This document shows positions 1-39,102 of a DNA stretch of 39,102 nt, one piece after another. The notes beneath the pieces are model-generated. The model had not been told where the DNA came from. It did no database searches and saw nothing but the letters and a program-made list of their open reading frames with translations. This stretch comes from Methanobacteriota archaeon (GTDB taxonomy: Archaea; Thermoplasmatota; Thermoplasmata; RBG-16-68-12). Location of the stretch: NCBI GenBank assembly GCA_020029475.1, contig JAIBJG010000007.1, positions 1 through 39,102 of the forward strand, given 5' to 3'. The translations under genes were made by a program, and so were the position numbers. The first letter of the stretch is position 1. Every line of letters starts with the position of its first letter.

Positions 1-226
1 TCAGCGGCACGTCCTCGATGAACACCTCGCCCTCCGTGAGGTCGTCGAGCCCGCTGAGGCAGTTCAGGAGGGTCGTCTTCCCGCATCCCGAGGGGCCCAT
101 CACGGCGACCATCTCCCCCTTCCGGATCTGGAGGTCGACCCCGCGCAATGCGTGCACGCGGACGGCGCCGGAGTTGTACACCTTGTGGGCGCCCACGGCC
201 CGGACGAGGATCGGGTCGTCGGCCAT
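1..226 (-). CDS. ABC transporter ATP-binding protein, LolD/MacB type (N-terminal part only)
   Basis: The gene runs leftward off the window, so only the first 75 residues are visible. They show an A-loop/core start and a Walker A motif GPSGCGKTT at about residues 44-52, followed by [15 protein letters not shown], which is typical of the LolD/MacB/FtsE-like ATPases that work with FtsX-like permeases. The family powers lipoprotein extraction, peptide export or drug efflux; the substrate cannot be told from this fragment. The ATG at 226 is preceded by a TATA-like element at 251-260, about 25 nt upstream, which suggests a leaderless or nearly leaderless mRNA. The permease partner, if present, would lie to the left. 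Confidence 0.85.
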
Positions 227-250
227 GACGAACGATTCGAGCGGGGGCGG

Positions 251-260
251 GCTATTTAGC
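251..260 (-). promoter_or_regulatory. TATA-like element for the ABC ATPase
   Basis: On the minus strand the sequence reads GCTAAATAGC about 25 nt before the ATG at 226. It is a local AT-rich island in GC-rich DNA, at the spacing expected of an archaeal TATA box serving a leaderless transcript. Confidence 0.45.
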
Positions 261-315
261 GTTTTGGCGAGGAAAAATCACCGATGGGTCATCGTCCGCA
301 GCGGGCCTGCGCCCG

Positions 316-1176
316 CTACTGGATCCGGGCCTCGTAGAAGTGGAGGAGCCAGTCCTCCTCGAGGCGGTCCCCGCCCGCGATCGACCGCAGCTCCTCCCCG
401 ATCTCCTTCGTGAACGCCCGCCTCGCATCCGGGCTCGCTGCGGCGAACTCCGCCTCGTTCGCGCCCCAGGAGAGCCGGAAGTCCACGAACGTCTCCGGGG
501 GCTCGAAGGGCGCCTTCACGATCTCCGTCCTCACGTCCACCCGCCGGAAGCCCGCCGCCTTGAGCGCCGCGGTCACCTTCTCGGGGGACCGGAGGTCCTT
601 CCATCCCGTGCTCCCCCGGAAGTACTCCGTCGCCGCGCGGAGCTCCGCGAGTTTCTTCGTAGGTTCTCGGAGGCGGTGCCGCTCTAGGGCTCCGAGAAAC
701 GCATCCAGGGCGGCGTCCTCGAAGTCCCCCCATTCCGAGAACACGAACCTTCCCATGGGCTTCAGGACGCGCGCGACCTCGACGAAGCACCGCTCGAAGC
801 CGATCGAGGGAATCCCGAGGTTGCTCACGACCGCGTCGAACAGGCCGCCGCGGTACACGATGTTCCGCACGTCCATCATCTCGAACCGGATCGACCGGAT
901 CCCGAGCTCCGCGGCCCGGTACGTGGCCCGCGCGATCGCACCGTCCGCGAGGTCGATCGCGACGACGCCCTGCGGGGCGACCCGCGGCGCGACGAGGCAC
1001 GCGAGGAGGCCCGTCCCCGTCCCGAGGTCGAGCACGAGCTCGCCCGCCTTGGGGTCCGCGAGGCGGACCACGCGCTCCGCAATCGGCGCGAAGTGCGGGG
1101 TCACCGCCCGGTCGTACGTCTCCGCCATGCGGGAATACTCGTCCGTGAGTAGGAGGACGACCTCCTCGGGGTTCAC
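316..1176 (-). CDS. class I SAM-dependent methyltransferase
   Basis: A 286-residue protein with a Rossmann-like methyltransferase fold. The SAM-binding motif I is VLDLGTGTGLLA at about residues 48-59, the acidic strand-2 motif is VVAIDLADG near residue 72, and a motif like DAVVSNLG follows near residue 114. The layout resembles UbiE/COQ5-like small-molecule methyltransferases (PF08241/PF13649 type). The C-terminal half (from about residue 175) is helical and probably forms the substrate pocket; the substrate is unknown. The start is GTG, 22-32 nt downstream of a TTAA-containing TATA-like box at 1198-1208, fitting a leaderless start. It is transcribed divergently from the NAD synthetase gene, with a perfect palindrome between them. 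Confidence 0.85.
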   Translation of the reverse strand: MNPEEVVLLLTDEYSRMAETYDRAVTPHFAPIAERVVRLADPKAGELVLDLGTGTGLLACLVAPRVAPQGVVAIDLADGAIARATYRAAELGIRSIRFEMMDVRNIVYRGGLFDAVVSNLGIPSIGFERCFVEVARVLKPMGRFVFSEWGDFEDAALDAFLGALERHRLREPTKKLAELRAATEYFRGSTGWKDLRSPEKVTAALKAAGFRRVDVRTEIVKAPFEPPETFVDFRLSWGANEAEFAAASPDARRAFTKEIGEELRSIAGGDRLEEDWLLHFYEARIQ

Positions 1177-1197
1177 GTCCCCGGGCCATGGAAGATG

Positions 1198-1208
1198 CGG
1201 GCTTAACG
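1198..1208 (-). promoter_or_regulatory. TATA-like element for the methyltransferase
   Basis: The minus strand reads GTTAAGCCCGC, 22-32 nt before the GTG at 1176. The position fits an archaeal promoter of a leaderless gene; the box is weak. Confidence 0.35.
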
Positions 1209-1239
1209 GTTGACGTCGCAGCGAACGGCCCCGACCCGA

Positions 1240-1261
1240 GGTATCCTTACGTAAGGATACC
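1240..1261. promoter_or_regulatory. 22-bp perfect palindrome, candidate operator
   Basis: The half-site GGTATCCTTAC is followed at once by its exact reverse complement, giving 22 bp of perfect two-fold symmetry with no spacer. It lies in the divergent gap between the methyltransferase and NAD synthetase genes, about 32 bp from the methyltransferase TATA-like box and 55 bp from the nadE one. A dimeric DNA-binding protein is the simplest reader. An RNA hairpin is less likely because there is no loop. Confidence 0.6.
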
Positions 1262-1315
1262 CGGCGCCCCGTGCATCGTGTCCCGCGCGTCGCCCGCGGG
1301 CGACATCCCCGGAAA

Positions 1316-1325
1316 GCTGTTAAGG
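1316..1325 (+). promoter_or_regulatory. TATA-like element for nadE
   Basis: GCTGTTAAGG lies 24-33 nt before the TTG start of nadE. Spacing fits a leaderless archaeal promoter and supports the TTG start. Confidence 0.35.
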
Positions 1326-1348
1326 GATGGGGAAGGTAACCGCCTCCG

Positions 1349-2161
1349 TTGGCGGCCCTCGAACCCCGCTTCCGTGAGGATCATGTCGCGATCATCGGGT
1401 CGTTCATCCGCCACCATGTGGCGGAGTCCGGTGCGCGCGGGATCGTCCTCGGGATGAGCGGGGGGGTCGACTCCTCCCTGGTCGCGACCCTGTGCGTCGG
1501 GGCCGTCGGTCCCGAAAGGGTCACGGGGGTGTGGGCGGGCGAAGGACCCGCGAAGGGGCCCGACTTCCGGGACGCCGCGGACATGGCGGAGTCTCTCGGA
1601 ATTGAGCTGCGGCGGCTCGACATCGCTTCCCTGGCAGGCGCGTTCCAGCGGTCGCTGAAGATGAAGCGGGCCGATCGGATCGCCGTCGGGAACGTGAAGG
1701 CGCGGATTCGGATGATCATCCTGTATTCGATCGCGAACACGGAGCAGCGGGTCGTGATGGGGACGGGGAACAAGTCTGAGATTGCCGTTGGATACTTCAC
1801 GAAATTTGGAGACGGCGGCGTCGACTTCCTCCCAATCGGGGACCTGTACAAGACCCAGGTCCGGGAGATGGCCGCGTTCCTCGGCGTGCCGAAGCAGATC
1901 GTCGAGAAGATCCCTACGGCGGGGCTGTGGAAGGGGCAGACGGACGAGGGGGAGCTCGGGATCCGATACGCGGACCTCGACCGGGTGCTCCTGGGCATCG
2001 AGATCCACCTGACCCCGGAGGAGATTGCGGCGCAAACGGGGATCTCGATCAAGAAGGTCCGTCACGTCGAGGACCTCGTCGCCCGTTCCGCGCACAAGCG
2101 GAAGCCGCCCCTAATCCCGAAGGTAGGGATCCGCACGTTCGGGCTCGACTGGCGCGAGTGA
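1349..2161 (+). CDS. nadE: NH3-dependent NAD(+) synthetase
   Basis: This 270-residue enzyme makes NAD from deamido-NAD, ATP and ammonia, the last step of NAD synthesis. The PP-loop ATP-pyrophosphatase motif SGGVDSS is at about residues 37-43. Conserved downstream elements include GTGNKSE (near residue 138), YFTKFGDGGVDFLPIGDLYK and PTAGLWKGQTDEGELG, all typical of NadE. There is no glutaminase (nitrilase-like) domain, so the enzyme should use free ammonia, the usual archaeal form. The start is TTG at 1349; the ATG at 1327 is out of frame and the TATA-like box at 1316-1325 fits the TTG. The 3' end overlaps the convergent membrane-protein gene by 51 bases. Confidence 0.95.
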   Translation: MAALEPRFREDHVAIIGSFIRHHVAESGARGIVLGMSGGVDSSLVATLCVGAVGPERVTGVWAGEGPAKGPDFRDAADMAESLGIELRRLDIASLAGAFQRSLKMKRADRIAVGNVKARIRMIILYSIANTEQRVVMGTGNKSEIAVGYFTKFGDGGVDFLPIGDLYKTQVREMAAFLGVPKQIVEKIPTAGLWKGQTDEGELGIRYADLDRVLLGIEIHLTPEEIAAQTGISIKKVRHVEDLVARSAHKRKPPLIPKVGIRTFGLDWRE

Positions 2162-2572
2162 CGCGGTCCTCCCACCGTACGCCTCGAGGAACGCATCCGG
2201 GGAGTCGACGTCGAACACGATCTCGTCCACCTCCGCCCCGAGGACGGTCCAGAACCGCCGCGGCCTCCGCAGCTTCACGGCGAGGAGCCCCACCTTCGAG
2301 CCCGTCAGGAAGAGTCGGCGTCGGCCCACCTGCGCGCGGATCCCGAGGGGCGCATCCCCCTCGAACTTCCCCAGGGACACGATCTCCCGAAGCGGGAACG
2401 CGCCCTTGAAGTACCATCCCTGGCGGAGAATCAGTCGCGTCGTCGTGAGCCAGTGATCCGTCAGGAACGGGGAGACGCCCCAGACCACGATGTACACCGC
2501 GAACAGGACGCCGAACCCCGCCATCCAAGGCGCGGGCGCGGCGAACTGCAGACCGAGAATCGCAAGGATCAT
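2111..2572 (-). CDS. small membrane protein with PH-like domain (start uncertain, may extend to 2659)
   Basis: From the first ATG (2572) the product is 153 residues: a hydrophobic hairpin (about residues 1-36) and then a soluble part beginning LTTTRLILRQGWYFKG, which resembles bacterial PH-like (bPH) domains of small membrane proteins. The frame stays open upstream to the TGA of the NikR-like gene and encodes a plausible cytoplasmic start (KRREFPYGKAFFLQRLLLF) that would complete the first membrane helix, but it has no ATG, GTG or TTG. An ACG at 2659-2657 sits 5 nt after a GAGGTG Shine-Dalgarno-like sequence overlapping that TGA, so a near-cognate ACG start (182 residues) is possible. It is probably co-transcribed with the NikR-like gene. 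Function unknown. Confidence 0.6.
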   Translation of the reverse strand: MILAILGLQFAAPAPWMAGFGVLFAVYIVVWGVSPFLTDHWLTTTRLILRQGWYFKGAFPLREIVSLGKFEGDAPLGIRAQVGRRRLFLTGSKVGLLAVKLRRPRRFWTVLGAEVDEIVFDVDSPDAFLEAYGGRTASLAPVEPERADPYLRD

Positions 2573-2668
2573 GGCCGCGAGCGCCGCGAACAGGAGGAGC
2601 CTCTGGAGAAAGAACGCCTTGCCGTACGGAAACTCCCTTCGCTTCTGTGATGCCGCCGTCCGCCCACC

Positions 2669-3061
2669 TCAGACGTTCCGGATCGTGCTGATGAACTTGA
2701 TCGCCTTCACGCCCTTCACCCGCCGCAGGGACTGGACGAATTCCTTGAGTCGCCCGCTGGGGCCTTCGGCGACGAAGATCTCGAGGCAGTTCGCCTCGTC
2801 GACGTGCGTGTGGAGCATCGTGCGGATCTCCGCGAAGCGATGCTGGATAGTGGCAAGATCCGTCCGCGTCGACTCCTTGTCCACGAGCGCGGAGAGGATC
2901 AGCATGCTCGCGCCGGACTCCTTCTCCCACTCCGCCTCGTCGATGAAGTCCCGCAGGGCCTCCCGGAAGGCCTCCGAGCGGCTCGGGTATCCGCGCTTCT
3001 TCACGACCTCCTCGAGTTTTCGCAGGGTCTGCGGGTCGAGGGACATCGAGACGATCGTCAT
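2669..3061 (-). CDS. NikR-like ribbon-helix-helix metal-responsive regulator
   Basis: A 130-residue protein with an N-terminal ribbon-helix-helix domain (residues 1-40, strand TIVSMSLD then helices with YPSRSEAFREALRDF) and a C-terminal ACT-like domain as in NikR. The metal-ligand pattern H84-x-H86-x5-C92 matches H87, H89 and C95 of Escherichia coli NikR. The fourth ligand candidate, H74, is one residue closer to this cluster than H76 is in E. coli, so metal choice may differ. The gene is divergent from a ZnuC/ZnuB-like transporter, which suggests metal-dependent repression of uptake. GTTATTAAG repeats in the shared promoter are candidate binding sites. Nickel, zinc and manganese are all possible effectors. 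Confidence 0.8.
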   Translation of the reverse strand: MTIVSMSLDPQTLRKLEEVVKKRGYPSRSEAFREALRDFIDEAEWEKESGASMLILSALVDKESTRTDLATIQHRFAEIRTMLHTHVDEANCLEIFVAEGPSGRLKEFVQSLRRVKGVKAIKFISTIRNV

Positions 3062-3062
3062 C

Positions 3063-3127
3063 CGTTATTAAGGAACGTGCATCGGGTATTTGGAAGTTAT
3101 TAAGCGCGTATCATGTTTTAAATAACG
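3063..3127. promoter_or_regulatory. divergent promoter with repeated GTTATT elements, candidate metal-regulator operator
   Basis: This AT-rich gap holds two direct copies of GTTATTAAG (3064-3072 and 3096-3104), 32 bp apart or about three helical turns. CGTTATT at 3063-3069 is matched by the inverted AATAACG at 3121-3127. The last element overlaps TTTTAAATAAC, a good TATA candidate 25-35 nt before the ABC ATPase ATG. The arrangement fits promoter boxes for both genes combined with half-sites for a tetrameric NikR-type repressor. The sequence is unlike the E. coli NikR operator (GTATGA-N16-TCATAC). Confidence 0.45.
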
Positions 3128-3149
3128 CCTGCCCGCTGGGCCGGAGGCG

Positions 3150-3869
3150 ATGGTGGACCTCGTAGGGGCGCAGAGACCCGAGACGCCCTCTGGGGAGACG
3201 GCCCTCCGCGTGGCCGACCTGACGGTGCGGCTGGACGGGCGGACCGTCCTCGAGGGCGTGACCTTCGACGTCCGGCGGGGGACGACGCTCGGGATCCTCG
3301 GACCCAACGGCGCGGGGAAGACGGTCCTCCTCCGGGCGCTCCTCGGGGTCATCCCTCACGAGGGGACGGTCACGTGGCGCGAGGGGACAAAGATTGGGTA
3401 CGTCCCGCAGAGCCTCTTTGTCGCGGACGTCCCGATCACGGTGCGGGAGTTCCTCGAGATCAAGCACGACATCGACGTCCGGGGAACCCTCGCTTCCGTC
3501 GGCCTCGAACCCGACTCCATCATGAAGGAACGGCTCGGCACACTGTCGGGCGGCGAGCTGCAGCGCGTGCTGATCGCATGGGCGATCGCGGACCGGCCGG
3601 ACGTCCTGCTCTTCGATGAGCCACTGTCGAACATCGACCTGGGAGGCGAGGACCTCATCCTGGAGACTCTGAACCGGATCGAGAAGGCCTTCGGCATCAC
3701 CGTGATCCTCGTGTCCCATGACGTGCACAACGTTATCGAGTACTCGGACTCGGCTCTCGCGCTGAACCGGACCGTCGTGTACTTCGGCCCCTCGAAAAGC
3801 CTCTCCGACCCCGCGCTCTTGGCCCGCATCTACGGAAGCGGGACCCTCCTGTCGAAGCACGCGCATTGA
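3150..3869 (+). CDS. metal ABC transporter ATP-binding protein, ZnuC/MntB-like
   Basis: A 239-residue ATPase with all core motifs: Walker A GPNGAGKT (51-58), Q-loop in YVPQSLF, signature LSGGELQR (from 132), Walker B VLLFDEP (152-158) and the H-loop SHD (from 189). The sequence and the adjacent ABC-3 family permease place it in the zinc/manganese/iron uptake group. It should bind the cytoplasmic face of the permease and drive import by ATP hydrolysis. The ATG is about 25-35 nt after a TATA-like TTTTAAAT, so it is probably leaderless. The stop codon lies 15 nt before the permease ATG. No solute-binding protein gene is present in the cluster. Confidence 0.9.
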   Translation: MVDLVGAQRPETPSGETALRVADLTVRLDGRTVLEGVTFDVRRGTTLGILGPNGAGKTVLLRALLGVIPHEGTVTWREGTKIGYVPQSLFVADVPITVREFLEIKHDIDVRGTLASVGLEPDSIMKERLGTLSGGELQRVLIAWAIADRPDVLLFDEPLSNIDLGGEDLILETLNRIEKAFGITVILVSHDVHNVIEYSDSALALNRTVVYFGPSKSLSDPALLARIYGSGTLLSKHAH

Positions 3870-3883
3870 GCGGGAGAGAGACC

Positions 3884-4666
3884 ATGGCCGAACCCCTGGC
3901 ATACGCGATCCTCGCGGGCGTCTTCGCGGGCGTCGCCTCCGGCTACATGGGCTCCCTGATGGTCGCGAAGCGGATGGCCCTCGTCGGCGACGTCCTCTCC
4001 CATGTCGCCCTGCCCGGGATCGCCCTCGGGATCCTCCTGAACTTTAACCCGTTCCTCGGGGCCTTCGCCTTCCTCCTCGCCGCGGTCGCCGCGACGTGGT
4101 ACCTCGAGCGCTCGACGCGGCTCCCCCTCGACGCCGTGATCGGCGTGATGTTCGTGTTCGCCCTCGCCGTCGGCGTCCTTCTGACCCCGCAGCCAGACCT
4201 CCTCGAGGCGCTGTTCGGGGACATCGCGAGCGTCGCATGGCTGGACGCCGCGCTCGCGGTCGGGATCTCGACGCTCGTCGTCCTCCTTGGGCGGTCGATC
4301 TATTCCGGCGTTGTCCTTAGCCACATCTCCGAGGAGCTCGCGGTTTCCGCCAAGGTCCGGGTGGGGTGGGTCACGTTCGTCTATCTATTCCTCGTCGCTG
4401 TAGTAGTCGCGATCGGGATCAAAGTCGTCGGGACCCTCCTCGTGGGGGCGCTCGTCATCCTTCCCGCGGCGGCGGCGAAGAACGTGAGCAGGAGCTTGTC
4501 CCGATACGGAGCGTTGAGCGCCGCGTTTGGCGGGGTCAGCGCGGTGGCGGGAATTGGCCTCGCGAGCGTCACGGGGATCCCCGCGGGGCCTCTTATCGTC
4601 CTCGTCGGCACGGCGACCTTCCTCGGGTCTGTCTTCGCGAAACGGATTGGCGGGAGACACGCTTGA
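3884..4666 (+). CDS. metal ABC transporter permease, ABC-3 (ZnuB/MntC) family
   Basis: A 260-residue polytopic membrane protein with seven to nine hydrophobic segments. Family hallmarks include GYMGSLMVAKRMALVGDVLSH near the N-terminus (the ABC-3 pattern ending GD-x-x-SH), GVMFVFALAVGVLL in the middle and VVGTLLVGALVILPAAAA near the C-terminal third. It forms the channel of a divalent metal importer, probably as a dimer with the upstream ATPase. I chose ATG 3884 because GGGAGAG lies just upstream; a TTG at 3866 that overlaps the ATPase stop would add six residues. The missing substrate-binding protein must be encoded elsewhere. Confidence 0.9.
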   Translation: MAEPLAYAILAGVFAGVASGYMGSLMVAKRMALVGDVLSHVALPGIALGILLNFNPFLGAFAFLLAAVAATWYLERSTRLPLDAVIGVMFVFALAVGVLLTPQPDLLEALFGDIASVAWLDAALAVGISTLVVLLGRSIYSGVVLSHISEELAVSAKVRVGWVTFVYLFLVAVVVAIGIKVVGTLLVGALVILPAAAAKNVSRSLSRYGALSAAFGGVSAVAGIGLASVTGIPAGPLIVLVGTATFLGSVFAKRIGGRHA

Positions 4667-4890
4667 TCGCGGCCCGAAATAGCTCTTCACGCTTCGAGCG
4701 ATAACTTTCAACGTGGCGAAGTCGTCAAGTTGCATAATCGCTGGCAGATATAAATCGCAACTTTCGCGCGACGCCGATTTGCGGCGCGAGCGATGAGAAA
4801 CCCATTTATAGACCCCGTCGCTATCCGCGCCCGCTTGATTTCATCCGCGCATCTCTGCGCGGAGTCTTGCATTCTAGGGGGAGCCAACAC
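4667..4890. other. AT-richer repeat region upstream of orc1/cdc6, candidate replication origin
   Basis: This 224-base gap is the longest non-coding stretch in the window. It holds the inverted repeat AAGTTGC (4727-4733) / GCAACTT (4757-4763) around the AT-rich GCAGATATAAATC, a further ACTTTCA copy at 4704-4710, a CGCCG/CGGCG hairpin (4772-4776 and 4782-4786) and a TATA box (CATTTATAG, about 4803-4811). Archaeal origins commonly lie beside orc1/cdc6 and contain inverted repeats flanking an AT-rich unwinding element. I do not see a canonical origin recognition box, so the call rests on position and structure. Confidence 0.4.
4844..4863 (+). promoter_or_regulatory. perfect hairpin in the orc1/cdc6 5' leader
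   Basis: TCCGCGCA, loop TCTC, TGCGCGGA: an 8-bp perfect stem with a 4-nt loop, downstream of the TATA box and 13 nt before the Shine-Dalgarno-like GGGGGAG. It would be part of the leader RNA and could affect translation or be a DNA site. It is not followed by a T-run, so a terminator is unlikely. Confidence 0.5.
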
Positions 4891-6123
4891 ATGGAAGAAA
4901 GCATCTTCCAGCCATACATAGCCACGCGGCCCATCTTCAAGACGGACCGGGACATCCTGAGGCCCTCGTTCGTCCCGGACCGGCTGCCGCATCGCGAGGA
5001 GCAGGTGGACCAGCTCGCGCAGATCCTGGCGACCGCGTTGCGGGGGGACCGGCCGAGCAACGTCCTGATCTTCGGGAAGACGGGGACCGGGAAGACCGCG
5101 GTCGTGAAGTACATCGAGAACGAGCTGAAGAAGCTCGACGGCGGGCGGACCGTCCACTACGTCTACATGAACTGCGAGATCGTCGACACCCCGTACGGCG
5201 TGCTCCAGAACGTGGCGAACCGGTTCGTCGAGAACCTGAGCCAGCGGATCCCGTTCACGGGGCTGTCCACGGACCGCGTGTACCAGATGCTCGTCGAGAA
5301 GCTGGACGAGGAGAAGCGGATCGTGATCCTCGTGCTCGACGAGATCGACAAGATCGTGACGAAGAACGGCGACGACCTCCTGTACCAGCTCCTGAAGATC
5401 AACGACGACCTCACGAAGGCGAAGGTCTCCCTGATCGGGATCAGCAACGACCTGAAGTTCACGGAGTGGCTCGACCCGCGGGTGAAGAGCCGGATGAGCG
5501 ACGAGAAGATGGTGTTCCCGCCGTACAACGCGCAGGAGCTGTTCGACATCCTGCAGCAGCGTTCCCACAAGGCGTTCGACAACGGAGTCGCGGGCGATTC
5601 CGTCCTGTCCCTGATCGCCGCCTTCGCCGCGCAGGAGCACGGGGACGCCCGGCGGGCCCTGGACCTCCTCCGGGTCTCCGCGGAGCTCGCGGAGCGGGCG
5701 GGGGAGGAGCACATCACGGACCAGCACGTCCAGCGGGCGAAGAACAAGATCGAGCTCGACACCGTCGTCGAGGCGATCAAGTCCCTCCCGACGCAATCGA
5801 AACTCGTCCTGCTCGCGATCATCTCGAACGGCGAGGCGGGAGCGGACCGGATGACCACGGGGGACGTCTACGGCACGTACAAAGAGCTCTGCCGGAAGAC
5901 AGGGATGCCCGTCCTCACGCAGCGACGGATCACGGACCTCATCTCCGAGCTCGACATGCTCGGCCTCGTCCACGCCCGGGTCAAGAGCTACGGCCGGGGC
6001 GGCCGCACGAAGGAGGTCCAGTCCGCGGTCCCGTTCCTCGAGATCAAGAAGGTCCTCGAGAAGGACGAGTTCCTTGCGCCCGTGCGGGGATACCGTCCGA
6101 AGCTGCAGACGACCCTCATCTAG
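4891..6123 (+). CDS. orc1/cdc6: Orc1/Cdc6 replication initiator
   Basis: A 410-residue AAA+ ATPase that binds archaeal origins and loads MCM helicase. Walker A GKTGTGKT is at about residues 62-69 and Walker B ILVLDEID at about 146-153. Sensor 1 lies in LIGISNDLKF, and RVKSRMSDEKMVFPPYNAQEL is the conserved arginine-rich stretch. GDARRALDLLRVSAE marks the lid. A C-terminal winged-helix domain starts near residue 300 (LPTQSKLVLLAI) and includes RITDLISELDMLGLV. The start is ATG 4891, with GGGGGAG 8 nt upstream; an upstream TTG at 4867 is less likely. Unlike many neighbours, the gene has a leader of about 60 nt. Its 3' end overlaps the convergent signal peptidase gene by 8 bases. Confidence 0.97.
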   Translation: MEESIFQPYIATRPIFKTDRDILRPSFVPDRLPHREEQVDQLAQILATALRGDRPSNVLIFGKTGTGKTAVVKYIENELKKLDGGRTVHYVYMNCEIVDTPYGVLQNVANRFVENLSQRIPFTGLSTDRVYQMLVEKLDEEKRIVILVLDEIDKIVTKNGDDLLYQLLKINDDLTKAKVSLIGISNDLKFTEWLDPRVKSRMSDEKMVFPPYNAQELFDILQQRSHKAFDNGVAGDSVLSLIAAFAAQEHGDARRALDLLRVSAELAERAGEEHITDQHVQRAKNKIELDTVVEAIKSLPTQSKLVLLAIISNGEAGADRMTTGDVYGTYKELCRKTGMPVLTQRRITDLISELDMLGLVHARVKSYGRGGRTKEVQSAVPFLEIKKVLEKDEFLAPVRGYRPKLQTTLI

Positions 6124-7081
6124 GTTCGTCGGAATCCGCGGCCTCGGGCTCCGCGTCCCGCTTTCGCCTTCGGTACCCCTTCCAGAGCCGCTCCCCGTAC
6201 GCGAACCCGTAGTCCGCGAGGAAGATCCCCACGGGAATCAGGACGAGGCTCGTCGCGAGGGAGTCCCAGCTATTCCGCGGCGCCGCCGGGTCCCCCCATC
6301 CCCCGTGGCAGCACCCCGTGGAGGTGGGGGACACGGTGAGCTTGATCAGCCCGAACCAGGGGAGTTCCCCGCGGGCCCTCCCGATGACGAGGGTGTGCGC
6401 GACGAGCCAGCTGTCGAACCCGGACTTGTACGCGTTGTGGTCCCCCATCGTCACATACCCGTCCGTGCGGTAGCCGGACCCATTTAATTCGGCGACATCG
6501 ACCGTCCACGTCTTGCCGCCCCGGAAACCGAGGTGGTTCATCGTGATCGTCCCGTTGATCCCGAAGGGGAAGGTCAGGGGTCCATCCGTCTTCGACGCGG
6601 ACCACCAGGACCGATTGAGGAATGCGAGGGTCGGCGCGTCGAATGTCTGGCTCGTGGCGTTGTACAAGAGGTAGAGGATCGGGCGGTGGATGATCGGCGG
6701 CTCTCCCGGCCCCCCGAGGGGACGGCGGAAGATGATCACGTCCCCGAAGTCGCCGTACGTCTGGTAGCCCGTCGCGTGGCCTTCGACCCAGGTGACGACG
6801 TCGTTCTTCGACGAGACCGCCTGGACGAGGACGAGGTCCCCGGTGTCGATCGCGCCGAGATAGCTCTGCGCGTCGCTGTGCTGCATGCTCTCGCTCTCGA
6901 CCACGACCACGGGCGGCCACACCTGGGTGTATGCGAACATCCCGCCGAAGATGAGTGCGACGAGGATCGCCGCGATCGCGATGTCCCGGGTCAGGAGGAG
7001 TGCGAACTCTTTCCGGCTCAGCTCCTCTTCCGGCCCGTCGGCGTCGGTGAACGACTCCTCCCCCTCCCCCGTCCGGGCCAT
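6116..7081 (-). CDS. signal peptidase I (archaeal S26B type)
   Basis: A 321-residue membrane serine protease that removes signal peptides from exported proteins. A helix at about residues 32-55 is followed by the catalytic serine in VVESESMQHSD (S65). The catalytic histidine is in PPIIHRP (H132); archaeal enzymes use Ser-His instead of the bacterial Ser-Lys pair. GYVTMGDHNAYKSG is the conserved GDN-like box carrying the supporting aspartate. A second hydrophobic stretch near residues 275-295 and a basic tail suggest a second anchor, longer than minimal archaeal enzymes. ATG 7081 lies about 25 nt after a TATA box at 7104-7112. It is a likely processor of the secreted proteins encoded at 7966 and 35541. 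Confidence 0.92.
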   Translation of the reverse strand: MARTGEGEESFTDADGPEEELSRKEFALLLTRDIAIAAILVALIFGGMFAYTQVWPPVVVVESESMQHSDAQSYLGAIDTGDLVLVQAVSSKNDVVTWVEGHATGYQTYGDFGDVIIFRRPLGGPGEPPIIHRPILYLLYNATSQTFDAPTLAFLNRSWWSASKTDGPLTFPFGINGTITMNHLGFRGGKTWTVDVAELNGSGYRTDGYVTMGDHNAYKSGFDSWLVAHTLVIGRARGELPWFGLIKLTVSPTSTGCCHGGWGDPAAPRNSWDSLATSLVLIPVGIFLADYGFAYGERLWKGYRRRKRDAEPEAADSDEPR

Positions 7082-7103
7082 GCGGCGCGTTCCATGAAAG
7101 GGA

Positions 7104-7112
7104 CGATATAAG
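7104..7112 (-). promoter_or_regulatory. TATA box for signal peptidase
   Basis: The minus strand reads TCTTATATC, 23-31 nt before the ATG at 7081. It is a clear archaeal TATA element with leaderless spacing. Confidence 0.6.
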
Positions 7113-7123
7113 AACGTAGCGAG

Positions 7124-7825
7124 TCACGCGTCGATCACGGTGATCGTCCGGGTCACGGGATACGCGACGTTGTGCACGGGGATCGCCCCGCGCGGGTCGA
7201 AGGCGTCGATCGTCCGCTGGCCCGTCGCGAGGGTCGCGAACGGGATCCCCTTGTGGATGTGGCCGTGGACGACGAGGTCGGGACGCCGCCGCAAGATCAC
7301 CGCCTCGAGCTTCTTCGAGCCGAGTTCCGGGCGCCACTCCTCCTTCTCGCCCCCCATCGTCGCGTACGTGGGCGGATAGTGCGTCAGGAGGATCCGGAAC
7401 CCGTCTCCCTGCAGGAGGGCGTCGATCTTCGCGACCCTCTCGTCGTACAGGCGCGCGATGCCGGGCAGGTTCGTCCGCTGCCACCACGTCGGCCGGTCCA
7501 GGCTGCCCGTGCTCCCGACGATCCGGACGTCGCGCCCCGCGACCCGCACGGTCGCGACCTCGTCGTCGAGGAGGGGGACTCGGCTCCGCTTCCGGTACTC
7601 CCCGTGGCTCTGGGAGTACTCGTTGTTACCGAAGACGCCGTAGACCGGGCATGACGCCCGCCCCCTCACGGCGTCCACGACCTCCACGAAGCCGTCCACG
7701 TCGTTGTGGTCCGTGAGGTCCCCCGCGAGGAGGAAGAGGTCCGGCGGCTCGAGCCCCTCCAGATCCTTCCGCAGGGCGGGAAGGTTCTCCCCGCCATGAA
7801 CGTCCCCGACCGCGGCGATCCGCAT
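7124..7825 (-). CDS. calcineurin-like metallophosphoesterase (Icc-related)
   Basis: A 233-residue protein with the full set of metal-binding motifs in order: GDVHG (7-11), GDLTD (35-39), GNNE (about 66-69), LLTHYPP (about 145-151) and HGHIH (about 183-187). This is the dinuclear metal site of calcineurin-like phosphoesterases and looks like the COG2129 group of Icc-related proteins. The physiological substrate is not predictable; relatives cleave phosphomonoesters or phosphodiesters. The GNNE form replaces the common GNHD/GNHE, with Asn for His. It lies upstream of and in the same direction as signal peptidase, but the latter has its own TATA box. Confidence 0.88.
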   Translation of the reverse strand: MRIAAVGDVHGGENLPALRKDLEGLEPPDLFLLAGDLTDHNDVDGFVEVVDAVRGRASCPVYGVFGNNEYSQSHGEYRKRSRVPLLDDEVATVRVAGRDVRIVGSTGSLDRPTWWQRTNLPGIARLYDERVAKIDALLQGDGFRILLTHYPPTYATMGGEKEEWRPELGSKKLEAVILRRRPDLVVHGHIHKGIPFATLATGQRTIDAFDPRGAIPVHNVAYPVTRTITVIDA

Positions 7826-7922
7826 CCGGGGGCGGTAAGGCGGGGCGTCCGAAAGCCTTTCGACGTCCGCGGGACCGCCGACTCGCCGTTCTCACGCGGC
7901 GGAACCACGCCGAAACCATGAT

Positions 7923-7958
7923 GGAGGGGCAATCCTCCGGCGACGGGGACCAGGGAGG
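7923..7958 (+). promoter_or_regulatory. possible competing pairings around the Shine-Dalgarno of the surface-protein gene
   Basis: GGAGG (7923-7927), CCTCC (7934-7938) and the Shine-Dalgarno-like GGGAGG (7953-7958) lie in order before ATG 7966. The middle element can pair with either neighbour, so the leader could in principle switch between a free and a masked ribosome site. The stems are only 5 bp and may be chance in GC-rich DNA. Confidence 0.2.
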
Positions 7959-7965
7959 ACCCACG

Positions 7966-10900
7966 ATGCGCCCTCAGGAACCGGATCGGATGCGCCTGCG
8001 AACTCGATGTCTCGTCGCCTCGTTCGTGGCCGTCGCGATCGTGATCACGGTCCTCGCCTCCCCGCCCGCCGCTCGGGCGTCGAACGGCGTCCTGAACCCG
8101 CCCCACAGCGATGCGGGACTCGACATGAACGGGAACGCCCTGTGGGACTACCTCGTCATCTCCGTCGGGGCGACGGTCTCGACGCCCGGCGGGTTCTTCC
8201 TCTTCCTCCAGCTCTACGACGCGGCCGGGACGACCCTCATCACCCAGAGCCAGAAGCTCGTGGACCTCCCCGGGGGAACGAGCGTGACGGCGGTCCGCCT
8301 GGAGGGCTCGGCCATCTGGAGGGCCGGCATCGACGGCCCGTACCGGGCGCAGATCGCCCTCGTGAACGACACCTTCTCCCTGCAAGGGATGGGGTTCCAC
8401 GCGACGGCGGCGTACCTGTCGATCGACTTCGAACCCACCCCCGCCCGCCTCGCCCCGCCCCATTCGGACGCGGGCGTGGACATGGACGGGGACTCGCGGT
8501 TCGACTACCTCTCCGTTGACGTCCAGGTGGACGTCGCGACCGCGGGAACGTACGCGGTGCAGGGCCTGCTCTGGGACTCCCCGCCGACGACCCTGATCCG
8601 CATCCAGACGAACACGACGTATCTCGCGCCGGGGACGCACACGGTCCTCCTCCGGTTCCCCGGGGCCGCGATCCGGGCCGCGGGTCTGAACGGGCCGTAC
8701 GAGGTTACTCTAGACCTCTTCGGCTCCACCGGCCCCCAGCTCGACACGGGCACCCACGTCACCTCGACGTACTTCCTGAGCGACTTCGATCCCCTCGCCG
8801 CGGCCTTCACGAGCCCCCACGAAAGCTTCGTCGTGGACCTCGACAGGGATGGGTTCTGGGACGACCTCGTCGTGAACGCGATCGTGACCGCGACGGAGCC
8901 GGGGTTCTACCGGGTCGATGCGGGGATCTCGTCGATCCCCGCCTTCGCGAACGTCCGCACGTACCTCCCTGGAGGGACCCAGGTCGTCCAACTCGACTTC
9001 CTCGGCGTGGACATCTTCACCTCCGGCGTCGACGGGCCGTACACCGTGGACCTGACCCTCTGGGACGAACACGCCCGGAACCTCGACGTCGACATCCACA
9101 CGACGGGGACGTACTTCGCGATCGACTTTGAACCTTCCCCGCCCGCCCGGTGGGTCCCTCCGTTCCTCGACTCCGTGCGCGACCTGCAGGGGGACGGGTT
9201 CTGGGACGACCTCGTCGTGAACACGAGCGTCCTCGCGGACCGCCATGGCGGGTACAGCTGGACGATCGAGCTCTGGGACTCCGCGATGACGACGTTCATC
9301 GGCACGGCCGACGGGCAGTTCGAACTGTCCTCCGGAACGAACCCCGCAAGCCTGGCCTTCCCCGGGCTCCAGATCTGGAACTCTGGGGTCGACGGGCCCT
9401 ACGGCGTGAACCTCGTCCTGTACGAACCGGAGGGCCGGCAGGTCGATGTCCAGACGTTCACGACTGCCCCGTACCTCGCGACGGACTTCCAGGGTCCTGC
9501 CGGACGCCTCACGCCGCCGTACTTCGACCTCGGTGTGGACCGGAACGGGGACACGATTCTCGACGTGATCGCGGTCGATGTGCCGATCACGGTGACCCGC
9601 GGATCCACGTTCATCCTCACCGGGATCATGGTCGACGGCTCCTTCGGTCTCGTCGGGTTCGACCAGCGGTTCGTCGACCTGCAGCCGGGGCTCTCGACGG
9701 TCCGGTTGAACTTCTCCGCTGCGGACGCGTTCCGGGGCGGGCCGGACGGCGCGTTCTTCGGGATTCTCCAGCTCCAAACGATCTCTGCCGGGACGACCCT
9801 CTTCGTCGACGGGGACACGTTCATGACCCGGAACTACACGGGCGCCCGGTTCGACCAAGGGCCCCCCGTGCGCCTCACGGGCCGGGCCACCGCAGCCGGG
9901 TCCGGCGCCCCCCTCGAGGACATCGGGATCATCGCGTGGTCCCCCGCGACCCGGCTCCAGCGGAGCGCGAACACGGACGTGTCCGGGTCCTACGAGATGA
10001 CCCTGCCACCCGGGGACTACTACGTCTTCGCGGACGGGGCCTCCCGCAACGCGCAGGGGGTCTTCCAGACCGTGACCTCGGACCGCTCTCTCAACTTCGT
10101 CCTCGACCTTCCCGCGCCCAGCGTCGTCACCGGGAGCGTCTCGTTCAGCGACTGGAGCAACGCGACGTTCGTGGGGGACTTCACGTTCGGCGCGGACGCG
10201 GTGTTCACGCGGTTCCAGTTCGACGTGGTGTTCGGGAACGGGGACGGGATCGCGAGCCAGGCGGAGCTCGACCGTCTGTTCGAGTTCGGCACGCCCCCGT
10301 CCCTCCCGCTCACGACCCGGGACACGTTCACCGTGGACGGGCGGTCGTACGTCCGTGCGAATGGCACGGAGACGTTCACGCTCTCCGGGGCCGGCCCGAT
10401 CACCTCGAGCGCGCCCCTCACGGGCCGGGTGACGGGGGACTACGCAGCGTCCTCCGCGGTCCCGTCGATGACCGTGCACGTCGGGCGGTTCCTCACGGAG
10501 TTCGATACCGTGAGCTCGACCCAGACATTCACCCTAGGATGGCCCTCGAACTTCGCGATGACCTCCTTCGACCCCGTCGCCGGGGTCGCGATCACCGGCG
10601 TTGGTGGACCGTCCGCAGGGATCGACCCCGCCTCGGACCCGAACCCCCGGGACTTCGTCCGAGAGGTGTGGGTGAACACGACGATCGAGACGACGGACAC
10701 GACCCCGCCCCTGGTGACGGGAGCGGCCCTGGACGCCGCCTCGACCCTCCGATCCCGGCCCGGACCCACGGTGACCGTGACCGCCACCGCGAGCGACGCG
10801 GGCCGTGGGGACTGGCCGATCCAGGGAGCGAACTTCACCCGCGGCGCCCGGAACTGGGCCTCCGCGGTCCCGATGAGCGCGACGGACGGGTCCTTCGACG

Positions 10901-11925
10901 GCGTCACGGAAGCCGTGACGGGCGCCCTCGCCACCGCGACCCTCGCGGACGGGACGTATTCCATCTGCGTGTACGCCCGGGACATCGTGACGAACAACGA
11001 CACGGCGGGGAACTGCGCGAGCCTGACGATCGACAGCACCCCGCCGACGGCCTCGACCGTGCGGGTCGACGGAGCGACGATGAAGACCGTCGTCGTCGGC
11101 GCGCAGGTCACCCTGACCGCCACCGTCAGCGACGCATCCACCGGCAACGGGGACGTCTCAGCGGCGAACTACACTCGTGGGGCCGCGAACTGGGCGAGCT
11201 CCAGGGCGATGAACGCCGGGGACGGCGCGTTCGATTCCTCCACGGAGTCCGTCACCGCCGCCGTGGACACGACGGGCTGGACCGCGGGCACGTACGACCT
11301 CTGTGTGTACGCCGTGGACGACCTCGGGAACGGCGACCCGTCCGCCGCCGACTGCGCGCAACTCGTCGTCCTCGACCGGGACGTCACCGCCCCAGTCGTG
11401 ACCGGGGCGCGCGCCCTTCCGAATCCCGCGAACCTCTCCGAGGCGGTGAACATCTCCGCGGTCGTGACGGACGACATCGGCGTCAACGCCGTGTACATCG
11501 AGATCTTCGACGGGGGCGGGGCGAGCGTCGGAAACGTCACCGCCGCCTACGACCCGGCAAGCGGCCGATACTCCGTGGAACGGACGCTCCCGGCGCCGGG
11601 GACGTACACGTATCGCGTATCGGCCCGAGACGCGGAAGGAAACTGGGCCACCACGACGGGGACGTTCTCGATCCGAACGCCGCCGTCGGACGGGGCTCCC
11701 CTCGGGGGGCTCTGGTGGTTAATCCTCGTCGTGATCGCCGTCGCTGCCGCAATCGTCGTGTTCCTCTTGTGGACGCGAAGGCGGCGCCCCGCCAGGATGG
11801 GAGCCATGCCCCCCGCCGCTCCCCCGATGACGGGGATGCCCGCGGAGTCCCCCCCGGAAGCGCCCATGGAGATCCCGCCGGAGATCGACGAGATCGACAA
11901 GCCCCTACCCCCGCCTCCCACGTGA
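7966..11925 (+). CDS. large repeat-rich surface protein, C-terminally membrane-anchored
   Basis: A 1319-residue secreted protein. A signal peptide occupies about residues 1-40 (CLVASFVAVAIVITVLA core). Five tandem repeats of about 118 residues follow (DNA starts near 8097, 8455, 8812, 9158 and 9512). Each opens with a D-x-[ND]-x-[DN] loop such as DMDGDSRFD or DLDRDGFWD and has an internal [DG]GPY motif. Next comes a carboxypeptidase-regulatory-like domain (from about 9880). Two repeats carrying the motif ANFTRGARNWAS / ANYTRGAANWAS (about 10700-11370) and an Ig-like domain follow. A single helix with a RRRR stop-transfer and a Pro-rich cytoplasmic tail ends the protein. The loops suggest calcium binding. 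ATG 7966 was chosen for GGGAGG 7 nt upstream; ATGs at 7918 and 7921 are possible. Confidence 0.85.
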   Translation: MRPQEPDRMRLRTRCLVASFVAVAIVITVLASPPAARASNGVLNPPHSDAGLDMNGNALWDYLVISVGATVSTPGGFFLFLQLYDAAGTTLITQSQKLVDLPGGTSVTAVRLEGSAIWRAGIDGPYRAQIALVNDTFSLQGMGFHATAAYLSIDFEPTPARLAPPHSDAGVDMDGDSRFDYLSVDVQVDVATAGTYAVQGLLWDSPPTTLIRIQTNTTYLAPGTHTVLLRFPGAAIRAAGLNGPYEVTLDLFGSTGPQLDTGTHVTSTYFLSDFDPLAAAFTSPHESFVVDLDRDGFWDDLVVNAIVTATEPGFYRVDAGISSIPAFANVRTYLPGGTQVVQLDFLGVDIFTSGVDGPYTVDLTLWDEHARNLDVDIHTTGTYFAIDFEPSPPARWVPPFLDSVRDLQGDGFWDDLVVNTSVLADRHGGYSWTIELWDSAMTTFIGTADGQFELSSGTNPASLAFPGLQIWNSGVDGPYGVNLVLYEPEGRQVDVQTFTTAPYLATDFQGPAGRLTPPYFDLGVDRNGDTILDVIAVDVPITVTRGSTFILTGIMVDGSFGLVGFDQRFVDLQPGLSTVRLNFSAADAFRGGPDGAFFGILQLQTISAGTTLFVDGDTFMTRNYTGARFDQGPPVRLTGRATAAGSGAPLEDIGIIAWSPATRLQRSANTDVSGSYEMTLPPGDYYVFADGASRNAQGVFQTVTSDRSLNFVLDLPAPSVVTGSVSFSDWSNATFVGDFTFGADAVFTRFQFDVVFGNGDGIASQAELDRLFEFGTPPSLPLTTRDTFTVDGRSYVRANGTETFTLSGAGPITSSAPLTGRVTGDYAASSAVPSMTVHVGRFLTEFDTVSSTQTFTLGWPSNFAMTSFDPVAGVAITGVGGPSAGIDPASDPNPRDFVREVWVNTTIETTDTTPPLVTGAALDAASTLRSRPGPTVTVTATASDAGRGDWPIQGANFTRGARNWASAVPMSATDGSFDGVTEAVTGALATATLADGTYSICVYARDIVTNNDTAGNCASLTIDSTPPTASTVRVDGATMKTVVVGAQVTLTATVSDASTGNGDVSAANYTRGAANWASSRAMNAGDGAFDSSTESVTAAVDTTGWTAGTYDLCVYAVDDLGNGDPSAADCAQLVVLDRDVTAPVVTGARALPNPANLSEAVNISAVVTDDIGVNAVYIEIFDGGGASVGNVTAAYDPASGRYSVERTLPAPGTYTYRVSARDAEGNWATTTGTFSIRTPPSDGAPLGGLWWLILVVIAVAAAIVVFLLWTRRRRPARMGAMPPAAPPMTGMPAESPPEAPMEIPPEIDEIDKPLPPPPT

Positions 11926-11956
11926 GCGGGACAGGGCGGAGCGCCCGCGACAGGGC

Positions 11957-13441
11957 TCAGAAGACCTTCAGCACGGCCTCGCCCGTGTGCAGGTCCACGA
12001 TCGGGAGCCTGCCGGCCACGGGCTCGATGTTGTGCATCTTCTGGAACGACGTCTGCGCCTGCCACGTGGAGCTGTTCACGAGGACGACGCCGCGGTGCTC
12101 CCCGACCGCCGCCGCGTGGACGTGGCCCGTCACGAAGATGTCCGGGACCTGGTCGATGATCAGGTGGTCCTCCGCCTCCGGGGCGATCGGCGTCTTCCCG
12201 CCGTAGATCGGCGCGAGGTGGCGCTTCCGGAGCATCTCCCGCATCGCGTCCAGCGGCCTCGCGTAGGAGAGGGAGGGCACCGCGGAGACGAAGTCGTCCA
12301 TCGACCGCCCGTGGTACGCGAGGACCCGGACGCCGTGGAGGCTCACCGTGGAGGGGTTCCCGACGAACTTCACGTTCGAGTCGAAGAGCTTCTGGATCGC
12401 GGTCGGGAGGGCGGGCTGCGGCTCCGCGGGGCGCACGGCGTCGTGGTTCCCGGGGAGGAGGATCACCTTCAGGTGGTCCGGGAGCTCATGGAGCATGGAT
12501 GCGAGGGCCTCGTACTGGGCGTAGATGTCGTCCAGGACGAGCTCCTCGTCCTGCCGCGGGTACACGCCAATCCCGTCCACGACGTCCCCGCTCAGGACGA
12601 GGTACCGGAGGGACCGGGCGACCTCGTCCCCGTCGCACGCCCACGCGGAGAACTTCGCCCACCGGTCCGCAAGGAACGTCCGGCTCCCGACGTGGATGTC
12701 GGACATGAACCCGACCCGGAGGTGCCCCTCCGTCCCGGGGAACGCCTTCGACGTGGGGAGGTCCGGGTGGAGGAGGGACTTCGCGATGAAGAGCCCTCGG
12801 TCGTTCGAGCGGCCCGTGACCCCGATCACCTCGTCGTTCACGATCGCGTCCGCGGCGAGGGAGGAGCCGGCGGGGAGGAGGACGCTCACGGAGCCCGTCT
12901 CGTCCTCGAGCTCGAGGATCCGGTGGCCGTTCTTCGTCGTGCGGACGTCCGTCACGATCCCGATGACCGCGGTGTCCCGGGTGAGCTTCTTCGCGCGGGC
13001 GATTTCCATCGCGCCGGCGAGCTCGGGGCGATGGCGGAGGATGCGGGCAATCGTCTGGAACCGGTGGCGGAAGTATCGCGCGAAGTCCGCGAGGGTCCCC
13101 TCGCACGTGGAGTGGCCCGTGATGTCCTTCAGGACCCGGATGTCCTCCGCGACGTCCGCGGCAGGGGCGACGGTCTCGCGGAACGATGCGGGGATTGCAA
13201 AGGCCGCTGCGGGGGCGGGGGGACGGGTGCGGACCGTCGCGGCGCGGTCCGTCGCCGCCCGGGCGATCGCGACCGCCCGCTGGATGTCCTCGAGGGTGAT
13301 CACGAGCGGCGGGTCCTGGAACGCCCGCAGGAGCCGGTCCGCGGCCCCGAGCGGGTCCGCTTGGGTGAGGAAGTACTCGACCGCCTGTTCGTCGGCAAGG
13401 GTGCCCCTCTCGCTCAAGAAACTCAAAATGCGGTCCCGCAT
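11957..13441 (-). CDS. polB: DNA polymerase II (PolD) small subunit DP1
   Basis: A 494-residue subunit of the archaeal replicative D-family polymerase, with 3'-5' exonuclease activity. The N-terminal part (about 1-60) is a helical domain (LSFLSERGTLADEQAVEYF). An OB fold follows near residues 165-240 (IGIVTDVRTTKNGHRILELEDETGS in two strands). The C-terminal half is the Mre11-like phosphoesterase: MSDIHVGS, LSGDVVDG, LLPGNHDAVRPAEPQ, YHGRSMDD and VTGHVHAAAVG. The metal-binding residues look intact. ATG 13441 was chosen because a TATA box at 13467-13477 lies 26 nt upstream; a longer frame to 13489 would put that box inside the gene. The large subunit DP2 is not in this window. Confidence 0.96.
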   Translation of the reverse strand: MRDRILSFLSERGTLADEQAVEYFLTQADPLGAADRLLRAFQDPPLVITLEDIQRAVAIARAATDRAATVRTRPPAPAAAFAIPASFRETVAPAADVAEDIRVLKDITGHSTCEGTLADFARYFRHRFQTIARILRHRPELAGAMEIARAKKLTRDTAVIGIVTDVRTTKNGHRILELEDETGSVSVLLPAGSSLAADAIVNDEVIGVTGRSNDRGLFIAKSLLHPDLPTSKAFPGTEGHLRVGFMSDIHVGSRTFLADRWAKFSAWACDGDEVARSLRYLVLSGDVVDGIGVYPRQDEELVLDDIYAQYEALASMLHELPDHLKVILLPGNHDAVRPAEPQPALPTAIQKLFDSNVKFVGNPSTVSLHGVRVLAYHGRSMDDFVSAVPSLSYARPLDAMREMLRKRHLAPIYGGKTPIAPEAEDHLIIDQVPDIFVTGHVHAAAVGEHRGVVLVNSSTWQAQTSFQKMHNIEPVAGRLPIVDLHTGEAVLKVF

Positions 13442-13466
13442 CCTCGGCTCGCATGGCGAGTCCCGC

Positions 13467-13477
13467 GATATATAGAT
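13467..13477 (-). promoter_or_regulatory. TATA box for DP1
   Basis: The minus strand reads ATCTATATATC, centred about 30 nt before ATG 13441. It decides the start of DP1 by excluding the upstream in-frame codons. Confidence 0.6.
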
Positions 13478-13538
13478 TGGGTCGGGCACCCGCGAGGACG
13501 CGAGAAATTCTTAGCCCGGACCGTCCTTCGTCGTCGCC

Positions 13539-13928
13539 GTGGTCCGGATCCGCGTGCGAACCGTGTGTCGGGGGACGGAGAGCCTCGCAAAGGTGAAGGT
13601 CGCGGTCCTGAACCTGTTCCCCGACGCGGAATTCTCCCGGGAGGACGATGTGGTCGAAGCGGAGTCGTCGTCGTTCGAAACGCTCCGCGAGAAGGTCCGC
13701 GCCCAGAAGATCCGGGATTCCGCCCGCGGCGCATTATTCCACGGGGTCGACGGGGATCGCCTCCGGTTCACGCTGAACAAGCAGGCCGGGTACGCGGGCC
13801 GGGTGAGCTTCGCCGCGAACTCCCCGCTCGGGGACCTCGAGGTCGAGATCGATGGGGACGATCCGGAGGCGGTGATCGACGCGATCGCGGAGAGCACCAC
13901 GCGACCTCCGCCGGAGCCCCTTCCCTGA
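13539..13928 (+). CDS. UPF0201 family predicted RNA-binding protein
   Basis: A 129-residue protein matching the archaeal UPF0201/COG1931 family. Conserved stretches are KVKVAVLNLFPDAEF near the N-terminus, LREKVRAQKIRDSARGAL in the middle and RLRFTLNKQAGYAGRVSF, then the acidic DGDDPEAVIDAIA. Members are thought to bind RNA, but no biochemical role is established. The start is GTG 13539, about 25 nt after AAATTCTTAG, so it is probably leaderless. It is divergent from DP1, and its stop codon abuts the stop codon of the convergent CPBP protease gene. Confidence 0.78.
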   Translation: MVRIRVRTVCRGTESLAKVKVAVLNLFPDAEFSREDDVVEAESSSFETLREKVRAQKIRDSARGALFHGVDGDRLRFTLNKQAGYAGRVSFAANSPLGDLEVEIDGDDPEAVIDAIAESTTRPPPEPLP

Positions 13929-15968
13929 TCACGCGACGTACCCGCATCGCAGGCAGCGGAACCGGCCGTTCTCGTATGCCGCCTCGACCCATGCGCACCG
14001 CGGGCAGCGGTATTCCACGGGGGACGTGCCGTACAGGGGAGGGCGCCGCGCCGGCGCGTATCCCGGGGGGAGCGCGGCGACCGGGGGACCCGCCACCGGT
14101 CCCGGGGGCGCACCCTGCGGAGCGTACGGAGGGTATTGCGCCGAGGGGCCGTCCGCGCCTCCCGGACCCGACGCCGCGATGCGAACCCGGGTCGCGCTCG
14201 GGCGGGCCACGTCCTGGAAGAACCGGACGGCATACAGGAAATAGTACGCGAGGAAGCCCGAGCCAGGGATGAGGAGGAGGAAGAACGCGACGCCCAGCGC
14301 GACCCCGAGGGGGGAGTCGAAGCCGGCGAGGTACGCCGTCGCGATGAAGACGTCCGTGGCGAAGTGGAAGATGATCGCGGCGTGGAGCCCGTGCCGGAGG
14401 AACAGGTATCCCATCGCGAGCCCCGCGAGGCCTGCCGGGAGGACCTTCCAGATTCCGTACCCGGGGGCGTGGGCGAGCCCGAAGACGGCGGAACTCGCTC
14501 CGAGGAAGAGGAGGGCGGGGAGGAGGATCGGAAGGGGCGTCCGCCGGCTCATCCCCCCGCCGAGCAGGTACCGGAAGGATCCGAGGACGTACCGGCCGCT
14601 CCTGGATCCCGCGGGGACCCGGCCCCTCGAGATCCCGGAGCCCCGAAGGGCGAGGGAGCCGAGCATCATGGGGACGCCGATCATCAGGACGCGGAAGATC
14701 AGCTCCTCGTACACGGGCGCGTTCAGGAGGGAGAAGATCAGATACCATTCGGGGATCTCGGAGAAGAACGATGGCTCTGGCGGGTTCGTGAGAATCCCGA
14801 CCGCGATGCTGAGGGCGGTGATCGCCATGAACGTCTGCATGATCGCCACGGTCGCGCTCCGCGACCGGAGCTTCGCGGGGATCCGCTCGGAACCCACGCG
14901 GATCGTCTCCCACAGGGGTCGATAGTCCCGCACGACGAGCACGGCGAGGGAGGCGACGGTCACCGCCACGATCGCCGCGGTCCAGAGGTAGAACGCGACG
15001 GGGTCCTGCGTGTAGTAGAGGAGGATTGGGACCGGCGCCACGATCGCGACGTCCACGAACGCGGACGTCCGCCAGGAGAGTCGGGCGTTGTCGATGCCGA
15101 CGACCGAGGGCGTCCCCGGCGCGCCTGCACGGTTCGACGCAATCGCGGCGATCTTCACGTAGTACGTCCCTGCGCCGGGGATGGACGAGGACACTTCGAC
15201 CGCGTCGATTACCTCCCCCGTGGGCAGGTACACGGATGTTGCAGAGGTCCAGTTCGTCGGTGCGGCGAGGGTCACGTTCCACACGTCGCCGACGGGCCGT
15301 CCGTTCGGACTGAGAGGGGGCGGGGTGCCCGCGGACGGGCTCACGTACACGGCGATCGTCAGGTTCCCGAGAAGGTCCGAGACCTGGAAGACCCGGTAGT
15401 CCAAGCGGACCGCCGCGAGATACGGAGAGGACCCGCTCGCCTGGAACCTCTGGGACCAGTACCCGCTCGCGATCGCGTTCGACCGGCCCTCGAGGCGGAC
15501 CTCTCCGTAGGCATCGGGATGGCCTCCCGCGGGGTTCACACTCCCGTTCGCCCCGAGCGCGGTCCATGGGGAGAACGTCCAGACCCCGGGGGAGTCGAAC
15601 CCCGGGTCCGAGGTCTCGCCCTGCCGGATCTGCTCGATCCCCGCGGTGATCGGGACGAGGGCCCCGAACATCCCCGCGGTCGCGATCGCGAGGATCACGA
15701 GGAAGGCGATCAGGGAGAACAGCCACGCAACGTTCAGGAGCGTGTACCCGACGGAGGGCCCCGGAGCGGGGGGCCGGATCCACGCACCCCATGCAGGAAG
15801 TCCGCACGCGGGGCAGAACCGCCCTGCGTACAGGGTCCCGCACCGGCTGCACTGCGCGGTCGGGATTGCGGCGACGGCCGCGGACGGAGACGGAGATGCG
15901 CCGACGGGCGTCCCGCAATTCGGGCAGAAGCGTCCCTCGAATGTCGTGCCGCACCGGGGGCAGGCCAT
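13929..15968 (-). CDS. CPBP-family membrane protease with zinc ribbons and an extracellular beta-rich domain
   Basis: A 679-residue protein with an unusual layout. Two N-terminal zinc ribbons (CPRCG/CPNCG and CSRCG/CPACG, residues 2-60) precede a membrane helix near 78-104. An extracellular domain follows (about 121-301) that resembles one in the giant pilin-like protein at 19265. Several helices then carry the CPBP (CAAX protease/Abi) motifs: YEELIFR, FGLAHAPGYG and HFATD. A Pro/Gly-rich linker leads to a C-terminal ribbon (CPRCA/CLRCG). The glutamate and histidine motifs indicate an intramembrane metalloprotease of the Rce1 type; the substrate is unknown. ATG 15968 fits a TATA-like ACTTAAAGG (15997-16005); a GTG at 15998 lies at that box. 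Confidence 0.85.
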   Translation of the reverse strand: MACPRCGTTFEGRFCPNCGTPVGASPSPSAAVAAIPTAQCSRCGTLYAGRFCPACGLPAWGAWIRPPAPGPSVGYTLLNVAWLFSLIAFLVILAIATAGMFGALVPITAGIEQIRQGETSDPGFDSPGVWTFSPWTALGANGSVNPAGGHPDAYGEVRLEGRSNAIASGYWSQRFQASGSSPYLAAVRLDYRVFQVSDLLGNLTIAVYVSPSAGTPPPLSPNGRPVGDVWNVTLAAPTNWTSATSVYLPTGEVIDAVEVSSSIPGAGTYYVKIAAIASNRAGAPGTPSVVGIDNARLSWRTSAFVDVAIVAPVPILLYYTQDPVAFYLWTAAIVAVTVASLAVLVVRDYRPLWETIRVGSERIPAKLRSRSATVAIMQTFMAITALSIAVGILTNPPEPSFFSEIPEWYLIFSLLNAPVYEELIFRVLMIGVPMMLGSLALRGSGISRGRVPAGSRSGRYVLGSFRYLLGGGMSRRTPLPILLPALLFLGASSAVFGLAHAPGYGIWKVLPAGLAGLAMGYLFLRHGLHAAIIFHFATDVFIATAYLAGFDSPLGVALGVAFFLLLIPGSGFLAYYFLYAVRFFQDVARPSATRVRIAASGPGGADGPSAQYPPYAPQGAPPGPVAGPPVAALPPGYAPARRPPLYGTSPVEYRCPRCAWVEAAYENGRFRCLRCGYVA

Positions 15969-16064
15969 CGGAGCGCCGAGCAAGCCCCGTGGAGCCACTT
16001 AAAGGTCGCGCTCACGACCTTCGAAAGGGATCGTCGGACGGGAGGGCTCGTCCCCGGAGGAACC

Positions 16065-16074
16065 CTTATATCCC
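16065..16074 (+). promoter_or_regulatory. TATA box upstream of the 85-residue gene
   Basis: CTTATATCCC is a clear TATA element. It lies about 60 nt before ATG 16132 and about 30 nt before an in-frame GTG at 16102, so it leaves the start of the small gene open. Confidence 0.5.
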
Positions 16075-16131
16075 GTGCGCCCGGTGCCATGGCCCCTTCC
16101 GGTGCGACCGGGGACTCCGTGGGGGCTTCAG

Positions 16132-16389
16132 ATGGACGAGGAGACGCGAGGGAAGCGGGGCGACGTCGAGTTCGTGACAATCCGCGCGGAGAAGATCAAC
16201 TTCGGCCGGAACAACTTCCTCGAGGTCGCCCGGAAGCGAGCGACGACCGCCGAGGGCTCAAACGAGTTCATCTCCGTGTCCCGCGGATACTACCTCCCCG
16301 ACAAGTCCGAGCGGTTCAAGCGGTCCCTGACGATCCCCGACGACGCGCAGATCAAGAGCTTCATCGCGGAGAAGATCAAGAGCCTGTGA
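16132..16389 (+). CDS. small conserved-looking hypothetical protein
   Basis: The 85-residue product is charged and has no membrane segment or signal peptide. Notable stretches are VEFVTIRAEKINFGRNNFLE and SRGYYLPDKSERFKRSLTIP, ending in an amphipathic helix. I do not recognise the family. The regular alternation of polar and non-polar residues and codon use like its neighbours support a real gene. A GTG at 16102 would add 10 residues and fits leaderless spacing to the TATA box. It is convergent with the gene ending at 16423. Confidence 0.65.
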   Translation: MDEETRGKRGDVEFVTIRAEKINFGRNNFLEVARKRATTAEGSNEFISVSRGYYLPDKSERFKRSLTIPDDAQIKSFIAEKIKSL

Positions 16390-16422
16390 CGCCACGGCCG
16401 GGGTGGACGCCCGCCTTCCTTC

Positions 16423-16743
16423 CTACCGGAAGATGAGTCCCACGCCCGCCGCGACGTCGTCCTCCTGGTCCCGGATCTTCTGCCGGACCGCCGCGGCCTT
16501 CGCGGGGGGGAGTTCCTCCGCGATCCCCTTGAACAGCTCCGCCGCGCGGGCGAGCGCCATTTCGTCGCCCTCGACCAGGACGAGAGTCCCGAGCCCGGGA
16601 AAACCGAGAGCGTCCGCGTCCCGCTCCACGATGCTCTGGCGGCTCACGAGGTCGTCCTTCAGGACCTCGTCCTTCTGTGGCTTCTTGGCGGGGGGCACGC
16701 TGAACACCTTGAACATCGAGCGCTCGAACCGGGGCGCCGCCAT
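16423..16743 (-). CDS. hypothetical protein, soluble
   Basis: A 106-residue product beginning MAAPRFERSMFKVFSVPP. It is mostly helical and charged, with a hydrophobic core stretch LGFPGLGTLVLVEGDEMAL (about residues 46-64) and a C-terminal RQKIRDQEDDVAAGVGLIFR. No known domain is recognised. The ATG is 11 nt after the stop codon of the 53-residue membrane-protein gene, so the two probably form an operon. A longer open frame reaches 16968 but overlaps the small membrane-protein gene in another frame, so I rejected that extension. Confidence 0.6.
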   Translation of the reverse strand: MAAPRFERSMFKVFSVPPAKKPQKDEVLKDDLVSRQSIVERDADALGFPGLGTLVLVEGDEMALARAAELFKGIAEELPPAKAAAVRQKIRDQEDDVAAGVGLIFR

Positions 16744-16754
16744 AAACGCTGCGG

Positions 16755-16916
16755 TCACTCCTCTTCGTGGATCGCGAGGAACGGGAGGATGAGGAGGAAC
16801 GCCCCGACGACGAAGAACCCCATTCCCGTGAGGCGATCGACCGTCCCCGCGACCGCGAGACCGGCGACGAAGAACGCGATCCCGAGCAGGACCAGGAACG
16901 CCCGGGGGCGGGACAC
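16755..16916 (-). CDS. 53-residue two-helix membrane protein
   Basis: A short gene starting GTG at 16916. The product begins MSRPRAFLVLLGIAFFVAGL, has a first helix at about residues 6-22, a short loop TVDRLTGMG and a second helix to about residue 48, then the acidic end HEEE. A TATA-like CCTTTACG lies about 25-30 nt upstream on the minus strand, which supports a leaderless GTG. Codon use and hydrophobic pattern look real. It is followed closely by the gene at 16423-16743. Function unknown. Confidence 0.6.
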   Translation of the reverse strand: MSRPRAFLVLLGIAFFVAGLAVAGTVDRLTGMGFFVVGAFLLILPFLAIHEEE

Positions 16917-17012
16917 CGCCGTGCCATCCGGGGGCCGGACGTAAAGGTTTCGCGGCCGCCCTCCCCAAGCGGTTGCGACACGTTTTGATAATTGTCCAAA
17001 TAACTTAATCTC

Positions 17013-17028
17013 CGAACGCCCACGTTCG
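17013..17028. promoter_or_regulatory. inverted repeat between TATA box and start of the GAF-PAS gene
   Basis: CGAACG, spacer CCCA, CGTTCG: a 6-bp perfect inverted repeat between an AT-rich promoter region (TTGATAATTGTCC and AATAACTTAATC, about 16985-17010) and the start codon. Bound protein here would block the transcription start, so a repressor site is plausible. Confidence 0.35.
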
Positions 17029-17038
17029 AAAGGGAGTG

Positions 17039-18001
17039 ATGCTTCCAGACGGGGAGCTCGGAGACCAGAAGGTCCTCGCCGCGCTCCTGGGGATCTCGGA
17101 GATGGTCGCGGGGCTCACGGACCTCGAGGAGGTCCTCGGCGCCATCGTCCGGATCACGCCGCAGCTCGTCGGCGTGGACCGGTGCGCGATCCTCCTGCTC
17201 GACCCCCACAGACGGGAGTTCCGGACCGCGCAGGTCTTCGGCCCGGACCGGGAGCGGAACGCGACCTTCCAGAGACTCGTCCTCCGGGAGGAGGAAGTCC
17301 GGGCGCTTGCGCACCGGATCCTGGAGCAGAAGCTACCCGCCCTCGTCCGGGCGGGGTCCCTCCCGCCGTCGATGGCGGACACCCTCGGGATGCGGACCGT
17401 CCTCATCGTCCCCCTCGTGTGCCGGGACGAGGTCCTCGGGATCATGACCCTGGACCACACCCAGGGCCTGCGGCTCTTCACCTCGAAGGAGATCAACGTC
17501 GTGATGGGCGTCGCGCAGCAGGCGGCGATCGCGATCGAGAACTTCCGGCTGAAGTCCATTGCCGCACGGACGCGGGAGACCCTCCGGGTCGCGAGCGAGA
17601 TCCTCGCGGCCGGGCTCATCACCCTGACGGGGGAGTACCGGATTCTGTCCCTCGACCCCATGGCGGAGTCCCTCCTCCAGTGGACCACGTCGGAGGTCCA
17701 AGGGAAGGGGTTCTCGCAGACGTTCACGGTCACGGACCGCGAGGGGGTCCGGCTCCCCGACGTCGCGGAGGCCGCGGACCTCGTGCTCCGATCCGTCGGT
17801 CGGAGGGACCCTCCCGTCCTGTACTTCCGGAGGAAGGACGGCAGCCGCGTCCTGTGCGAGGTCCGCGCCGCGCCCGTCCGGGACGACCTGGGGGAGGTCG
17901 TCGAGATCGTGTGCGTACTCCGGCGGACGACCGGCGACGGCGAGGTCGAGGGGCCCGTCGGGACCCCGGTGGCCCGTCGCGTCCTCAACGCGGCCCCGTG
18001 A
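17039..18001 (+). CDS. GAF-PAS sensor protein without a recognisable output domain
   Basis: A 320-residue cytosolic protein. A GAF domain spans about residues 10-175 (helix GISEMVAGLTDLEEVLGAIV, strand DRCAILLLDPHRREF, and GIMTLDH near the end). A PAS-like domain follows from about 185 to 300 (ILSLDPMAESLLQW; LYFRRKDGSRVLCEVRAAPV). There is no histidine kinase, GGDEF or DNA-binding domain, so it must signal by protein contact if at all. The start is ATG 17039, immediately after an in-frame GTG at 17036; both are close to leaderless. It ends one base before the convergent HTH-ATPase gene, which may be its partner by context only. Confidence 0.82.
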   Translation: MLPDGELGDQKVLAALLGISEMVAGLTDLEEVLGAIVRITPQLVGVDRCAILLLDPHRREFRTAQVFGPDRERNATFQRLVLREEEVRALAHRILEQKLPALVRAGSLPPSMADTLGMRTVLIVPLVCRDEVLGIMTLDHTQGLRLFTSKEINVVMGVAQQAAIAIENFRLKSIAARTRETLRVASEILAAGLITLTGEYRILSLDPMAESLLQWTTSEVQGKGFSQTFTVTDREGVRLPDVAEAADLVLRSVGRRDPPVLYFRRKDGSRVLCEVRAAPVRDDLGEVVEIVCVLRRTTGDGEVEGPVGTPVARRVLNAAP

Positions 18002-18002
18002 A

Positions 18003-19088
18003 CTATCGCGTCGCGGCCCGGGAGAACAGGAGGAGCCGGATCTCCGCGAGGGTGAACCGGGAGACCTCCCGGAGCCTTGCGGCGTTTCCGTCCCGGATCA
18101 GCGTGAGGTACAGCGGGCACCCCTTCGTGAGGAGGTACACCTGCCGGAGGGACTCCGCACCGATCGCGGGGTTCCCCAGGAGCTGCCGGGTCCCCTCCGG
18201 GCTCAGCCCCTTCAGTCGGATCTCTCGCACGGTCCCCTTCCGGACCTCCGCGGGGCCGTAGAACCGGCAGTACGAGGGGGTCGCCTCCTGCGCGAGGACG
18301 AGGAGTTTCGCCCCCGGACTCGAGGCGATGGTCGCGAGGAGCGCGGAGACCGCATCGACGACGCCCTCCGACACCTCTCCGTATCCGTCGAGGACGATGA
18401 GGGGCTTCAGGGCGGGGATGTCCCGCTCAAGCCCGTCCGGGTTGCCGGACCCGCCGAGGCTCCGCAGCGAGGACGCGATGTCGCGCCGGAGACCCGCGGG
18501 ATCGTCGGGGGCGACATCGACCCAGGTGGAGGGCCGCCGCGTTCCCGCGGTGAACGCGCGGGCGAGCGCCGTCTTCCCCATGCCCCGGGATCCGTACACG
18601 ACGAAGGCGGGGACTGGACCTTTGAGCCATTCCGCGATCGCCGTGAGGTCGGACTCGCGCTCGATCAGGTCCGACTCCGGAACCGTCAACGCGACTTGGC
18701 GGGGGCGGTAGACGCCCGCGTCGTCGAGGCCCGAGACGATCTCCCCCGGGGCCACGCGAAGTTCCGCGGCGAGGGCGCCGATCGCGATCCGCCGGTCCCC
18801 GAACCGCACCTCCTCGGACTCGAGCCCTCCGAGGAGCTCCCGCGCGCGGCGGATCCCTGCCTCCGTGAGCGCGTATACGCGGACCTTGCGACCCCGGCCC
18901 CGCAGACGTCCCTCGCGGACCTCCGCGGAACCGTCTTCGACGAGCCGCTTCACCGCACGGGGCACGTGGCTCCGGCGCAATCCCGTGCCCACGGAGATCC
19001 CCTCCTGTGTCGCCTCTTGCACCGCGTCCTTCGCGTTCCACATGGGGAGGAGGTGGACGAGGACCCGCTCCGCCGCGGTCAGGAGCAC
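18003..19088 (-). CDS. winged-helix AAA/STAND-like ATPase, predicted transcription regulator
   Basis: A 361-residue protein with an N-terminal winged helix (about residues 1-90; recognition region GLRRSHVPRAVKRLVEDG and wing RGRGRKVRVYALTEAG). A P-loop ATPase follows with Walker A GSRGMGKT (166-173) and Walker B PLIVLDGYGE (about 228-237). LPLYLTLI-like helical sequence at the end resembles archaeal MNS/STAND ATPases. The layout suggests an ATP-dependent DNA-binding switch. The start is GTG 19088, with a TATA-like TTGATATGAAAT 20-35 nt upstream. It is divergent from the giant pilin-like gene, and two inverted repeats in the shared gap are candidate sites for it. Confidence 0.8.
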   Translation of the reverse strand: MLLTAAERVLVHLLPMWNAKDAVQEATQEGISVGTGLRRSHVPRAVKRLVEDGSAEVREGRLRGRGRKVRVYALTEAGIRRARELLGGLESEEVRFGDRRIAIGALAAELRVAPGEIVSGLDDAGVYRPRQVALTVPESDLIERESDLTAIAEWLKGPVPAFVVYGSRGMGKTALARAFTAGTRRPSTWVDVAPDDPAGLRRDIASSLRSLGGSGNPDGLERDIPALKPLIVLDGYGEVSEGVVDAVSALLATIASSPGAKLLVLAQEATPSYCRFYGPAEVRKGTVREIRLKGLSPEGTRQLLGNPAIGAESLRQVYLLTKGCPLYLTLIRDGNAARLREVSRFTLAEIRLLLFSRAATR

Positions 19089-19113
19089 GTGGGTCCGAAC
19101 CCGCGGATTTCAT

Positions 19114-19147
19114 ATCAACAATTCGGTCCGAGCGCCGCGTTGTTGAT
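19114..19147. promoter_or_regulatory. inverted repeat ATCAACAA-N18-TTGTTGAT in the divergent promoter
   Basis: The arms at 19114-19121 and 19140-19147 are perfect 8-bp reverse complements. The left arm overlaps the TATA-like region of the HTH-ATPase gene, so binding there could give autoregulation as well as control of the pilin-like gene. Confidence 0.5.
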
Positions 19148-19152
19148 TCTCA

Positions 19153-19173
19153 GCGCGCGAAAAGTTCGCGCGC
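19153..19173. promoter_or_regulatory. inverted repeat GCGCGCGAA-AAG-TTCGCGCGC
   Basis: Perfect 9-bp arms (19153-19161 and 19165-19173) with a 3-nt spacer, 5 bp from the preceding inverted repeat and about 30 bp upstream of the TATA box of the giant pilin-like gene. It is an operator candidate; as RNA it would be a strong hairpin but lies before the predicted start of that transcript. Confidence 0.5.
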
Positions 19174-19204
19174 CGCGGACGCATTGGTAATGACCACGAT
19201 ACCG

Positions 19205-19212
19205 TTATATAT
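19205..19212 (+). promoter_or_regulatory. TATA box for the giant pilin-like gene
   Basis: TTATATAT is one of the strongest TATA matches in the window. It lies 53 nt before ATG 19265, leaving a leader of about 25-30 nt that carries the Shine-Dalgarno-like GGAATGGAG. Confidence 0.65.
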
Positions 19213-19264
19213 CGACCTGCCGCGTAGGCGGACCGTTTCCCCCAAGGAATGGAGTGCTGCCCCC

Positions 19265-22200
19265 ATGAAGCCCATTCGACGCTACCTGCGCGAGGATGAC
19301 CGCGGCGTGTCCGAGGTCATCGGAACGATCCTGATCCTCGGGATGACGGTCTCCCTCTTCGCGGCGATCATCATCTGGGTCACCTCAATCCCGACGCCGA
19401 CGACGAACGTCCGCCTCGAGCTCGACGGCGCGTTGATCCCGCTGAAGGACACGAACGGGAACTGGGCGGGAGTGAACGTCACGATCACGCACCGCGGGGG
19501 CGAGAGCCTCGGCTTCCCGGAAACCCGCGTGTACCTGACGATCACGAAGGCGAGCGGCACCTCCCAGACGGAGGTCCTGCGGACGAAGGGGACGATCAAC
19601 TGGGGCCCGAACCTCGGGTCCCCCTACGGCCTCATCGACGGGACGGACAGCACATGGAACATCAACGAGCGGTGGTCGATCGCGAACAAGACCGTGGACC
19701 CGACGGACAAGATCCGTGCGACCGTCGTCGACATCTCGCGGAGCGTGGTCCTGTGGCAGGAGGACATCCTCGGGCCCCAGGGCAGTCACCCGCCCCTGTT
19801 CCTGGAGAAGTGGGCGGACGGCGACCCCGAGACGACGACGATCGAGATCCCGAAGACCGGTTCGCCGTTCACGATCTACGCGAGGGTCACGGACGATGAC
19901 GGGAACCTGCAGAGCGTGAACGCGACCCTGACGATCTTCTACGGGACGCCGGACCCGTGCTCCGTCCCCCAGCCGATGTCGGACTCCGGGACGAACGGGG
20001 ACGTCGTCTCCGGCGACGGGATCTGGACCCTGAAGCGGGAGTGCATGGTCCCGACGAACCTCACGTGGGACGGGTCCATCGTCCTGTTCAGCGCGACGGA
20101 CGGCACGTTCGTGACGACGTCCCGGATGACCCTGCGGGTCGTGTTCGGGACCTCCCCGGGCGGCGGTGGCGGGGGCGGGAACACCTCCGGCCGGCCTCCG
20201 AACCTGCGGTACAACGGCCTCCAGGGATACAACCTGTTCAACGCGAGCCAGTGGGACAAGGCCGAGTTCGCGGCGAAGGAGACCCGGACGTTCAAGGCGA
20301 ACGAGCGGGTCGTCGTCGTCGTCGGGTCCTATCTCCTGAAGGACGCGGTGAGCCGGGACCAGTACTTGATGACGGACCCCTTCGGCGGCGGGAACTCGCC
20401 CACGTCGGTCGTGTACGGGACGAACAAGATCCCGAACCCCGCGACGAAGCCCTCGAACCTCCAGGCGTTCCGGTTCTACAAGCAGGTGAACGGGTACAAC
20501 GTCTTCATCTACCGCTTCGACATCAACAACGTCTCCAGCACCGGGATCAACTTCTACCGGAACCCGGTCCACCCGCCGTACTACTGGTTCGCGCGGTACT
20601 CCATGAGCATCGACATGATCGACTCCCAGGGGACGCGCTTCAACACGACGGACGCGATGAACATCACGGACAACGACGGGTTCATGCGGCAGTTCCCCGC
20701 GATCGAGACGTACAGCGACTCCGCGTACACCCAGAAGACGAACACGTTCCTTTCCACGGACCGTGCGTACGTCTCGGTCCAGATGTTCAGCGTCGACGCG
20801 ACGACGGACCAGGTCACGTTCGGGAACGTCCAGATCCGGGACTTCCTGGGCGGTGTGCAGGTCTTCAAGTCGTTCGTGAACGGCCGGGACGCGATCCCGC
20901 CGCTGTGCCCGGTCACGGGCGCCTGCACGGGCCGCGCCCTCGGCGTCGACGGCGCCACGATCACGTACCGGTTCATGGTGAACCTGAGCCTCACGGACGG
21001 AGATCCGTGGGTGGAGGGGTCCCAGAACTACGCGATGTCGATCTCGTACGTCGACGACGCGGATGAGACGTACACCGCGCTCTCCGCCCAGCTCCTGATC
21101 CGCGCCGCATTGTTCCGGCTCGACATCGCGGGCGGGAACCTCGACACGACCGGGCCCGCGTGGGGCACCCACGACTACGGGTACTACTACGAGAACCTGA
21201 ACGGGGTCGACAAGTGGCGGAAGATCCGCTTCGAGTACTGCGGGCTCCCCGGCGCCGGCCAGTGCAAGAACGCGGAGACCCATGCGGTCGCGTTCCTGGA
21301 CGGCGAGAACGACGGGGACCTGGACATCGCGGACTCCATCAAGCTCGACGCCAACAGCGCCGAGATCAACTACTACCGCCGGCAGGTCGACTTCGACGGC
21401 AACGTGATCTTCACGAAGTTCAACCTGGTCGCGCTGAGCGGTGCGAGCATCTACTGCAACGACATCGCGATCGGGGACCTCGACGGGAACTTCCTCCCCG
21501 AGATCGTTTGCGGGATCACGGACGGCCGCCTCGTCTACTTCAAGAACGACGGGACGTGGACGACGGGAAGCCCCTCCCCGTTCATCACGATCGATTCCAC
21601 CCGTGTCCAGCAGATCTGGGGGGTCACGATCGGGGACTTCGACCGGGACGGGGACCGGGACATCGCCGTCGCCCGCACAGGCGGGACCGTGACGTACTAC
21701 CTGAACCTGAACGGCCAGGGCTCCTTCTCCACCGGCGCGATCACGGACCGCTGGTATGCGGAGGCGGAGGTCACGAACACGGGAACGCACAACCCGGACT
21801 TCCTCGCGACGATCGCAAGCGACAACAACGATGAGGCGGTCCAGGAGGGGCTGAAGACGGAGCCCGCCCAGACCGGGACGACCCAGAACCCGGGCTTCAA
21901 CACCTCCTCGACCTCCTGGACGTACGCGGACTGGGAGAACGGAGGGTCGGCGAGCGGGAACTGGCAGAACAGCGGCGGGAACCCGGACGGCCTCGTGTAC
22001 GTGCAGACGAATTTCCTCGCGAGCCAGACCGTGAGCGGGCTCTGGCGCCAGAGCTTCACGACCACCGGCTCCACCCCGTACACGGCGACGGTCGAGTTCG
22101 ACCGGAAGGTCTCGCAGATCCAGGCAGGGGCCACGACGAGGGTGTTCGTGTTCGTCGACGCGGGCTCTGGCAACCCGACGGTCGGGACGGAGATCACGAC

Positions 22201-23305
22201 GCCGTTCACGCACACGACGACGACGGGATGGATCCAGAGCGGCGCGATTTCGGTACCGTCGAACAAGCTTCCGGCCCCGGGGACGTACCACCTGAAGATC
22301 GCGGCACGGACGACGAACCCGGGCTCGGGCGGGACGAACACGATCGTCCAGTTCGACAACATCTACCTGAACTGGTCGAGCACGGGTGGGCAGGCGAGCG
22401 AGCTCGAGCACTACTGGCGGATGCAGCCGATGCCGAACCGGCCCCTGTCGACGTACGCGCTCCGGTTCGAGTCCCACCGGTCCTCGCCCACGGACGGAGA
22501 CTTCTTCGCGATCGCGTACTCGATCGATGTCTCGGGCGCGGACCCGACGACGGGCACGTACACGACGATCCTCTGGGTGAACACGACGAGCGACGTCGCC
22601 CAGAACTACAACTTCCCCGTGAACCTGCAGAACAAAATCGTGTGGATCCGGGCGATCGACATCGACCATCACGTCGGGAACACGACCCTCGACACCCTGT
22701 ACCTGGACCAGATGTACATCGAGGTCACGACCGCGGCAATCCAGCCGGGCTCCGTGGTCACGCTGCCCTCGACACCGGCCGACGCGAAGGCGATCGACTC
22801 CGACGACCAGGACGCCGACGGGTACGTCGACGTCGTGGTCGGGACCTCGAACGGGAAGGTGTACAAGGCCATCGGGTTCGCCGGCGGTCTCCAGACCCCG
22901 GGCGGCATCTTCTACACGGTCACCGGGAACCCGGCGATCACGGGGATCAAGCTCGCGAACATCACCGCGTCGGGCACCGGACTCGAGATCGTGGTGTCCT
23001 ACGGGACGAACGTCCGCGTGATCTCCGGGAACGGGAACTCCGGGAGCTCGATCTTCGTCCTCGCCCCCGCGACGAGCGTGACGATCAACGCCCTCGCGGC
23101 GGGGGACGTCGATGGTGACGGGGACGACGACATCGTCGTCGCGACCGCGAACGCGGGCCCCGCCCTCGTGTACTACCGGAACCTCGGCGGGGCGGGCACG
23201 ATCTGGCAGAACTACAACATCGAGCCGCTGCCCGGAGGCACGACGATCACGATCCTCGACATCGACCTCGGCGACGGGAACAAGTCTCTCTACCTCGGAC
23301 GCTAG
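19265..23305 (+). CDS. giant pilin-like surface protein with FG-GAP repeats
   Basis: A 1346-residue protein. The N-terminus REDDRGVSEVIGTILILG, continuing through a 21-residue hydrophobic stretch, is the archaeal type IV pilin (Pilin_N) signal, cut before or near V15 by a class III peptidase. Beyond it lie a beta-rich domain (to about 300), a Gly linker near 299-305 and a large unrecognised region (about 310-660). FG-GAP/VCBS-like repeats occupy about 675-825 (GDLDGNFLPEI, GDFDRDGDRDI). A jelly-roll-like domain at about 875-1038 is shared with the CPBP protease at 13929. More FG-GAP units (DSDDQDADGYVDV, GDVDGDGDDDI) run to the end. Most pilins have 100-250 residues, so this may be a membrane-tethered adhesin using a pilin anchor. 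The stop codon overlaps that of the convergent gene. Confidence 0.85.
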   Translation: MKPIRRYLREDDRGVSEVIGTILILGMTVSLFAAIIIWVTSIPTPTTNVRLELDGALIPLKDTNGNWAGVNVTITHRGGESLGFPETRVYLTITKASGTSQTEVLRTKGTINWGPNLGSPYGLIDGTDSTWNINERWSIANKTVDPTDKIRATVVDISRSVVLWQEDILGPQGSHPPLFLEKWADGDPETTTIEIPKTGSPFTIYARVTDDDGNLQSVNATLTIFYGTPDPCSVPQPMSDSGTNGDVVSGDGIWTLKRECMVPTNLTWDGSIVLFSATDGTFVTTSRMTLRVVFGTSPGGGGGGGNTSGRPPNLRYNGLQGYNLFNASQWDKAEFAAKETRTFKANERVVVVVGSYLLKDAVSRDQYLMTDPFGGGNSPTSVVYGTNKIPNPATKPSNLQAFRFYKQVNGYNVFIYRFDINNVSSTGINFYRNPVHPPYYWFARYSMSIDMIDSQGTRFNTTDAMNITDNDGFMRQFPAIETYSDSAYTQKTNTFLSTDRAYVSVQMFSVDATTDQVTFGNVQIRDFLGGVQVFKSFVNGRDAIPPLCPVTGACTGRALGVDGATITYRFMVNLSLTDGDPWVEGSQNYAMSISYVDDADETYTALSAQLLIRAALFRLDIAGGNLDTTGPAWGTHDYGYYYENLNGVDKWRKIRFEYCGLPGAGQCKNAETHAVAFLDGENDGDLDIADSIKLDANSAEINYYRRQVDFDGNVIFTKFNLVALSGASIYCNDIAIGDLDGNFLPEIVCGITDGRLVYFKNDGTWTTGSPSPFITIDSTRVQQIWGVTIGDFDRDGDRDIAVARTGGTVTYYLNLNGQGSFSTGAITDRWYAEAEVTNTGTHNPDFLATIASDNNDEAVQEGLKTEPAQTGTTQNPGFNTSSTSWTYADWENGGSASGNWQNSGGNPDGLVYVQTNFLASQTVSGLWRQSFTTTGSTPYTATVEFDRKVSQIQAGATTRVFVFVDAGSGNPTVGTEITTPFTHTTTTGWIQSGAISVPSNKLPAPGTYHLKIAARTTNPGSGGTNTIVQFDNIYLNWSSTGGQASELEHYWRMQPMPNRPLSTYALRFESHRSSPTDGDFFAIAYSIDVSGADPTTGTYTTILWVNTTSDVAQNYNFPVNLQNKIVWIRAIDIDHHVGNTTLDTLYLDQMYIEVTTAAIQPGSVVTLPSTPADAKAIDSDDQDADGYVDVVVGTSNGKVYKAIGFAGGLQTPGGIFYTVTGNPAITGIKLANITASGTGLEIVVSYGTNVRVISGNGNSGSSIFVLAPATSVTINALAAGDVDGDGDDDIVVATANAGPALVYYRNLGGAGTIWQNYNIEPLPGGTTITILDIDLGDGNKSLYLGR

Positions 23306-23910
23306 ACGAGGCGCCCGAGGACTCCCTTCGCGCGCTCCACGTCGATGAGCGCGAGCAGGACCCCGTGGCGAGAGGCCACCTGTCGGATCCGGCGCGCGAG
23401 GAACGCCTCCCGCTCCGCGATGAGCTTCCGGTAGCCCGCGGACTGGTTCACGACGGAGTCCCACTCCCGCACGAAGTCCACCGGTGACGCGGCTTTCGAC
23501 GCCCACTTCCGGAGCCTTCCCTCGCGCACGTTCGCGAGGAGGATGTCCACCGTGGACACGGACGCGACGTACGTGCTCGAGTACTGCTCGTCGTCCATGT
23601 CCAGAGGGTACACGGGGATCGACCGCTCAGTCGACGTCCCGAGCGCGACGACGAAACACGGCGGGGGCTTCCGGACATCCCCGAACCGGGAGAGTCCCCG
23701 GACGTACACCTCCTCCTCGACGTTGTCCGGTGGAACGTTCTCCCCGGAGTGCGCCTTCAACGCCTCAAGCTCCTCGCGCCCGATGCTGAGGGCGACGGCC
23801 TCCGGTCGGACCTCCTGGAACGCGGCCACGACGGACTCCGACTCCGACACGAGTCCCCGGATGACGGGCATCACGTGGACGCGGCACCCGCCGAGGACGA
23901 CGACGTCCAT
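23302..23910 (-). CDS. hypothetical protein, possible TraB-like relation
   Basis: A 202-residue protein. The start MDVVVLGGCRVHVMPVIRGL with RPEAVALSIGREELEALKAH weakly recalls the TraB/PrgY family (a GTAHV-like strand, then a helix and a DVVAVEL-like strand), but the family's catalytic-type motifs are not clear. The C-terminal part is helical (KLIAEREAFLARRIRQVA). The ATG comes one base after the stop of the COG1395 regulator, so the two are an operon and possibly functionally linked. I would treat the TraB relation as a guess. Confidence 0.65.
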   Translation of the reverse strand: MDVVVLGGCRVHVMPVIRGLVSESESVVAAFQEVRPEAVALSIGREELEALKAHSGENVPPDNVEEEVYVRGLSRFGDVRKPPPCFVVALGTSTERSIPVYPLDMDDEQYSSTYVASVSTVDILLANVREGRLRKWASKAASPVDFVREWDSVVNQSAGYRKLIAEREAFLARRIRQVASRHGVLLALIDVERAKGVLGRLV

Positions 23911-23911
23911 C

Positions 23912-24853
23912 TCACGACTTCCGCTCCTCGATCAGCTCGAGGATCTTCGCGCGGTCCCGGATCTTCTTCAGCTCGTCCCTCCCGATCACGGCGGTCCCCC
24001 CGAGGGACATCTTCGAGACCCGCCGCTCCACGAAGAGGACGCTGTCCCGCTCCACGACCCGCGCGAGGTTCGCGACGATGCTCGCCTTGTCGTCCGCCCG
24101 CTCCCGGCCCCCCGCCATCCCCGTGAGGAGGACGATCTCCCGGTCCTTCGTGAATGCCTCGAAGGGACACTTCACGGTCGGGAGGACGTCGTACCCGAGG
24201 CGGGAGAGCCTCTGGAACACGTCCCGTTCGAACCGCTCGAACGCCTCGAAGCCCCGGAGGAGCTCCGACGTGCGGGCGGAGTACTGGAAGGGGTCCATCG
24301 GCACGACGAGGGGCTCCCCGAGGAACTCCTCGAGGCGGAGCGCGATGTCGATCGTCGCGGACATCCCATCCAGGTACATCTGGATCGCCCGCCGCGAGAC
24401 CCCGGCGACCTCCGCGAGGGCGCCGAGGGAGATCTGCCTCGCCTCCCGCGCGTGGCGGAGGGCCTCCCCGTCGAGCTTCACGTACATCCCGCCGGGGGCG
24501 GAGAAGATGAAGGGCGGCACGCCCTCCTCGAAGAAGTCGATGAAGGTCTGGCGGGAGAGGATCGGGACCCCGGAGCGGGAGTAGATCACCCCGCCCTCCA
24601 GGGGCCCGGCCCCGGACCGCTCCCCGATGAGGAGGGGGGCCCCTTTCAGGGTCGTCGCGATCATCCGGAGCTCCTCCGCGCCCTGCTTCGAGAACGCGTC
24701 CACGTTCAGGAGGACCTTCACCATCAGGAGGACCTCGTCCCGCCGGGCGACGATGTCGAACGCGAGCCCGCGGGTGTTCGTCTTCTCGTTCAGGAAGAAT
24801 CCGGTCTTCGCCAGGATCTGCCGGACGTCCTCAAGCAGGCGATCGCGGTTCAC
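23912..24853 (-). CDS. COG1395-type archaeal HTH transcriptional regulator
   Basis: A 313-residue protein. Residues 1-125 form the family's N-terminal domain, a restriction-endonuclease-like fold by resemblance (AFDIVARRDEVLLMVKVLLN, then TTLKGAPLLIGERSG). An XRE/Cro-type helix-turn-helix follows at about 134-165 (LRHAREARQISLGALAEVAG, recognition helix SRRAIQMYLDG). The C-terminal half repeats an alpha/beta pattern (GYDVLPTVKCPFEAF). Members are widespread in Archaea with unknown targets. GTG 24853 lies 22-31 nt after a strong TATA box, so an open frame that continues upstream to 25216 is not the gene. It is divergent from endA. Confidence 0.85.
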   Translation of the reverse strand: MNRDRLLEDVRQILAKTGFFLNEKTNTRGLAFDIVARRDEVLLMVKVLLNVDAFSKQGAEELRMIATTLKGAPLLIGERSGAGPLEGGVIYSRSGVPILSRQTFIDFFEEGVPPFIFSAPGGMYVKLDGEALRHAREARQISLGALAEVAGVSRRAIQMYLDGMSATIDIALRLEEFLGEPLVVPMDPFQYSARTSELLRGFEAFERFERDVFQRLSRLGYDVLPTVKCPFEAFTKDREIVLLTGMAGGRERADDKASIVANLARVVERDSVLFVERRVSKMSLGGTAVIGRDELKKIRDRAKILELIEERKS

Positions 24854-24874
24854 AGGAGAAAGACCCGCCTCGAC

Positions 24875-24884
24875 GTATATAAGA
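24875..24884 (-). promoter_or_regulatory. TATA box for the COG1395 regulator
   Basis: The minus strand reads TCTTATATAC, 22-31 nt before GTG 24853. It fixes the start of the gene. Confidence 0.6.
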
Positions 24885-24944
24885 TGTGCGCGGTGGAGAG
24901 ATTCCCATGGAGAGGCCCCGCGTCGCCCCTCGAGGCCCACCAAT

Positions 24945-24953
24945 CCTTTATCC
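24945..24953 (+). promoter_or_regulatory. TATA-like box for endA
   Basis: CCTTTATCC lies 25-33 nt before ATG 24978, the usual leaderless spacing in this window. Confidence 0.5.
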
Positions 24954-24977
24954 CGCCCTCCCGCATCGCGCCGCGCG

Positions 24978-26033
24978 ATGGCGGGCGAACTCCGGGGCGA
25001 GACGGTGATCGTCGACGATCCCGCGGAGGCCTCCGCCCTCCACAATCGCGGCTCGTATGGAGAGCCTCTCGGAGGTGGCGGGCTGTCCCTCACCATGCTC
25101 GAGGCGGTGTACCTCGTCGAGACCGGCCGGCTGGTGATCGCTAAGGATCGCGAGGAGCTCCCGATGCGGACCCTCTTTCGGACCGCCGCCGCAGGGTACG
25201 ACCAGTTCGAGATCAAGTATGTCGTGTACCGGGACCTCCGGCAGCGCGGGTATGTCGTCGTGGAGGGCGAGGGACCGCCGGACTTCCTAGTCTATCCCCG
25301 GGGCGGGACGCCGAAGAAGACCCCCGCGAAGTTCTGGGTCGCCGCGATCTCGGAGCGGGCCGTGTTCGACGCGGACGAGCTCGCTGCACTCCTCCACAGG
25401 GTCGCGGGCCACCGGAAGAACCTCCTCCTCGCGGTCGTGGACGAGGAGTCCGACCTCACGTACTACGCGGTGCGAGAGTCGGAGCCCGCGGGGAGGCCCC
25501 CGGAGCCCCTGCGGGGCGGGCCCGTCGCAACCGCGCACCTCCTGGAGGACCGCGCGATGGTCATCGACGAGAAGGAGGCGCAATCCCTCCATGGGAACGG
25601 GTTCTACGGGAAGATCGTGGGCCGGAGGCTCCAGCTCTCCCTGATCGAGACCGCGCACCTCCTGAAGCGCGGGGCGATCGAGCTCCGGAACGCGGACACG
25701 GACCGGCGGATCGCGCTCCCGCGGCTCCTCTCCGAGGCCCGCCGGATCCAGCCGGACTTCGACCTCCGCCTGAAGGTGTACGAGGACCTGAAGGCCCGGG
25801 GGATCATCGCGAAGACCGGGTTCAAGTACGGGTCCCACTTCCGCGCGTACGAGGGGGACCCGGACCGGACCCATGCGAAGTACCTGATCCACGCCCTCCC
25901 GGAGGGGTACCGGGGGATGTGGCCCGAGGTGAGCCGCGCCGTGCGGCTCGCGCACGGGGTGAAGAAGTCCCTCCTGTTCGCCGCAGCGGGGGAGCGGGTC
26001 CGGTACGTCAGGCTCGAACGCGTGCGGCCCTGA
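24978..26033 (+). CDS. endA: tRNA-intron endonuclease, two-repeat type
   Basis: A 351-residue enzyme that cuts pre-tRNA at bulge-helix-bulge sites. It has two tandem copies of the endonuclease unit, as in the archaeal two-domain class that works as a homodimer. The C-terminal copy has the full triad: Tyr291 in HFRAYEG, His299 in RTHAKYL and a lysine in HGVKKSLL (K329/K330). In the N-terminal copy the corresponding stretches are FLVYPRG, KKTPAKF and GHRKNLL, so the histidine is replaced by proline and this copy is probably structural. ATG 24978 fits the TATA-like box. The last 26 bases overlap the convergent HAD hydrolase gene. Confidence 0.93.
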   Translation: MAGELRGETVIVDDPAEASALHNRGSYGEPLGGGGLSLTMLEAVYLVETGRLVIAKDREELPMRTLFRTAAAGYDQFEIKYVVYRDLRQRGYVVVEGEGPPDFLVYPRGGTPKKTPAKFWVAAISERAVFDADELAALLHRVAGHRKNLLLAVVDEESDLTYYAVRESEPAGRPPEPLRGGPVATAHLLEDRAMVIDEKEAQSLHGNGFYGKIVGRRLQLSLIETAHLLKRGAIELRNADTDRRIALPRLLSEARRIQPDFDLRLKVYEDLKARGIIAKTGFKYGSHFRAYEGDPDRTHAKYLIHALPEGYRGMWPEVSRAVRLAHGVKKSLLFAAAGERVRYVRLERVRP

Positions 26034-26760
26034 CCGCGTCCGCGACGTATTGCGGGAGGCCCGCGAGGTTCCGGAGGGCCGCCTCCACGTACGGAGGCAT
26101 CGCGGCGGGAGGGAGTCGGGCCTCGCGATCCATCAGGAGGCACCGGAACCCCACGAGGGCCGCGGCCTTCAGATACTCCGGCCGGTCGTCCACGACGAAC
26201 GAGCGCTTCGGGTCGACCTTCAACCGGTCGACGATGCCCCGCCAGTACGCGGGGTCTGTCTTCCCCGCGTTCAGCATCTCTCCCGTGAAGAGGCCGTCGA
26301 GCTCGTCGAGGATCTTCGCCCCTCGGAGGGCCCCGCGGGCGTTCGACTCCGTCGCGTTCGTGGAGACGAAGACGCGATGGCGGTCCCTCCGGAGCCGGGC
26401 GATCGCGGAGCGGGCGTCGGGGAACGCGGCGTCGGTTGCGGACATCACGTCCAGGTCGAGGCTCACCGAGAGCCGGTGAGGGTCCGGCGGCGGCGGCACC
26501 TTCGCCTCCCGGAACATCCTCTCGATGTTCTCCGTGTCCGCGCGGGACACGACCTCGATCCAGGAGCCCCGCTCCCACGTCTCGGGCTCCCTCATGTGCT
26601 CCTCATACCACGCGAGTGCGACGTCGTGGGCCCGGAGCCAGCCCTCGATCGACCCGCCGTGGCGGGACCACAGGATCTCCGCTGCCCGCTGCCGGTACGC
26701 GGGGGTCATCTTGCGGGAGTCCGCGAGGACGCCCCACAGGTCCAGGAACACGTCCGCCAT
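26008..26760 (-). CDS. HAD-superfamily hydrolase
   Basis: A 250-residue protein with the haloacid dehalogenase-like motifs: nucleophile in VFLDLWGVLADS (D7; the +2 position is Trp instead of Asp), motif II HRVFVSTNAT, motif III lysine in NAGKTDPAY and motif IV FVVDDRPEYLKAA. A helical cap lies between about residues 20 and 110. The Trp at +2 recalls dehalogenases and a few phosphatases that do not follow DxD, so the reaction is open. The ATG is at 26760; TTAACATC-like sequence about 25 nt upstream could be the TATA element. It overlaps endA at the 3' end. Confidence 0.85.
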   Translation of the reverse strand: MADVFLDLWGVLADSRKMTPAYRQRAAEILWSRHGGSIEGWLRAHDVALAWYEEHMREPETWERGSWIEVVSRADTENIERMFREAKVPPPPDPHRLSVSLDLDVMSATDAAFPDARSAIARLRRDRHRVFVSTNATESNARGALRGAKILDELDGLFTGEMLNAGKTDPAYWRGIVDRLKVDPKRSFVVDDRPEYLKAAALVGFRCLLMDREARLPPAAMPPYVEAALRNLAGLPQYVADAVRAARVRA

Positions 26761-26816
26761 GGAGGCACGACCGAGAGCGCCCACGATGTTAAGGATGCCG
26801 GCGGGAAATCGCGACC

Positions 26817-27200
26817 CTACCCGGATCGGACGACCTCGAGGGCCTCCCGCCAGGAGGGCGGGACCCGGGAGCCTTTCACCGTCCAGCGCACGAACTTCGT
26901 CTCTGCCATGTGGGGCCGCATGGTCGCCATCGTCCCGAAGTGGGGCTCCGTCCCGACGAAATCCATCAGCGCCTGTTCGTCCTCCCAGACGGAGAGGGTG
27001 TAGAACTTCCTCGCGAGAATCTTCGCCCGGAACGAGAAGCCAAGGAGCCGGCTGGTCCCCTCGAGCTGTCTCGCGATCACGCCGGAGTACCGGAGGAACC
27101 TCGGGATCATCCGGAACCGCTTCAGGGGGAGATAGGAAACTAGGGCGAGGTACTCCCGGTCGGCCGCCGAGGCCGCGACGACGGTCCAAGGGCGGTCCAC
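26817..27200 (-). CDS. antibiotic biosynthesis monooxygenase (ABM)-fold protein
   Basis: A 127-residue protein (130 if the GTG at 27209 is used). RKFYTLSVWEDEQALMDFV and the C-terminal KFVRWTVKGSRVPPSW resemble dimeric alpha-beta barrel proteins related to spheroidene-monooxygenase-like and DUF3291 sequences. I cannot assign a substrate. GTG 27200 is preferred because GGAGGTG is 8 nt upstream; GTG 27209 would sit on this site. The gene starts within 16 bases of the stop of the six-helix membrane protein, so they are probably co-transcribed. Confidence 0.7.
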   Translation of the reverse strand: MDRPWTVVAASAADREYLALVSYLPLKRFRMIPRFLRYSGVIARQLEGTSRLLGFSFRAKILARKFYTLSVWEDEQALMDFVGTEPHFGTMATMRPHMAETKFVRWTVKGSRVPPSWREALEVVRSG

Positions 27201-27215
27201 CGTCGTCACACCTCC

Positions 27216-27818
27216 CTACGGGCTCACGCGGGAGCCGAAGTAGTACGCGACGATCCACGCGAGCGCGTTCCCCGTGACCTGGGGATAGAAGTCCCTCCAG
27301 CCCAGGAGGAGGACCCCGCACATGTACACCGTGAGGACGATCGCCCACACCGCGTTCAGGTTCCGGAACACCGCGACAACGGTGTTCGGCTTCTTTCCGA
27401 GCCGCTGCCGCCGTTCGACGATCGAGGCGATCGCGAACCCGATGAGATAGCTCGCGAGGACCTGCAGGATCAGGATGAACTCCTGGGCGAGAGGGCGGCC
27501 CCGAAACCAGAGGTACGCGATCACCGCGAAGAACCCGAACAGGAGGAACCCCCGCACCGCCCCTCTCGGGAGGTGGAGGGGGTGCGTCACGGGGACCGCC
27601 GTCGGGATCACGGGAGCGCTCACGGGGGCGGTGGACCGCACGCCGAAGTAGAAGGCGACGACGAGGAGGGACGCCTCCAGGAGGATTGTGGCGACGGGCA
27701 GGTCCCGGATGACCTGATACCACAGGGACCCGCAGAGGACGATCGCGAGAATCGCCCGCACGCTGCCTTGGGGGAGGCCGAGGGGCGCGGGATACTTCGG
27801 GATCGCGGGGAGGGCCAT
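27216..27818 (-). CDS. polytopic membrane protein with internal duplication
   Basis: A 200-residue protein with about six hydrophobic segments. Two copies of the motif LP-[QR]-G-[SA]-VR-x-x-L occur (LPQGSVRAIL near residue 15 and LPRGAVRGFL near residue 83), each just before a membrane helix, which suggests an ancient duplication of a two- to three-helix unit. The family is not recognised. ATG 27818 is chosen because the start is MALPAIPKYPAPLGLP; upstream in-frame codons to 27869 look non-coding. It is divergent from the DUF1028 gene. Confidence 0.7.
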   Translation of the reverse strand: MALPAIPKYPAPLGLPQGSVRAILAIVLCGSLWYQVIRDLPVATILLEASLLVVAFYFGVRSTAPVSAPVIPTAVPVTHPLHLPRGAVRGFLLFGFFAVIAYLWFRGRPLAQEFILILQVLASYLIGFAIASIVERRQRLGKKPNTVVAVFRNLNAVWAIVLTVYMCGVLLLGWRDFYPQVTGNALAWIVAYYFGSRVSP

Positions 27819-27921
27819 CGCTCTTGGAACGGCGGATGAGGGGCGCGAGCATAGAGCTTTTGCAGGCAATCCTCAAATGGCGCGAGGCGCTTCCGGACTC
27901 GCCTCACGGGAGGGGGACGGC

Positions 27922-28785
27922 ATGACGTTCAGCATCGTTGCGTTCGATCCCAGGACGAAGGACCTCGGGGTCGCCGTCGAGTCGAAGTTCCCCGCCGTCG
28001 GGAATGCGGTGCCGTTCGCCCAAGCGGGTGTCGGAGCGGTCGCGACACAGAGCTGGGCGAACACGACGTACGGCCCGAAGGGGCTCGCGCTGCTGAAGCG
28101 GCGGATGAGCCCCGCCAAGGTCCTCGACGAACTCACCCGGAGGGACCGGGACCGCGCGAAGCGCCAGGTCGGGATCGTCGACGCCCGGGGGCGGCCCGCC
28201 GCGTACACCGGGTACGGATGCAACCCATGGGCGGGGCACATCGTGGGCCGCGGGTTCGCGTGCCAGGGGAACATCCTCGCAGGAGAGGCCGTCGTCACGG
28301 GGATGGCCCGCGCGTTCGAGTCCACGGAGGGGGACCTCCCCGTGAAGCTCCTTGCGGCCCTCGTCGCGGGCCAAGCGGCGGGTGGCGACCGCCGCGGGCA
28401 GCAGTCCGCGGCCCTCCTCGTGGTCCGCGCAAGGGGCGGGTACGGCGGGTTCAACGACCGGTGGATCGACCTCCGCGTGGACGACCACCCGAGGCCGATC
28501 GAGGAACTCGTCCGGATCTTCAACGTGTACGACCTCACGATGCTCACCCGCGAGGACCCGAAGGACGCCGTCCCGATCACGCCGGAGGTCGCGAGATTCC
28601 TCCAGCGGTTCCTCAAGGAGTCCGGCTACTACACGGGGGCCGTCCTCGGCCGCTGGGACGAGAGGACCCGCCACGCGTTCGAGGAGTGGATGGGGGTCGA
28701 GAACCTGGAGGAGAAGGTCCGGAAGGACGGGAGGCTCTGGGCCTCCGTGTGGCGGCACGTCCGGGGGAAGGCGGGCGCGCGGTAG
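27922..28785 (+). CDS. DUF1028 family Ntn-hydrolase-like protein
   Basis: A 287-residue protein. Residues 1-215 match DUF1028: TFSIVAFDPRTKDLGVAVES at the very N-terminus, GVGAVATQSWAN, AYTGYGCNPWAGH, CQGNILAG, GQAAGGDRRGQQSAAL and LRVDDHPRPIEEL. The family has an Ntn-hydrolase-like fold, and Thr2 or Ser4 is a potential catalytic residue. The C-terminal 60 residues (VARFLQRFLKESGYYTGAVL) look like a peptidoglycan-binding-type three-helix module, as found in some family members. Function unknown, probably peptide or amide hydrolysis. ATG 27922 follows GGGAGGGGG by 5-6 nt; ATG 27877 is less likely because it lacks this. Confidence 0.85.
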   Translation: MTFSIVAFDPRTKDLGVAVESKFPAVGNAVPFAQAGVGAVATQSWANTTYGPKGLALLKRRMSPAKVLDELTRRDRDRAKRQVGIVDARGRPAAYTGYGCNPWAGHIVGRGFACQGNILAGEAVVTGMARAFESTEGDLPVKLLAALVAGQAAGGDRRGQQSAALLVVRARGGYGGFNDRWIDLRVDDHPRPIEELVRIFNVYDLTMLTREDPKDAVPITPEVARFLQRFLKESGYYTGAVLGRWDERTRHAFEEWMGVENLEEKVRKDGRLWASVWRHVRGKAGAR

Positions 28786-28798
28786 CCGCGCGCGTCGA

Positions 28799-30313
28799 CT
28801 ACATCCGCCGCGATGCGATGCGACCCGCGACGATCGTCATGGAGACCCCGCCCTCCCGGATCCGCTCCGGCTCCCGCCACGGATCCCCCTCGAGGACGAC
28901 CGCGTCGCCGGATTTCCCAGAGGCGAGCATCCCGTGCACGTCCTCCTGGAAACCCGCCACGGCCCCGCCCACCGTGTACGCCCCGACGGCCTGGTCCACC
29001 GTGAGCCTCTGGATGCCGAACGGCGCGTTCACCGCCCAGTGGATCCCCTCGAGGGGGCCGTACGGCATCCCATCGGACCCGAAGGCGAGGGTCACGCCCT
29101 TCTCGAGGATCTCCCGGTACGGGTTGTTGCGGGCGTTCCGCTCGAACCCGAGCCGCGTCTCGTACAGGCCGCGGGGGAGGGACCACCGACCGATGAAGTT
29201 CGGCTGGCACGACGCGACGATCCCGTGGCGGGCAATCCGCTCGATGTGTTCGGGATGGAGGAGCTCCGCGTGCTCGATCCGGTGGCGGGGGCCCGGGTCC
29301 GGGGCGACCGCCTCGATCGTCTCGATCACGAGCTCAATCGCGCGGTCCCCGATCGCGTGCACGGCGGCCTGGAACCCGGCGCCATGGATCCCCGCCAGGA
29401 GGTCCCGGAGCTCGCGTGGCGGGTGGATCAGCATGCCGCCCTCCGTGGGGTCGTCCCGGTACGGCTCGAAGAGGGCGGCGGTGCGGGCGCCGAGGGAGCC
29501 GTCGCCGAAGAGCTTGATCGCACCGAGCCGAAGCCAGTCGTCCCCGAATCCACGCGAGAGGCCCGCAGCGGCGAGATGCGACAGGAGGCGTTCGCGGGGC
29601 ATCAGGGTCACGCGCAAGGGGAGGGCCCCCGCGGCCCTCGCGATCTGGTACGCGCGGATCTCGCCCTCCCCGACGACGTCGTGGACCCCGGTGATCCCGA
29701 GCCGGAGGGCGCGCGTCGCGACCGCCCGGAAGTTCGCCGCGAGGCCCTCCGGGCCCGGCCACACGACCTCCCACATCGCCTCGAGTGCGCCCTCCTTCAG
29801 AATGCCCGTCGGCTGCCCTGCGGACGTCGTCTCGAAACCCCGCGTCCCGGCGGGAATCTTGAGGAGAACCAGGGCGGGGGAATTCACTGCGGCCATGTGG
29901 CGGTCTACCCGAACCGCCGCAATCGGGACCGTCGTCGAGACCGTGTCGAGATCGCCGCGGGTGAGATAGCGGGCCTCCGGCCACCGGGACTCGTCCCAGT
30001 CGTCCGCGACGACCCACTCCTCGGGGAGCGCCCCTCCCACCGTCGCCCTCAGGACCTCCAGCGCGCCACCAACGGAACCCGCGCCGCCGAGGTCGATGTT
30101 CGCATCCCGCGCAGCGCTCTCCATGAGATGCGCGTGCGCGTCGATGAACCCCGGGACGACGACCTTCCCGCCGAGCTCGAGGATCTCCGTCTTCTTCCCG
30201 GCCCACGCCTCCGCCTGCGCGTTCGTCCCGACGGCGAGGATCCGGCCGTCGCCGAACGCAATCCCCTTCGCGAGGGGCTTCGCCGGGTCCATCGTGTGGA
30301 TCGCCCCGTCCAC
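28799..30313 (-). CDS. YtcJ-like metal-dependent amidohydrolase (start uncertain)
   Basis: From GTG 30313 the product has 504 residues and belongs to the amidohydrolase 3 (YtcJ) family. Metal-site motifs are present: GFIDAHAHLME, the lysine in GAIKLFGDGSLGA, AVHAIGDRA, HRIEHAELL and the aspartate in FGSDGMPYGP. The usual N-terminal strand (GADLVLVDG) lies in frame upstream of the GTG, but the only codon there resembling a start is ATA at 30337-30335, overlapping the TAG of the aminotransferase (ATAG). An ATG at 30292 would be shorter still. The substrate is unknown; relatives hydrolyse amides such as formamides and acyl derivatives. It follows the aminotransferase in an operon. Confidence 0.85.
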   Translation of the reverse strand: MDGAIHTMDPAKPLAKGIAFGDGRILAVGTNAQAEAWAGKKTEILELGGKVVVPGFIDAHAHLMESAARDANIDLGGAGSVGGALEVLRATVGGALPEEWVVADDWDESRWPEARYLTRGDLDTVSTTVPIAAVRVDRHMAAVNSPALVLLKIPAGTRGFETTSAGQPTGILKEGALEAMWEVVWPGPEGLAANFRAVATRALRLGITGVHDVVGEGEIRAYQIARAAGALPLRVTLMPRERLLSHLAAAGLSRGFGDDWLRLGAIKLFGDGSLGARTAALFEPYRDDPTEGGMLIHPPRELRDLLAGIHGAGFQAAVHAIGDRAIELVIETIEAVAPDPGPRHRIEHAELLHPEHIERIARHGIVASCQPNFIGRWSLPRGLYETRLGFERNARNNPYREILEKGVTLAFGSDGMPYGPLEGIHWAVNAPFGIQRLTVDQAVGAYTVGGAVAGFQEDVHGMLASGKSGDAVVLEGDPWREPERIREGGVSMTIVAGRIASRRM

Positions 30314-30333
30314 GAGGACGAGGTCCGCGCCCG

Positions 30334-31545
30334 CTATCGGACGGGCTCGAGCTTTCGAAGGCGTGTCGCGGCCTCCTGGAGGGTCTCGTCCCGTTTCGAG
30401 AACATGAACCGGACGTACGGCTTTCCGTCCTCCGGCTCCGAGAAGAACGAGCTCCCGGGGACGACCGCGACCCCGATCCTCTCGACGAGATGGCGGGTGA
30501 ACGCCCAGTCGTCCTCGAAGCCGAAGGGCGTGTGGTCCGCCATGATGTAGTACGCGCCGTCCGGCCGCACCGCCTCGAAGCCGACGTCCTGAAGCACCCG
30601 CCACAGGAGGTCCCGCTTCCGCTCGTACATCGCCGCGAGGCCGCGGTAGTACGAGTCCGGGAACCCGAGGGCGACGGCGCCCGCGATCTGGAGCGGATGC
30701 GGCGCGCCCACGGTGAGGAAGTCGTGGACCCTCTTCATCGCGTCCGCGATCGTCTTCGGCGCGATCGCCCACCCGACCCGCCAACCCGTGACGCTGTACG
30801 TCTTCGATAGCCCGTTGATCGTGATCGTGCGGTCCGCCATGGAGCCGAGGGTCGCGATCGAGAGGTGGGACTTCCCTCCATAGAGGATGTGCTCGTAGAT
30901 CTCGTCCGTGATCGCGACCGCGTCGCGGTCCGTGACGAGGTCCGCGACGATCTTGAGTTCCTCGCGGGAGAACACCTTCCCCGTCGGGTTGTTCGGCGTG
31001 TTCAGGACGATCGCCTTCGTCTTCGGGGTAAACGCGGCCTTCAGCGCCTCCTCGTCGATCTCCCAGGAAGGCCACGCCATCCGGACGAACCTCGCCTTCG
31101 CGCCGCTCACGATCGCGTCGGGGCCGTAGTTCTCGTAGAACGGCTCCGGGATCACGACCTCGTCCCCCGGATCCACGACGCTGAGCATCGCGGCCATCAT
31201 CGCCTCCGTCGCGCCGCACGTGACGACGATATTCGCCTCGGGGTCCGCGTCGATCCCGGTGAACCGCTTCGCCTTCGCCGCGATCGCGTCCCGGAGGGGT
31301 TTCGCCCCCCAGGTGATCGCGTACTGTTGAAAGGGGCCCGTGAGCGCCTCCCGCGCCGCCTCCACGATCTCCCGCGGCGGGTCGAAGTCCGGGAAGCCCT
31401 GGGAGAGGTTCACGGCGCCGTGCTTCGCCGCGACCCGGGTCATCTCCCGGATCACGCTCTCCGGGAAGTGCTGGACCCGCTCCGCGACCCGACGGTCCTC
31501 GATCCGGTATCCGAAGGACCGCGTCCCCCGCGCTTTCTTCGCCAT
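30334..31545 (-). CDS. class I/II PLP-dependent aminotransferase
   Basis: A 403-residue fold-type I aminotransferase. VNLSQGFPDFDPP at about residue 45 is typical of the kynurenine/glutamine-transaminase K and methionine aminotransferase group. NNPTG lies at 185-189, DEIYEHILYGG near 214, and the PLP lysine K248 is in INGLSKTYSVTGWR. The C-terminal arginine that binds substrate carboxylate is probably in PYVRFMFS. It transfers amino groups between amino acids and 2-oxoacids; the exact substrate is open. The start is ATG 31545. The downstream amidohydrolase may act on a product of the same pathway, but this is context only. Confidence 0.92.
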   Translation of the reverse strand: MAKKARGTRSFGYRIEDRRVAERVQHFPESVIREMTRVAAKHGAVNLSQGFPDFDPPREIVEAAREALTGPFQQYAITWGAKPLRDAIAAKAKRFTGIDADPEANIVVTCGATEAMMAAMLSVVDPGDEVVIPEPFYENYGPDAIVSGAKARFVRMAWPSWEIDEEALKAAFTPKTKAIVLNTPNNPTGKVFSREELKIVADLVTDRDAVAITDEIYEHILYGGKSHLSIATLGSMADRTITINGLSKTYSVTGWRVGWAIAPKTIADAMKRVHDFLTVGAPHPLQIAGAVALGFPDSYYRGLAAMYERKRDLLWRVLQDVGFEAVRPDGAYYIMADHTPFGFEDDWAFTRHLVERIGVAVVPGSSFFSEPEDGKPYVRFMFSKRDETLQEAATRLRKLEPVR

Positions 31546-31651
31546 GGGCCTCCGTGACCGCGGGTCCATGGGGGGCGGATGGAAAAACGTGTCGCGAGCG
31601 CCGCCACCCGGGCCGGAAAGTCTTTTCGCGGCCCCGCCCCTGGGAGGATCG

Positions 31652-32299
31652 ATGGTCCAGGAGACGGACCTCGCATACCTGTTCGCAGGACTCATCGCCG
31701 CGAGCGCCGTCCTCCTGCTGTTCCTCCCGCTCCTCCGGCACATCTCCCTGTTCGCGATGAACCGGATCGCGTCCGCGGCGATACTGGCGGGGATCGTCCT
31801 CCTCGCCGTCGGCGCGATCGCCCTCGTCGTCCTCGCGGTCTCGAATCCCGCGTACTTCGCACCCATCGCGGCGGTCACCGCCGCCCTCCGCATCGGCTCG
31901 CCGATCCTGCTGTACCGGAAGGTCCGGGACCGGTTCGAGGCGCATCGGACGTGGGGCGTCCTCCGGTGGATCCTCCTGATCGCGTTCCTCGGGCTCGCGG
32001 GGTTCCTGCTCGTCCACCTCATCGTGGGCCCTTCCACGGGCACCTCGATCGGGGCCCTCGCCCTCAGCGAACGGCTCATCATGGCCCTCGGCGCGTCCGC
32101 CCTGTTCGCGCGGTTCGCCCTCCGCGTCCGTCCCCAGGAACGCGTCTCCCTGTGGCCCGTGTGGCTCGCGGCCCTCCTGTTCGCAATCGCGTTCATCGTG
32201 GTCGCCCCGTACGCGTTCCCCGCGTTCGCGATCGTGTACACCGCATCGGGTGTCGTGGGCTGGCTCCTCGGCGCCGGCGTGCTCTGGCGGGATTGGTGA
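31652..32299 (+). CDS. hypothetical polytopic membrane protein
   Basis: A 215-residue protein with about six or seven hydrophobic helices (first: AYLFAGLIAASAVLLLFL) and short basic loops (YRKVRDRFEAHRTWG; RVRPQERVS). No transporter signature or enzyme motif is seen. ATG 31652 follows GGGAGGA by 4-5 nt. It is divergent from the aminotransferase gene and lies 41 bases upstream of phzF-like, which appears to have its own AT-rich promoter (GATGAAATAGC). Confidence 0.7.
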   Translation: MVQETDLAYLFAGLIAASAVLLLFLPLLRHISLFAMNRIASAAILAGIVLLAVGAIALVVLAVSNPAYFAPIAAVTAALRIGSPILLYRKVRDRFEAHRTWGVLRWILLIAFLGLAGFLLVHLIVGPSTGTSIGALALSERLIMALGASALFARFALRVRPQERVSLWPVWLAALLFAIAFIVVAPYAFPAFAIVYTASGVVGWLLGAGVLWRDW

Positions 32300-32340
32300 G
32301 CCGCAACAGATGAAATAGCGGGGCCGCGCTCCGCGGGCGC

Positions 32341-33249
32341 ATGCGGTCGTACGACTTCTGGCGGGTGGACGTGTTCGCCGAGCGGCCGCTCGAGGGGAAT
32401 CCCCTCGCCGTGTTCCCCCGGGCTCAGGGTCTGAGCGACCGGGAGATGCTCGCGATCGCCCGGGAGATGAACATCTCGGAGACGACGTTCGTGCTCCCGC
32501 CCTCGAAGGCGGGCGCGAACTACCGGAACCGGATCTGGACGCCGGGCGGGGAGCTCCCGTTCGCGGGCCATCCTTCCCTGGGGACCGCGTATGTCGCCGC
32601 GATGGAGGGGATCGTCCCCCTCGGCGAAGGCCGGGTGACGGTCCATCAGGAGGTGAAGATCGGAGTGCTCCCGCTCGAGCTCCACTCCCGGGGCGGGATC
32701 GTGGACCGCGTCGTGATGACGCAGGGGAAGCCGAGTGTGGGGAGGCGGATCACCGCCACGGCGGGGCTCGCGAAGGCCCTCGGGGTCCGGTCCACGGACC
32801 TCACCGCCACCGACCTTCGACCGCAGGTCGCCTCGACCGGGGTGCGGTCCCTCCAGGTCCCCCTCCGCTCCATGAAGACGGTCCGGGACCTCGGGCCGGA
32901 CATGCCCGCCCTCGCGAACCTTCTGCGGCGCGTGGACCCCGATGCCGGCGCGTACGTCTTCGCGTTCGAGACGGAGGGGGACGCGGACCTCCACGCGCGG
33001 GGCTTCTTCCCGCAGGCCGGGATCCCGGAAGACCCCGCCACCGGGAGCGCGGCGGGGGCGTGCGGCGCGTATCTCGCGTTCCACAAGCGGCTGCCCGCCA
33101 AGGACTGGTTCGTGATCGAACAGGGGATCGAGATCCATCACCCCTCCCGCATCGAGGTCGGCGTGACCCTTTCGGGCGGCCGGCCGGACACCGTGCGGGT
33201 GGCGGGCACGGTCGTGCCCGTGATGCGGGGGACCTTGACGATCCCCTAG
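32341..33249 (+). CDS. PhzF-family isomerase/epimerase-like protein
   Basis: A 302-residue protein of the PhzF family, which has a diaminopimelate-epimerase-like fold. Seen motifs are the N-terminal VDVFAERPLEGNPLAVF, the catalytic glutamate in NISETTFV (E47), GHPSLGTAYV and EDPATGSAAGA, which binds the substrate carboxylate. Family members isomerise small acids, as PhzF does in phenazine synthesis, but most have no known substrate and no phenazine genes are present here. The ATG at 32341 follows the AT-rich GATGAAATAGC by about 25 nt. The NIPSNAP gene follows after 11 bases with its own Shine-Dalgarno site. Confidence 0.92.
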   Translation: MRSYDFWRVDVFAERPLEGNPLAVFPRAQGLSDREMLAIAREMNISETTFVLPPSKAGANYRNRIWTPGGELPFAGHPSLGTAYVAAMEGIVPLGEGRVTVHQEVKIGVLPLELHSRGGIVDRVVMTQGKPSVGRRITATAGLAKALGVRSTDLTATDLRPQVASTGVRSLQVPLRSMKTVRDLGPDMPALANLLRRVDPDAGAYVFAFETEGDADLHARGFFPQAGIPEDPATGSAAGACGAYLAFHKRLPAKDWFVIEQGIEIHHPSRIEVGVTLSGGRPDTVRVAGTVVPVMRGTLTIP

Positions 33250-33260
33250 GGAGGTCCTCG

Positions 33261-33572
33261 ATGTCCAAGGTCTCGCAGCTCCGGGTCTACACGATACGGG
33301 CGGGGAAGATGGAGGAGTGGGTCCGGGGATGGAGCCAGGGCGTCGTCCCCCTCCGGCGCCGGCACGGCTTTCGCATCGACGGGGCGTGGATCGTGAAGGA
33401 CCGGGACACGTTCGTGTGGATTCTCTCGTACGACGGGACGGAGGATTGGAAGGCGAAGAACGACGCGTACTACGCCTCCGCGGAACGGAAGGCGCTGGAT
33501 CCCGATCCCGCCCGTCTGATCGTGGAGACGACGGAATGGTTCATCTCGCCGATCCCCCTCCGAATGCGGTAG
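33261..33572 (+). CDS. NIPSNAP-like protein
   Basis: A 103-residue protein of the NIPSNAP/dimeric alpha-beta barrel group. LRVYTIRAGKMEEWVRGW at the N-terminus, VVPLRRRHGFRIDGAWIV, FVWILSYDG and YYASAERKALDPDPARLI are typical. The role is unknown; members form dimers and some are thought to act on small metabolites. The ATG follows AGGGAGGT (33248-33255) by 5 nt, and the close spacing to the PhzF-like gene suggests one transcript. Confidence 0.8.
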   Translation: MSKVSQLRVYTIRAGKMEEWVRGWSQGVVPLRRRHGFRIDGAWIVKDRDTFVWILSYDGTEDWKAKNDAYYASAERKALDPDPARLIVETTEWFISPIPLRMR

Positions 33573-33609
33573 GGCTCGTCATCGGCCCAAGCCCGCGGAG
33601 CCCCGCCGA

Positions 33610-35541
33610 TCACCGATGCCGAAGGATACGACGGAACCACCCGCGTCGCCAGAACACCCCGATCGCGGCCAAAACAACGACCCCGACGAGAAACGCGGGC
33701 CACAGGGGGATGCCGCTTCCCGCGGACCGCGGCGGGGGCTCGTTCGCGCCGACCCGGATCGTCTCGCTGACCGCGCGGCCCCGCGAGTCCCAGATCGTCA
33801 CGACGACCTGATAGCTGCCCGCGACGCGGTACGTGTGCGTCGGCTCCGGTTCCGCGCTCGTCGTGCCGTCTCCGAACCCCCAGAGGAACACGTACGGGGC
33901 GACGCCCCCCGACACGTATGCGCGGAACGAAACCGTCAAGGGAAGGAACCCGGAGGCCGGGCTCGCGGTCGGGCGCGCGCTCAGAAGTTGGAAGACGGTC
34001 ACGACGGTCGCGTTGCCCGCCTCCACGCCGCGTCCGTCCGTCACGACGAGCGTCGCCGTGTACGAACCCTGTGTCTGGTACGTGTGGCTCGGGTTCGCGA
34101 GCGCGCTGGCGTTCCCCTCGCCGAACGTCCAGTTGTACGCACGGTTCCCAATTCCTCCGAAGACCGCGCTCGTGAAGTGGACCGTGAGCGGGGCGTCCCC
34201 GATCACCGGGCTCGCGGACACGGTCACGCGCAGGCTCGCAGGGAACGCGGTCACCTCCGCGGACGGCGGGCCTTCTCCGACCGCGTTCACCGCCGCGACA
34301 CGGTAGACGTACCCCACGCCGTTCGCGAGGCCGGTGTCCCGGTGCGCGAGGAGCTCGCCGAGCTCGACCAGGAGAGAACCGTTCCGGTACACCCGGTAGT
34401 GCATGATCCTCGAGTACCCATCCTCCACCGGCAGCTGCCACGAGAGCTGCACCTGGGCGTCCCCCGCGGAGGCCCGCAGGGTCCGGGGCGCGGAGGGGGG
34501 CTGGGCGGCGTGGAACCGGTACGCCCACGTGTCGCCAAGAACGGCGGACCCGTTCCCCCCGAACACCAGGGCCACGTCGGACCTCTCGTCGTACGCCATC
34601 GCCGCGGAGGCGCGGGGGCGCGGGCCCACGATCGACTCCAGCCGCGTCCACGCGTTCGTCTCGAAGTCGTACGTCCACGTCTCGTTCGTCGGACCCGTGT
34701 CCATGAGGCCGCCGAACAGGAGGACCCGACCCGCCCGCGCGTCGTACGCCATGGAGTGGTTCCACCGCGCCCGAGGTGCGGTCGCCGGGGCCATGTCCGT
34801 CCAGACGTTCGAGTCGAACGAATACGTCCACGTCCCCCCGTCCGGGCCCCCGGCGGTGAGGCCGCCGAAGAGGACGACCCGATCTGCCTGCGCGTCGTAC
34901 GCCATCGCGTGCCCCATGCGGCTCGATGGCGCATTCGATGGCGACCGGCTCGCCCACGCGTTCGTCGCGAGGTCGTATGCGTACGTCTCGCCCTTCAGGT
35001 CCGTCACGTTCCTCCCGCCAAACAGGATCATCCGGTCCACCCTCGGGTCGTACGCGAGCGCGTGGCCGCTCCGAGCACCGGGCCGCAGGGCCGGGTTCTG
35101 GTTCGTCCAAGTGTTCGTCCCCACGTCGTACGTCCACGTCGTGCGGCTCAGCCCGGACGCGGTGCTGCCCCCGAACAAGACCACGACGCCCGCACGAGAG
35201 TCGTAGGCGACGGCGTGGCCCCCCCGCGCGGCAGGGCCCGTAGCCCCGCGGAGGGTCCATGAATTGTTGCTGAAATCGTACGTCCAGGTCTCGTCCGTGT
35301 ACCCCGCGGGGGTGGTCCCGCCAAAGAGCACGACCCGATCCGAGCGGGCGTCGTACACCATCTGGGAATCCGATCGGGCGGAGGGACTTGGCGACGGGCT
35401 CAACTCCGTCCACTCGTTCCCGGCGGCAGGCTGCGGAGAAGGCCCTGAGAAGGCGCTCGAGGAAGCCCCCTGCACAGGAAGGCCGAACGGAACGGCCGTC
35501 AACAGCACCAAGGCCACGAAGGCCAAGGCCCTCCGGAACAC
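33610..35541 (-). CDS. Kelch-Fn3-PKD surface protein with C-terminal anchor
   Basis: A 643-residue exported protein. A signal peptide spans about residues 1-26 (ALAFVALVLLTAVPFGLPVQG). Six Kelch units follow to about residue 345, each with the pattern MAYDxRxDRVVLFGG...TWTYDFxTNxWT, enough for a beta-propeller. A fibronectin type III domain lies at about 350-436, then two PKD domains (about 437-522 and 523-600; YNWTFGEGN and FLWGFGDGT). A membrane helix near 612-631 has a basic end RRGWFRRILRHR. The layout suggests adhesion or polysaccharide/protein binding at the cell surface. The start is GTG 35541, with GGGAGAGGGGGAG upstream and a TATA-like CTAATATGG about 35 nt away. Confidence 0.88.
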   Translation of the reverse strand: MFRRALAFVALVLLTAVPFGLPVQGASSSAFSGPSPQPAAGNEWTELSPSPSPSARSDSQMVYDARSDRVVLFGGTTPAGYTDETWTYDFSNNSWTLRGATGPAARGGHAVAYDSRAGVVVLFGGSTASGLSRTTWTYDVGTNTWTNQNPALRPGARSGHALAYDPRVDRMILFGGRNVTDLKGETYAYDLATNAWASRSPSNAPSSRMGHAMAYDAQADRVVLFGGLTAGGPDGGTWTYSFDSNVWTDMAPATAPRARWNHSMAYDARAGRVLLFGGLMDTGPTNETWTYDFETNAWTRLESIVGPRPRASAAMAYDERSDVALVFGGNGSAVLGDTWAYRFHAAQPPSAPRTLRASAGDAQVQLSWQLPVEDGYSRIMHYRVYRNGSLLVELGELLAHRDTGLANGVGYVYRVAAVNAVGEGPPSAEVTAFPASLRVTVSASPVIGDAPLTVHFTSAVFGGIGNRAYNWTFGEGNASALANPSHTYQTQGSYTATLVVTDGRGVEAGNATVVTVFQLLSARPTASPASGFLPLTVSFRAYVSGGVAPYVFLWGFGDGTTSAEPEPTHTYRVAGSYQVVVTIWDSRGRAVSETIRVGANEPPPRSAGSGIPLWPAFLVGVVVLAAIGVFWRRGWFRRILRHR

Positions 35542-35693
35542 TCTCCCCCTCTCCCCGGATGACGATGGCGGGGCCCCATATTAGACTTGATTGCCACTGG
35601 GAGAGATTATCCAAGATGATAGCGGGCGTCTCCAGCGAAAAGACTGGCGGAGAATCCGACGCGATGGACGGGAGGGCCACCGCGCCTCTCCGA

Positions 35694-36629
35694 CTACAGC
35701 TCGACCTTGATCCCGAGCTTCTCCGTGAGCTCCTTGTACCGATTCCGGATCGTGACCTCCGTCACGCCCGCCACCTCGGCGACCTCACGCTGCGTGCGTC
35801 GCTCGTTGCACAGGATCGAGGCGATGTAGATCGCGGCCGCCGCGACGCCCGTGGGCCCCCGGCCCGACGTGAGCTCGCGGTCCGCGGCCTCCTTCAGGAC
35901 CTCGATCGCCTTCGACTGCACCTCGCCGCTGAGCTTGAGTTCGGAGCAGAACCGCTGGACGTAGTCCTGCGGGTGGGTCGGCATCAGCTTCAGCTTGAGC
36001 TCCCGGGTCATGAAGCGGTACGTGCGGCCGATCTCCTTCCGACCGACGCGGCTCGAGTTCGCGATCTCGTCGAGGGTCCGCGGGACGTTGCACTGGCGGC
36101 ACGCCGCGTACAGGCTCCCCGCCACGACGCCTTCGATGGACCGACCGCGGATCAGGTTCTTGTTCACCGCCTTCCGGTAGATCATCGCGGCGGTCTCCCG
36201 CACGTTCCGCGGGAGGCCCATTCCGCTCGCCATTCGGTCGAGCTCGCTGAGGGCGAACGCGAGGTTCCGCTCCGTCGCGTTGCTCACGCGGATCCGCCGC
36301 TGCCACTTCCGTAGCCGGTAGAGCTGCGCGCGGTTCCGGGTGGGGATCGACTTCCCGTAGGAGTCCTTGTTCTTCCACCCAATCGTCGTGGACAGCCCCT
36401 TGTCGTGGATCGTGTACGTCATCGGAGCGCCCGTGCGGGCCCGCTTCTCGCCCTGCTCGACGTCGAACGCCCGCCATTCGGGGCCCTGGTCGATCATCTG
36501 GTCGTCCAGGACGAGACCGCACTCCTCGCAGATCAGCTCGCCCCGCTCGTAATCGAACGACAGGTGGCCGCTATTGCACTCGGGACACCGGGTGACCTCT
36601 TCCGCTTCTTCGATCTTCTTTCCGGGCAT
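35694..36629 (-). CDS. tfb: transcription initiation factor TFB
   Basis: A 311-residue TFIIB homologue that joins TBP-DNA complexes and recruits RNA polymerase. The N-terminal zinc ribbon has C15, C18, C34 and C37 ([13 protein letters not shown]). The B-reader/linker region follows (GPEWRAFD, then TTIGWKNKD). Two cyclin folds carry the DNA- and TBP-binding residues (repeat 1 from [11 protein letters not shown]; repeat 2 from [13 protein letters not shown]). The C-terminal helix-turn-helix [19 protein letters not shown] should read the BRE. ATG 36629 has GGGAGG 6-7 nt upstream; an in-frame TTG at 36647 would overlap that site. Its first 59 bases overlap the end of gar1, so the two are co-transcribed. 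Confidence 0.97.
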
Positions 36630-36861
36630 TCGATCCTCCCTCTTCAATGAATACCTCGGCCCCGATGAGGGCCATCGCAGGCTTCCCGTCCGGCCGGACC
36701 GTGGCGAACGGCTCCTTTACGGGGCCGAACACCTTCACGACCCGCCCGACGGGGCGCTTCCGCCGGTCCACGACGACCGTCCCCCGGCCCGGCGCGAACG
36801 TCGCGCGGACGAGGACGGACCCGTCATAAGCGATGTTTTCGACGTGGCCCAGGCTTCGCAT
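36571..36861 (-). CDS. gar1: H/ACA RNP protein Gar1
   Basis: A 96-residue protein. The start [20 protein letters not shown], then [32 protein letters not shown] and [10 protein letters not shown] are the beta-barrel core of archaeal Gar1. It binds Cbf5 in the H/ACA pseudouridylation complex. The C-terminal tail ([19 protein letters not shown]) is basic and overlaps the tfb start. The gar1-tfb order is common in archaeal genomes. The ATG is 38-50 nt after a strong TATA box, leaving a short leader with GGCGGGG. Confidence 0.88.
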
Positions 36862-36898
36862 TCCCCGCCTCGAGGCTTGTACGGCCGGATACCAGACC

Positions 36899-36911
36899 TA
36901 CTATATATTGA
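36899..36911 (-). promoter_or_regulatory. TATA box for gar1-tfb
   Basis: The minus strand reads TCAATATATAGTA, about 40-50 nt before ATG 36861. It should drive both gar1 and tfb. Two copies of GATTCCG (36910-36916 and 36929-36935), 19 bp apart, lie next to it and could be regulator sites. Confidence 0.6.
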
Positions 36912-37021
36912 TTCCGTAACACTCAATAGATTCCGCTGCGAAATTGGCTTGAGGGTTTCGCGCCCCGCGGCCGTCCCCGCGGGTCCGACTTTATCTCGCC
37001 GGACCGCTTCTTCCCCTCGGA

Positions 37022-37363
37022 ATGGTCCCCATGGAACCCCAGAAGCAGTTCCTGTGCCGCCTCCTCGCGACGCGGCCCCAGATGGTCGTCCGGGCGACCC
37101 CCGAGGAGGACCGGGTCGTCGCCAGGCATTTCGCGTATCTGAAGTCTCTCGCGGAACGGGGGACCGTCCTCCTCGTCGGAAGGACCCAGAACCCGGACCC
37201 CACCGCGTTCGGGATCCACATCCTCCTCGCGTCCTCGGACGCGGAGGCCCGCCGGATCGTCGACGACGACCCCGCGGTCCGCGAGGGGATCATGCGGGCG
37301 GAGCTGTATCCGGACAAGATCGCCCTCCTCGCGAGGCCCGAGCACTTCCCTCCTCCCGGCTGA
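37022..37363 (+). CDS. YciI-like protein
   Basis: A 113-residue dimeric alpha-beta-barrel-like protein of the YciI family. Conserved elements are the N-terminal FLCRLLATRPQMV, HFAYLKSLAERGTVLLVGRT, ILLASSDAEARRIVDDDPAV and PDKIALL. In the family the H of HFxYL and the D of DDP are putative active-site residues, and both are present (H36; the D in DDDPAV). No reaction is firmly known. A TATA-like GACTTTATC lies 26-35 nt before ATG 37022; ATG 37031 is a possible alternative. Confidence 0.82.
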   Translation: MVPMEPQKQFLCRLLATRPQMVVRATPEEDRVVARHFAYLKSLAERGTVLLVGRTQNPDPTAFGIHILLASSDAEARRIVDDDPAVREGIMRAELYPDKIALLARPEHFPPPG

Positions 37364-37409
37364 CGGGGCCCACAAAGGCCTTACGTCCCCGCCCTCGTTG
37401 CCGCCCGCC

Positions 37410-38399
37410 ATGCGGATAGCGATGGGCGGGACGTTCGACCTTCTCCATGCGGGCCACGAGGCCCTCCTCGACGCCGCGTTCGCGCTCGGCGGGGAGGTGT
37501 TCATCGGGCTCACGACGGATGCGATGGCCCTCCAGGGACGGGAGAAGGTGACCCCGTACCGGCTCCGGGAGCAACGGCTCGAGGCGTGGCTGAGGAAGCG
37601 CGGGTACACGGGATGGACGATCGGGCCCCTGGAGGACCCGTATGGCCCCGCGGCGTCCGAAGCGTTCGACGCGATCGTCGTGAGCGAGGACCGGGAGGCG
37701 GTCGCGAAGGCGCTGAACGAGGAACGGGCCCGCCGCGGACTCCCGCCCCTCGCGATCCACGTCGTCCCGATGGTCCTCGCGGAGGACGACGCCCCGATCG
37801 CGTCCCGCCGGATCCGCGCGAAGGAGATCGACCGCCGCGGGAAGCTCCTGCGCCCCCTCCGCGTGAACGTGGGGTCCGCGAACCCCGTGAAGATCCGGGC
37901 GGCCGCGAAGGTCCTCGGCACCCTGTTCACGAAGCCCCGCGTGAAGGGCGTGGACGTCGCGTCGAAGGTCGCCGAGCAGCCGTTCGAGGTCGAGGCGATC
38001 GAGGGCGCGATCAACCGCGCCCGGGAAGCCCTGAAGGATGCGGACTACGGGGTCGGGATCGAGGCGGGCCTGTTCTGGAACGAGCAGGTGCGGGACTTCC
38101 TGGACGTGCAGTATTGCGCGGTCGTCGACAAGCGCGGCCGCGTGACCCTCGGCCACGGCCCCGGGTTCGAGTACCCGCCGTTCGTCGTGGAACGGGTGAA
38201 GGCGGGGAAGACCGTCGGGGACGCGTTCGAGGAGCTCACGGGGATGAAGGGGATCGGGCAGACGACGGGCGCGATCGGGTTCCTCACGGAGGGCCGGATG
38301 GACCGGACGCGGCTCACGGAGTCCGCGGTCCTGATGGCGATGGTCCCGCGGATCCGGAAGGACCTGTACCGTGGGGGCATGCGGCCCGCCACGAAGTGA
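37410..38399 (+). CDS. fusion of archaeal phosphopantetheine adenylyltransferase and DUF84 (YjjX-like) NTPase
   Basis: A 329-residue two-domain protein. Residues 1-145 are the archaeal nucleotidyltransferase that converts 4'-phosphopantetheine to dephospho-CoA: GGTFDLLHAGH with the HxGH signature (H13, H16), TPYRLREQRLEA and SRRIRAKEIDRRG. Residues 149-329 are a DUF84/YjjX-type inosine/xanthosine triphosphatase: VNVGSANPVKIRAA, GVGIEAGLF and the GIGQTTGAIGFLTEG loop. The first domain serves CoA synthesis and the second removes non-canonical purine nucleotides. The two activities have no obvious link. The junction (RGKLLRPLRVNVG) is short and the reading frame is continuous. ATG 37410 is chosen; an earlier in-frame start at 37398 is less likely. 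Confidence 0.88.
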   Translation: MRIAMGGTFDLLHAGHEALLDAAFALGGEVFIGLTTDAMALQGREKVTPYRLREQRLEAWLRKRGYTGWTIGPLEDPYGPAASEAFDAIVVSEDREAVAKALNEERARRGLPPLAIHVVPMVLAEDDAPIASRRIRAKEIDRRGKLLRPLRVNVGSANPVKIRAAAKVLGTLFTKPRVKGVDVASKVAEQPFEVEAIEGAINRAREALKDADYGVGIEAGLFWNEQVRDFLDVQYCAVVDKRGRVTLGHGPGFEYPPFVVERVKAGKTVGDAFEELTGMKGIGQTTGAIGFLTEGRMDRTRLTESAVLMAMVPRIRKDLYRGGMRPATK

Positions 38400-38404
38400 T
38401 TCCG

Positions 38405-38488
38405 GTGGCCCACCGGATCGCGCTCCTCGGGGTCGGGAACGTCGCGCGGGAATTCGCCCGCAATCCACGAAGGCGCCTGAACCCGTAG
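38405..38488 (+). pseudogene. remnant of an NAD(P)-binding dehydrogenase (homoserine-dehydrogenase-like N-terminus)
   Basis: From GTG 38405 the frame encodes MAHRIALLGVGNVAREFARN and ends in TAG after 27 codons. LLGVGNVAREFA is the first strand and glycine loop of a Rossmann fold, most like homoserine dehydrogenase, but the rest of that enzyme is not visible before the GAPDH promoter. It starts 5 bases after the fusion gene. It is best explained as the left end of a deleted gene; a functional 27-residue peptide is the alternative. Confidence 0.45.
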
Positions 38489-38515
38489 GCCGCGGCCCCG
38501 CCACGAGCGCCCGTT

Positions 38516-38537
38516 GTTATGGTCAAATAACCATAAC
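38516..38537. promoter_or_regulatory. inverted repeat GTTATGGT-CAAATA-ACCATAAC upstream of GAPDH
   Basis: Perfect 8-bp arms (38516-38523 and 38530-38537) with a 6-nt AT-rich spacer, about 50 bp upstream of the GAPDH TATA box. Position and symmetry fit an operator for a dimeric activator or repressor of glycolytic/gluconeogenic genes. Confidence 0.55.
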
Positions 38538-38587
38538 GCGGACCCCGAGTCACCGGACCCGCAGGGGCGACCGGTGCATTGCCAAAG

Positions 38588-38595
38588 GCTTTATG
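38588..38595 (+). promoter_or_regulatory. TATA-like box for GAPDH
   Basis: GCTTTATG lies 34-41 nt before ATG 38629, giving a short leader or slightly long leaderless spacing. Confidence 0.4.
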
Positions 38596-38628
38596 GCGGG
38601 CGTAGGGTTCCAATTCCGGGTTCCCACG

Positions 38629-39102
38629 ATGACCGCGAAGGTCGCCGTCAACGGATATGGGACGATCGGCAAGCGCGTCGCCGACGCGATCAAGCTCCAG
38701 GACGACATGGAGGTCGTCGGCGTCTCCAAGATGAGCCCGAACTTCGAGGCGAGGCTCGCCGTGGAGAAGGGGTATTCCCTGTACGCGACGACGAAGGACG
38801 TCCTGCCCAAGTTCGAGAAGGCGGGGATCAAGGTCCATGGCGTCCTCGAAGACCTGTTGAAGGATTCGGACCTCGTCGTGGACGCGACCCCGGAGGAGAG
38901 CGGGTTCAAGCCCGCGTACGAGAAGGCGGGCGTGAAGGCGATCTGGCAGGGCGGGGAGGAGCACTCCCTGACGAACCTCTCGTTCAACGCGGCCGCGAAC
39001 TACGCGGAGGCCCTCGGCGCGGAGTTCCTGCGGGTGCCCTCGTGCAACACGACGGGACTGATCCGCACCCTGTACCCGCTCGACGCCCACCTCGGGATCG
39101 AC
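38629..39102 (+). CDS. gap: type II (archaeal) glyceraldehyde-3-phosphate dehydrogenase, N-terminal part
   Basis: The first 158 codons of the gene; it runs off the right edge. Type II GAPDH is phosphorylating, uses NAD or NADP and acts in glycolysis/gluconeogenesis. The Rossmann motif is VNGYGTIGKRVADAI at about residues 7-21. The active-site cysteine is in VPSCNTTGL (C139). The shared archaeal features VSKMSPNFEARLA and WQGGEEH are present. ATG 38629 begins MTAKVAVNGYG, as in relatives. An inverted repeat and a TATA-like box lie upstream. Confidence 0.95.
   Translation, partial: MTAKVAVNGYGTIGKRVADAIKLQDDMEVVGVSKMSPNFEARLAVEKGYSLYATTKDVLPKFEKAGIKVHGVLEDLLKDSDLVVDATPEESGFKPAYEKAGVKAIWQGGEEHSLTNLSFNAAANYAEALGAEFLRVPSCNTTGLIRTLYPLDAHLGID

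Follow-up and report, generated by a model that had tools for sequence, protein, structure and literature searches.

A predicted beta-sandwich module is shared by a CPBP-type membrane protease and a neighboring giant pilin-like protein in one archaeal family

CPBP/Rce1-like glutamic intramembrane proteases (PF02517), including the archaeal MmRce1, have a characteristic set of catalytic motifs in a membrane core, and to our knowledge the prokaryotic members are mostly without known substrates. A review of haloarchaeal membrane proteases described the role of prokaryotic CAAX-type proteases as scarcely known (PMC9263693). The myxosortases MrtX and MrtJ are CPBP enzymes as well; they sort surface proteins of the MYXO-CTERM/JDVT-CTERM kind, and MrtJ adjoins a single target (PMC11980579). 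Archaeal type IV pilin-like FG-GAP surface proteins combine a Pilin_N class III signal with FG-GAP repeats, while CBM4, CBM11, CBM16, and CBM61 belong to the galactose-binding-like beta-sandwich fold class. Here, we analyzed a 39,102-nucleotide stretch of DNA from a Methanobacteriota archaeon of the GTDB lineage RBG-16-68-12 (contig JAIBJG010000007.1; "the window" below), from a family whose habitat we take to be soil. The window encodes a CPBP protease and a pilin-like FG-GAP protein that have an extracellular module in common. Searches of the open-access literature turned up no account of CPBP proteases that bear a CBM-like ectodomain.

The protease gene occupies positions 13929 to 15968 (minus strand) when read from the ATG that begins MACPRCG; an alternative GTG start at 15998 gives 689 residues, with the ATG at residue 11. 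The predicted protein matched PF02517 at E 1.9e-9 (38.1 bits, against a curated cut-off of 22.4). Its catalytic core (14349 to 14747, minus strand) was identified from this match and from the conserved EExxxR, FxxxH, and HxxxD motifs. Because the catalytic residues E431, E432, R436, H510, H545, and D549 were conserved in all 28 orthologues compared (position 549 being N or D), the enzyme is probably active. Two zinc-ribbon-like CxxC pairs, presumed cytoplasmic, lie at the N terminus (15801 to 15965, minus strand; CxxC pairs visible in the sequence, PF13248 E 3e-4, below the cut-off), and a zinc-ribbon-like CPRC...CLRC at the C terminus (13935 to 13997, minus strand) was read from the sequence and is kept in most orthologues. 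The first transmembrane helix (TM1) spans residues 87 to 105 (15684 to 15740, minus strand; hydropathy, 2.66).

The pilin-like gene (19265 to 23305, plus strand) encodes 1,346 residues and matched PF07790 (40.1 bits versus a cut-off of 25.2), PF13517 (56.8 versus 26.9), and TIGR02537 (25.5 versus 20). The Pilin_N domain with its class III signal (19301 to 19546, plus strand; assigned by PF07790, TIGR02537, and hydropathy) contains the sole transmembrane segment of the protein. In the remainder of the protein we detected no C-terminal transmembrane or CTERM-like tail, and Pfam matches to FG-GAP (propeller) repeats were observed at 21476 to 21670 and 23090 to 23206 (both plus strand). With a length of about 1,350 amino acids, the protein could act as an adhesin, at a tip or on the cell surface.

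A preliminary description of this DNA had noticed one pattern of motifs in the same order in both proteins, at coordinates that proved good to a few bases. In the protease, the segment lies at 15066 to 15605 (minus strand; residues 132 to 311 from the GTG, or about 122 to 301 from the ATG), within the loop between TM1 and TM2. In the pilin-like protein it lies between the FG-GAP repeats, at 21890 to 22384 (plus strand; residues 877 to 1041 of the frame translated from 19262). The motif order was present in both. When the protease segment was searched against the whole genome by tblastn, it matched only itself and the pilin segment (E 5.0e-16, 36% identity). Smith-Waterman comparison aligned the two segments over their whole length; the score of 211 compares with 36.9 ± 6.3 (maximum, 82) for 2,000 shuffles (z = 28). 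Profile-profile comparison of 18 protease-side with 15 pilin-side sequences by hhalign, a kind of comparison that the preliminary description had proposed, gave 99.9% probability and E 2.8e-37 over the full length of the module. Two unrelated extracellular segments could in principle resemble each other by coincidence, given the low charge and the beta-rich, Thr/Ser/Gly-rich character common to both. With z = 28, a full-length match at E 2.8e-37, and identical motif order, we regard this as vanishingly improbable, and the profile-profile result refutes it. The two segments are homologous copies of one uncharacterized extracellular module. Tryptophan and glycine positions and a C-terminal DN-x-x-L-x-W motif were kept in both the protease and the pilin clades.

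Structure prediction placed both copies in the same fold class. AF2 models built on 7-sequence alignments (the window and other loci) reached a pLDDT of 76.3 and a pTM of 0.78 for the protease copy, and 75.6 and 0.76, respectively, for the pilin copy. Foldseek searches of the PDB with either model returned overlapping neighbors, namely CBM11, CBM61, CBM16, the K2-2 depolymerase, and the Kp7 fiber, with CBM4 structures among the best matches of the pilin copy. The CBM matches had E values of 1e-5 to 1e-2 and TM scores mostly of 0.35 to 0.53, a moderate similarity, from models at a pLDDT of about 76. These predictions are consistent with the beta-rich, CBM/jelly-roll-like fold that had been suggested for both copies, and a galactose-binding-like beta-sandwich of the CBM4/11/16/61 type is likely but not proven. 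Searches of Pfam, NCBIfam, and PDB sequences with the module returned nothing credible, and no Pfam or NCBIfam model covers it. Pfam CBM models run against 33 module members gave no match above the cut-off, the best being CBM_2 for one member at E 0.025.

The preliminary description had also placed the protease copy outside the cell, after the first membrane helix and ahead of the CPBP core. This placement is supported because the N-terminal zinc ribbons are presumed cytoplasmic and because one helix, as computed for the family member G003, separates the module from the loop after TM2 (residues 357 to 383), which is strongly positive with 7 K/R. In orthologues that lack the extra hydrophobic stretch, a single helix flanks the module at either end. 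In the window protein, the module is followed by a weak hydrophobic stretch (residues 311 to 329) as well as a clear helix (residues 338 to 356), and the weak stretch leaves its placement outside in some doubt.

The module is narrow in range. Among 22 genomes examined from the window's family, 19 carried it in the protease and 16 in the long pilin-like protein; the protease copy was retained in 19 of 19 genomes in which that part of the protease is assembled. Neither copy was found in G006 or G021, both incomplete assemblies. A profile search of the window genome recovered one further weak relative (E 2.1e-6, contig C100), in a large secreted protein resembling Ig repeats. Module matches occurred in 28 of 400 genomes of a class-wide sample, and only in the window's own genome among 390 sampled across the phylum. 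Homologues outside the family were multidomain secreted proteins with N-terminal parts that read as subtilisin-, M14-carboxypeptidase-, or thioredoxin-like. The outside homologues L113 to L123 also had in common a further C-terminal domain (GWNFIS...GWNxVGYP) and a domain immediately preceding the module, which may represent an unnamed architecture of secreted proteins.

The protease and pilin genes are divergently oriented about 3.3 kb apart, and the module copies lie 6 kb from each other. They belong to a block in the order DNA_pol_E_B/PolD small-subunit-like gene, protease, two small genes, GAF-PAS gene, HTH-AAA gene, pilin, unassigned gene, HTH protein, and tRNA intron endonuclease. This order was the same across the window's family, and much of it was kept in the order's five other families. 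The GAF-PAS protein (17036 to 18001, plus strand) was assigned by domain scan and block synteny. The adjacent HTH protein with an archaeal AAA ATPase domain (18003 to 19088, minus strand) was assigned by synteny and by matches to PF01637 (E 1.3e-5) and PF13191 (E 1.6e-5), neither of which reached its cut-off; it is divergent from the pilin gene in most genomes and is a candidate pilin regulator. The two small genes (16075 to 16389, plus strand; 16423 to 16968, minus strand) had no Pfam match and were kept in the block across the order, the former with 60 to 83% identity to relatives. Near the protease, positions 7918 to 11925 (plus strand) encode a 1,335-residue protein with Ig-like and carboxypeptidase-regulatory-like stretches. 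A second protease copy in G002 (contig C199), which has a separate copy of the block around it and a frame break, more likely stems from a second strain than from paralogy.

Comparison with the order's other five families indicated how the protease acquired its ectodomain. Same-locus CPBP orthologues there were 451 to 479 amino acids long (408 in one cut by a contig end), about 200 residues shorter than in the window's family. All 11 that were aligned lacked the module, with a short loop linking TM1 and TM2 at the position where the window's family has it, marking the module as a clean insertion in this alignment. In eight insert-free orthologues (L127, L128, L130, L131, L135, L136, L138, and L139), the TM1-TM2 loop contains a CxxC pair near the insertion point. 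In the pilin orthologues of other families whose corresponding slot is visible, the sequence there was unrelated or the region was absent, and the module was not present; this comparison leaves aside family f5, both of whose contigs end before the slot. Because the module is absent from the proteases and the visible pilin orthologues of the other families, both gains would fall on one branch, with the pilin slot of f5 outside the comparison; an earlier gain by the pilin, shared with f5 and preceding that of the protease, is possible. Gain on the same branch by genes about 3.3 kb apart suggests local copying between the two. The protease copies formed one clade with 100/99 support, and gene conversion between the copies was rejected on this basis. 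A branch setting the pilin copies to one side appeared in 43% of bootstrap trees, so that copying may have gone from pilin to protease or the reverse.

Such copying might have had no shared role behind it: a chance duplication over 6 kb, in either direction, would have left two modules with unrelated jobs or a structural spacer. The gain of both copies at one locus and on one branch would fit this account, as would the greater diversity of the protease copies relative to the pilin copies and the lack of specific co-evolution (see below). However, the protease copy is under purifying selection: simple pairwise estimates of dN/dS for the module were mostly 0.16 to 0.33, with 0.46 for G000 versus G002. 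Since, in addition, none of the 19 family genomes with this part of the protease assembled had lost the module, and both clades conserved it at the same aromatic and glycine positions, we consider copying by chance alone unlikely.

The module might instead serve a dedicated pair, in which the protease recognizes, processes, anchors, or releases the neighboring pilin through the shared domain, by homotypic contact or a common ligand, somewhat as a sorting protease serves one neighboring target. Linkage speaks for such a pair, the genes being at most about 8 kb apart in most genomes of the order that have both on one contig, as does the gain of both modules on the same branch; MrtJ with its single JDVT-CTERM target and MrtX as a sorter of surface proteins provide precedent (PMC11980579). 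The linkage is weak evidence, however, since the block also includes housekeeping genes (those for the DNA_pol_E_B/PolD small-subunit-like protein and the tRNA endonuclease), and in G035 the protease and pilin genes are about 360 kb apart. The pilin, moreover, lacks a tail of the kind that a sorting enzyme of this type would act on. Three genomes of one clade (G005, G010, and G016; loci L071, L081, and L086) provided a natural test. At the place of the pilin they encode a short pilin of about 540 to 560 residues without the module. In a tree of the N-terminal part, this short pilin grouped (100/100) with short paralogues that other genomes encode at other loci. Searching each of these genomes in full (assemblies 74 to 85% complete) recovered a single pilin and a single module copy, and a long pilin elsewhere is unlikely. 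Their proteases nevertheless kept the module at a dN/dS of 0.17 to 0.19, as in pairs still with the long pilin, and strict co-occurrence of the two copies was rejected. The partial distance correlation between the two modules was 0.62, within the range for other parts across the two proteins (0.48 to 0.69), so that no distance-based excess of co-evolution was detected for the module pair. Because the module was kept under selection without the long pilin and co-evolution was not domain specific, a strict pilin-protease pair is not supported, and we think it improbable that the domain serves a dedicated partnership.

Rather than an obligate pairing of protease and pilin, we favor an envelope ligand, a glycan or glycoprotein, that is common to the two proteins, with each employing the module for its own purposes. 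The preliminary description had proposed that the shared domain lets the protease recognize or process surface structures. The proposal is partly supported: homology, a beta-rich fold, and placement outside the membrane gained support, whereas recognition or processing of the pilin did not, for the reasons given above, and the best reading of the protease segment is a putative binding or sensor ectodomain. In the family ancestor, the module entered the protease by insertion between TM1 and TM2, and it also entered the neighboring pilin-like protein; the two copies have since formed separate lineages, with no gene conversion detected. Under the shared-ligand explanation, both copies would bind one and the same envelope component, with a surface glycan or glycoprotein as the most likely candidate. 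The pilin copy could thereby aid adhesion, and the protease copy could keep the membrane enzyme at the surface or gate it there, such that membrane-anchored surface proteins would be cleaved at the ligand. The pilin would be a possible substrate or neighbor that is not required for retention of the ectodomain. Occurrence of the outside homologues in secreted multidomain proteins counts in favor of this explanation, which as a whole we judge to have a slightly better than even chance of being correct. Both the glycan nature of the ligand and the positioning or gating of the protease by binding are inferred from the predicted fold and from known surface-sorting CPBP enzymes (PMC11980579). It is doubtful whether the two proteins further constitute a family-specific surface system, in which protease and adjacent adhesin/pilin bind one envelope ligand through the same module and couple attachment to intramembrane proteolysis.

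The homology and the domain insertion are real and the module is unnamed; as an event, the shuffling of modules between surface proteins is of an ordinary sort. As a module that recurs in secreted proteases of related lineages and has no Pfam or NCBIfam entry, it merits a family model and a search for its ligand. Gain of the ectodomain on an identifiable branch, together with insert-free orthologues at the same locus, offers a natural before-and-after comparison of its role.

Compared with the described systems, the module probably belongs, judging by both AF2 models, to the fold class of CBM4, CBM11, CBM16, and CBM61 but is about 10 to 19% identical to them, with no Pfam CBM model above its cut-off, and its carbohydrate binding is putative. 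The pilin-like protein has the Pilin_N class III signal and FG-GAP repeats of archaeal type IV pilin-like surface proteins, but between propeller repeats it has the family-specific module, a position at which orthologues outside the family differ in sequence or lack that region. Like MrtX and MrtJ, the protease is a CPBP enzyme, and like MrtJ it is encoded beside a surface protein, but the neighboring pilin lacks a C-terminal sorting tail (motif, helix, and basic end), and the portion of PMC11980579 considered here mentions no comparable ectodomain. Relative to CPBP/Rce1-like proteases in general, whose catalytic motifs and membrane core it shares, the window protease adds zinc-ribbon-like ends and a predicted beta-sandwich of 150 to 180 residues in the TM1-TM2 loop.

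Follow-up and report, generated by a model that had tools for sequence, protein, structure and literature searches.

Binding sites are known for few archaeal activators, and sets of regulator, site and target that can be recognised in the sequence itself are very rare across families as diverged as those considered here. Among the closest described systems is EarA, which PMC10665913 presents as the euryarchaeal activator of the archaellum (fla/arl) promoter in Methanococcus and Pyrococcus; the EarA motif is short and precedes the BRE by a constant distance of about 9 nt, a placement that is read there as TFB recruitment. Regulators of the ArnR type act on the type IV pilus-like structures of Sulfolobus, according to PMC6396743. 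A third point of reference is provided by the STAND regulators MalT and the archaeal PH0952.

The locus described here was found in a window of 39,102 nucleotides, by which we mean the whole stretch of DNA that was analysed. It resembles EarA, as portrayed in PMC10665913, in that the presumptive target is a type IV filament gene preceded by a short motif upstream of the BRE at a fixed spacing, and it resembles ArnR, as described in PMC6396743, in pairing a predicted transcription regulator with a type IV pilus-like structure. However, the EarA site is TACATA-like and often repeated, whereas the motif found here is a GGTA/TACC dyad, and the two proteins are likened by the position of their sites; furthermore, the present regulator has an ATPase domain and is divergent to its presumptive target, which is a giant FG-GAP pilin and not an archaellin operon. 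ArnR-type proteins are membrane-bound, one-component regulators without an ATPase, unlike the window regulator, which carries one. With MalT and PH0952 the regulator shares ATPase profile matches and a GxP-like motif; unlike them, it is a protein of 361 amino acids without C-terminal sensor repeats, its HTH is N-terminal, and the P-loop lysine is replaced in families f8, f24, f12 and f17. Among the papers listed by searches of open-licence PMC literature, none describes the gene pair or the site, which is weak evidence of novelty, and a term search of PMC9038741 returned no pilus text. The hosts are soil archaea, mostly uncultured and known mainly from metagenomes.

The divergent regulator and pilin genes

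The regulator gene occupies positions 18003..19088 on the minus strand (GTG start at 19088) and the gene for a giant type IV pilin-like surface protein of 1346 aa occupies 19265..23305 on the plus strand (ATG start at 19265), the two start codons being separated by a 176-nt gap (19089-19264). The original prediction had described an HTH-ATPase divergent to a giant pilin; both the names and the arrangement hold, and the arrangement is kept across the order, f8 and f24. The regulator consists of an N-terminal winged helix (wHTH) followed by a short STAND-type ATPase (ATPase_2/AAA_16-like). Taken alone, the window protein stays under the Pfam cut-offs in its ATPase part. Among 26 regulator orthologues, matches at E<=0.01 were obtained to AAA_22 in all 26, to ATPase_2 in 25 and to AAA_16 in 23, and a profile of these 26 sequences matched the solved structures of PH0952 (6mfv, 1e-11) and MalT (8bob, 0.0019); the protein alignment excluded L014, L022, L023, L025, L028 and L031. 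Profile comparison places the regulator among the P-loop ATPases, with relatives in ATPase_2/AAA_16 and among STAND proteins of known structure. It ends ~35 residues past the motif GCPLYL, which we take to be GxP-like, and a protein of 361 residues has no room for a C-terminal sensor superstructure (TPR, WD40 etc.); the only frames long enough for such a sensor are paralogues of about 850-1100 aa.

An AlphaFold model of the whole regulator, based on three closely related sequences, had a mean pLDDT of 56 and was unreliable in the ATPase part, and only its wHTH was used. Residues 1-90 of this AF2 model (pLDDT mostly 70-90) form three helices and a two-strand wing. MarR and PadR proteins were among the best Foldseek matches to the wHTH model, none of them at E<=0.001, and the weak Pfam matches in the same region were to PadR/TrmB/HTH_Crp_2. 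Within the recognition helix, basic and polar residues are invariant. The Walker A lysine is intact in the window regulator and in all rows shown for the order; T, A or S takes its place in all 10 rows of f8 and all four of f24, and the regulator rows of f12 and f17 carry replacements too, the substitutes over the four families being T, A, S or another residue. The lysine-less regulators of f8 and f24 are those at L078, L085, L159-L168, L171 and L172, where the pair and the site are still kept.

The N-terminus of the pilin comprises a class III signal (RG/VSEVIGTILIL) and Pilin_N, the archaellin/pilin N-terminal domain, with scores that pass the cut-off for both PF07790 (7e-10) and TIGR02537 (6.5e-06). 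Four FG-GAP_3 stretches are carried by the protein, and its full-length homologues measure about 1000-1360 aa. In the host genome, T2SSF was matched twice above the cut-off and A24 once below threshold; the three matches lie on contig C111, away from the locus. A CAAX protease/zinc-ribbon protein (13929-15998) and residues ~869-1039 of the pilin apparently have a domain of ~170-190 residues in common, at ~30-36% identity in tblastn comparisons between relatives. Elsewhere in the window (7918-11925), a second giant protein of 1335 aa, probably exported, contains Ig-like domains.

A search of 37 genomes of the order, at a threshold of E<=1e-30, detected regulator orthologues in 32. A pilin-type gene is divergent to the regulator in 31 of these 32, the arrangement in G019 having been pieced together from two contigs, and the remaining locus (G012) ends at a contig edge; in G010, G013 and G024, 0.9-1.8 kb of DNA is inserted between the two genes. 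Outside the order, the same divergent arrangement was seen at all loci examined in f8 (10/10) and f24 (4/4), and six genomes of f9, f12, f17, f19 and f21 encode a distant regulator without a giant divergent pilin. Regulator identity between families is only 31-50%. Since genes flanking the locus are common to relatives (DNA polymerase small subunit, CAAX protease-like, HTH_3 and tRNA endonuclease), the locus looks old and vertically inherited. The regulator and the giant pilin are probably regulator and target.

Convergent to the regulator lies a gene for a GAF-PAS protein (17036..18001, plus strand, 321 aa), on which the idea of a sensory locus had partly been based. The convergent orientation is as described, but the gene is an inconstant neighbour: it adjoins the regulator in f1, f4 and f5, the loci examined in f2, f3 and f8 gave no match to it, and G026 and G007 have retained it in the absence of the regulator. 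A role as constant sensory partner was rejected on these grounds.

Inverted repeats and the dyad before the pilin TATA box

Two perfect inverted repeats lie 5 nt apart between the start codons, as originally reported. IR1 (ATCAACAA-N18-TTGTTGAT) has arms at 19114-19121 and 19140-19147 (8/8, spacer 18), and IR2 (GCGCGCGAA-AAG-TTCGCGCGC) has arms at 19153-19161 and 19165-19173 (9/9, spacer 3). In an alignment with relatives, the left arm of IR1 coincides with the TATA region of their regulators, which bears out the reported overlap with the regulator promoter, and the right arm of IR1 overlaps the motif GATTCTCA; between the end of IR2 and the pilin TTATATA there are 31 nt, in agreement with the distance of ~30 bp given earlier. 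Among 2000 dinucleotide shuffles of the 176-nt gap, scored for perfect inverted repeats with a spacer <=20, an 8-bp repeat arose in 146, a 9-bp repeat in 38 and both in one. In the 39-kb window there are 40 axes whose arms measure 8 bp or more, and such a pair of repeats was present in 6 of 779 tiles (176 nt, every 50 nt). Because of these shuffle and tile counts, we regard the pair as uncommon but not exceptional in a GC-rich window, and either repeat alone as only mildly unusual.

Comparison with related genomes tells against the repeats. The four arms were found in 2, 1, 1 and 1 of 31 homologous promoter regions, and a search of the host genome for further copies returned the IR1 pattern, with any 18-nt spacer, a single time. 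Neither IR1 nor IR2 is present in any of 28 other intergenic regions of the order (L005-L033 without L022), species of the same genus included: L006 retains just the left arm of IR1, the one arm to recur there, and L005 has neither repeat. IR2 was seen in no relative examined. That the two repeats are operators, as their perfection, their adjacency, their place between the promoters and their joint appearance in a single shuffle might suggest, is hardly credible when relatives that keep the gene pair do not keep them, and they were set aside as operators on conservation grounds. Judged by this comparison, IR1 and IR2 are mostly incidental to the host genome, IR1 merely sharing positions with the core promoter of the regulator and with a motif conserved at family level. 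The original prediction of a regulator-target pair controlled by these repeats is therefore retained in part: a dedicated regulator of the giant pilin is probable, but the candidate control site is a different dyad.

The family-level motif is GATTCTCA (TGAGAATC on the regulator strand; 19145..19152, minus strand). Its GATTCTC portion adjoins the regulator in 11 of 16 f1 loci, even where the pilin has moved 1 kb off, and the motif is a candidate site for the regulator's own promoter. At L013, L017 and L071, which have insertions of 0.9-1.8 kb, the GGTAA site stays with the pilin, and at L013 and L017 GATTCTC stays with the regulator.

The dyad that had been missed, GGTAATGACC (consensus GGTAANKACC), lies at 19186..19195 on the plus strand, 12 bases downstream of IR2 and nine bases before the pilin TATA box TTATATA (19205..19211, plus strand); it is a candidate operator or activator site and, in the genomes compared, is conserved far more strongly than IR1 or IR2. 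Its position would correspond to about -49 to -40. From the TATA box, transcription of the pilin is predicted to start near 19233. Of 31 promoters of the gene pair, 29 contain GGTAANNACC without a mismatch, and the other two differ from it by one letter (GGTAACGAGC in G003 and GGTATTGACC in G051). These promoters, 29 from the order and two from f8, represent six families (f1-f5 and f8); the count drops L022, which has 5 nt of flank, and L002 and L003, which duplicate L006 and L005, and for L009, L013 and L017 the region beside the displaced pilin was used. A TATA box of the form TTWWATA is present in all 31 promoters, and its distance from the dyad is 9 nt in every one of them; the distance from dyad to regulator ranges from 64 to 185 nt, or exceeds 900 nt after insertions. 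Positions 1-4, 8 and 10 of the dyad are invariant, and position 7 is T in 22 of the 31, nearly all of which are perfect GGTA-NN-TACC. When other patterns of the same shape were taken from the window gap, the next best was the TATA box itself (10/31), and the best non-TATA pattern (8/31) overlaps the dyad. The element that is deeply conserved with the gene pair, at a fixed spacing, is also rare genome-wide: dyad and TATA box occur together once in the host genome, and a reversed-pattern control gave 0 matches. This rarity bears on the proposal that the dyad, which adjoins the BRE region at a fixed spacing, is merely an extended BRE-type core element of strong promoters. Such an element would be expected at many promoters, whereas this one is found once or a few times per genome, and the site is itself a dyad (GGTA-NN-TACC); we consider the proposal quite improbable.

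Occurrence of the dyad and its association with the regulator

Across 400 genomes of the class, the strict site followed by a TATA box was matched 78 times in 65 genomes, and a backward-read control gave three matches in three genomes. Of the 78 matches, 69 were examined, nine f8 copies being left out. A pilin-type signal follows in 58, a figure that includes L153 and L158, which fall outside the automated pilin pattern and were assigned to pilins by reading the sequence; a contig end interrupts two matches, L154 and L157, and nine do not precede pilins. Within the order, all 41 strict copies precede a pilin. The short dyad at its fixed spacing is a hallmark of pilin promoters in the order and in f8 and f24. 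In genus g2, the same site is present at a second, unlinked pilin (about 520-560 aa). At L087-L091, L104 and L105, the gene that adjoins this second pilin in back-to-back orientation encodes a very large exported protein (TCDQVGGVITGDWTI...) rather than the regulator. Among the nine non-pilin cases are exported or membrane proteins, five of them in f20 and two in f19; such copies are a hint that other families may have a wider regulon of surface proteins. Loci at which GGTAANNACC and a TATA box were recorded before exported non-pilin proteins are L037, L038, L094, L095, L097, L098 and L101 in f20, and L155 and L156 in f19.

In the order, the site is present in all 32 genomes that have the regulator and missing from four of the five that lack it; two of these four (G006, G021) merely end at a contig edge, so that independent cases in the order are few, and the Fisher test of this association takes no account of how closely the genomes are related. 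A clean evolutionary contrast is offered by G026 (94% complete), in which the pilin is kept and regulator and site are both lost: the giant pilin is intact but moved, no regulator match was obtained at E<=1e-30, and the place expected for the site holds only GATAATCCCG, with 5 of the 8 fixed letters. In G007, where the GAF-PAS gene and the pilin are on one contig, the regulator is missing between them and the site remains; the pilin frame is disrupted about 156 codons from its start. In f24, the short regulator is found in all four genomes with the site, and in all seven site-less genomes the regulator matches listed are only long paralogues or a 431-aa frame. Site-bearing pilins without a linked regulator are present in the stretches of f12 and f19 examined, and eight genomes of these two families (G042, G080, G113, G049, G090, G233, G323 and G317) have the short regulator without a strict site.

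Both kinds of exception in f12 and f19 would be explained if the dyad were an activator or operator site for pilin and other surface genes that is bound by an unlinked regulator or by an alternative TFB, the HTH-ATPase being a neighbour with a different function. The copies before exported non-pilin proteins in f20 and f19 point the same way. G007, which has the site with no regulator found, we count against binding by the linked protein. Against another factor stand the divergent linkage retained in the order, f8 and f24, the concerted loss in G026 and the co-occurrence in f24, and we judge this explanation unlikely, though by no means negligible. Residue R39 of the recognition helix was considered as a marker of the site; it fitted across families and failed within f19, where V takes its place in genomes with and without the site alike.

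A proposed mode of pilin control

On balance, we favour with moderate confidence a model, read from the sequences, in which the wHTH-ATPase binds the dyad, recruits TFB/TBP and switches on one giant pilin-like adhesin. The intergenic region would be a divergent promoter pair, in which the regulator would bind GGTAANKACC, probably as a dimer, directly upstream of the BRE, an element placed here by position only. Once bound, it would help TFB/TBP to assemble at the pilin promoter, so that one dedicated regulator would serve one giant pilin-like adhesin and, in g2, also the second, unlinked pilin. We infer that this regulator is the binder, that binding is dimeric and that the effect is activation rather than repression; the activator model is suggested by analogy, because the dyad lies directly upstream of the BRE with a fixed spacing to the TATA box, as with activators that recruit TFB/TBP, of which EarA (PMC10665913) is the nearest example. 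If the model is correct, the dyad connects a STAND-type ATPase with the control of a surface adhesin in a manner that is specific and open to testing.

Divergent, autoregulated repressor-target pairs are common, and the HTH-ATPase might instead repress the pilin through the dyad until a ligand or nucleotide exchange releases it; the host's family does have an intact P-loop. However, the site is located upstream of the BRE at a fixed spacing and not over the TATA box or the start site, and the intact pilin of G026, without regulator and site, is compatible with activation or repression. We regard repression as distinctly unlikely. As for the activator that we favour, the intact P-loop of the host's family would permit control by nucleotide; such control is not constant across families, the Walker A lysine being replaced in f8, f24, f12 and f17. 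A tentative extension, possible rather than probable, is that a sensor-less STAND ATPase has turned into a dedicated activator with a single target, the giant pilin-like adhesin, in several families, that it is a plain DNA-binding scaffold in the lysine-less lineages, and that the operator has remained frozen and has spread to surface proteins of f19 and f20.

One of the distant regulators, that of G039 (f9), is divergent to a short pilin. At this locus (L077), the TATA box of the short pilin is preceded by another perfect dyad, TTCGTCA-AA-TGACGAA, which may be a further operator used by this family of regulators.
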